Below, piece by piece: positions 1 through 41,844 of a DNA stretch of 41,844 bases. The notes beneath the pieces were generated by a model. That model saw only the letters and a program-made list of their open reading frames with translations. It had not been told where the DNA came from and did no database searches. Source of the stretch: an uncultured Eubacteriales bacterium (GTDB lineage: Bacteria > Bacillota > Clostridia > Lachnospirales > Lachnospiraceae); contig CASEML010000090.1 of the NCBI GenBank assembly GCA_949289145.1, positions 1 through 41,844 of the forward strand. The letters run 5' to 3'. Each line of letters starts with the position of its first letter. The first letter of the stretch is position 1. A program made the translations under genes and the position numbers.

Positions 1-1
1 A

Positions 2-472
2 TTTAATCCATTTACAAAGATCAGTAAACAGTGGATGCTTATCACAGCAGGAAATGAAGAAAAAGCAAATACTATGACAGCAAGCTGGGGAAGTGTAGGT
101 TTTATTTGGAATAAAAATGCTATTACTATGTACATCCGCCCCCAGAGATACACCAAAGAATTTGTAGATGCTAACGATACCTTAACAGTATCTTTTCTCC
201 CGGAACAGTATAGAGAAGCTTTAAACTTGTGCGGAAAAGTTTCCGGAAGAGATGAGGACAAAATTACAAAAGCAGGTCTTACTTTGACCTACGAAGAGGG
301 AACGCCATATTTTGAAGAAGCGGAACTGGTTTTTGTTTGCAAGAAAATGTATGTACAGGAAATGAAACCGGAATGCCTGGAAGACAGCACTTTTGACGGA
401 ACGTATTATCCGAACAAAGACTATCATTATCTGTATATTGCAGAGATTCAGAAAGTTTTGAAAAAACAGTAA
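2..472 (+). CDS. Flavin reductase family protein, 5'-truncated by the window edge
   Basis: The reading frame is open from base 2. It reads FNPFTKISKQWMLITAG before the first internal ATG at 35, which continues a typical flavoredoxin/flavin-reductase N-terminus, so the true start lies left of the window. The family binds FMN and reduces flavins or acts as a small electron carrier in the cytoplasm. The visible part carries the TMTASWG motif and the IRPQRYT segment typical of FMN-binding split-barrel flavin reductases. Roughly 157 codons are visible; full proteins are usually about 165-190 residues, so only the first few are missing. No operon partner is visible: a strong hairpin follows and the next gene has its own promoter. 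Family is confident; the physiological substrate is unknown. Confidence 0.85.
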   Translation, partial: FNPFTKISKQWMLITAGNEEKANTMTASWGSVGFIWNKNAITMYIRPQRYTKEFVDANDTLTVSFLPEQYREALNLCGKVSGRDEDKITKAGLTLTYEEGTPYFEEAELVFVCKKMYVQEMKPECLEDSTFDGTYYPNKDYHYLYIAEIQKVLKKQ

Positions 473-504
473 ATTAAGTTACAGTTTTTTCGGTAGTTTA
501 TAAG

Positions 505-542
505 CAAACAGGCTGAACTGTTGTAGCAGTTCAGCCTGTTTG
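505..542 (+). terminator. Strong hairpin after the flavin reductase gene
   Basis: Perfect 16-bp stem: CAAACAGGCTGAACTG at 505-520 pairs with 527-542 across the loop TTGTAG. It can be extended by GGTAG at 492-496 with CTACC at 544-548. No clear T-tract follows, so this is a probable 3'-end structure rather than a textbook intrinsic terminator. Confidence 0.6.
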
Positions 543-641
543 GCTACCAGAACTTCTACGAAAAGCATTCCCTGATTGCCTGTTTGGGAAGATTCTGTTG
601 CTTCATTTCCAAAAGAAAAACTTCCCCATAGATACAATTTG

Positions 642-650
642 TGGTATAAT
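642..650 (+). promoter_or_regulatory. Extended -10 promoter for gdpP-rplI
   Basis: TGG-TATAAT (642-650) gives a consensus -10 with the TG extension. No good -35 is seen 17 bases upstream, which is common for extended -10 promoters. The start codon of gdpP at 690 lies about 40 bases downstream. Confidence 0.55.
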
Positions 651-689
651 ATCCACCGTAGGCATTAAGTGATGCAAAAGGAGTTTATC

Positions 690-2732
690 ATGAAGAAAAA
701 TGTAAAGTTTAAAGGGCACCTTAAGCTATATATGCAATGGCCCTTGTTTCTTATCCTGCTGCTTTTGGCCATGAACGTGGCAATGTATGCCTTGGATATA
801 AAAGCAGGGATTTTGATGAGCATTTTTGTCTGTATATATATAGCTATTGCTGCAGTACTTTACTACTATAATAAGCAGATACTTGTCAATGAACTAATCA
901 ATTTTGCCACTGGCTATGGACAAATTCAAAAAAAATTGTTACAAGAGTTAGAGATTCCATATACTTTGTTGGATGAAAACGGCAGAGTTATCTGGATGAA
1001 CACTGCCTTTAAAAGTGTAGTAGGCAAAACTAAGGATTACAAAAAATCCATTACCAATCTGTTTCCAACCCTGACCAAGGACAAATTTCCGACGTCTGAG
1101 GAAGCGGCTTGTGTTCATATTACGGTGGATGGTTCCGATTATCGCGTGGAAATGCGCAGAATCATGCTGGAACATATTGCAGAATCTGTAAACATAATGG
1201 AGACAGATGAATATGAAGGTTATTTCATTGCCGTTTATTTGTTTGATGAAACAGAGTTAAACCGTTATATTAAGTCAAATAAGGAACAGCAGTTAGTTGC
1301 AGGGCTCATTTACATTGACAATTACGAGGAAGTAATTGAAGGGGTAGAAGAAGTCCGCAGTTCCCTTTTAGTTGCACTGATCGATCGAAAGATTAACAAG
1401 TACATTTCCAGTATTGACGGTATTGTAAAAAAAATGGAGAAAGATAAGTACTTTGTGGTGCTAAAGCAGGTATGTTTAGAACAGTTAGAAGCAAAGCGTT
1501 TTGAGCTTTTGGATGATGTAAAGACGGTAAATATAGGAAATGATTTACCTATTACTCTAAGTATAGGACTTGGCGCAGGTGGAAATACCTACATTCAGAA
1601 CTATGAATATGCCAGAAATGCCATTGATCTGGCTCTTGGACGCGGTGGTGATCAGGCGATTGTTAAGCGGAAAGATAAAATTGTATATTATGGCGGTAAG
1701 TCCAAACAGGTAGAGAAAAACACAAGAGTAAAGGCAAGAGTAAAAGCTCAGGCACTTCGAGAATTAATCGAGAATAAAGACAAAGTGCTGGTAATGGGGC
1801 ATAAAATAGGAGATGTGGATTCCTTTGGTGCAGCAATCGGTATCTACCGGGCTGCAAAAACAATGAATAAGCGTACCCATGTGGTAATCAATGAAATCAC
1901 TACTTCGGTGAGAAAGATGATTGATGGTTTTATTGATAATCCGGACTATGAAGAAGATATGTTTGTGAACAGCAGTCAGGCAAAGGAAATTATTGACAAT
2001 AATACTTTGCTTGTGGTGGTAGACGTAAACAAGCCAAGCTATACGGAATGTCCTGAACTTCTTCATATGTGTAAAACTATTGTAGTATTAGATCATCACA
2101 GGCAGACCACAGAAGTCATTGACAATGCAGTACTTTCTTATGTAGAACCTTATGCGTCTTCAGCATGCGAAATGGTTGCGGAAATTCTGCAATATATTGA
2201 TGATAATGTAAAAATAAGAACGATGGAAGCAGACTGCCTGTATTCCGGAATTATTATTGATACAGACAGTTTTGTAAATAAAACAGGGGTGAGAACCTTT
2301 GAGGCAGCTGCATTTTTGAGAAGAAATGGAGCAGACGTTACAAGAGTGAGGAAATTATTCCGGGACGATATGGCAGAATATAAGGCAAGAGCCGAAATTG
2401 TAAGAAATGCTGAGGTATATCTTGGAGCATATGCCATCAGTACATTGCCGGAATCAAATCTGGATAGCCCTACTATTGTAGGTGCCAAGGCGGCAAATGA
2501 ATTGCTGAATATTGTGGGTGTGAAAGCGTCCTTTGTTTTAACAGAATTTAACGATAAAATATATGTCAGTGCCCGCTCCATTGATGAAGTAAATGTGCAG
2601 ATTATCATGGAAAAATTAGGCGGGGGCGGTCATCAAACTGTAGCAGGTGCACAGTTGGAATGTGAACTGGAAGAAGCGGTGAAATTACTGCGCAGAACAC
2701 TGGCAGAAATGATTGGAGATGGAGAGATATAA
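690..2732 (+). CDS. gdpP: GdpP-type cyclic-di-AMP phosphodiesterase (YybT family)
   Basis: Membrane-anchored DHH-DHHA1 phosphodiesterase that hydrolyses cyclic-di-AMP, tying it to cell-wall, osmotic and potassium balance. Two membrane helices lie near residues 14-57. A PAS-like domain follows, then a degenerate GGDEF domain without a GGDEF signature, then the DHH domain (H371, D375 and D377 in GHKIGDVDS; D468-H469-H470 in LDHH) and the DHHA1 motif GGGGH at 644-648. All catalytic motifs are present. I chose ATG 690 because AAAAGGAG at 676-683 sits six bases upstream; GTG 669 and ATG 672 lie over or before that site. The product is 680 residues, normal for the family. The stop overlaps the rplI start by one base (TAATG), so the two are probably translationally coupled. 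Confidence 0.95.
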   Translation: MKKNVKFKGHLKLYMQWPLFLILLLLAMNVAMYALDIKAGILMSIFVCIYIAIAAVLYYYNKQILVNELINFATGYGQIQKKLLQELEIPYTLLDENGRVIWMNTAFKSVVGKTKDYKKSITNLFPTLTKDKFPTSEEAACVHITVDGSDYRVEMRRIMLEHIAESVNIMETDEYEGYFIAVYLFDETELNRYIKSNKEQQLVAGLIYIDNYEEVIEGVEEVRSSLLVALIDRKINKYISSIDGIVKKMEKDKYFVVLKQVCLEQLEAKRFELLDDVKTVNIGNDLPITLSIGLGAGGNTYIQNYEYARNAIDLALGRGGDQAIVKRKDKIVYYGGKSKQVEKNTRVKARVKAQALRELIENKDKVLVMGHKIGDVDSFGAAIGIYRAAKTMNKRTHVVINEITTSVRKMIDGFIDNPDYEEDMFVNSSQAKEIIDNNTLLVVVDVNKPSYTECPELLHMCKTIVVLDHHRQTTEVIDNAVLSYVEPYASSACEMVAEILQYIDDNVKIRTMEADCLYSGIIIDTDSFVNKTGVRTFEAAAFLRRNGADVTRVRKLFRDDMAEYKARAEIVRNAEVYLGAYAISTLPESNLDSPTIVGAKAANELLNIVGVKASFVLTEFNDKIYVSARSIDEVNVQIIMEKLGGGGHQTVAGAQLECELEEAVKLLRRTLAEMIGDGEI

Positions 2733-3178
2733 TGAAAGTTATTTTATTAGAAGATGTGAAAAGTCTTGGAAAAAAAGGAGACATTGTAAATGTAAATGAG
2801 GGATATGCAAGAAACTTTATTCTTCCCAAAAAGCTGGGCGTAGAAGCAGATGCCAAGCACATGAATGATCTAAAGTTAAAAAAAGCAAATGATGAAAAGG
2901 TAGCAAGAGAGCAGTATGAAGAAGCACTTTCATTAAAGGAAAAGGTGGAAGCAGGAGAAGTAAAACTTACCATTAAGGCAGGAGAAGGCGGAAAAACTTT
3001 TGGTTCCGTTTCCACTAAGGAAATTGCTGCTGCAGCATCATCACAGCTTGGATTGGAACTGGATAAGAAGAAGATTCATCTGCCGGAGCCAATCAAAACT
3101 CTTGGAACTCATAATGTAACTGTGAAGCTTCATCCGAAAGTAAGTGCAGAATTAAAAGTAAAAGTAAGCGAAGCATAA
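2732..3178 (+). CDS. rplI: Ribosomal protein L9
   Basis: 50S subunit protein L9, which binds 23S rRNA near the L1 stalk base and helps maintain reading-frame fidelity. The N-terminal rRNA-binding domain (residues 1 to about 50, with GDIVNVNEGYARNFILPKK) is followed by the long charged connecting helix and the C-terminal domain. The length of 148 residues is standard. It starts inside the gdpP stop codon. The order gdpP-rplI-dnaB is conserved in Firmicutes, and a hairpin separates rplI from dnaB. Confidence 0.98.
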   Translation: MKVILLEDVKSLGKKGDIVNVNEGYARNFILPKKLGVEADAKHMNDLKLKKANDEKVAREQYEEALSLKEKVEAGEVKLTIKAGEGGKTFGSVSTKEIAAAASSQLGLELDKKKIHLPEPIKTLGTHNVTVKLHPKVSAELKVKVSEA

Positions 3179-3209
3179 AAATAGGAACGCAGCAGCGTTC
3201 CTATTTCTT
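3179..3209 (+). terminator. Hairpin terminator/attenuator between rplI and dnaB
   Basis: A perfect 12-bp stem pairs 3179-3190 with 3195-3206 around the loop AGCA, followed by a short T-rich run (TTTCTTCTT). It starts right after the rplI stop codon. It probably trims expression of dnaB relative to rplI rather than ending the operon completely. Confidence 0.75.
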
Positions 3210-3236
3210 CTTGAAAACTGATTAGGAGGAAAGAGC

Positions 3237-4568
3237 ATGGAAGAAAATGTGATAAAGCGAGTACAGCCTCACAGTATTGAAGCAGAGCAATCGGTAATCG
3301 GTGCCATGCTTATGGACAAAGAAGCTATCATAGTAGCTTCCGAAATGCTTCATGGAGATGAGTTTTATGCAAGACAGCATGGAGTCTTATTTGATGCTAT
3401 GGTGGAATTATATAATGAAGGTAAGCCGGTGGACTTGATCACATTACAAAACCGATTAAGGGAAAAGGATGTGCCTCCGGAAATTAGCAGTCTGGAATTT
3501 GTAAAGGACTTGCTGGATGTGGTTCCAACTTCCGCTAATGTAAAGCATTATGCCACTATCGTGGCAGAAAAGGCATTGCTGCGCAAATTAATACGAACCA
3601 ATGAAGAAATTGCAAATGCCTGCTATTTGGGCAAAGATAAGGTAGAAACCATATTAGAAGAAACGGAAAAGAGAATTTTTGAATTGGTTCAGTCTAGAAA
3701 TTCCGGTGATTATGTTCCAATCCGACAGGTAGTAATCAATGCTTTGGAAAAAATCGAAGCATCTGCAAAGACAAAAGGAAATGTAACAGGTCTTTCCACT
3801 GGTTTTCTGGATTTAGATTATAAAACGGCAGGGATGCAGCCTTCCGACTTTATTCTGGTGGCGGCTCGTCCTTCTATGGGAAAGACGGCTTTTGTGTTAA
3901 ATATTGCAGAGCACATGGCATTTAAAGAGAGTAAATGTGTGGCTATTTTCAGTTTGGAAATGTCAAAGGAGCAGTTAGTAAACCGTCTGTTCTCTCTGGA
4001 ATCCAGAGTGGATGCACAGCAGTTGCGTACCGGTGATCTGAAGGATAGTGACTGGGAAAAGTTAATTGAAAGTGCCAATGTAATTGGAAAATCAAAACTG
4101 ATCATTGACGATACCCCGTCTATTTCTATCTCTGAAATGCGCTCTAAATGCCGTAAATTTAAGTTAGAGCATGGACTTGATATTGTTATTATTGACTATT
4201 TACAGTTAATGTCAGGAAGTGGCAGAAGCGACAGCAGACAGCAGGAAATTTCTGACATTTCCCGTTCCCTGAAAGCAATGGCAAGGGAGCTGAACGTACC
4301 TGTCATTGCATTGTCCCAGTTAAGCCGCGCAGTAGAACAGCGTCCGGACCATCGCCCAATGTTGTCTGATCTTCGAGAATCAGGGGCCATAGAGCAGGAT
4401 GCGGACGTAGTAATGTTTATTTATCGAGATGATTATTATAATAAAGATTCCGACAATAAAAATATTGCGGAGATTATTATAGCGAAGCAGAGAAATGGCC
4501 CAATCGGAACTGTAAATTTGGTATGGCTGCCAATGTATACAAAGTTTGCTAATATGGAGAAGAATTAG
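3237..4568 (+). CDS. dnaB: Replicative DNA helicase DnaB
   Basis: Hexameric 5'-3' helicase that unwinds the replication fork and recruits primase. The N-terminal domain (about 1-110) and linker are followed by the RecA-like C-terminal ATPase with Walker A RPSMGKTA (K216) and Walker B IVIIDYLQLM. The LSRAVEQR and DLRESGAIEQDADVV segments are diagnostic. The length of 443 residues is normal and no intein is present. AGGAGG about 8 bases upstream fixes the ATG start. It follows rplI across a hairpin. Its loader candidates (DnaI-like and DnaD-like) are encoded at 26.8-28.9 kb. Confidence 0.98.
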   Translation: MEENVIKRVQPHSIEAEQSVIGAMLMDKEAIIVASEMLHGDEFYARQHGVLFDAMVELYNEGKPVDLITLQNRLREKDVPPEISSLEFVKDLLDVVPTSANVKHYATIVAEKALLRKLIRTNEEIANACYLGKDKVETILEETEKRIFELVQSRNSGDYVPIRQVVINALEKIEASAKTKGNVTGLSTGFLDLDYKTAGMQPSDFILVAARPSMGKTAFVLNIAEHMAFKESKCVAIFSLEMSKEQLVNRLFSLESRVDAQQLRTGDLKDSDWEKLIESANVIGKSKLIIDDTPSISISEMRSKCRKFKLEHGLDIVIIDYLQLMSGSGRSDSRQQEISDISRSLKAMARELNVPVIALSQLSRAVEQRPDHRPMLSDLRESGAIEQDADVVMFIYRDDYYNKDSDNKNIAEIIIAKQRNGPIGTVNLVWLPMYTKFANMEKN

Positions 4569-4770
4569 TATCGGCTATGAGCGTCTTTTGAACCAATAAG
4601 TTTAAAATATTACATTTCAACAAAACTTTTATATTTATTACATTTTCCACCTACACAATTCCCCTTACTTTTCAAAAAAGATATGGTATATTTTAGGGGA
4701 TAAAACATATACATATATTTTAATACCATCGGAGGCTTCGAAAGATCAAAGAAAGAAAGGCGGATAGCGT
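4569..4770. other. Intergenic region between dnaB and the MerR-type gene
   Basis: An AT-rich gap of 202 bases. It holds a possible extended -10 (TGG-TATATT, 4684-4692) without a convincing -35. A dyad, ATGGTAT at 4683-4689 and ATACCAT at 4723-4729, brackets that candidate and could be an operator. GGAGG at 4730-4734 lies too far from the start at 4771 to serve it; AAAGGCGG around 4756-4763 is the likely ribosome site. Confidence 0.35.
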
Positions 4771-5469
4771 ATGCAGGAAATGAGATACATGATTTCGGAT
4801 ACAGCGAAGAAAGTAGAAGTGGAAGCACATGTACTAAGATACTGGGAAGAAGAATTAAGCCTGAACATTGCAAGGAATGAAATGGGCCATAGATATTATA
4901 CTGCTAAAGATATACAGGTTTTCCTTAATATTAAGAAGCTAAAGGAGCAGGGATTTCAGCTGAAAACTATTAAAATGGTCCTTCCTGAGTTAGAAAACGA
5001 AAATGTAGATAATATTATAAAGCGACAGGAAGAATTGAACAGAGAGGCGGAAAACGCTTTCTACAGCTATCATCAAAGTCCGGTTCCTTACCAGCCGGCA
5101 CAGCCTCAGCCGGTGCAGCCTCAGCCGGTGCAGCAGGCGGCGGTTTCCAATATGGATGATAAAATGCAGCAATTTCAAATGATTTTAGGTAACATTGTGG
5201 CACAGGCAATACAGAATAACAATGAAAGTTTAAGCAAAAATATTGGCGATAACGTAAGCGAGCGTGTGTTAAAACAGATCAACTGCGTTGCAAAAGAGCA
5301 GGAGGAAAGAGAAGAGGAACGTTTTAAAAAGTTGGACGAGTCTATCCGTAATGCTCAGCAGGGAAGGAGAGATGGGGTAAAAGAAAAGCCTCAGGAAGAA
5401 CATAAAAAGAAAGAAAAAAGAAAGTTCTTTGCTAAGAAAAAGAAAATAGTAGGGGAAAGCCCGGCATAA
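4771..5469 (+). CDS. MerR-type HTH protein with Pro/Gln linker, coiled coil and basic tail
   Basis: The N-terminal domain (about 1-75) is a MerR-like winged helix (ISDTAKKVEVEAHVLRYWEEE, then GHRYYTAKDI). It is followed by a Pro/Gln-rich linker made partly of a duplicated 15-base unit, a probable coiled coil (about 130-190) and a Lys-rich C-terminal tail. No ligand-binding domain of classic MerR regulators is visible. The architecture recalls RacA-like chromosome-anchoring proteins, but I cannot assign that role. It may be a transcription factor or a nucleoid-associated protein. It stands alone, ending at a bidirectional hairpin shared with the convergent ferredoxin gene. Domain call is firm, function open. 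Confidence 0.8.
   Translation: MQEMRYMISDTAKKVEVEAHVLRYWEEELSLNIARNEMGHRYYTAKDIQVFLNIKKLKEQGFQLKTIKMVLPELENENVDNIIKRQEELNREAENAFYSYHQSPVPYQPAQPQPVQPQPVQQAAVSNMDDKMQQFQMILGNIVAQAIQNNNESLSKNIGDNVSERVLKQINCVAKEQEEREEERFKKLDESIRNAQQGRRDGVKEKPQEEHKKKEKRKFFAKKKKIVGESPA
5101..5130 (+). repeat. Two perfect 15-bp tandem repeats coding for the Pro/Gln linker
   Basis: CAGCCTCAGCCGGTG occurs at 5101-5115 and again at 5116-5130, encoding QPQPV twice within the linker of the MerR-type protein. It is clearly more GC-rich than the surrounding gene. Confidence 0.9.
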
Positions 5470-5501
5470 ATAATAGAAAGTCATAATGTGATAAATAATA
5501 A

Positions 5502-5535
5502 AAAAGATGGTGGAACTTTTGTTTCACCATCTTTT
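5502..5535. terminator. Bidirectional terminator between MerR-type gene and ferredoxin
   Basis: A 15-bp stem (one G-U pair) pairs 5502-5516 with 5521-5535 around a TTTT loop, with A-run and T-run flanks on both sides. It can end the + strand MerR-type transcript and the - strand ferredoxin transcript. Confidence 0.85.
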
Positions 5536-5548
5536 CGCTACCTGTAGA

Positions 5549-5719
5549 TTAACCTTCAGAAATAGCACCTGTAGGGCATGTTCCAGCACAAGCTCCACAG
5601 CTGATGCATTTATCAGCATCAATTTCGAATTTTCCATCTCCTTCAGAGATAGCTCCTACTGGGCAAGCACCTGCGCAAGCACCACAAGAAACACATGAAT
5701 CTGAAATAACAAATGCCAT
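5549..5719 (-). CDS. 2[4Fe-4S] clostridial-type ferredoxin
   Basis: A 56-residue protein, with two repeats of the CxxCxxCxxxCP cluster motif: C9, C12, C15, C19-P20 and C38, C41, C44, C48-P49. All eight cysteines are intact and the length is right for small bacterial ferredoxins. It carries low-potential electrons between soluble enzymes. AAGGAGG lies 8 bases upstream of the ATG at 5719. It is encoded just downstream of pflA on the same strand but about 115 bases away, with AT-rich sequence that could hold its own promoter. A role as electron donor to the radical-SAM activase PflA is plausible but inferred only from position. Confidence 0.95.
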   Translation of the reverse strand: MAFVISDSCVSCGACAGACPVGAISEGDGKFEIDADKCISCGACAGTCPTGAISEG

Positions 5720-5835
5720 AGTTTCGTCCTCCTTAAAATATGTGAAAATGTGTGTTCTACTTAAGCCTTTAAATAGGCTAATATTATTTTAATATAAATA
5801 GATAAAATATACAAGTGGAATATACAAGAAATCTA

Positions 5836-6591
5836 TTAGGAATTTTCGCTTCTGCGCTGCTTAATTCCATTAATAATAAACTTCTTTAATTCAACAGCCT
5901 TGTCCTTATCCATTGCAGGGGTATCCTTTAGTGGATACTCCTTGCCAAGCTTTTCATACTTTGGTTTTCCCATAGTATGATATGGAAGCACATCTAATGC
6001 CTTCAAGTTAGAAAGACCACCAATAAAGTAACCAAGCTTAAATAAGTATTCTTCCTCATCTGTAATGCCAGGTACAACTACGTGGCGAATCCAAAGGTTT
6101 ACGTTTTTTGTTGCAGTGTATTCTGCAAACTTAAGAATTTGGTCGTTAGGTTGGGAAGTGAGCTTTTTATGCTTTTCAGGATCTATATGTTTAATATCCA
6201 GCATAATTAAATCGGTAACTTCCATAAGCTTATCCAGTTTTGCAATAAAATCCGCATTATTTTCATTATATGCAATGCCGGAAGTGTCCAGACAGGTATG
6301 AATATTTTTCGCTTTCGCTTTTTGAAAAAGTTCTGTTACAAAATCAATCTGCATCAACGGTTCTCCTCCGGTAACAGTAATACCTCCACCGTTTTTATAG
6401 AACATTTCATTTCTTTTGTAAGCATCTAAAATTTCATCGGTATCCATCTGATTGCCTGTATTCATTTCCCAAGTGTCTGGATTATGGCAGTAAAGACAGC
6501 GCATAGGGCAGCCCTGAACGAATACTACAAAACGTACTCCAGGACCGTCAACGGTACCAAAACTTTCTGTAGAATGAACATATCCCTTCAT
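5836..6591 (-). CDS. pflA: Pyruvate formate-lyase activating enzyme (radical SAM)
   Basis: Radical S-adenosylmethionine enzyme that abstracts hydrogen from the conserved glycine of pyruvate formate-lyase to make the glycyl radical. The [4Fe-4S] motif CxxxCxxC is present (C28, C32, C35 in GCPMRCLYCHNPD), as is the GGEP-type SAM motif TGGEPLMQ. The length of 251 residues is typical. AAAGGAG a few bases upstream supports the ATG at 6591. The gene lies downstream of the split pyruvate formate-lyase genes on the same strand but is separated by an intrinsic terminator, so it depends on read-through or its own promoter. Its target glycine is on the separate 80-residue subunit encoded at 6683-6925. 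Confidence 0.97.
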   Translation of the reverse strand: MKGYVHSTESFGTVDGPGVRFVVFVQGCPMRCLYCHNPDTWEMNTGNQMDTDEILDAYKRNEMFYKNGGGITVTGGEPLMQIDFVTELFQKAKAKNIHTCLDTSGIAYNENNADFIAKLDKLMEVTDLIMLDIKHIDPEKHKKLTSQPNDQILKFAEYTATKNVNLWIRHVVVPGITDEEEYLFKLGYFIGGLSNLKALDVLPYHTMGKPKYEKLGKEYPLKDTPAMDKDKAVELKKFIINGIKQRRSENS

Positions 6592-6628
6592 AGGATTCTC
6601 CTTTCATAACTTATGTTTGTGTTAGGTG

Positions 6629-6654
6629 AAAAAAGGACCTCATTTCTGAGGCCC
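6629..6654 (-). terminator. Intrinsic terminator after the glycyl-radical subunit gene
   Basis: On the minus strand, stem GGGCCTCA / TGAGGTCC with loop GAAA (6635-6654) is followed by six T residues (6629-6634). This is a strong textbook terminator separating the pfl genes from pflA. Confidence 0.9.
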
Positions 6655-6682
6655 TTTTCATATAGTAAAATTACGAATGCTA

Positions 6683-6925
6683 TTAGATGCTTTCGTGGAA
6701 TGTACGTGAAATAACGTCAGCCTGTTGTTCTGGAGTTAACTTAACAAAGTTTACAGCATATCCAGATACACGGATTGTTAACTGTGGATATTTTTCTGGA
6801 TGTGCCTGAGCATCTAATAATGTATCTCTGTTTAATACATTAACATTTAAATGGTGTCCACCTTTTGTTGCGTAACCATCTAATAATGATACTAAGTTAT
6901 CTACCTGTGCCTGATTTGCAGCCAT
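6683..6925 (-). CDS. grcA: Separate glycyl-radical subunit of pyruvate formate-lyase (GrcA/YfiD-like)
   Basis: An 80-residue protein that matches only the C-terminal end of normal pyruvate formate-lyase. It has the segment [15 protein letters not shown], then [17 protein letters not shown], in which Gly55 (RVSGY) is the predicted radical site. It matches the radical domain of E. coli PflB and the spare-part protein YfiD/GrcA. I prefer ATG 6925 because AAGGAGG sits 8 bases upstream; ATG 6955 overlaps the previous stop but would place that ribosome site inside the gene. The upstream core enzyme lacks this domain, so here the subunit is probably obligatory rather than a repair spare. It ends at a strong terminator. 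Confidence 0.92.
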
Positions 6926-6954
6926 TATAATTTCCTCCTTATTCAATAATAACA

Positions 6955-7158
6955 TTATTTTGTTAATTCTTCATCAATACCTTCGTGCAGGGTAGGAACC
7001 TGACAAGCCAGATTCCCTTTTGCACAATCAATACAGCCTAAGGTTTCCACCGATTTTTCACCGGAATCACCATTGACCTCTATATTCATGTGTCCTACAC
7101 CTTTTGACATTGAGCCATCTAACATAGCAACAATATCATCAATTCTTTTATCGTCCAT
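6955..7158 (-). CDS. Small Cys-containing paralogue of the glycyl-radical domain, function unknown
   Basis: A 67-residue protein encoded between the pyruvate formate-lyase core and the radical subunit. Residues 6-28 ([20 protein letters not shown] and on) align with the start of the radical subunit, with about 10 of 23 positions identical by eye, notably DG, K-G and H-x-N. The radical loop is absent. Instead the C-terminal half carries C42, C45 and C52 in a CxxC-x6-C pattern, followed by an acidic tail. An AAGGTG ribosome site lies upstream. Its stop codon overlaps a possible ATG of the next gene. It may bind a metal, sense redox state, or occupy the radical-domain site of the core. These are inferences; I do not recognise a named family. 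Confidence 0.8.
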
Positions 7159-7177
7159 TTAAATCAACACCTTACAA

Positions 7178-9217
7178 TTAGTTGTTTAAGTCGATTTCAA
7201 TATCACCAGCAAATACTTGATCTTCTTTACCAAGAGCTCCAGGAATAATTGTAAAGGTATTTGAAATACCATCCTGAGCTTCCATGAATGGAAGTTTAGC
7301 AACTGAAGATAAGGAAGCTACAGCACCATGAGTATCGCGTCCGTGAAGTGGATTAGCACCTGGAGCAAATGGCTGTCCTTTCTTTCTTCCGTCTGGTGTA
7401 TTACCTGTTGCTTTACCATAAGTAACGTTAGAAGTAATTGTTAATACAGAACATGTTGGGAAACTGTCTCTGTATGTGTACTGCTGTCTTAAGAATCCCA
7501 TGAATGTAGAAAGTACTTTCTGAGCAAGTTCATCTACACGGTCATCATCGTTACCGTATTTAGGGAAATCACCTTCTACTTCGTAATCAACAACAATGCC
7601 GTCCTCATCTCTGATAGCTTTTACTTTTGCATATTTAATGGCAGATAAGGAGTCAGCTACTACAGAAAGACCAGCAATACCTGTTGCAAAGTAGCGACGT
7701 ACATGTGCGTCATGTAAAGCCATCTGTAATCTTTCATAGCAGTATTTGTCATGCATGTAATGGATAATATTTAATGCGTTGGCATAAACACCTGTTAACC
7801 ATTTCATCATATCTGTGTATTTAGCCCAAACATCATCAAAGTCTAAGTAGTCACCTTCTACTGGACGATACTTAGGACCAACCTGTTTCTTGGATACTTC
7901 ATCTACACCGCCGTTAATAGCGTATAATAAGCATTTTGCAAGGTTTGCTCTAGCTCCGAAGAACTGCATTTCTTTACCAACACGCATGGAAGATACACAA
8001 CAAGCGATAGCGTAGTCATCACCGTGTGTTACTCTCATTAAGTCGTCATTTTCGTACTGGATAGATGAAGAAATGATGGACATCTTAGCACAGTATTTCT
8101 TCCAAGCAAGTGGTAATCTTGTAGACCAGAGAACTGTCAAGTTTGGTTCCGGAGCAGCACCTAAGTTTTCTAAAGTATGTAAGTAACGGAATGACATCTT
8201 TGTTACCAATGGACGTCCATCGATACCTACACCACCAAGAGATTCTGTAACCCATACTGGATCACCAGCAAAAATGCTGTTGTATTCAGGTGTACGAGCA
8301 AACTTAACACAACGTAATTTCATAATAAAGTGGTCAACAAATTCCTGAATCTGTTCTTCAGTAAATGTTCCGTTCTTTAAGTCTCTCTGAGCATATACAT
8401 CTAAGAAGGTAGAAGTACGTCCCAGTGACATAGCTGCACCGTTCTGTTCCTTAACTGCTGCCAAGTATCCGAAGTATACAGCCTGAATAGCTTCCTGTAC
8501 GTTTGAAGCCGGCTTAGAAATATCACAGCCATAGATTTCAGCTAACTTAGCGAGCTCTTTTAAAGCTTTGATCTGTTCTGAATATTCTTCACGGTCACGA
8601 ATTACTTCAGGAGTCATGACTTCAGGAGTTCCAGCTTTCTGAGCTTCTTTGTCTTCGATAAGACGGTCAACACCATACAAAGCTACACGACGGTAGTCAC
8701 CAATGATACGTCCACGTCCGTAAGCATCTGGAAGACCTGTAATAACATGGCTTGAACGGCAAGCTCTCATTTCTGGTGTGTAAGCATCAAATACACCGGC
8801 ATTGTGTGTTTTTCTGTGTGTTGTGAAGAATTCAACAATTTCCGGATCTACTTCATATCCATTATCTTCACAAGCTTTCATAGCCATACGAATACCACCG
8901 TAAGGCTGCATAGAACGCTTAAAAGGCTTATCTGTCTGGAAACCAACGATGGTTTCTTTGCTCTTGTCTAAGTAGCCAGCACCGTGAGATGTAATAGTAG
9001 ATACAACCTTTGTATCCATATCAAGAACGCCGCCAGCTTCACGTTCTTTCTTAGTTAAATCCATTACCATATCCCATAAGTCTTTTGTGTTCTGTGTAGG
9101 TCCTGCTAAGAAAGATTCATCTCCTTCATAAACTTCATAGTTTTTCTGGATAAAATCTCTTACGTTAACTTCTTTTTCCCAAGCTCCACCTACAAAATCT
9201 TTCCATTCTGGTCTCAT
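7178..9217 (-). CDS. pflB: Pyruvate formate-lyase core subunit lacking the glycyl-radical domain
   Basis: Formate C-acetyltransferase converts pyruvate and CoA to acetyl-CoA and formate. The protein of 679 residues has the active-site cysteine pair C406-C407 (YAIACCVSS) and family blocks throughout, such as [12 protein letters not shown] and the [16 protein letters not shown] region. It ends after [23 protein letters not shown], exactly where full-length enzymes (about 740-760 residues) continue into the radical domain. That domain is supplied by the separate gene at 6683-6925. A 67-residue Cys protein is encoded between them, 19 bases after this stop. AGGAGG upstream of ATG 9217 and a near-consensus promoter at 9295-9323 support high expression. 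This is not a frameshift: each piece has its own start and ribosome site. Confidence 0.95.
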
Positions 9218-9294
9218 TTTTGTACATGCCTCCTATTTATATTGAAATATTGTTAAGTACCGCTTAAAAAAGGGTACCTTGTTTCTATGATTCC

Positions 9295-9323
9295 ATTATA
9301 AGATAATCATTTCCCCACGTCAA
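9295..9323 (-). promoter_or_regulatory. Sigma-70-type promoter of the pfl genes
   Basis: On the minus strand, TTGACG (9318-9323), a 17-base spacer and TATAAT (9295-9300). The leader to the pflB start is about 75 bases and contains an imperfect AAGTACC/GGTACCTT hairpin (9255-9280). Confidence 0.85.
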
Positions 9324-9341
9324 GACAAGGAATGTACTTTT

Positions 9342-9351
9342 TTGTATACAA
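9342..9351. promoter_or_regulatory. Palindrome upstream of the pfl promoter
   Basis: A perfect 10-base palindrome, TTGTATACAA, lies about 19 bases upstream of the -35, next to a second TATACAA copy. The position fits an activator site, but the binding protein is unknown. Confidence 0.4.
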
Positions 9352-9401
9352 TATACAACTTAATACAATTTAAAAAAATAAGACACAAAATGGACAAAAT
9401 T

Positions 9402-10436
9402 TTATTGGGAATTGGTAAAATAATTTACAATTTCATAGCAGAGAAGAAAGTACATTGGTCCTAAAATTACGCCGGAAATTCCAAATAACTGAATTCCTGC
9501 ATAGATGGCAATCAAAATAAGAATGGAAGGAATACCAAACTTAGAACCAATAAGCCGGGGCTCTAAAAATTCCCGGCTTAAAGCAGTCACCAAATACAAA
9601 GTCAGATACACAGCAGAGTAGTAGAAATCTGCCTGAATCAGATGAAAAATACCGCAGGGAATAAATACACATCCGGTACCAAGAAACGGCATGGCATCCA
9701 GAAGTCCAATCAGGATACCAAGCAGTAGAGCATAAGGATTTTTTAAAATTAGAAGGCCAAGTACAGAAAGCAGACAGATTACAAATAAAATGATCAACTG
9801 GGCTTTTAAGTAAGTGCCGATAAGTTGTCTGGTATCCTGATAGATTTTTTTCGAAAAGCCGTAAACAGAACTGGATTTTACTATGTTTTTAATAATTTCA
9901 AAGTCTTTCAGCCATAAGACAAAGGACACAAAAATTAGAAAGCAGACAGTGATCAGAGTGATAGCAATCTTTACATAAGAAAAAGACTGCAGAAAAATTT
10001 TGGACCCTAGATTATCCTGTATATTTCCAAGAAAATTTTGGAAAGAGGATAGCAGAGTATTTTCAATATAGGATGCCTGAATTCCGGTAAGATTTTCAAT
10101 GGACACACAGGCGGAAGAAAGACAGCAGTGAATGGTATTTTCATAATAAGAAAGGTTGCTGCTTAGAGATTTTATTTCAGAGAACAGTGTTCGTCCCAGA
10201 AAAAATAGAGCAGCGCTGCTTAATAGGAAAAAGAGAAGGATAAATATAACACCTAATACCATAGGCGGAATATGAATACGCTTTGCTTGCTTTTGAAACC
10301 ATGGATACAGGAATAGGGCAAGTACAGCACTGATCAGAAAAGGAAAAATCAGCGGAAAAATAAATTTGAATAGAATGTATACAATAAGAAGTGTTGCCAC
10401 AGCAATAACTGGCTTATAAAATGTTTTTACCTGCAT
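9402..10436 (-). CDS. AI-2E family transporter / YtvI-like integral membrane protein
   Basis: A 344-residue polytopic membrane protein with about seven or eight hydrophobic segments, beginning near residues 9-45 and ending with paired helices before the C-terminus. The segments LLGILIGLLDAMPFLGTG and GISGVILGPMYFLL are characteristic of the AI-2E/PerM family (formerly DUF20), to which sporulation protein YtvI belongs. Family members export small solutes or act as antiporters; the substrate here is unknown and the AI-2 label should not be taken literally. GGGAGGT upstream supports ATG 10436. It lies 55 bases after the RluA-type gene on the same strand and is likely cotranscribed. Confidence 0.85.
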   Translation of the reverse strand: MQVKTFYKPVIAVATLLIVYILFKFIFPLIFPFLISAVLALFLYPWFQKQAKRIHIPPMVLGVIFILLFFLLSSAALFFLGRTLFSEIKSLSSNLSYYENTIHCCLSSACVSIENLTGIQASYIENTLLSSFQNFLGNIQDNLGSKIFLQSFSYVKIAITLITVCFLIFVSFVLWLKDFEIIKNIVKSSSVYGFSKKIYQDTRQLIGTYLKAQLIILFVICLLSVLGLLILKNPYALLLGILIGLLDAMPFLGTGCVFIPCGIFHLIQADFYYSAVYLTLYLVTALSREFLEPRLIGSKFGIPSILILIAIYAGIQLFGISGVILGPMYFLLCYEIVNYFTNSQ

Positions 10437-10491
10437 AATCTACCTCCCGATCAAAAAACTGTTAAAGGTAGTGTTTGCAGGTAAAGATATT

Positions 10492-11187
10492 TTATTCAGA
10501 AAGAAATGGGGAAAATGCCGGATTTTTAGGAGGGACGGTAAATTCCATAAAAGTATTAGACACTGGATGCAGAAAGGCTAAACGGTGGGAACAAAGGCAT
10601 AAACAGGTATTTTTAAGACCTCCGTATTTAGTATCACCCAAAAGAGGGGCTTTTTGGTTTGCCATCTGCACACGAATCTGGTGATGGCGTCCGGTTTTTA
10701 ATGTGATTTTCACTAATGCCTGAGTATCCTTAACCTGTAAAGTTTGATAATATAACTCCGCTCTTTTAGCGTTATGGAGGTCTGATGCATGGGCAGAATC
10801 AATCACAAAAGACCGATTGTGCCTGCCGTCGCGGACTAAATAATCAATCAGAGTCTGGGCAGGAACAGCAGGAGCCGGTGAAGTAATGGCAAGGTATCCT
10901 TTTTCCAGAGTATGATTGTCTAACTGTGATGTAAGGCAAGCAGCAGCTTTCGGAGTTCTGGCAAAGAGAACCAGACCCTCCACCGGCTGGTCTAAACGGT
11001 TGATTATGGCAAGATAAGGGCTTTGGGAGGAGGACACATAGGTTTTTAAAATACTTTCTAAGTCCTTTTGGGCAACTTGTCTTGTCTGCACAGCCAGTCC
11101 TGATGGCTTATGACATACAAGAACAGCATTATCCTCATATATTATAAACTCTTTTGAAAATTCTGTTTTTCTTTGTAATTGTTTCAA
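10492..11187 (-). CDS. RluA-family pseudouridine synthase
   Basis: Converts specific uridines in rRNA or tRNA to pseudouridine. The catalytic block IINRLDQPVEGLVLFA contains the family's invariant Asp (NRLDxPxxG), and the later block LKTGRHHQIRVQMA matches the conserved RxHQIR motif. The length of 231 residues without an N-terminal S4 domain fits the short RluA/RluC-like group. It starts 12 bases after the ABC-F stop, so the two are probably one operon. The target site in RNA cannot be told from sequence. Confidence 0.93.
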   Translation of the reverse strand: MKQLQRKTEFSKEFIIYEDNAVLVCHKPSGLAVQTRQVAQKDLESILKTYVSSSQSPYLAIINRLDQPVEGLVLFARTPKAAACLTSQLDNHTLEKGYLAITSPAPAVPAQTLIDYLVRDGRHNRSFVIDSAHASDLHNAKRAELYYQTLQVKDTQALVKITLKTGRHHQIRVQMANQKAPLLGDTKYGGLKNTCLCLCSHRLAFLHPVSNTFMEFTVPPKNPAFSPFLSE

Positions 11188-11199
11188 AATCAGACTCCT

Positions 11200-12753
11200 T
11201 TAAATTTTGGTGGTCCACTGGCTGCAGTCCCACACATCGGTGGCAAGACCTTCGTAAAACTCAGGCTCGTGGCACACCATCAAGATACTTCCTTTGTATT
11301 CTGTAAGAGCACGTTTCAATTCCGTTTTTGCATCCACATCAAGGTGGTTAGTAGGCTCGTCCAGCACAAGAAGATTCGTTTCCCGGTTGATTAATTTGCA
11401 AAGGCGCACTTTTGCTTGTTCTCCGCCGCTTAAAACCTTTACTTTACTTTCAATGTGTTTTGTGGTAAGCCCACATTTTGCCAAAGCGGAACGAACTTCA
11501 TACTGGGAAAAAGAAGGAAATTCCTGCCAGATTTCTTCCAGACAGCTGGTTTCAATTCCTTTTGGAGTTTCCTGCTCAAAGTAGCCAATGCTTAAATAGT
11601 CCCCCAGCACCACGTTTCCCGAAAGAGGTTTGATCAATCCTAAGATACTTTTTAAAAGGGTAGATTTACCAATCCCGTTGGCACCGGTAAGTACCAGTTT
11701 TTCTCCTCGCTCCATGCGCAGGTTTAAAGGAGAAGACAAAGCATCTTCATATCCAATGACTAAATCTGTGGTTTCAAATATGTACCTGCCCGGAGTTCGT
11801 GCGGTTTTAAAATGAAATTCCGGTTTTGGTTTTTCCTGAGCAAGCTCAATCATATCCATTTTATCTAACTTTTTCTGGCGGGACATGGCCATATTTCTAG
11901 TAGAAACTCTGGCTTTGTTTCGTGCCACAAAGTCCTTTAGATCAGCTATTTCCTGTTGCTGTCTGTTATAGGCGGATTCCAGCTGGGCTTTTTTCATGGC
12001 GTAAACTTCTTGAAATTTATCATAGTCTCCCACATATCTTGTGAGTTGTTGGTTGTCCATATGATAAATTAAGTTAATTACACTGTTCAAAAATGGAATG
12101 TCATGGGAAATCAAAATAAATGCATTCTCATAATCGTTCAGATACCGCTTCAGCCATTCAATGTGTTCAGCGTCTAAATAGTTGGTAGGCTCATCCAGCA
12201 GAAGAATATCCGGTTTCTGTAATAACAGCTTGCCTAACAAAACTTTGGTACGCTGACCTCCGCTTAGATCGGTAACATCCTTGTCCAGGCCTAAATCCAA
12301 AAGACCTAAGGCTCTGGCTACTTCTTCTACTTTGGCATCAATCATATAGAAATCACGAAGGGTTAGGGTAGTCTGAATGGTGCCAAGCTCTTCCATATAT
12401 TCTTCCAGTTCTGCTTCTGAGGCCTCTCCCATCTTGTCACAGATATGGTTCATTTTCTGTTCCAGTTCAAACAGATCGGAAAAAGCTGCTTTTAACACAT
12501 CACCGATGGTCATACCTTTTTCCAATATCGTATGCTGGTCCAAATATCCTATCTGAATATTTTTCGCCCATTCAATTTTGCCTTCATCCGGCGTTAAGGT
12601 TCCAGTAATAATATTCATAAAGGTAGATTTCCCTTCGCCATTGGCTCCGATCAGGCCAATATGTTCTCCTTTTAATAGGCGGAAGGATACATCATTAAAG
12701 ATCGCTCTGTCACCAAAGCCGTGTGATAAGTGCTCTACATTTAAAATACTCAT
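11200..12753 (-). CDS. ABC-F family ATPase (translation factor or antibiotic-protection type)
   Basis: A soluble protein with two fused ABC domains and no membrane segments: Walker A GANGEGKS near residue 37, signature LSGGQ, and a linker rich in charged residues (about 240-310). The second domain has GANGIGKST and LSGGEQ. Both Walker B regions read LLDEPTNYLD or LVLDEPTNHLD. ABC-F proteins bind the ribosomal E site to relieve stalled states, and some protect against ribosome-targeting drugs. At 517 residues, this one resembles the housekeeping YbiT/YkpA type more than resistance types, but sequence reading alone cannot separate them. AAAGGAG upstream supports ATG 12753. Confidence 0.93.
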   Translation of the reverse strand: MSILNVEHLSHGFGDRAIFNDVSFRLLKGEHIGLIGANGEGKSTFMNIITGTLTPDEGKIEWAKNIQIGYLDQHTILEKGMTIGDVLKAAFSDLFELEQKMNHICDKMGEASEAELEEYMEELGTIQTTLTLRDFYMIDAKVEEVARALGLLDLGLDKDVTDLSGGQRTKVLLGKLLLQKPDILLLDEPTNYLDAEHIEWLKRYLNDYENAFILISHDIPFLNSVINLIYHMDNQQLTRYVGDYDKFQEVYAMKKAQLESAYNRQQQEIADLKDFVARNKARVSTRNMAMSRQKKLDKMDMIELAQEKPKPEFHFKTARTPGRYIFETTDLVIGYEDALSSPLNLRMERGEKLVLTGANGIGKSTLLKSILGLIKPLSGNVVLGDYLSIGYFEQETPKGIETSCLEEIWQEFPSFSQYEVRSALAKCGLTTKHIESKVKVLSGGEQAKVRLCKLINRETNLLVLDEPTNHLDVDAKTELKRALTEYKGSILMVCHEPEFYEGLATDVWDCSQWTTKI

Positions 12754-12774
12754 GAAATATCTCCTTTTTATCCT

Positions 12775-12806
12775 GAAAAAAGAAAAGGAGTAAAACCCCT
12801 TTTCTT
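12775..12806 (-). terminator. Terminator downstream of mecA
   Basis: On the minus strand, a 9-bp stem AAGAAAAGG / CCTTTTCTT (12780-12788 with 12798-12806) is followed by a T-run. It lies between mecA and the ABC-F gene. Confidence 0.75.
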
Positions 12807-12833
12807 CTCAACTTTTCCATTTGAATATCAAAA

Positions 12834-13616
12834 TTAAATTTCAGCTAAACGCTGCAGTGCATTGCCCGGAATAATTAATTTATAGTGTTCTTCACAATAG
12901 GCTTCCACAGCAGGTGTATATTTTTCAGGTGAAGCATATTCAGAAAGAATATTGCATACCTTATTAAATTCTGCTGGAGAATGGTCTGATTTACGAAGAA
13001 ACAGCAGGTATTTCTTGGTTTCAGGATTCTTATACAGTGTATTATGACCGTGATAAAAGCCTTTTAATACCTGGGCAATTCGTGTGGCAGAATCTAAAGA
13101 TTCCACCAAAAACATTCTTGTAAGATCCATTGGTGCAACAGAAACTTCTACTGACTCTTTCTCTTTTGCAGCGGCAATAGTTTCTGGTAAAGGAACAAAT
13201 TCACGGGAATTTTTCTGAGTATTATCTGTTTTTTCCTCGTGAAGCTTTTTGAACAAATCAAGAATGTCATCTGCGCCCTCGGCAAAGGTACTTACCGCAT
13301 TTTCTAATTCATTTACAGTGCTGTCATTTGCCGGTGCAAATTTGGAAAATCTGGTGTCCAGTTCATCCGGATCTTCTACCTTGGTAATGATTAAAATAAT
13401 GCAATCAGGTGATAAAGGGATTGCTTCTATCATAAGAGGAATGTCTTCCGCTTCAAAACCGAATTCGTAGGAAGCCTGCTGCATCATGTCACGAAAAAGT
13501 GATTTTGCTTTCTCGGTTCCGTAAGCAAGTTCACTTAATTTTAGCTGGCGGTCAGCTAAATCTTCTTTGGTTAAAGTGCATCTGATTTGATTATCGCTTA
13601 CTTTTTCAATTTTCAT
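12834..13616 (-). CDS. mecA: MecA adaptor protein
   Basis: Adaptor that delivers substrates to the ClpCP protease, with roles in competence, sporulation and stress control in Firmicutes. The N-terminal substrate-binding domain (MKIEKVSDNQIRCTLTKEDL) and the C-terminal ClpC-binding domain (about 160-260) are joined by a low-complexity linker rich in charged residues and E/T/A. Length is 260 residues from ATG 13616, normal for the clostridial family. I chose this ATG because GAGGAAG lies just upstream and the family starts MKIE; an upstream in-frame start at 13673 would add residues unlike the family. A good promoter lies at 13709-13737, and the transcript ends at the hairpin near 12.8 kb. Confidence 0.93.
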   Translation of the reverse strand: MKIEKVSDNQIRCTLTKEDLADRQLKLSELAYGTEKAKSLFRDMMQQASYEFGFEAEDIPLMIEAIPLSPDCIILIITKVEDPDELDTRFSKFAPANDSTVNELENAVSTFAEGADDILDLFKKLHEEKTDNTQKNSREFVPLPETIAAAKEKESVEVSVAPMDLTRMFLVESLDSATRIAQVLKGFYHGHNTLYKNPETKKYLLFLRKSDHSPAEFNKVCNILSEYASPEKYTPAVEAYCEEHYKLIIPGNALQRLAEI

Positions 13617-13708
13617 TTTTTTCACTTCCTCACTCTGTTTAACAAATAGATTGTTATATGAATAGTATATCAAAAATATTAAAAATGTCTACTAATTTTA
13701 GTAAACAA

Positions 13709-13737
13709 AGTATATCCAATATAGCTTGTGAAGTCAA
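13709..13737 (-). promoter_or_regulatory. Promoter of mecA
   Basis: On the minus strand, TTGACT (13732-13737), a 17-base spacer and TATACT (13709-13714), about 93 bases upstream of the preferred mecA start. Confidence 0.75.
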
Positions 13738-13890
13738 TAGAAGATTTAAACCAAAAATCTAAAAAAACAATAAAATAACGATTCTGTAAAACTTTTACAG
13801 CATACAGCAAAGTTCAAACAGAAAAATTGAACAATATTCATATTGCGTAAAAAAAACAAGGGAATATATTACAAAGTTGCCAAAATGCTA

Positions 13891-13920
13891 TTGCAAATGG
13901 ACAGGTTTTATGTTTATAAT
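13891..13920 (+). promoter_or_regulatory. Promoter of the kinase fusion gene
   Basis: TTGCAA (13891-13896), an 18-base spacer and TATAAT (13915-13920). The short leader to the ribosome site at 13951-13959 supports translation beginning near 13965. Confidence 0.65.
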
Positions 13921-13964
13921 TTCCATACGAGGTAAGTGGTTCCGTACAGAAGGGAGGAGAGCAG

Positions 13965-15371
13965 ACGAAAACAGGAATCATTCTATTTCAAAAGTATAAG
14001 CTGTTAGAACGAACAGGTGAAGGCAATGGAAGCGAAGTATACATTGCAGAGCATATCAGACTTCATGCTTTAAGAGCAATCAAATGTGTTGACAAAGCAA
14101 AATTTCCCTATGAAAAGCTGGTGAAAGAAGTTGTTTATCTGAAAAGTCTAAGCCACCCTGGGATTCCGGTCATTTATGACGTGGAGGAGGATCAGAAGTA
14201 TTTTTACATGATTGAAGAATACGTGCAGGGTGAATCTTTAAAATCTATGTTAGAAAGACATAAAAAATTCTCTTTGGAGGAAATTGTGGCATATGGAATT
14301 CAGTTGTGCGAGATACTTTCTTATCTTCACGGGCAGAAACCATATCCGATTCTTCATTCCGATATTACCCCGGCAAATATCATAATTAAAAATAATAAAC
14401 TAAAACTGATAGATTTTGGAAACTCAGTTCAAATTACAGGAAAGGAGCAGAAAAAAGATGTGTATGGGACCAGTGGCTATATGGCACCGGAAAGCAAGCA
14501 GGAAATTTCTTATAATGTAAGGGCAGATATCTATGGGGCTTGCGCAGTACTGCAGGAAATGTATCAGAAAATGGCACTGGAAAAAATGACACTGAAATTC
14601 ACAAGAAAACGGGAAAAATTAAGACGAATTATTGAAAAAGGGCTTTGGCAGGATGTTGACAAAAGGTATGGAGATATCTGGGAAATGCTGAAAAAATTAA
14701 AAGGATTACAAGTAGTGGACACAGGAAAGCTTACCTCAGAAAAGGAAAGAAAGCATACGGGAATGACCATTGGCTGTGCAGGAATTACGCCCATGGCAGG
14801 AGTTACTACCATGGTATTTCATATAGCACAGGTACTTGAGAAACAAGCAAAAAGTACTGCTTTGATAGAACTGGGAGAAAAAAGAGATTTCGGAAAATGG
14901 AAAATCTGGCAGCAGGAACAGGGCAGGTACATAGAAAACATACGATACGGTTTTCGGTGTGAAAAAGTGGATTATTACCCTAAGGCAGACAACAATGTGC
15001 TGCTGTATGTGATGAATGTGGGCTATGAAGTGATTGTAATGGATTTGGGCTGTTTGGAAGGCAAGATTGTGAATGATTTCAAAGCATGTAACAAAAAAAT
15101 TATACTGGGAAATTACAGTGTGTGGAATTATGAGCAATCCATTCGAAAAATAGAAATGGTCACAGAGGATGTGAATACTAGCGAATGGAAATATGCAACT
15201 CTTTGCAGTGATAAAAAAATTTGCACTATGTTGGAAAATAAGCTGGGAATTCAGATACAAGATTTGTTGTCCCCAAAAAACCGGAATATATATGAAGGAT
15301 TATTACGAGACATGACAGACAGCAATCATAAAAAGTTTCTTTCTCTACGAAAACTTATTTCATCTGTTTGA
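13965..15371 (+). CDS. Ser/Thr protein kinase fused to a degenerate MinD/ParA-like domain; apparent ACG start
   Basis: The N-terminal kinase (about 1-250) has the glycine loop GEGNGSEV (18-25), K40 in RAIK, catalytic loop HSDITPAN (D133, N138), DFG (D150) and MAPES. The C-terminal half begins with a P-loop-like segment, GCAGITPMAGVTT (about 270-282), resembling CpaE/MinD ATPases but without a clean KGGxGKT lysine, and includes IVMDLGCLEG. The frame has a stop at 13917, and from there to 14121 it contains no ATG, GTG or TTG. AGGGAGGAG (13951-13959) lies 7 bases before ACG 13965, which would begin KTGIILFQKYKLLE, an ordinary kinase N-terminus. The first standard start, GTG 14121, would delete the glycine loop and K40. 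Either a non-standard start, a start-codon mutation or a sequence error. Confidence 0.75.
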   Translation, partial: TKTGIILFQKYKLLERTGEGNGSEVYIAEHIRLHALRAIKCVDKAKFPYEKLVKEVVYLKSLSHPGIPVIYDVEEDQKYFYMIEEYVQGESLKSMLERHKKFSLEEIVAYGIQLCEILSYLHGQKPYPILHSDITPANIIIKNNKLKLIDFGNSVQITGKEQKKDVYGTSGYMAPESKQEISYNVRADIYGACAVLQEMYQKMALEKMTLKFTRKREKLRRIIEKGLWQDVDKRYGDIWEMLKKLKGLQVVDTGKLTSEKERKHTGMTIGCAGITPMAGVTTMVFHIAQVLEKQAKSTALIELGEKRDFGKWKIWQQEQGRYIENIRYGFRCEKVDYYPKADNNVLLYVMNVGYEVIVMDLGCLEGKIVNDFKACNKKIILGNYSVWNYEQSIRKIEMVTEDVNTSEWKYATLCSDKKICTMLENKLGIQIQDLLSPKNRNIYEGLLRDMTDSNHKKFLSLRKLISSV

Positions 15372-15465
15372 AAACTACTAGATAATAACATATCACATAA
15401 AAATATAATTTACAAATGTAACTTTGCGATAGCATCTGCTTTGCAGCTGGCAGAACGGTAGTATA

Positions 15466-15514
15466 GGCACCGGTCAACTTAAGGGATACCCGCATATGGA
15501 ATAAAGCCGGTGCC
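15466..15514. repeat. Inverted repeat between convergent genes
   Basis: GGCACCGG at 15466-15473 and CCGGTGCC at 15507-15514 form a perfect 8-bp GC-rich stem with a 33-base loop, in the 167-base gap between the kinase fusion and the acyltransferase. It may end transcripts, but no T-tract is present. Confidence 0.45.
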
Positions 15515-15538
15515 TGAATTAATTTATACCGATAAAAG

Positions 15539-16603
15539 TCAGGGTAGGTTTCTACTGTCTGTTTTAGAGCAGGCAGTAACCAGTTTGCCGATTAGAACGT
15601 CCATCAAAGCGGAAAATACAATCATTATTATAAGGAAAGAAAGTATTCCTATCATATAAGGAAGGTTTGGCAAAAACAAGCAGAACAAACATATAATAAA
15701 AAGCTGGTATACATACATGGGGTAGCTGATTTTCCCCAAGTAGGAAAGAACGGGAAAATGAAACAGCCTGTTGCTGTAAGTAATACCGGAAAATGCCAGA
15801 GTGATGCCTACAAACAGCAGGAAGATAAAGTAAAAGTCATACTGGGTATCTGCAAAGTAAGCAGAGCCTGCCAGTACACCTGCAAACAGTGACAGTTCCA
15901 GCAAAGTAAAAAATACCTTTAGATATTTGGGGAGTTGTATGTTCTGTTCTTTCAGGTAATTGCTGAGTACATAGGAAAGAGCGCCAAGACTCATGGCTGC
16001 AAAGCCTCTGGTTAGCGCATCTGAAAGGTGAAGCAGTTGGTTTCCGCCCCATACATCTATATGTCCAGTGTTGGCAGAAAAGAAGCTGTATGTGACAAGT
16101 ATTGACAGAGGGGCAATAATTGTCAGATATAATTTCTCATAATAGTAAGCACAGGCATATAAAAAGAAACCGCCAATGATCAAAGAAGAAAGATACCATG
16201 TGGGGTAATTAAGCAGACCAAAGGATTTTAAGCCGGAAGCATGGAGAAAAAGAAGCTCAAAACAGTAACTGCATAAGTTTTTCAGGCTTGAAAGCAAGTT
16301 TGTACCTGCTGCCAGTGAAGAAGTAATGAACAGAAGGAAAAAGGCAGTGAGATAATGGGGGTAAAGCTTTTTCATTCTTTGAAGTGTAAATTGAAAAGGC
16401 GATGCTTTTTTAGCAGATGCAGCTTTCATAATCATAAATCCTGACACCAAAAAGAAGAACTCCGTTCCAATATATGCACCGGAAAAATACGGTGCAGAAT
16501 GGAAATAGGAATTGCTAAAGTGCATGATGGCAATAGCACAGATAAAAAGAAACCGGAAAACTTCGATTTCTTGATTTCGAGTAACTTGTTTGTTTCTTTC
16601 CAT
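15539..16603 (-). CDS. Acyltransferase-3 family membrane protein
   Basis: An integral membrane acyltransferase of 354 residues with about ten hydrophobic segments. It opens with the family motif NQEIEVFRFLFICAIAIMHF and continues with the GTEFFFLVSGF block, in which the early His and the FFxxSGF element are characteristic. Family members acetylate or succinylate extracellular polysaccharide, peptidoglycan or lipid. No glycan genes are adjacent, so the substrate is unknown. I prefer ATG 16603, with AGGGAG 8 bases upstream, over an upstream ATG at 16621 that overlaps this ribosome site. It is the only minus-strand gene in the 14-25 kb block and stands alone. Confidence 0.88.
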   Translation of the reverse strand: MERNKQVTRNQEIEVFRFLFICAIAIMHFSNSYFHSAPYFSGAYIGTEFFFLVSGFMIMKAASAKKASPFQFTLQRMKKLYPHYLTAFFLLFITSSLAAGTNLLSSLKNLCSYCFELLFLHASGLKSFGLLNYPTWYLSSLIIGGFFLYACAYYYEKLYLTIIAPLSILVTYSFFSANTGHIDVWGGNQLLHLSDALTRGFAAMSLGALSYVLSNYLKEQNIQLPKYLKVFFTLLELSLFAGVLAGSAYFADTQYDFYFIFLLFVGITLAFSGITYSNRLFHFPVLSYLGKISYPMYVYQLFIICLFCLFLPNLPYMIGILSFLIIMIVFSALMDVLIGKLVTACSKTDSRNLP

Positions 16604-16702
16604 GAATGATACTCCCTTCATTATTATAATACATAAACTTATATGATAATATCATGTTTTGAGCATATTGGCAATTAGCAGAAAAAACCTTTCGGTTTCA
16701 CA

Positions 16703-16731
16703 TTGATAAGCACAAACAAGTGTGTTACTAT
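16703..16731 (+). promoter_or_regulatory. Promoter of the GH18 gene
   Basis: TTGATA (16703-16708), a 17-base spacer and TACTAT (16726-16731), about 70 bases before the preferred start. A small hairpin, AAACC-TTTC-GGTTT, lies just upstream. Confidence 0.55.
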
Positions 16732-16798
16732 AGCATAGACGATTGAATTGCAACAAGATTTTACGAGGAACCAAAAAGTGTAGGATGTGGAGGTAAAA

Positions 16799-18544
16799 AT
16801 GCGTAAGAAAAAGGGAATTGTGGTGCTGGGAACAGTACTTTTACTGGCAGTAGCGGCTGCAGGAATTGCAGGATTTTTACTGGCAAAAAAATATATGCCA
16901 ACTAGGGAGAGGGCAGATTTACAGGAATATTTTCATATAGAGCAAAGTGACCAAATTCCGGTTATTTTAGATGGTGAAATTGCGGAAACGAAAGGCATAG
17001 AGAGAGAAGGACATGTGTATTTTCCGTTGGAAATGGTAAAGGAACTGTTTAATGATAGATTTTATTATGATTATAATGAAGACATCCTAATTTATACCAT
17101 GCCTACAGAACTGCGCTGTGCTGCACCGGGCGATACGGGCTATAGTTTATATGATAATTTTAGCAGCGACAATAAAACATATGAGAAAGATTATGGTATT
17201 CCCATTGTTTTAAAAGAAGAGGATACAATTTATGTGGAAGCAGATACTTTCTTGATGGATTATTTATATGATATGGGAAATGTACAGGTTATACATGAAC
17301 CAGAACGAATTGTAATGCAGACTATTGAATGGTTACAGAATGCGGAATATGCTGCTGTTACGAAAAAGGCAGCTTTAAGAAAACTTGGAGGTGTGAAAAG
17401 TCCCATTTTAAGAACTTTAGAAGAAGGCGAAACCGTTGTGGTGAAAGAAGTCTATGATAATTGGCTGGAAGTGGTGACACAGGATGGATTTGTGGGTTAT
17501 GTGCAGCATAAGCGTATTAACAGGTCAGAAGGTGAAGCATGGGAGTGTGCAGAAGCTAAGGAAACACCTGAATTTACCAATTTGGTGCGCGATAAGAAAA
17601 TCAACCTTGCATGGCACCAGTCCACCAGCCTTGAGGCAAATGCAAAGATTACAGAAATACTGGCAGGTACCAGCGGAATTAATGTGATTTCTCCTACATG
17701 GTTTGCTTTAAGTGATAATAATGGTAATTTTACAAGCCTTGGGGAAAAATGGTATGTGGATACTCTGCATGGTATGGGAATTGAAGTGTGGGGATTGATC
17801 AGCAATTTTGAAAAGGATGTGGATACGGCAGAAGTGTTGTGTTACACTTCCAAAAGACAGTATCTTATCAGAAATCTTATTGCTCAAAGTAAAGCATTAG
17901 GTTTGGATGGTATTAATCTTGATTTTGAACAGATTTCTGTGGATTATGGAGAAGACTACATTCAGTTTGTACGGGAATTATCTGTGGCATGCCGTTTAAA
18001 TAATCTGGTGCTTTCCGTAGATAATTATGTACCCACTGGATATACGGCACATTATAACCGGAAAGAACAGGGAGTTTTTGTGGATTATGTAATCATTATG
18101 GGATACGATGAACATTACAGTGGTTCAGAAACTGCAGGCTCTGTGGCATCTATCGGATTTGTAAAAGATGGAATTGAGATGACATTGCAGGAAGTTCCGG
18201 CAGAGAAGACGATTAATGCAATTCCCTTTTACACTAGGATATGGAAAGAGATTCAAACCAGCGACGGTGTAGTTGAAGTCAGCAGTGAAGCAGCCGGTAT
18301 GGAGAGAACCGAAAATCTCTTAAAGGAGTTAAATGTAGAAGCTGAATGGAATGAAGAATGTGGACAGTTCTATGCGGAATATGAATTAGAAGGTGCTACC
18401 TATAAAATTTGGCTGGAAAATGAATATTCTATTGAAGAAAAGATGAAGTTAATTTCGGAAAATAATTTGGCGGGTGTGGCAGAATGGAAACTTGGTTTTC
18501 AGAAAAACACTGTCTGGGATATAATTAACAAGTATCTTCAGTAG
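16799..18544 (+). CDS. Membrane-anchored GH18 family glycosidase with SH3 domain
   Basis: A 581-residue protein: a short basic start and one membrane/signal helix (about 5-28), a copper-amine-oxidase-N-like region (about 45-180), an SH3-type wall-binding segment (about 190-240) and a GH18 barrel (about 270-581). The catalytic motif DGINLDFE is intact, with E377 the predicted acid. Such proteins act on peptidoglycan or other aminosugar polymers outside the membrane; B. subtilis relatives such as YaaH and YdhD are spore-related. GGAGG sits 5 bases before ATG 16799, so I prefer it to GTG 16787. A cell-wall amidase gene follows directly. Confidence 0.88.
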   Translation: MRKKKGIVVLGTVLLLAVAAAGIAGFLLAKKYMPTRERADLQEYFHIEQSDQIPVILDGEIAETKGIEREGHVYFPLEMVKELFNDRFYYDYNEDILIYTMPTELRCAAPGDTGYSLYDNFSSDNKTYEKDYGIPIVLKEEDTIYVEADTFLMDYLYDMGNVQVIHEPERIVMQTIEWLQNAEYAAVTKKAALRKLGGVKSPILRTLEEGETVVVKEVYDNWLEVVTQDGFVGYVQHKRINRSEGEAWECAEAKETPEFTNLVRDKKINLAWHQSTSLEANAKITEILAGTSGINVISPTWFALSDNNGNFTSLGEKWYVDTLHGMGIEVWGLISNFEKDVDTAEVLCYTSKRQYLIRNLIAQSKALGLDGINLDFEQISVDYGEDYIQFVRELSVACRLNNLVLSVDNYVPTGYTAHYNRKEQGVFVDYVIIMGYDEHYSGSETAGSVASIGFVKDGIEMTLQEVPAEKTINAIPFYTRIWKEIQTSDGVVEVSSEAAGMERTENLLKELNVEAEWNEECGQFYAEYELEGATYKIWLENEYSIEEKMKLISENNLAGVAEWKLGFQKNTVWDIINKYLQ

Positions 18545-18554
18545 TGTTCCACAG

Positions 18555-18573
18555 TTCACATTGAGAATGTGAA
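18555..18573 (+). terminator. Hairpin between the GH18 gene and the amidase
   Basis: A perfect 8-bp stem, TTCACATT / AATGTGAA, around GAG, 10 bases after the GH18 stop. There is no T-run, so it could be an operator or a processing site as well as a weak terminator. Confidence 0.4.
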
Positions 18574-18628
18574 AAGAATAGAATAATAAAATGAATAATC
18601 ATCATATACTGTATAAAAAGCATTGGTG

Positions 18629-19321
18629 ATGTATGTGATAAAAAGAGCATTGGAAACAGCAATGGGAGTTTTGCTGATCTTAGCAGTCGCGGTGATGGTG
18701 GAGTATACTAACGTGCATGACGTTTTTCAGAATACAAAGGCTGCTGGCGACAGAAAGACCATCGTGATTGATGCGGGACATGGCGGCAGCGATCCAGGAA
18801 AAATAGGCATAAATAAAGTATTGGAAAAGGAGGTTAATTTAAAGATTGCAGAAAAACTAAAAACTTTTCTTGAAATGGAAGATATTCAGGTTGTTATGAC
18901 AAGAGAAACGGATGCAGGTTTGGAGTCAGCAGATGCTTCCAATAAAAAAGCTGATGATATGCGAAAACGCTGTCAGCTGATTGATGATGCTGAACCCTGT
19001 TTTACAGTTAGTATTCATCAGAACAGTTATCATGAAGAATCAATTAAAGGAGCACAGGTTTTTTATTATGAACAGTCTGAAGAGGGCAAGAAAATTGCGG
19101 AGTGTATTCAAAAACATCTTATAGATCAGGTGGATAACAGTAACAAGAGAGTTGCTAAAGCCAACGGCAGTTACTATCTGCTTCGTAAGACACAGCAGCC
19201 AACGGTGATTGTGGAGTGTGGTTTTTTGTCTAATTACGAGGAGGCAGAAAAGCTCAATGACGATTATTATCAGGAGAAGCTTGCCTGGGCAATTCATATG
19301 GCCATTATGGAACTTTTATAA
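18629..19321 (+). CDS. cwlD: N-acetylmuramoyl-L-alanine amidase, CwlD-like
   Basis: Zinc amidase (Amidase_3) that removes peptide side chains from peptidoglycan; CwlD makes muramic-delta-lactam in the spore cortex. After one N-terminal membrane helix (about 8-26), the metal and catalytic residues are all visible: H51 (DAGHGGSDPG), E68 (KEVNLKIA), H130 (SIHQN) and E196 (VECGF). The length of 230 residues matches CwlD. The start is uncertain because no clear ribosome site is present; TTG 18623, ATG 18629 and GTG 18635 are all possible, and I give the ATG. Its neighbours GH18 and, further on, a penicillin-binding protein fit a wall role. CwlD identity is likely but other Amidase_3 enzymes look similar. 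Confidence 0.85.
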   Translation: MYVIKRALETAMGVLLILAVAVMVEYTNVHDVFQNTKAAGDRKTIVIDAGHGGSDPGKIGINKVLEKEVNLKIAEKLKTFLEMEDIQVVMTRETDAGLESADASNKKADDMRKRCQLIDDAEPCFTVSIHQNSYHEESIKGAQVFYYEQSEEGKKIAECIQKHLIDQVDNSNKRVAKANGSYYLLRKTQQPTVIVECGFLSNYEEAEKLNDDYYQEKLAWAIHMAIMELL

Positions 19322-19355
19322 TACGCAAATAAAAATACAGAAAGAAGATAATAAT

Positions 19356-20432
19356 ATGGAAACCGTATTTTTTAAAATGGGAACAGAGGAAACTTTAGAT
19401 GAGAAATATGTGAGAAAAGCAGGAAATTGTCTGAAGCAGGGCGGTCTGGTGGCGTTTCCGACGGAAACAGTATATGGACTTGGTGCAGATGCTCTGAACG
19501 AAAAGGCAGCAGAAAAAATATACGCTGCAAAAGGGAGACCCTCGGATAATCCGCTGATTGTTCACATTGCAGACATGGCATCTATAGAAAAGATTGTTCG
19601 GGACTTTCCGGAAAAAGCCAGAAAACTTGCAAAAGATTTCTGGCCGGGCCCATTGACTATGATATTAAATAAAAAGGAAATCGTTCCAAAATCTACGACT
19701 GGAGGGTTAGAAACCGTGGCGGTACGTATGCCTGACCATCCCTTGGCTTTGAAAGTAATTAAAGCCGCAGGCGGTTATGTGGCAGCACCAAGCGCTAATA
19801 CTTCAGGAAGACCAAGCCCTACTTTAGCACGTCATGTGCTGGAAGATATGAACGGAAAAATAGACATGATATTGGATGGAGGAGAAGTAGGAATTGGTAT
19901 TGAATCTACGATTGTTGATATGAGCGTAGAGCCCCCGATGATTCTGAGACCTGGGTATATTACAGAAGAAATGTTAGAGCAAAGCATTGGGGAAGTACTG
20001 ACAGATCCGGCACTTTTGTTTCTGCCGGAAGAAAAGGCACCCAAGGCACCAGGAATGAAGTATAAGCATTACGCACCTAAGGGAGAAATGAAGATTGTAG
20101 AAGGTTCTGGAGGGTGTGTGGTGGAAGCAATTAACAATTTTGTTGCAAATGAGTTGGAAAACAATAAAAAAGTTGGTATAATAGCAACAGATGAGACATA
20201 TTCCTGTTATCCTAAAGGACTGGTAAAGAGCATTGGTTCTAGAAGTGATGACAAGACCATTGCAAGGAACTTATATGCAGTGCTGCGGGAATTTGACGAA
20301 GCCGGAATAGAAAGTATATATTCGGAAAGCTTTCAGGATGGCTCTATGGGACAGGCAATTATGAATCGATTATTAAAGGCGGCTTCACATAATGTAATAG
20401 ATGCAGAGCAGGCAGAATTAGGAGGAATATAA
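19356..20432 (+). CDS. tsaC: L-threonylcarbamoyladenylate synthase (TsaC/Sua5 type)
   Basis: Makes threonylcarbamoyl-AMP from threonine, bicarbonate and ATP, the first step of t6A modification in ANN-decoding tRNAs. The YrdC-like catalytic domain (about 1-205) has AFPTETVYGLGADA, the KGRPSDNPL motif and SANTSGRPSPT. The C-terminal Sua5 domain (about 230-358) makes this the long form, 358 residues. ATG 19356 begins just after the amidase stop; an open frame extends upstream into the amidase gene, but it does not look like the family. Its stop overlaps the rpiB start (TAATG). The tsaC-rpiB order is also seen in Bacillus. Confidence 0.95.
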   Translation: METVFFKMGTEETLDEKYVRKAGNCLKQGGLVAFPTETVYGLGADALNEKAAEKIYAAKGRPSDNPLIVHIADMASIEKIVRDFPEKARKLAKDFWPGPLTMILNKKEIVPKSTTGGLETVAVRMPDHPLALKVIKAAGGYVAAPSANTSGRPSPTLARHVLEDMNGKIDMILDGGEVGIGIESTIVDMSVEPPMILRPGYITEEMLEQSIGEVLTDPALLFLPEEKAPKAPGMKYKHYAPKGEMKIVEGSGGCVVEAINNFVANELENNKKVGIIATDETYSCYPKGLVKSIGSRSDDKTIARNLYAVLREFDEAGIESIYSESFQDGSMGQAIMNRLLKAASHNVIDAEQAELGGI

Positions 20433-20860
20433 TGATAGCAATTGGTTGTGATCACGGCGGATTTGATTTGAAAGTAAAGATAATGGAACACTTAAAGGAG
20501 CAGGGAATTGAAGTAAAGGACTGTGGATGTTACAATAAAGAATCCTGCGATTATCCTGTGTTTGGACATGCTGTAGGAGAAGCTGTGGCAAACGGTGAGT
20601 GTGAAAAAGGAATTGTAATTTGTACCACAGGAATCGGTATTTCCATTGCTGCCAATAAAGTAAAAGGAGTTCGTGCAGCGCTTTGCACAGATTCTTTGTG
20701 TGCCAGAATGACGCGATTGCACAATGATGCCAATGTATTGGCATTAGGGGCTAATATTGTGGGACCGGGACTTGCACTGGAAATTACAGATATTTTCTTA
20801 AATACAGAATTTTCAGGAGAAGAAAGGCACCAGAGAAGAATTGATCTTTTAGAAAAATAG
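20432..20860 (+). CDS. rpiB: Ribose-5-phosphate isomerase B
   Basis: Interconverts ribose 5-phosphate and ribulose 5-phosphate in the pentose-phosphate pathway. The family signature CDHGGFDLK opens the protein, with the active-site Cys64 in IVICTTGIGISIAANK and H97 in RLHND. The length of 142 residues is typical. GGAGG is placed at the end of tsaC and the start overlaps its stop, indicating coupled translation. LacAB/RpiB relatives include allose-6-phosphate isomerases, but no sugar-utilisation genes are nearby. Confidence 0.95.
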   Translation: MIAIGCDHGGFDLKVKIMEHLKEQGIEVKDCGCYNKESCDYPVFGHAVGEAVANGECEKGIVICTTGIGISIAANKVKGVRAALCTDSLCARMTRLHNDANVLALGANIVGPGLALEITDIFLNTEFSGEERHQRRIDLLEK

Positions 20861-20880
20861 AATATACAGGAGGATAAAAT

Positions 20881-21366
20881 ATGAGCGGTAAGCGGGAAGA
20901 TTACATTACATGGGATGAATATTTTATGGGAGTGGCGGCTCTTTCTGCCATGCGTTCAAAAGATCCTCATACCCAGGTGGGTGCATGTATTGTAAGCGAT
21001 AATAATAAAATATTGAGTATGGGGTACAATGGATTTCCCATAGGCTGCTCTGATGACATCTTTCCATGGGAAAGAGAAGGAGAAGCACTGAATACGAAAT
21101 ATCTTTATGTGACTCACAGCGAATTAAATGCTATTTTAAATTACCGTGGGGGCAGCCTGGAGGGAGCAAAATTGTATGTTACTCTGTTTCCTTGTAATGA
21201 ATGCGCCAAAGCAATTATACAGGCGGGGATTAAAACTATCGTGTATGATAGCGATAAATACGGAGAAACACCGGGTGTCCTGGCATCGAAAAGAATGTTA
21301 GAGGCAGCAGGAGTACACTGCCGTTCCTATAAAAAAACGGGAAGAAAAATTGAACTTAAGCTGTAA
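20881..21366 (+). CDS. dCMP deaminase (ComEB-like)
   Basis: Zinc deaminase converting dCMP to dUMP, the precursor for dTMP. The zinc ligands are H79 and C105/C108 in FPCNECA, and E81 in HSE is the proton shuttle. The long insertion with DDIFPWEREGEALNTKYLYVTHSE is typical of the dCMP deaminase group rather than cytidine deaminases. It has 161 residues, as expected. A ribosome site (AGGAGG) lies in the 20-base gap after rpiB, so it is part of the tsaC-rpiB-metG operon. Similar proteins are named ComEB where linked to competence; no such link is visible here. Confidence 0.93.
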   Translation: MSGKREDYITWDEYFMGVAALSAMRSKDPHTQVGACIVSDNNKILSMGYNGFPIGCSDDIFPWEREGEALNTKYLYVTHSELNAILNYRGGSLEGAKLYVTLFPCNECAKAIIQAGIKTIVYDSDKYGETPGVLASKRMLEAAGVHCRSYKKTGRKIELKL

Positions 21367-21393
21367 AGAAAAGCAGTAGGAGGAAACTAAGAA

Positions 21394-23346
21394 ATGGAAA
21401 ACAAGAAGTATTATATTACAACGGCAATTGCATATACATCAGGAAAGCCGCATATTGGAAACACATACGAAATCATACTGGCAGACAGTATTGCAAGATT
21501 CAAAAGGCAGCAGGGGTATGACGTATATTTTCAAACAGGAACCGACGAACATGGACAGAAAATAGAATTAAAGGCAGCAGAAGCGGGAATCACACCAAAG
21601 GAGTTTGTAGACAATACAGCAGGGGAAATCAAAAGAATCTGGGATTTAATGAATACTTCTTATGACAGATTTATTCGTACCACAGATCATGACCATGAAA
21701 TTCAGGTAAAGAAAATTTTTAAAAAACTTTATGATCAGGGTGACATCTATAAAGGACACTATGAAGGTTTATATTGTACTCCTTGTGAATCTTTTTTTAC
21801 AGAATCACAGTTAGTAGACGGAAAATGTCCGGATTGCGGAAGAGAAGTACAGCCGGCAAAGGAAGAAGCATATTTCTTTAAAATGAGTAAATATGCCGAC
21901 AGATTAATTGAACATATTAACACACATCCGGAATTTATTCAGCCGGTTTCTCGTAAAAATGAAATGATGAATAATTTCTTACTGCCTGGTTTGCAGGATC
22001 TTTGTGTATCCAGAACCTCTTTTAAATGGGGAATTCCAGTGGATTTTGATGATAAACATGTAATATATGTATGGCTGGATGCCTTGACAAATTATATTAC
22101 CGGCATCGGATATGACTGTGACGGCAACAGTTCCGACAAATTTACCAAGAACTGGCCGGCAGATTTACACTTAATCGGAAAGGATATTATACGTTTCCAT
22201 ACTATTTATTGGCCCATTTTCCTGATGGCACTGGATTTACCATTGCCAAAGCAAGTGTTTGGTCATCCATGGCTTTTGCAGGGTGACGGAAAAATGAGTA
22301 AATCCAAGGGAAATGTAATTTATGCAGATGATTTGGTAGATATGTTTGGTGTAGACGCTGTCAGGTATTTTGTACTTCATGAGATTCCCTTTGACAATGA
22401 CGGTGTGATAACTTGGGAACTTCTGACAGAACGTATTAATTCGGATCTTGCTAATGTACTTGGGAATTTAGTGCATCGTACCATTTCCATGTCAAACAAA
22501 TACTTTAATGGTACTGTAAATTATACCGGTGTGTCTGAACCGGTAGATGAGGATTTAAAAGCAGTGGGCACCTCTGTGGTAGATAAAGTGTGCGCTAAGA
22601 TGGAAGAATTAAGAGTGGCAGATGCTATCAGCGAAATTTTCACTTTATTTCGAAGATGTAATAAATATATTGATGAAACCACACCATGGGTTCTTGCAAA
22701 AGAAGAAAAAGATAAACCACGTTTGGAGACAGTATTATACAATCTGGTGGAAGGAATCTGCATCGGTGCAACATTGCTGAAGCCTTTTATGCCGGAGACA
22801 GCAGAAAAGATTTTTACACAAATGAATACACAGGAAAGAAAATTAGAAGATTTGAAGACTTTTGGACTGTATCCATCTGGAAATCAGGTTACAGAGAAAC
22901 CGGAAGCATTATTTGCACGTCTTGATCCGGCGGAAGTGTTAAAAAAGGCAGAGGAAATAAAAGAAGCACAGCAGGCGGCTGCAGACAAAGAAGAAGAAAT
23001 AATAGAAATTGAGGAAAAACCGGAAATTACTTATGATGATTTCATGAAAATGCAGTTTCAGGTAGGGGAGATTATTGCCTGTGAGGAAGTGAAGAAGTCT
23101 AAGAAACTTCTTTGCTCTCAGGTGAAGATTGGCAATCAAGTAAAGCAGATTGTATCTGGAATCAAGCAGTACTATTCAGCAGAAGAAATGGTGGGAAAGA
23201 AAGTAATGGTATTGGTTAACTTAAAACCGGCAAAATTGGCAGGAGTATTATCAGAGGGCATGCTTTTGTGTGCAGAAGATGCAGATGGAAATCTGGCCCT
23301 TATGACACCGGAGAAGACAATGCCGGCCGGTGCCGAGATTTGTTAG
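21394..23346 (+). CDS. metG: Methionyl-tRNA synthetase
   Basis: Charges tRNA-Met with methionine. The HIGH-type motif is H20-I-G-N, the KMSKS motif is at residues 300-304, and a zinc knuckle is formed by C128, C131, C145 and C148. A C-terminal EMAP/Trbp111-like tRNA-binding domain (about 545-650), with FQVGEIIACEEVKKSKKL and VNLKPAKLAGVLSEGM, is joined by a charged linker. The length of 650 residues is standard for the long dimeric form. AGGAGG 9 bases upstream defines the start. No T-box leader is seen, consistent with expression as part of the upstream operon. Confidence 0.97.
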   Translation: MENKKYYITTAIAYTSGKPHIGNTYEIILADSIARFKRQQGYDVYFQTGTDEHGQKIELKAAEAGITPKEFVDNTAGEIKRIWDLMNTSYDRFIRTTDHDHEIQVKKIFKKLYDQGDIYKGHYEGLYCTPCESFFTESQLVDGKCPDCGREVQPAKEEAYFFKMSKYADRLIEHINTHPEFIQPVSRKNEMMNNFLLPGLQDLCVSRTSFKWGIPVDFDDKHVIYVWLDALTNYITGIGYDCDGNSSDKFTKNWPADLHLIGKDIIRFHTIYWPIFLMALDLPLPKQVFGHPWLLQGDGKMSKSKGNVIYADDLVDMFGVDAVRYFVLHEIPFDNDGVITWELLTERINSDLANVLGNLVHRTISMSNKYFNGTVNYTGVSEPVDEDLKAVGTSVVDKVCAKMEELRVADAISEIFTLFRRCNKYIDETTPWVLAKEEKDKPRLETVLYNLVEGICIGATLLKPFMPETAEKIFTQMNTQERKLEDLKTFGLYPSGNQVTEKPEALFARLDPAEVLKKAEEIKEAQQAAADKEEEIIEIEEKPEITYDDFMKMQFQVGEIIACEEVKKSKKLLCSQVKIGNQVKQIVSGIKQYYSAEEMVGKKVMVLVNLKPAKLAGVLSEGMLLCAEDADGNLALMTPEKTMPAGAEIC

Positions 23347-23378
23347 TTTCGGTTGATACACGCCGCTAATGTTTAGGA

Positions 23379-23409
23379 AGGAGAAGATCTTCAATGACAG
23401 ACTTCTCCT
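23379..23409 (+). other. Hairpin in the metG to PBP gap
   Basis: AGGAGAAG (23379-23386) pairs perfectly with CTTCTCCT (23402-23409). The left arm is a ribosome-site-like sequence that precedes a five-codon frame (ATG at 23394). No T-run follows. This could be a translational or attenuation structure, or simply chance. Confidence 0.35.
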
Positions 23410-23431
23410 GAATAACAAACGAGGATGGTAT

Positions 23432-25408
23432 ATGAGTAAAAAGAAAAAGAAGAAAAGTAAGAGCCCTTTTAGGGATGGACTTTTTTACGGAACGCAGATT
23501 GTTTTCTTATTAACCATTGTGGGATGTATTATTCTGTTTTTTCTCAGTGATTATTGGAAAACAACAGTACAGCTTTATAAGGATGCAAAGACCTTGGTGG
23601 AAAATTCTGACAGGGATGATTTTTCTGCTTATCAGACTAGTATCGTATATGATGATCAGGGAGAAATCATAAAATTGGTGAAAAAAGAGCGTTTCCAGAT
23701 TTATCTGAGTATTGATAATATACCGGAAACGGCGAAAGAAGCCATAGTCAGCATCGAAGATAAACGATTTTATCAACACAACGGAATAGATCTGAAGGCG
23801 ATTTTAAGAGCTGCCATAGCCTTGGTGAAGAAGGATGAAATCACGCAGGGGGGAAGTACTATAACCCAGCAGCTTAGCCGCAATATTTTCCTGACACATA
23901 CGGTATCCTGGGAGCGTAAAGTAGAAGAAATTTTTATTTCTCTGCGATTGGAGAAAATATATTCAAAAGATGATATCTTAGAGTTTTATCTGAATAATGT
24001 GTATTTTGCTAATGGATATTACGGGATTGAGGCAGCAAGCATGGGGTATTTTAATAAATCAAGCAGTGAACTGACATTATCAGAAACTGCATTTCTCTGT
24101 GCGATTCCTAACAATCCTACGGTATATGATCCAAGAAAGAATTTAGAAAATACATTAAAAAGGCGTGACCGTATTCTGGACGAAATGTTAAAAGACGAAA
24201 AGATCACAGAAAGTCAGTGTGCAGAAGCCAAGCAAGAAACTATAACGTTGAGTAACATGGAAATACATAGTGCAGGAACTTATGTGGATTCCTATGTGAA
24301 TTATTGTGCTGTCAGAGCACTGATGGAGAGTAATGGATTTGTATTTAAAAATGAATTTGCAGATGAAGCAGAGGAAGAAGAATATAAGGCACTATATGAT
24401 GAGGAGTACAATAATTGGTCAGAAAAACTTATGTCTGGCGGATACCGGGTTTACACCACTATAAACAGAGATATGCAGGAAAAACTGCAGACTGCAGTGG
24501 ACGACAGTATGTATGGGTTTGTTACTCAGAAAGAAGATGGAGTTTACAATGTGCAGGCAGCAGCTACCTGTATCGACAATGATACTGGTAAAGTAAAAGC
24601 CATTGTAGGAGGACGCTCTCAAGATAATGTAGAATCTTCTTTTAACCGGGCTTATCAAAGCAGAAGGCAGCCGGGCAGTGCCATTAAGCCGTTGCTTGTT
24701 TATGCACCGGCGCTGGAAAAAGGATATAGTGCTAATAGTACCCTGAAGGATGTAAAAACAGCAGATGGACCTTCCAATGCCGGAGGTGTATATTCAGGAA
24801 GCATCAGCCTGCGCAGTGCGGTGGAAAAGTCTAGAAATGCAGCCGCGTGGAGCTTGTATCAGGCCATTACACCAAGTTATGCCATGCAATATCTTCTGGA
24901 TATGGAATTTTCCGGAATTACAAAGGATGATTATAATTTGTCTACAGCACTGGGGGGATTCACTACAGGATTCAGCACAGTAGAGATGGCCTCTGGTTAT
25001 GCGACACTGGAAAATAACGGGGTATTCCGCACGCCGACTTGTATTGAAAAGATTTTAGATTCCAATGGAAATGTGATCGTAGACAGTGTCGGTTCGGAAA
25101 AACAAGTGTATACAGAAGAAACTGCCAAGGAAATGACGGATATTTTAGAGGGTGTTTTGACAAGAGGAACCGGTGTGAAACGTAGGTTGAAAAATATTAC
25201 AGCAGCAGCAAAAACCGGAACCACTAATGATAATAAAGATGGTTGGTTTTGTGGGTATACTTCTTACTATACAACAGCTGTGTGGGTAGGATTTGATATA
25301 CCGCAGGAATTAGAAGACTTAAGCGGTTCTACTTATCCGGGTGAAATCTGGAATACTTTCATGGAAGATATCCATGAAGGTCTGGAAGATCGAGAGATGA
25401 ACCAGTGA
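23432..25408 (+). CDS. Class A penicillin-binding protein (PBP1-type transglycosylase/transpeptidase)
   Basis: Bifunctional peptidoglycan synthase anchored by one membrane helix (about 19-38) after a very basic start (MSKKKKKK). The GT51 domain contains the catalytic E109 in IEDKRFYQHNGID and the block GGSTITQQLSRN. The transpeptidase domain contains S416-x-x-K419 (GSAIK), SRN as the SxN motif, and K594-T-G. All catalytic residues are present. The length is 658 residues from ATG 23432, which has GAGG 8 bases upstream; an earlier in-frame ATG at 23369 would add 21 residues ahead of the basic start. It ends about 120 bases before the convergent PRPP synthetase. Confidence 0.95.
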   Translation: MSKKKKKKSKSPFRDGLFYGTQIVFLLTIVGCIILFFLSDYWKTTVQLYKDAKTLVENSDRDDFSAYQTSIVYDDQGEIIKLVKKERFQIYLSIDNIPETAKEAIVSIEDKRFYQHNGIDLKAILRAAIALVKKDEITQGGSTITQQLSRNIFLTHTVSWERKVEEIFISLRLEKIYSKDDILEFYLNNVYFANGYYGIEAASMGYFNKSSSELTLSETAFLCAIPNNPTVYDPRKNLENTLKRRDRILDEMLKDEKITESQCAEAKQETITLSNMEIHSAGTYVDSYVNYCAVRALMESNGFVFKNEFADEAEEEEYKALYDEEYNNWSEKLMSGGYRVYTTINRDMQEKLQTAVDDSMYGFVTQKEDGVYNVQAAATCIDNDTGKVKAIVGGRSQDNVESSFNRAYQSRRQPGSAIKPLLVYAPALEKGYSANSTLKDVKTADGPSNAGGVYSGSISLRSAVEKSRNAAAWSLYQAITPSYAMQYLLDMEFSGITKDDYNLSTALGGFTTGFSTVEMASGYATLENNGVFRTPTCIEKILDSNGNVIVDSVGSEKQVYTEETAKEMTDILEGVLTRGTGVKRRLKNITAAAKTGTTNDNKDGWFCGYTSYYTTAVWVGFDIPQELEDLSGSTYPGEIWNTFMEDIHEGLEDREMNQ

Positions 25409-25441
25409 TAAAATTTATCTTATTGATAACAATGAATACAA

Positions 25442-25482
25442 CGAAAGGAGCAGGTATTATATTAATATACCTGCTCCTTTCG
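25442..25482. terminator. Perfect 16-bp inverted repeat between convergent PBP and prs genes
   Basis: Positions 25442-25457 pair perfectly with 25467-25482 around a 9-base AT loop. It lies between convergent genes, so a bidirectional terminator is likely, although neither side has a long T-run. Confidence 0.7.
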
Positions 25483-25529
25483 ATTGTGCTATATTATATT
25501 TACAAAAGGCACACACAAATACAGAAAAC

Positions 25530-26711
25530 TTATAATTGGTGATTACGATATTTATTTAACAGATTCTGAATTCTTTCGCTAGGATCCAGTAACTGGCTGA
25601 TAGAACCATCATGATTCAAGGTATCAATAATATATGCAATATATTTGCTTAAATCGCAGTTGATATAATATGGGCGGTCTAACAATTCCTGTGGCTGATA
25701 GATTAAGTTGGTGGTCAGAACTCTGTCGATGATACCGTCTTCGTAAGCCTTATCAAACTTTTCCAAACCGTTAGTGAACAGACCAAATGTAGAACATGCA
25801 AAAATTCTTCTTGCTTTTCTTGCCTTTAACTCAGCGGCAACTTCCAACATACTGTCTCCGGATGAAATCATGTCATCAATGATGATCATGTCTTTGCCTT
25901 CTACAGAAGAACCTAAGAATTCATGAGCAACAATTGGATTTTTGCCGTTTACAATCTGTGTATAGTCACGTCGCTTGTAGAACATACCCATATCAAGACC
26001 AAGCACGTTAGCCATATAGATAGCACGTCCCATGCCGCCTTCATCCGGGCTGATAACCATCATATGGTCGGCGTCAATGGTTAAATCCTTCTGGTTCTTT
26101 AACAATCCTTTGATAAACTGATAAGAAGGCTGTACCGTTTCAAAGCCATGCAAAGGAATTGCATTTTGTACACGAGGATCATGAGCGTCAAAAGTAATAA
26201 TGTTGTCCACGCCCATGCCGACTAATTCCTGTAAAGCTAACGCACAGTCTAAAGACTCTCGGTTGTTGCGTTTATGCTGACGGCTTTCATAAAGGAATGG
26301 CATAATAACAGTAATTCTTCTTGCTTTACCGCCTACTGCTGCAATAATACGTTTTAAGTTCTGGTAATGATCATCTGGTGACATATGATTTTCCTGATCA
26401 AACAAAGAATAAGTAAGGCTGTGGTTTGTAACATCTACCAATAAATATAAATCATAACCACGAACGGATTCGTTGATGATACCTTTTGCCTCCCCGGAAC
26501 CAAAACGAGGCACGCTTGCATCTAAAATGTAAGAATCTCTTTGATATCCGGCAAAAGCAAGGGTAGATTTATGTTCACTTTCCCATTCTTTGCGCCATTT
26601 GGCTAAATAATAATCCACTTTTTCGCCTAAAGGACGGCAGCCTTCCAAAGGGATCATACCTAAAGTTCCAACGGGTATTGTTTCTAATTTGCGGTCTTCT
26701 CTTTGCAGCAT
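25530..26711 (-). CDS. prs: Ribose-phosphate pyrophosphokinase, long divergent form
   Basis: Makes phosphoribosyl pyrophosphate from ribose 5-phosphate and ATP for purine, pyrimidine, histidine and tryptophan synthesis. The PRPP-binding loop MIIIDDMISSGDSM is intact, and NESVRGYDLYLLVD, PFLYESRQHKRNNRESLD and ITFDAHDPRVQN correspond to the standard catalytic and ATP segments. At 393 residues it is clearly longer than the usual 310-320, with an N-terminal extension of about 50 residues and divergent central positions (RESLDCALALQEL in place of the usual REPIT-type block). It may therefore differ in allosteric control. GGAGG about 12 bases upstream supports ATG 26711. It is probably a single-gene unit. 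Confidence 0.9.
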   Translation of the reverse strand: MLQREDRKLETIPVGTLGMIPLEGCRPLGEKVDYYLAKWRKEWESEHKSTLAFAGYQRDSYILDASVPRFGSGEAKGIINESVRGYDLYLLVDVTNHSLTYSLFDQENHMSPDDHYQNLKRIIAAVGGKARRITVIMPFLYESRQHKRNNRESLDCALALQELVGMGVDNIITFDAHDPRVQNAIPLHGFETVQPSYQFIKGLLKNQKDLTIDADHMMVISPDEGGMGRAIYMANVLGLDMGMFYKRRDYTQIVNGKNPIVAHEFLGSSVEGKDMIIIDDMISSGDSMLEVAAELKARKARRIFACSTFGLFTNGLEKFDKAYEDGIIDRVLTTNLIYQPQELLDRPYYINCDLSKYIAYIIDTLNHDGSISQLLDPSERIQNLLNKYRNHQL

Positions 26712-26801
26712 ATTATTCTGTTTCCTCCATATGATTAATTTCGTTTTGTTGCATAAATATTCCCATTCACTGATAAGTTATATCTTAATAAGAAAGAAAA
26801 G

Positions 26802-27794
26802 TCAAGACTTTAGACGTCTTTTTTTCATGCGAATGTCCTCACCGATTAATTTTATCAATTTGTAATTTCCAGAAAGTCTGGAAAAAGTACGCTCAGAGTA
26901 GGTTTCGCTGATTTTTCCGAGAGAAAGATTTGTGGAGATCATAGTAGATTTTTTTCTTAAAAATCTTTCATTTATACATAGAAACAGCTGGGAAGTGGAA
27001 AAAGAGTTAGCTAACTCTGTTCCCAAATCGTCAATGATCAGTAAATCACAGTCCATAATGTGGTGATAGGCTTCCGGAATGGAATCTTCATTCTGAGTAT
27101 CAAACTTTTGCTCTGCCAGTGTATCAAATAACTGGTGGGCAGTAAAGTAAATGACAGAATGTCCTGATTCTAGCAAATCTTTGGCAACGCAGTGCGTCAG
27201 AAAAGTTTTTCCCACACCAACACTTCCATATAATAGTATATTTTCAAATTTATCATCAAAATTTTTAGTAAATTGCAAGCAGGCATCAAATGCTGACTGG
27301 GCAAGCATAAAAGAGTTTGTTCCTGTGGCTTCGTCAATGAGATCATGACTGTAATAGTCCATTTGGAAAGTTGAGAAATTTTCACTTTCTAATACAGCTT
27401 GAAGATTAGACTGTTGGTATAAAAGATTGATTTCTGCCTGACGAAAACAGTGGCATTTCTTACCCTCTGCATACCCCGTATCCTGACAATCCCTGCAATC
27501 ATAAATTTCAGCAAGATAATCCTCAGGGTATCCGTTGGAAAGCAAAAGATTTCGCTTGTCCTCCATAAGAGAATGAATAGCCTCTCTGGTGGCATTCAGG
27601 TTATCGGTTTCTTCTAGAAGCTGTCGTTTGGCCTCTTCCATGGATAGAGAAATGATTTCCTCCTCTAGCATCTGGTAAGCGGGCAGTCTTTGGGAAATTT
27701 CTTCCCTGCGTTTTAACAGTTTGGCACGATTGTTTAATTGTCTTTGCTGATAAATGCGCATTATGGCATCGTATTGTGAATTCGTTAGTGGCAA
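26802..27794 (-). CDS. dnaI: DnaI/DnaC-like helicase-loader ATPase
   Basis: AAA+ ATPase that loads the DnaB helicase at origins and restart sites. The N-terminal half has a zinc knuckle, C100, C103, C114 and C116 (CRDCQDTGYAEGKKCHC), as in DnaI. The ATPase half has Walker A GSVGVGKT (K196) and Walker B LLIIDDLGTE (D255, D256). It has 330 residues. The start is TTG 27794, chosen because AAAGGAGG sits 7 bases upstream and no better start is nearby. It starts 13 bases after the DnaD-type gene. IstB-type transposition ATPases look related, but the zinc domain and the DnaD neighbour favour a replication role. Confidence 0.9.
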   Translation of the reverse strand: MPLTNSQYDAIMRIYQQRQLNNRAKLLKRREEISQRLPAYQMLEEEIISLSMEEAKRQLLEETDNLNATREAIHSLMEDKRNLLLSNGYPEDYLAEIYDCRDCQDTGYAEGKKCHCFRQAEINLLYQQSNLQAVLESENFSTFQMDYYSHDLIDEATGTNSFMLAQSAFDACLQFTKNFDDKFENILLYGSVGVGKTFLTHCVAKDLLESGHSVIYFTAHQLFDTLAEQKFDTQNEDSIPEAYHHIMDCDLLIIDDLGTELANSFSTSQLFLCINERFLRKKSTMISTNLSLGKISETYSERTFSRLSGNYKLIKLIGEDIRMKKRRLKS

Positions 27795-27807
27795 ATCAAG
27801 GCCTCCT

Positions 27808-28887
27808 TTAGGATTTCAAAAGTTCACGCTCTAATTCGTTAAAATCGTAGGAACGCTGTTCAAAGTTAAGGAATCGGTTACTTGGATTTGGTGAAGTAGA
27901 GCCAGACTTATTTTTCTGCTGCTTTTTCTCTTCCCTTTCCCGGTGAAATTTCTGATCCAAAGCCTGAATGTCTGAAAGGTGGCGAACCCCTTGTTCTTTC
28001 CAGCGAAGCAAAATACGGTCTGTGTAACCAAAATTAGGAGTATGTATTGCCTGAATTGTGCGGTTGCAGGCCTCTACGATAATATCCAAAGTAAATCCGT
28101 AATCTTTTGTCCAAGTAGTAATCATTTCCTGCTCAGCAGGTGCAGGATGGCGGTTTTTAATGCCAAAAGCTTTCAGAACGGCAAAACAGTTTTTATTGTA
28201 AGTATCTGAATTGCTTTTTGCCTGTTCCACGGTAGTGATATTATCCTTTGCCCAGGCTAAGGCGGTGGCCTCGATATAATGCATACTCTTGTGATCCTTA
28301 GTGACACAGTATTCAATCAAATATTCAATCAATTCTACCGGAAATTTCAATCCATCGTAAATGTATAAAATAGTGTTAATATCAGTATTGCTTAAAGTTT
28401 TTCCAAGATACTGCTCTGCAATAAAAAGAATTTCTGCAATATCTGCATTGTTTTTAAAGTCAGCCATCTCATCTAGAGTAAACTGGTGCTTTTCAGGCTC
28501 TTTAAATGTAGAAATTACAGGGGCAGCCATCCGGGCAGCAGCGGGCTGTTTTTGAGCAGACTCGGTGGCTGTTTCTGTTGCTTCCTGGGGCTTATTGATA
28601 GGAAGCAGCCGGATTGCTTCCAATGTATTATCACTTCGGAAGGTCAGGGATAAAATCCCCTGTTTTTCCCAGAATTTTAAAGCGCGGCATACATCCCGCT
28701 CTGTATAATTTAATTTATCTGCTATGGATACCACGGATAGTACTTCGCCGGTGGTCACTGCGCGAAGAAGATACAAGTATGTTTTAACATATTCACCGTT
28801 AGCATCCGACATATAGTAATCAATAAAAATATTGGAAACAATTGTCACGTCATGAAGTGATTCATTGGTTATCGTGATATTTGTCAT
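27808..28887 (-). CDS. DnaD-domain primosome protein
   Basis: Helicase-loading co-factor of the Firmicute DnaB/DnaD family (B. subtilis nomenclature), which binds DNA and cooperates with the DnaI loader. The N-terminal part (about 1-110) is a winged-helix domain, a Pro/Ala/Gln-rich linker follows, and one or two DnaD-type domains occupy about 135-330 (with LGKTLSNTDINTILYIYD and YIEATALAWAKDNI). The C-terminus is Lys/Gln-rich. I chose ATG 28887 with AGAAAGGAACGG upstream, giving 359 residues; an ATG farther upstream covers that ribosome site. The upstream region is full of DnaA boxes, suggesting DnaA control of this two-gene operon. Confidence 0.88.
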   Translation of the reverse strand: MTNITITNESLHDVTIVSNIFIDYYMSDANGEYVKTYLYLLRAVTTGEVLSVVSIADKLNYTERDVCRALKFWEKQGILSLTFRSDNTLEAIRLLPINKPQEATETATESAQKQPAAARMAAPVISTFKEPEKHQFTLDEMADFKNNADIAEILFIAEQYLGKTLSNTDINTILYIYDGLKFPVELIEYLIEYCVTKDHKSMHYIEATALAWAKDNITTVEQAKSNSDTYNKNCFAVLKAFGIKNRHPAPAEQEMITTWTKDYGFTLDIIVEACNRTIQAIHTPNFGYTDRILLRWKEQGVRHLSDIQALDQKFHREREEKKQQKNKSGSTSPNPSNRFLNFEQRSYDFNELERELLKS

Positions 28888-29009
28888 GGTATCCGTTCCT
28901 TTCTGCATAATTTGTGATAATAAAAGTTTGCAAAGCATCCATCTATTCTTTGTATTTTTGTCACTTCTTTAGTATAGCATAGGAAATGAAAATTGAGAAT
29001 AAAAAAATT

Positions 29010-29218
29010 TTGTTCACACCATTGGGAGAAAATCTTCGTACAAAATGTGGATAATGTGGATAAGATGTTGACATAATGAAAATAATGTCGAAAAAAAGCT
29101 TAGAATACGCTGTTTTTGACGAATGGTGTAAATGTGGGTAAAATTCGTTATGTTAACAAAAGAATCCACATGTTAAAAACATAAAAAATGTTGATAAACA
29201 TGTGGATAATGTGGATAA
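29010..29218. promoter_or_regulatory. DnaA-box cluster upstream of the helicase-loader operon
   Basis: Four perfect copies of TGTGGATAA (reverse of TTATCCACA) occur as two abutting pairs: 29046-29054 with 29055-29063, and 29201-29209 with 29210-29218. One-mismatch boxes are at 29010-29018 (TTGTTCACA), 29133-29141 (TGTGGGTAA) and 29189-29197 (TGTTGATAA). The region lies between murC and the DnaD-type gene (gap 28888-29218). DnaA binding is very likely; whether the site regulates transcription, titrates DnaA or forms part of an origin is open. Confidence 0.85.
29164..29207. repeat. Nested inverted repeats overlapping the DnaA boxes, possible murC terminator
   Basis: An 11-bp perfect inverted repeat, ATCCACATGTT (29164-29174) and AACATGTGGAT (29197-29207), encloses a second one, AACAT-AAAAA-ATGTT (29178-29192). 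On the minus strand it lies just after the murC stop and is followed by TCTTTTG, so it could end murC transcripts. Confidence 0.55.
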
Positions 29219-30598
29219 CTATTTTCCAAGGAGATGATTTCCGATATTTACAACATCTCCCGCGCCCATAGTTATCAACAGATCGCCTGCCACACAATTT
29301 TCTAATAAAAATGTTTCAATTTCGTCAAAAGAGGAAAAATAATGGCATGTTTTTCCTAGCCTCTCTATCTCTTGTGTTAGTGTCTGAGAACTGATGCCTA
29401 AATTGTCCGTTTCTCTGGCAGGATAAATTTCGGCAAGCACAATATTTTCTGCCAGTGATAAGGCTTCGGCAAATTCCTTCATTAAAGCTTTGGTACGAGT
29501 GTAAGTATGCGGCTGGAACACGCACCATAAATGTTTGTGTGGATAATTTTTTGCAGCATTCAACGTAGCCTTGATTTCCGTGGGATGATGGGCGTAATCA
29601 TCCACAATGGTAACGCCGCCTAACTCTCCTTTGTATTCAAATCTTCGCTCTGTGCCGGAAAAAGCCAGCAAAGCTTTTTTGGTGTCGTCCAAAGAAATTC
29701 CCAGCAAATCTGCAGCAGCAATGGCAGACAGAGAATTATATACATTGTGCATTCCGGTAACAGCAAGTGTGATCTGGGAAACAGATTTCCCATTTTTCAT
29801 TAAAGTGTAGGTAGGTCTTCCTAATTCATCAAACGTAATAGAATCTGCAGAATAATCTGAAGAAGGGGAAGAACCAAAAGTAATAATGTTGCAGGCTAAA
29901 TCTTTAGTGAAGTCAGACAGATCTTCGATATCACTGGAAATGATCAGGGTTCCGTCCTCCGGCAGAAGTGAGGCAAACTTGTGGAAGGAATTGCGGATAT
30001 CCTCTAAATCCTTAAAAAAGTCCAGATGATCAGCATCAATATTTAAAATAATACCGATTTTTGGGTAGAAACTTAAGAAGCTGTTGGTGTATTCACAGGC
30101 TTCTGTTAAGAAGTATCGGCTGCTCCCTACACGGATATTCCCGTTGATTGCTTTTAAAATACCTCCAATAGACAGAGTAGGATCTGTGTCTGCCTGTAAT
30201 AAAATATGAGAAAGCATGGAGGTGGTAGTAGTTTTACCGTGAGTACCGGCTACTGCAATGGGTGTCTGGTAGTTTTTCATAAGCTGTCCTAAAAACTGGG
30301 CTCTGGTAAGCATTGGAAGATTTCTTCTCACCGCTTCTGCATATTCTGGATTGTCCTGATGGATTGCCGCTGTATATACAACAACATCCACATCCTCAGG
30401 CAGATTTTCAGCACGCTGGCCGATAAATACCTGAATTCCCAAAGAGCTTAAATGCTCTGTCAATGCAGATTCCTTCATATCGGAACCGGAAACCTTGAAA
30501 TTTTCTTTTTTCACAATTTCAGCAAGTCCACTCATGCTGATACCACCGATTCCTATAAAATATATGTGAATCGGTTTATTGAAATTAATCTGATACAT
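29219..30598 (-). CDS. murC: UDP-N-acetylmuramate--L-alanine ligase
   Basis: Adds the first amino acid, L-alanine, to UDP-MurNAc in peptidoglycan synthesis. The N-terminal nucleotide motif GIGGISMSG is at about 16-24 and the ATP loop AGTHGKTTTT includes K122. The Mur ligase blocks ADHLDFF and DDYAHHPTEI are intact. The length is 459 residues from ATG 30598, with AGAAAGGAT upstream. An upstream in-frame extension to 30694 contains residues unlike the family and the ribosome site, so it was not used. The last codons abut the DnaA-box cluster. The enzyme stands alone here, away from other mur genes. Confidence 0.97.
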   Translation of the reverse strand: MYQINFNKPIHIYFIGIGGISMSGLAEIVKKENFKVSGSDMKESALTEHLSSLGIQVFIGQRAENLPEDVDVVVYTAAIHQDNPEYAEAVRRNLPMLTRAQFLGQLMKNYQTPIAVAGTHGKTTTTSMLSHILLQADTDPTLSIGGILKAINGNIRVGSSRYFLTEACEYTNSFLSFYPKIGIILNIDADHLDFFKDLEDIRNSFHKFASLLPEDGTLIISSDIEDLSDFTKDLACNIITFGSSPSSDYSADSITFDELGRPTYTLMKNGKSVSQITLAVTGMHNVYNSLSAIAAADLLGISLDDTKKALLAFSGTERRFEYKGELGGVTIVDDYAHHPTEIKATLNAAKNYPHKHLWCVFQPHTYTRTKALMKEFAEALSLAENIVLAEIYPARETDNLGISSQTLTQEIERLGKTCHYFSSFDEIETFLLENCVAGDLLITMGAGDVVNIGNHLLGK

Positions 30599-30991
30599 GT
30601 TTATATATCCTTTCTTATTTTTTATATTTATATAGTTTATACAATCACTATTTTCATATGATCTTCCCGCATATGCCAGAAAAAGTTTAGACATTTAATC
30701 ATAAGATGGGAAAAGCGTGCGTATAGTAATAAGGAAGATATTTATGTTTCTGTTCGAAATAATTATAACTCACATCAGTATAAAAATCTATGAGAATATC
30801 AGATAAAAAGAAAGGTTTTTACATTATATGGTAAGAAAGGTGTAAAAAGTGTAAACATTTTGAGAAATTGTGTTCACCTTGGCCAATAAGTGTGATATAA
30901 TTAGTTAAGTAAGAAACTAATATTCGCGGCTTTGCGGGTATTGCAAATTATAAATGTCTTGAGTGGTAGGCTATAATGAGAGGTGATAACA
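30599..30991. other. Divergent intergenic region between murC and glgC
   Basis: About 390 bases of AT-rich sequence with no convincing gene. It holds the glgC promoter (TTCACC at 30873-30878, 17 bases, TATAAT at 30896-30901 with a TGA extension) and the murC leader. No riboswitch that I recognise is present. Confidence 0.6.
30873..30901 (+). promoter_or_regulatory. Promoter of glgC-glgD
   Basis: TTCACC (30873-30878), 17 bases, then TATAAT (30896-30901) preceded by TGA, an extended -10. It lies about 90 bases before the glgC start. Confidence 0.7.
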
Positions 30992-32266
30992 GTGATTAAA
31001 AAAGAGATGATTGCGATGTTGCTCGCAGGAGGACAAGGAAGCCGACTTGGCGTTCTTACAAAAAAGGTTGCGAAACCGGCAGTTGCATTCGGAGGAAAAT
31101 ACAGAATTATTGATTTTCCGTTAAGCAACTGTATTAATTCTGGAATTGATACGGTGGGCGTACTCACACAGTATCAGCCATTGCGTCTGAATGCCCATAT
31201 TGGAATTGGTATTCCGTGGGATTTGGATAGAAATATTGGGGGTGTTACTGTTCTTCCTCCCTATGAAAAGAGTACAAGTAGTGAATGGTACACAGGAACA
31301 GCGAATGCGATTTATCAGAACTTAGAATATATGGAAACATATAATCCGGAGTATGTGCTTATTCTATCCGGTGACCATATTTATAAGATGGATTATGAGG
31401 TTATGCTTGATTTCCATAAGCAGAACAATGCGGATGTGACCATTGCTACCATGCCGGTACCAATGGAAGAGGCCAGCCGTTTTGGTATTGTTGTTGCCGA
31501 TGAAGATGGAAGGATTCAGAAATTCGAAGAAAAACCCGAGCACCCCAGCAGTAATCTGGCATCCATGGGTATTTATATTTTCAGCTGGAAAATATTAAAA
31601 GAAGCATTGCTTGCACTGTCTGATGAGGAGGGCTGTGACTTCGGTATGCATATTATTCCTCATTGCCATGAAAATGAAAATCGCCTGTTTGCTTATGAAT
31701 TTAATGGATACTGGAAGGATGTTGGTACCTTAGGTTCCTATTGGGAAGCGAACATGGAATTGATCGATATCATTCCGGAATTTAACTTGTATGAAGAGTT
31801 TTGGAAAATTTATACGAAAAGTGATACATTGCCGCCTCAGTACATATCCGGTGATGCCAGAATCGAAAAGAGTATCATTAGCGAAGGTGCGGAAATATAT
31901 GGTGAAGTAATTAATTCCGTAATTGGTACGGGAGTACGGGTTGGAAAAGGCAGCGTAGTCCGGGATTCTATTATCATGAAAGATACCGAAATTGGAGAAA
32001 ACGTTGTGATTGATAAGTCTATCATTGCAGAAAACGTTAAAATAGGAAATAATGCGGTGCTGGGAATTGGTGATGAAGTACCAAACAAAATGGAGCCAAA
32101 GATTTATTCCTTCGGTCTTGTGACCATCGGGGACAGATCTGTGATTCCAGAAAATGTTAAAATAGGAAAGAACACGGCTATTTCAGGTGTAACAGAACCG
32201 TCAGATTATCCGGATGGAGTATTGGCAAGCGGTGAAACGATAATGAAGGCAGGTGACAGGCGATGA
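30992..32266 (+). CDS. glgC: Glucose-1-phosphate adenylyltransferase, catalytic subunit
   Basis: Makes ADP-glucose from glucose 1-phosphate and ATP, the committed step of glycogen synthesis. The nucleotide loop [14 protein letters not shown] is intact, as are [12 protein letters not shown], the catalytic [13 protein letters not shown] block and the substrate Lys in KFEEKPEH. The C-terminal third is a left-handed beta-helix of hexapeptide repeats. Starting at GTG 30992 (AGAGGTGAT upstream) gives 424 residues and the family's usual [14 protein letters not shown] opening; an earlier GTG at 30983 lies inside the ribosome site. The stop overlaps the glgD start by 4 bases (ATGA). Confidence 0.97.
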
Positions 32267-33381
32267 GAGCAATTGGAATTATATTAGCGGGCGGAAACAG
32301 TTATCGCATGAAAGAATTGTCAAATAAGCGTGCTATAGCGGCAATGCCGGTGGCAGGAAGCTATCGAAGCATTGATTTTACTCTTAGTAATATGACAAAT
32401 TCTCATATTCAGAAAGTAGCGGTGTTAACACAGTACAATTCCAGAAGTTTGAACGAACATTTAAGTTCATCCAAATGGTGGGATTTTGGACGTAAGCAGG
32501 GTGGTTTGTTTGTATTTCCGCCAACTGTTACTGTAGATAATAATTTCTGGTATCGTGGAACCGCAGATGCCATTTACCAGAATATGACATTCTTAAAGAA
32601 CAGTCATGAACCCTATGTTGTAATTGCTTCCGGTGACGGTGTTTACAAAATGGATTACAATAAAGTGTTGGAATATCATATTTCTAAAAAAGCAGATGTG
32701 ACTGTAGTATGTAAAGATATGGAACCGGGACAGGATATGGAACGTTTTGGTATTTTGAAACTGGACGAGGATGGCAGGATTCAGGAATTTGATGAAAAGC
32801 CTATGGTTGCCACTTCCAATACAGTATCCTGTGGTATTTATGTAATTCGAAGAAGGCAGCTGATTGAGCTGTTGGAAAAATGTGCAAAAGAAGACAGATA
32901 TGATTTTGTAAAAGATATTCTAGTACGCTACAAAGGCATGAAGCGTATTTATGGATATAAAACGGAAGAATATTGGAGCAATATTTCTACGGTGGAAGCG
33001 TATTATGAGACCAATATGTCATTCCTGAAACCGGAAATAAGAGATTATTTCTTTAAACAGTATCCAGATGTTTATTCCAAGGTGGATGATCTGCCTCCGG
33101 CAAAATACAATCCGGGAGCAGTGGTGAAGAACAGTCTGGTTTCCAGCGGATGCATTGTAAATGGCTCGGTGGAAAACTCAGTTCTCTTCAAAAAAGTATT
33201 TGTGGGAAATAATGTTACCATCAAGAATTCTATTATTTTAAATGATGTATATATTGGTGATAACACAACTATTGAGAATTGTATTGTGGAAAGTAGGGAT
33301 ACAATTCGCGCAAATACATACCACAAGGGAGAAAACGGCATCAAGGTTGTTGTTGAAAAGAATGAAAGGTATGTCTTATAA
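32263..33381 (+). CDS. glgD: GlgD, non-catalytic-type partner of GlgC
   Basis: Homologue of GlgC found in Firmicutes, which assembles with GlgC and modulates ADP-glucose synthesis. It keeps the fold ([17 protein letters not shown]-terminal hexapeptide repeats), but the nucleotide loop is [14 protein letters not shown] instead of GGQGSRLG, and the catalytic block reads [11 protein letters not shown] instead of [10 protein letters not shown]. These changes are visible here and fit the known view that GlgD has little activity alone. The length of 372 residues is typical. It is translationally coupled to glgC. Confidence 0.95.
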
Positions 33382-33435
33382 CGGTTACCAAATAAAACAA
33401 AGGACTCGTTAAGGCGAGAAAGGGGAATTAATTAG

Positions 33436-33735
33436 ATGAACATTACAGATGTACGTGTCAGAAAGATGACAAAAGAAGGCAAAATGAAAGCAGTGGTATC
33501 TATTACTATAGATGATCAATTTGTTGTACATGATATCAAGGTGATTGATGGAGAAAAGGGCCTGTTTATTGCAATGCCAAGCAGAAAGGCATCCGATGGA
33601 GAATATAGAGATATTGCACATCCTATCAATTCGGAAACAAGAGATAAAATCCAGAAGATTATTCTTGACAGCTATGAAAAAGCTTTATTAGAAGAACCGG
33701 CAGAAACAGAAGAGCCAGAGGAAGAAGAAGCTTAA
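33436..33735 (+). CDS. spoVG: SpoVG, septation/sporulation regulator and nucleic-acid-binding protein
   Basis: Small conserved protein that binds DNA and RNA and affects asymmetric septation, capsule and virulence genes in Firmicutes. The protein [11 protein letters not shown]...[27 protein letters not shown] is the core family sequence. The length of 99 residues is normal, with an acidic Glu-rich C-terminal tail. AAAGGGG lies about 10 bases before ATG 33436. It follows glgD by 54 bases with no terminator between, so it may be on the glg transcript, and it ends at a strong bidirectional terminator. Confidence 0.95.
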
Positions 33736-33795
33736 TCATTATAGAAACTCATTAGAAAAGCATCTTAATTTAAAATAAAAAATAAAGATGGAAAC

Positions 33796-33840
33796 AAAAA
33801 GACAAGGGTGTCACAGCAGGCTGTGCTCCCTTGTCTTTTT
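33796..33840. terminator. Strong bidirectional terminator between spoVG and the subtilase
   Basis: A 13-bp stem pairs 33796-33808 with 33828-33840, with an inner CACAG/CTGTG stem (33812-33816 with 33821-33825). An A-run precedes it and a T-run follows. It serves the convergent spoVG and subtilase genes. Confidence 0.92.
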
Positions 33841-33857
33841 TTAATATAGAAATAATG

Positions 33858-35558
33858 TTATGTCAATGTTTCAAGTACATTGTATAAATCTAGTATACCA
33901 TACCCCCATTCGGGATTAGGATATTCCAGATTCCGGGGGCGTCTGGTACCGCGAATAAGATAATTTTTAACCCCCAATCCGTTAATGAGTGGAATATTTT
34001 CATCTATAATAGCCCATTCTAAAAACAATGCTGCAGCACCGCATACATGGGCGGCAGCAACACTGGTTCCAGACCGGGTAGTAAAACGGTTGCCCGGAAG
34101 AGGGCCTGTTATATCCACGCCGGGGGCGGCCAGTGTGGGAACAATAGTATTGTTAGGACTGAATCCCCGACTGGAATTTAAGTAAATACTGTCATTGCGG
34201 TAATCATAAGCTACTGCGGTAATCACATTATTAGCATTTCCCGGATCTGTAATAGTAGTGTAGGGTGAGGAGCGGAGAAAGTAAGTTTCCTCTGAAATCA
34301 AAGGGGTCACAGGAAGCCACATATGAAAGGTGATTTTATGGGAATTTCTGTTTTGAATAATGAACTTCCAGATTCCCGGAGCAGGATCGCTGAAACGCAG
34401 CATGATTAATTGGCTGCCCGATTGATTTTCAATTAAAATAAAATTTACTAAAATAATGGTATTTAAAAATACAAAACGAAGTGTTTGCTCAGAATAGGGA
34501 GGAACCAGAAAGAGTGGCTGCATTTCTCCCGAAGGAGACTGTATCGTAACACCTTGTGTGGCGGGGGAATCCCCCCAGATTTCCATGGTAAAACCATGTT
34601 CCTGTTCTCCTATTTTCAGTTCTACTTCCTCAGAACCAACAGAAGATTCGATACTGGAAGAAAAGTGATGCCTTGCGTTTCCTTCATTGCCTCCGGCTAC
34701 GGATACCACAATCTGTGACTGACGGTTAAGAGAGTTCACATAATTGCCAAGAGGAGAGGTGCCAAGATGTGCTCCAAGATTGGTACCCAAAGGTATACAG
34801 ATGGATAAAGGAATTTCGCCCAGACGACGGGCACAGTTTTTCACATAACTTAAAGCAGTCATAATATCATCTTCCTGATAAACCAATGCGTCATTAGGAA
34901 GAAAGAAATGATCATGAATATACTGCTTGGCAGGCTTTAATTTCACCACGATTAAAGTGGCATTAGGAGCAGCACCAATGAAACGTTCCGATACATTTTC
35001 ACCGCCTGCTGCAATTCCGGCAGTAAAAGTCCCGTGGCCCGAAGTATCCTGTGAAGGGACGATATCAAAAGGAGTTTCACTTTGGAGTGCTCTGTTGATA
35101 TCTTCTTTGGTATACTCCGTACCATAGTCTAATTCTGGAGGAGTGTTTTCGCTGGCAATGGTCTGATCCCAGAGATAGGCAATACGGGAACTCCCGTCAT
35201 TATTACGGAAAACTTCATTCGTATAGTCAATGCCCGAATCAATAATTGCTATGGCAACACCGTTTCCTCTAAGGGGAATATATGGATGATTTTGCAGGCG
35301 GGTAATGCCGGAGGCATTCATGCTTTCTATATCCATGGGAACATAATATTTTGGAATGCTTCCATAACCATAGCTGTTTATGGGCATTTGTAACCCTTCT
35401 ATTAAAGGGGTGTATATAATTGCGTAAGTGTCATTAATAACATTAGTGGCGTAAAACTGCTGCAGGTATTCCAAATATGATCTGGAGGCACTGTAATCGA
35501 AAATAAAGTCAGCATAATTTTCGTCCATGGCAGCGGGGAGAGAATTAGATAAAGGCAT
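33858..35558 (-). CDS. S8 family subtilisin-like serine protease, Csp-like
   Basis: A 566-residue subtilase with an intact catalytic triad: D107 (IAIIDSGID), H175 (DTSGHGTFTAG) and S499 (TRSGTSVAAAH). The oxyanion Asn is probably in VAGGNEGN. There is no signal peptide or membrane helix, and a region of about 200 residues is inserted between the His and Ser blocks. This matches clostridial Csp-type and related intracellular subtilases, which include the CspB/CspC proteins that act on spore-cortex hydrolase precursors during germination. No sleC or other germination gene is visible beside it, so that role is an inference. The first ATG is used; its ribosome site is weak (CGGGTG). Confidence 0.88.
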   Translation of the reverse strand: MPLSNSLPAAMDENYADFIFDYSASRSYLEYLQQFYATNVINDTYAIIYTPLIEGLQMPINSYGYGSIPKYYVPMDIESMNASGITRLQNHPYIPLRGNGVAIAIIDSGIDYTNEVFRNNDGSSRIAYLWDQTIASENTPPELDYGTEYTKEDINRALQSETPFDIVPSQDTSGHGTFTAGIAAGGENVSERFIGAAPNATLIVVKLKPAKQYIHDHFFLPNDALVYQEDDIMTALSYVKNCARRLGEIPLSICIPLGTNLGAHLGTSPLGNYVNSLNRQSQIVVSVAGGNEGNARHHFSSSIESSVGSEEVELKIGEQEHGFTMEIWGDSPATQGVTIQSPSGEMQPLFLVPPYSEQTLRFVFLNTIILVNFILIENQSGSQLIMLRFSDPAPGIWKFIIQNRNSHKITFHMWLPVTPLISEETYFLRSSPYTTITDPGNANNVITAVAYDYRNDSIYLNSSRGFSPNNTIVPTLAAPGVDITGPLPGNRFTTRSGTSVAAAHVCGAAALFLEWAIIDENIPLINGLGVKNYLIRGTRRPRNLEYPNPEWGYGILDLYNVLETLT

Positions 35559-35729
35559 AAAACACCCGAAATAAAAAATTTATAATATATTATGGGAAAA
35601 ACGTAAAAAGTATGCTCAGAAAAAAGATTAAAAAATATGAAAATTGATGAAAAAAATACAAAAATAATGAAATTTTCTGTTGTAATTTGCCTATGAAAAA
35701 AATAGCTATAGATAAATTGCATAAAAAAA

Positions 35730-35747
35730 TATAAAAAATATAAAAAA
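35730..35747. repeat. Tandem 9-bp TATAAAAAA repeat
   Basis: Two perfect abutting copies of TATAAAAAA with a partial copy before them. Phased A-tracts like these can bend DNA and may act as an upstream promoter element. Confidence 0.6.
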
Positions 35748-35807
35748 TATATGAAAATTGAACATAATATATGGGGAGCATTTAGAAAAAAAGTATAAAA
35801 TGAGGAA

Positions 35808-35836
35808 TTGACATTTTGGTTTCAAAGCAGTATTGT
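35808..35836 (+). promoter_or_regulatory. Promoter of the atp operon
   Basis: TTGACA (35808-35813), 17 bases, then TATTGT (35831-35836). It lies about 55 bases before atpB; the -35 is perfect and the -10 matches four of six bases. Confidence 0.65.
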
Positions 35837-35889
35837 GAATACATTAACAAGCAAAACACCAAAGATCAAAACAAGGAAGGAGTGAAAAA

Positions 35890-36845
<956 letters not shown>

Positions 36846-36869
36846 TTTTAAGAAAGTAGGTGGGTAAAG

Positions 36870-37367
36870 GTGTTAAAAATTGATTTCTGGAATATAGTCT
36901 TTACCGTTATTAACCTTCTTGTTTTATACTGGGCAATGAAGAAATTCCTTATTGGTCCGATAACAGCAATTATGGATAAGAGAAAAGAGCTGATTGAGAG
37001 TCAGCTGGCTCATGCAGCTGAAACAGAAAAAGCAGCATTACAGTTAAAGACTGATTATGAAAGAGATTTAGGTAATGCAAAAGAAGAATCCAGAGAAATT
37101 GTTGAAAAAGCCCGAGACGATGCAAAAGCAGAGTATGACCGCATTGTAAAAGAGGCAGACGAAAAAGCTTCTGCTATTATTACAAAGGCAAACAAGACGG
37201 TAGAGTTGGAAAGACAGAAAACTCTGCAGGAAATGGAAAGCGAAATTGCGGGTCTGGCTTTGGCAGCAGCAGCAAAAATTATGAACGACAAGCAGGATAA
37301 TGACACAGCACTTTATAATAAGTTTTTAGCAAAAGCAGGTGATGCCAATGACACAGCTGGCAATTAA
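36870..37367 (+). CDS. atpF: F0F1 ATP synthase subunit b
   Basis: Peripheral stalk subunit: one membrane helix (about 8-25, FWNIVFTVINLLVLYWAM) followed by a long charged amphipathic helix. It has 165 residues, as usual, with a GTG start at 36870 preceded by GTAGGTGGG. The gene overlaps the likely atpH start by 20 bases. Confidence 0.95.
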   Translation: MLKIDFWNIVFTVINLLVLYWAMKKFLIGPITAIMDKRKELIESQLAHAAETEKAALQLKTDYERDLGNAKEESREIVEKARDDAKAEYDRIVKEADEKASAIITKANKTVELERQKTLQEMESEIAGLALAAAAKIMNDKQDNDTALYNKFLAKAGDANDTAGN

Positions 37368-37851
37368 TTATGGCACAGTTTTATATGAATTGAATATTCC
37401 AAAAGAAGAATTGGCGGCGCAGAGGAGTTTACTGCAGGAAACGAAAGAATTGGCGGAAAGCCTTGCCAGTCCGGTTGTTTCCTTAAAGGCAAAGCACGCC
37501 GTCATAGACAAAATATTTACGGGAATGTTCAAAAACTTCTTAAAGAAACTCTGTGATTATAACAGTATGGGCTATCTGGAAGAAATTTTTCAGGCCTATG
37601 ATTTATATCGTAATCAGGCAGAAGGGAAATTGGAAGGGGAACTTTTTTTTGTGACTCCGCCAACAGATATCCAGTTAGAGAAGATCAAAGGTTTTTTATG
37701 CAAAAAATATAATAAAAAGCAGATAGAATTAAAAATGCAGCAGGCTCCAGAGCTCATCGGAGGTTTCATTATCCGAACCGGAAATTATGAGTATGACTGG
37801 AGTTATGCTGGACGTTTAAAAGCGTTGCAACAAAAATTAGTAAAAAAATAA
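37348..37851 (+). CDS. atpH: F1 ATP synthase delta subunit
   Basis: Connects the F1 head to the peripheral stalk. The family features are seen in the N-terminal helical domain (INYGTVLYELNIPKEE) and the C-terminal block APELIGGFIIRTGNYEYDWS. The length is 167 residues from ATG 37348, with AGGTGAT just upstream; upstream GTG 37339 is less likely. Overlap with the end of atpF indicates coupled translation. Confidence 0.93.
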   Translation: MTQLAINYGTVLYELNIPKEELAAQRSLLQETKELAESLASPVVSLKAKHAVIDKIFTGMFKNFLKKLCDYNSMGYLEEIFQAYDLYRNQAEGKLEGELFFVTPPTDIQLEKIKGFLCKKYNKKQIELKMQQAPELIGGFIIRTGNYEYDWSYAGRLKALQQKLVKK

Positions 37852-37866
37852 CCGGAGGTGAAAGGC

Positions 37867-39375
37867 GTGAGCACAATCAGTTCAGAAGAAATTATTTCCA
37901 TATTAAAAAGCGAAATTGAAAATTATGATATGGAAACCGGTGAACAGGAAGTCGGAAATGTCATCTGGGTAGGTGACGGAATTGCGATGGTCTACGGTAT
38001 TGACCATGCAGTTTATGGAGAAATTGTTGTTTTTGACAATGGTATTAAAGGTATGGTACAGGATATTCGCCGAAATGAAATTGGTTGTATCTTATTTGGA
38101 AAGGACACAGGAATTAAGGAAGGTACCAAGGTAACACGTACCGGTAAAAGAGCCGGCATTCCTGTGGGAGATGCTTTTCTCGGAAGAATTGTGGATGCAT
38201 TGGGAGCTCCCATTGACGGGAAGGGAGAGATTGCTTCCGAAGATTACCGTCCTATTGAGCAGGATGCACCAAGCATTGTAGACCGCAAATCTGTAAATGT
38301 ACCATTGGAAACAGGTATTCTTGCCATTGATTCTATGTTCCCGATCGGACGTGGTCAGAGAGAATTGATCATTGGTGACAGACAGACAGGAAAAACTTCC
38401 ATTGCCATTGATGCAATTTTAAATCAGAAAGGAAAAGATGTTGTCTGTATTTATGTTGCAATCGGACAGAAGGCATCTACGGTTGCGAAAATCGTTTCTA
38501 CTTTAAATAACAATGATGCAATGGATTATTCTATCGTAGTATCTGCAACAGCAAGTGATTCTGCACCGTTACAGTACATAGCACCATATTCTGCAACGGC
38601 TTTAGCAGAGTACTTTATGTATAAAGGAAAAGATGTATTGATCGTATATGATGATTTATCCAAGCATGCGGTAGCATATCGTGCTCTTTCCTTGTTGTTA
38701 GAGCGTTCTCCGGGACGTGAAGCATACCCTGGTGACGTATTCTACCTTCATTCTAGATTGCTGGAACGTTCCAGCCGATTAAGCGATGAATTAGGCGGAG
38801 GCTCCATTACGGCGCTGCCTATCATTGAAACACAGGCGGGAGATGTATCTGCCTATATTCCCACTAATGTTATCTCCATTACAGACGGACAGATTTTTCT
38901 GGAAAGTGACTTATTCTTTGCAGGTATGCGTCCGGCGGTTAATGTGGGTCTTTCTGTATCCCGTGTGGGCGGTGCAGCACAGACAAAGGCGATGAAAAAA
39001 GCAGCCGGTTCCATTCGTATTGATCTGGCACAGTTTAGAGAAATGGAAGTGTTTACACAGTTCAGCTCTGATTTAGATGCGGCTACCAAGGAACAGCTCC
39101 AGTATGGTAATGGATTGATGGAACTGTTAAAGCAGCCTCTTTGCAACCCGCTGAGTTTGCATGAACAGGTAATTACTCTGTGCACTGCAACAAATAAAAT
39201 AATGCTGGATGTAGATAAAAATAAAGTAAAAGAATTCCAGATGGATATGTTAGCGTATTTTGATTCTGTTCACCCGGAAATCGGAAAAGAAATCGATGAA
39301 ACTAAAGTGCTTACAGATGAAATGATTACAGAGATTTTAAAAGTGGCAAAGGAATATAAGAGTAGTAGGTGTTAA
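37867..39375 (+). CDS. atpA: F1 ATP synthase alpha subunit
   Basis: Non-catalytic nucleotide-binding subunit of F1. It has 502 residues, with Walker A GDRQTGKT (K176), the Arg-finger region [11 protein letters not shown] and the usual N-terminal beta-barrel. I prefer GTG 37867, with CCGGAGGTG about 8 bases upstream, over GTG 37858, which lies within that ribosome site. The gene directly abuts atpG. Confidence 0.97.
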
Positions 39376-39376
39376 G

Positions 39377-40267
39377 ATGGCAAATGCAAGAGAAATCCAA
39401 AGCAGAATGAAAAGTATTCAGGATACGATGAAAATTACAAATGCGATGTATATGATTTCTTCTTCCAAGCTTAAAAAGGCGAAGCAGAGCCTGGCGGCAA
39501 CAGAACCTTACTTTTATACTCTTCGGATGACAATGGAACGTATTTTAAGACATATGTCAGATGAAGTACAAAATGTTTACTTTGATGCAAGAAAGCATAT
39601 TCCGGAAAAGGACAGAAAGAAAGGTTATATCGTAGTTACCGCGGATAAGGGTCTGGCTGGTGCATACAATCATAATGTAATTAAAATGGCCGAGGAACAT
39701 CTTGAAGAATGTGAAAATCCGCTGTTGTTCATACTTGGAGAACTTGGCAGACATTATTTTACTAAGCGCAAGGTGCCCATTGAAGAAACCTTTCATTTTA
39801 CAGTACAAAATCCATCCATGAATCGGGCTAGAAATATTGCAGAACGTGTTTTGGAACTATATGAAAATGGCAGGCTGGATGATGTATACATTATCTACAC
39901 TAAGATGAATGGTCCGGTACAGACGGAAACAGAAATGCGGCAGCTTCTTCCATTAAAACTAAGTGAATCCAGACCTGCACCTATAGGTGTGCCATTAGAG
40001 GAAATTGTTATGAAGCCCTCTGCGGAAGCAGTAATGAACAATATTGTTCCCAACTATGTGGCAGGCTTTGTTTATGGTGCGCTGGTGGAATCCTATGCCA
40101 GTGAGCATAATTCCCGAATGATGGCCATGGAAGCGGCAACCAAGAGTGCCAAAGATATGTTAAAGGAACTGGAAGTCGAATTTAATCGTGTCCGGCAGGC
40201 AGCAATTACACAGGAGATCACTGAGGTAATAAGTGGTGCAAAGGCACAGAAACGTAAAAAGAAATAG
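39377..40267 (+). CDS. atpG: F1 ATP synthase gamma subunit
   Basis: Central rotor shaft of F1. The N-terminal helix (REIQSRMKSIQDTMKITNAMYMISSSKL) and the C-terminal helix (SRMMAMEAATKSAKDML, then FNRVRQAAITQEITEVI) are both conserved. The length of 296 residues is typical. It begins one base after the atpA stop, with GTAGGTG as its ribosome site. Confidence 0.96.
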   Translation: MANAREIQSRMKSIQDTMKITNAMYMISSSKLKKAKQSLAATEPYFYTLRMTMERILRHMSDEVQNVYFDARKHIPEKDRKKGYIVVTADKGLAGAYNHNVIKMAEEHLEECENPLLFILGELGRHYFTKRKVPIEETFHFTVQNPSMNRARNIAERVLELYENGRLDDVYIIYTKMNGPVQTETEMRQLLPLKLSESRPAPIGVPLEEIVMKPSAEAVMNNIVPNYVAGFVYGALVESYASEHNSRMMAMEAATKSAKDMLKELEVEFNRVRQAAITQEITEVISGAKAQKRKKK

Positions 40268-40270
40268 TAA

Positions 40271-41709
<1,439 letters not shown>

Positions 41710-41751
41710 GGAGCATTCCTGTAATTCAGAAATAATGCCAATTGAATAAAA

Positions 41752-41824
41752 GAAAACCTCGAAGTACAATTAAGGTGTTCATCTTGGCGGATGAAAAAAC
41801 ACTTTAACAATACTGGAGGTTTTC
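41752..41824 (+). promoter_or_regulatory. Long imperfect hairpin masking a ribosome site
   Basis: Outer stem GAAAACCTC (41752-41760) pairs perfectly with GAGGTTTTC (41816-41824). A second stem is AGTA/TACT (41763-41766 with 41111-type position 41811-41814). The inner stem AAGGTGTT/AACACTTT (41772-41779 with 41798-41805) continues as CATC/GATG (41780-41783 with 41790-41793). The right arm of the outer stem includes the GGAGG ribosome site of the gene starting at 41829. It can be a read-through-blocking leader or part of a mobile element end. Confidence 0.65.
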
Positions 41825-41828
41825 AATA

Positions 41829-41844
41829 ATGAATTTAACACAGA
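41829..41844 (+). CDS. Start of an unidentified gene, cut off by the window end
   Basis: ATG 41829 with GGAGG 9 bases upstream, reading MNLTQ before the window ends. By operon order atpC would be expected, but epsilon subunits do not usually start like this and the 119-base gap is unusual in an otherwise tight operon. An IS110-type transposase is the main alternative. Too short to decide. Confidence 0.5.

Follow-up and report, generated by a model that had tools for sequence, protein, structure and literature searches.

Pyruvate formate-lyase (PFL) provides fermenting anaerobes with a main way of turning pyruvate into acetyl-CoA and formate. Oxygen destroys the enzyme, as the chain is cut at the glycyl radical. 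The closest described systems are those of E. coli, namely PflB (formate C-acetyltransferase 1; structures 1h16 and 2pfl) and the free radical domain YfiD/GrcA (6owr), which repairs the damaged product of an intact gene. According to PMC8683613, YfiD can serve tPFL, a truncated PFL (residues 1-695), in trans, and the pair is fully active once activated; YfiD binds oxygen-cleaved PFL at 14 uM, whereas its binding to PFL 1-695 is too weak to be detected by ITC, and the truncated protein gains 32-fold less radical than oxygen-cleaved PFL. In the same study, residues 696-733 are the recognition element, whose loss explains both the weak binding and the low radical gain. The excerpts of PMC11528403 and PMC13252398 describe no split PFL.

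Here we compare these systems with a locus in the window (the whole stretch of 41,844 nucleotides that was analysed, from a Lachnospiraceae genome), where a core, a middle ORF, a glycyl-radical subunit and pflA are arranged head to tail on the minus strand (Table 1). As in tPFL with YfiD, a free radical domain would serve a truncated PFL in trans, and tPFL is in this sense a man-made likeness of a natural split.

A PFL core and its radical domain on separate chains

Profile searches placed the core among PFLs, with 1077 bits to TIGR01255 (cut-off 994.2) over positions 2-665 of 744 and 718 bits to PF02901. Like E. coli PflB, it keeps the adjacent catalytic cysteines of the barrel (C406-C407), is grouped in an operon with pflA and is homologous to the E. 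coli enzyme from residue 10 to residue 681, whereas residues 680-758, the radical domain, are absent from the chain and covered by a separate small protein; therefore, the break falls on the domain boundary. This small protein supplies TIGR01255 positions 663-744 and passes the cut-off of NF038360 (GrcA3; 158 bits). Its 80 residues are counted from the ATG behind AAGGAGG, and the ORF is open ten residues earlier, from 6955, so that the glycine of RVSGYAV is residue 65 of the 90-aa ORF and Gly55 of the 80-aa protein. As a member of the GrcA/YfiD family itself (TIGR04365) it falls short, with 101.7 against a cut-off of 170 bits, and unlike YfiD it lacks the 60-residue disordered arm. The activase also passes its family model, as PflA scores 302.8 bits to the PFL-activating-enzyme model (cut-off 231.75).

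Split cores differ from PflB in two further ways, an extra FxGDLxxD-like end and a third element with cysteines that is described below. The FxGDLxxDL-like stretch (7178-7215 in the window) ends 43 of the 44 split cores of our family sample and those of 80/80 named relatives; it is not seen at the corresponding place in full-length PFLs, and it is also missing in two split cores of another family (L218 and L219).

The first-pass annotation had read the locus as a natural split rather than a frameshift, with a 679-residue core that keeps C406-C407 and lacks the radical domain, a separate 80-residue protein with RVSGYAV and Gly55 two genes on, and a ribosome site for each piece. All of this stood: the TIGR01255 match stops at 665 of 744, the small protein proved to be one already modelled at NCBI as GrcA3, ribosome-site-like sequences precede all four genes (the weakest at the 67-aa ORF), and the same order of core and GrcA3 recurs in 44/44 split loci of the family sample. 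Since the order recurs in this way, chance arrangement and sequencing error are ruled out as sources of the split.

Table 1. Coordinates of the features discussed; positions are those of the window, except in the last row, which refers to another contig of the same genome.
Feature	Position	Strand	Description
PFL core (pflB without radical domain)	7178-9217	minus	679 aa, TIGR01255, PF02901
Middle ORF	6955-7158	minus	67 aa, radical-domain-like N-terminus and Cys motif, no Pfam family
GrcA3 glycyl-radical subunit	6683-6925	minus	80 aa, NF038360 161.3 bits, PF01228 84.5 bits
Intrinsic terminator between GrcA3 and pflA	6630-6659	minus	13-bp stem and U-run
pflA, radical SAM activase	5836-6591	minus	251 aa, TIGR02493
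2x[4Fe-4S] ferredoxin-like small protein, downstream of pflA	5549-5719	minus	56 aa, PF00037 in two stretches
Promoter-like site TTGACG-17-TATAAT upstream of core	9295-9323	minus	11/12 matches
Second GrcA3 of the source genome, L079 (G000:C64)	5165-5404, with 4381-5061 and 6630-8912		Crp/Fnr regulator upstream

The terminator behind GrcA3 in the window is well supported (z -5.6; 0/200 shuffles fold equally well). Using a home-made scan without shuffled control, we found a terminator after GrcA3 in 66/79 named relatives examined, and 0/79 had one in either gap beside the middle ORF (towards the core or towards GrcA3); applied to the wider sample, the same scan placed one behind GrcA3 in 12/27 loci with a middle ORF and in 4/17 others. 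As terminators follow GrcA3 and none separates the three genes, core, middle gene and GrcA3 probably share one transcript, and pflA lies behind the terminator. The region as a whole holds fewer promoter-like sites than its shuffles (10 vs 14.1), which makes the site upstream of the core weak evidence. Judging from its position, the ferredoxin-like gene may be linked to PFL, and its product is a possible electron donor to PflA. Similar ORFs of 55-56 aa were seen after pflA in many of the fetched split loci, an uncounted observation.

Distribution and history of the split form

The source genome has 2.93 Mb on 170 contigs and is 88% complete. A profile search of its contigs returned one PF02901 match, the window core, which agrees with the earlier proposal that the split form is the only PFL of this genome; a role of the GrcA/YfiD type, the repair of a full-length PFL in the same genome, finds no partner here, as the sole match in this 88% complete assembly is the split core. 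No one-chain pyruvate:ferredoxin oxidoreductase scored over the cut-off in this genome; the three weaker matches, all on one contig, have the look of an enzyme with several subunits. A further Gly_radical match, a 712-aa frame on contig 121, is presumably a class III ribonucleotide reductase.

A survey of Lachnospiraceae for the same gene order, also proposed in the first-pass annotation, showed that the split is common. Of 120 family genomes, each from a different genus and counted from the matches listed, 103 match TIGR01255: 44 have a split core and 48 a full-length PFL, including two with both (G085 and G119); contig ends interrupt four more (in G034, which is among these, a radical domain is still attached to core sequence), and nine have distant relatives only. 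Thus, 42/44 split genomes have no full-length PFL. In all 44 split loci (43 fetched plus the window) GrcA3 lies directly downstream, with a length of 75-84 aa and a gap of 0-492 bases. Core, middle ORF and GrcA3 are found together in 80/80 named relatives, such as Parablautia muri and P. intestinalis, which are the best 80 of 582, near by construction and overlapping the family sample. In the phylum sample, 48/159 genomes match and the complete genes listed are all full length except that of the window's genome, with G146 broken by contig ends; in the class sample, 61/118 match, and split loci occur in five genomes of other families (G327, G354, G379, G381 and G382) and in one further Lachnospiraceae (G361), with GrcA3 downstream in 6/6. 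Therefore, the split PFL is widespread in Lachnospiraceae, occurs in some other families of the class and is not unique to the source genome.

Free GrcA3 is strictly coupled to split cores in the genomes surveyed. It was found above the NF038360 cut-off in 0/47 searched genomes with full-length PFL only, and neither GrcA3 nor a middle ORF was found downstream of full-length PFL genes in the 30 loci with about 1.5 kb of flank. Two weaker GrcA3-like small frames were seen in full-length-only genomes, G038 (85 aa, 74 bits) and G067 (94 aa, 65 bits). The NCBI name of GrcA3 implies an autonomous cofactor, whereas here it is coupled to split cores, and it sits in the core operon with no intact form found, unlike YfiD. 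As 42/44 split genomes are without full-length PFL and none of the 47 full-length-only genomes has a free GrcA3, GrcA3 in Lachnospiraceae appears from sequence to be a subunit and not a spare part of the E. coli type. Core and GrcA3 are both under purifying selection, with median dN/dS of 0.059 (1416 pairs) and 0.078 (1127 pairs), values from pairs that are not independent.

The history of the split was followed with trees made by a quick method (LG+G4), in which some long rows were flagged and the chosen outgroup was not one side of a branch. In a tree of 73 cores, a single clade (98*) unites the split rows with four full-length rows, and no more than three changes of state between split and full length are needed; with 46 rows added from other families and outgroups (119 cores), 49 split rows and the same four full-length rows stay in the clade (99*), again with three changes. 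The radical domains of these four nested proteins score 151.5-161.9 bits to the GrcA3 model, and those of other full-length proteins score at most 141. One of the four, L017 (also L190, 3724-6024, in G096), has LFVNDTPDVTCGCEEVTCAVDAN where the core meets the radical domain, with the cysteine linker CGCEEVTC; it has the appearance of GrcA3 attached to a core with a cysteine tail, a probable re-fusion. In the other three the linkers are short and plain, and for them re-fusion is argued from the tree and the scores.

Most simply, and as the tree favours, the history consists of one split and two re-fusions. The opposite view, of repeated independent splits with the four nested proteins as ancestral forms, could draw on the quick trees with their open forks and on change counts that do not separate gain from loss; we hold it to be unlikely, as three changes are enough on both trees, and the high GrcA3 scores of the nested radical domains and the cysteine linker of L017 speak against it. 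A tree in which 43 split rows were grouped to the exclusion of the four full-length ones was rejected (p-AU 0.0026, for a group named after the tree was seen), an outcome compatible with either history. The five split cores of other families (L218 in G382; L219-L222 in G327, G354, G381 and G379) fall inside the Lachnospiraceae clade, which suggests that the split PFL was transferred out of Lachnospiraceae.

The cysteine element as a gene or a core tail

The 67-aa ORF, which the first-pass annotation had touched only through its gene count, is a conserved gene without a family model of its own. Where the ends of split loci are readable, a cysteine element is present in 49/50, as a free middle ORF in 30 (55-89 aa as a separate chain) and as a tail of the core in 19; L073 has neither. 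Aligning 27 middle proteins of the family sample, we found that they share an MLDxxMxxGxGHxN start and a C-x(n)-AC-xx-P motif, the latter in 25/27 (L044 and L050 lack its second half) and also in 80/80 named relatives. The core tails, for example DCKDLACNIPN, DCACCEPN and DCDNGACSSPT, have an invariant first cysteine in 16/16 aligned and a second one in at least 90%, and the tail of L058 is without AC-xx-P.

The start of the middle protein is related to GrcA3. Its N-terminal 31 columns are homologous to those of the radical subunit (hhalign 95.5%, E 1.3e-8), and 24/27 middle proteins match the GrcA3 model weakly, far below the cut-off. As a GrcA3 member the window's middle protein fails, with 18.5 vs 158 bits over residues 2-28 only, and the alignment of 27 holds no SGY radical loop. 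Pfam searches gave these proteins no real family (PF01228 in 2/27, best E 0.01). The tails have no radical-domain-like half; therefore, this half is not always needed.

Two PDB entries may bear on the tailed form. The entries 38la (687 residues) and 38lb (739 residues), both named 'Formate acetyltransferase' and with four chains each, are PFL cores in which no radical domain can be recognised. After the core, 38lb continues as VMFGECDMCEMKELDDV, which resembles a cysteine tail (last 34 residues excluded), and 38la may be an engineered truncation. Neither is among the rows listed for a PDB set that runs up to 2026-04-08, and both were probably released later. A literature search found no paper for them and, among the papers listed, none on the middle protein, the alternation between gene and tail, the cysteine-linker re-fusion or the regulator-linked GrcA3; in the PDB we found no chain of the middle protein. 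Given these entries, the split PFL itself may be known to specialists.

Possible exchange of the radical subunit and rival readings

A second free GrcA3 is present in 8/44 split genomes. In four of the eight (G000, G042, G112 and G080) the next same-strand gene upstream encodes a Crp/Fnr regulator, at about 580 bases in G080 and closer in the others, and in each of these genomes this regulator is the best HTH_Crp_2 match, among one to three over the cut-off. In the source genome (G000), the second GrcA3 is followed by an exporter gene and then by flavodiiron-like, flavin reductase-rubredoxin and rubrerythrin genes. Three of the remaining copies have no regulator recognised by eye nearby. The copy of G097 (L196, G097:C33, 95-1105) consists of GrcA3 and then pflA at a contig start, apart from the main split locus, and may represent another pfl operon or a duplicate made in assembly. 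The source genome also contains a short GrcA3-like fragment (G000:C56, 13543-13647; E 3.8e-4), seemingly a remnant, which covers 35 positions and has one in-frame TGA. As the second GrcA3 adjoins a Crp/Fnr regulator in 4/8 and oxygen-defence genes in the source genome, exchange of GrcA3 after oxygen damage is favoured, as we infer.

The anatomy of the locus, its conservation, the operon-like grouping and the coupling of free GrcA3 to split cores are direct observations. From our analysis, the whole is likely to be a pyruvate formate-lyase of two subunits, with a third element dedicated to it. By homology with E. coli PFL and YfiD, the core would hold the barrel and the C406-C407 thiyl pair, and GrcA3 would give the strand, the radical loop and Gly55 in trans; PflA would install the radical on the core-GrcA3 complex, and after cleavage of GrcA3 by oxygen a fresh 80-aa subunit would replace it, instead of the whole enzyme. 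The cysteine element, as a separate protein or as a core tail, would be a functional part of this split form. Considering that E. coli PFL 1-695 binds the spare part poorly (PMC8683613), a simple swap is disfavoured and the natural split enzyme probably needs something more. The element is a candidate for the missing recognition element, because it is encoded between core and GrcA3, is present in 49/50 loci and in its free form is half a copied radical-domain start. In our preferred reading it would do the job of residues 696-733 of oxygen-cleaved E. coli PFL, holding or guarding the empty site and helping GrcA3 to dock, with its cysteine pair as a putative redox switch or metal ligand.

We also propose, tentatively and with less confidence than the two-subunit enzyme, a more complete picture in which the trans-acting cysteine protein, derived in part from a copied radical domain, would be an obligatory factor of assembly and redox gating that enables exchange of the radical subunit. 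The element would have moved between gene and core tail, the enzyme would have been re-fused at least twice, once leaving the cysteine linker, and the Crp/Fnr-linked reserve GrcA3 would supply replacements under oxygen stress.

Other readings of the middle protein and of GrcA3 have to be weighed. The middle protein might be a plug or inhibitor, its start filling the empty GrcA3 site and its thiols shielding or quenching the active site, until GrcA3 displaces it once oxygen is gone. The homology of its N-terminal 30 residues to GrcA3, with the glycyl loop replaced by a cysteine segment, and the likely common transcript with the core would suit such a competitor, but in 19/50 loci the element is a short tail on the core that lacks the GrcA3-like half and could not compete in the same way, and AlphaFold2 left the middle protein undocked on the core (pLDDT about 30), in a setting where the matched control gave only a partial placement of the known radical loop (64-81) and none of its N-terminal half. 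We therefore regard a plug as rather unlikely. Similarly doubtful is a mainly metal-related or docking role, in which the element would bind a metal or Fe-S cluster, or dock PflA or the nearby ferredoxin, and the radical would be installed only in reduced cells. Two to three cysteines in each of the 16 family-sample tails, the conserved pair in 25/27 middle proteins and the ferredoxin-like gene after pflA are consistent with it, as is the fact that a disulfide between the element and GrcA3 is unlikely, since 1/44 GrcA3 proteins has a cysteine; on the other hand, cysteine number and spacing vary (CxxC, CC, CxCC, Cx4AC), and profile searches found no metal-binding family match for the middle proteins.

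If the middle protein were a leftover of the duplication behind the split, now decaying and retained merely because it couples translation, its half-resemblance to GrcA3, its variable length and motif and the lack of any element in L073 would be accounted for. This is very unlikely when set against the median dN/dS of 0.113 of the middle gene (198/198 usable pairs below 0.5, pairs not independent), the motif in 80/80 named relatives and the cysteine tail that substitutes wherever the middle ORF is missing, except in L073. Least probable of all, to a degree that we nearly discard it, is that the work falls to another PFL, with GrcA3 as no more than a YfiD-like spare: the NCBI name and the similarity to YfiD (6owr) point that way, but the source genome has its single PF02901 match and 42/44 split genomes are without full-length PFL.

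Returning to the two-subunit enzyme with its cysteine element, annotation pipelines label the core as a normal formate C-acetyltransferase and have no model for the middle gene; therefore, heterologous expression of core and pflA alone would be expected to fail. The artificial tPFL-YfiD pair of E. coli would gain a natural system for comparison, and through the cysteine element one could test directly how a radical domain that comes as a separate chain is recognised, which the E. coli study did not settle (PMC8683613).

In conclusion, the split PFL with its cysteine-rich piece in many gut Lachnospiraceae suggests an enzyme built for replacement of its oxygen-sensitive part. If true, keeping the fragile part as a separate 9-kDa subunit would be a natural answer to oxygen cleavage in abundant gut bacteria.
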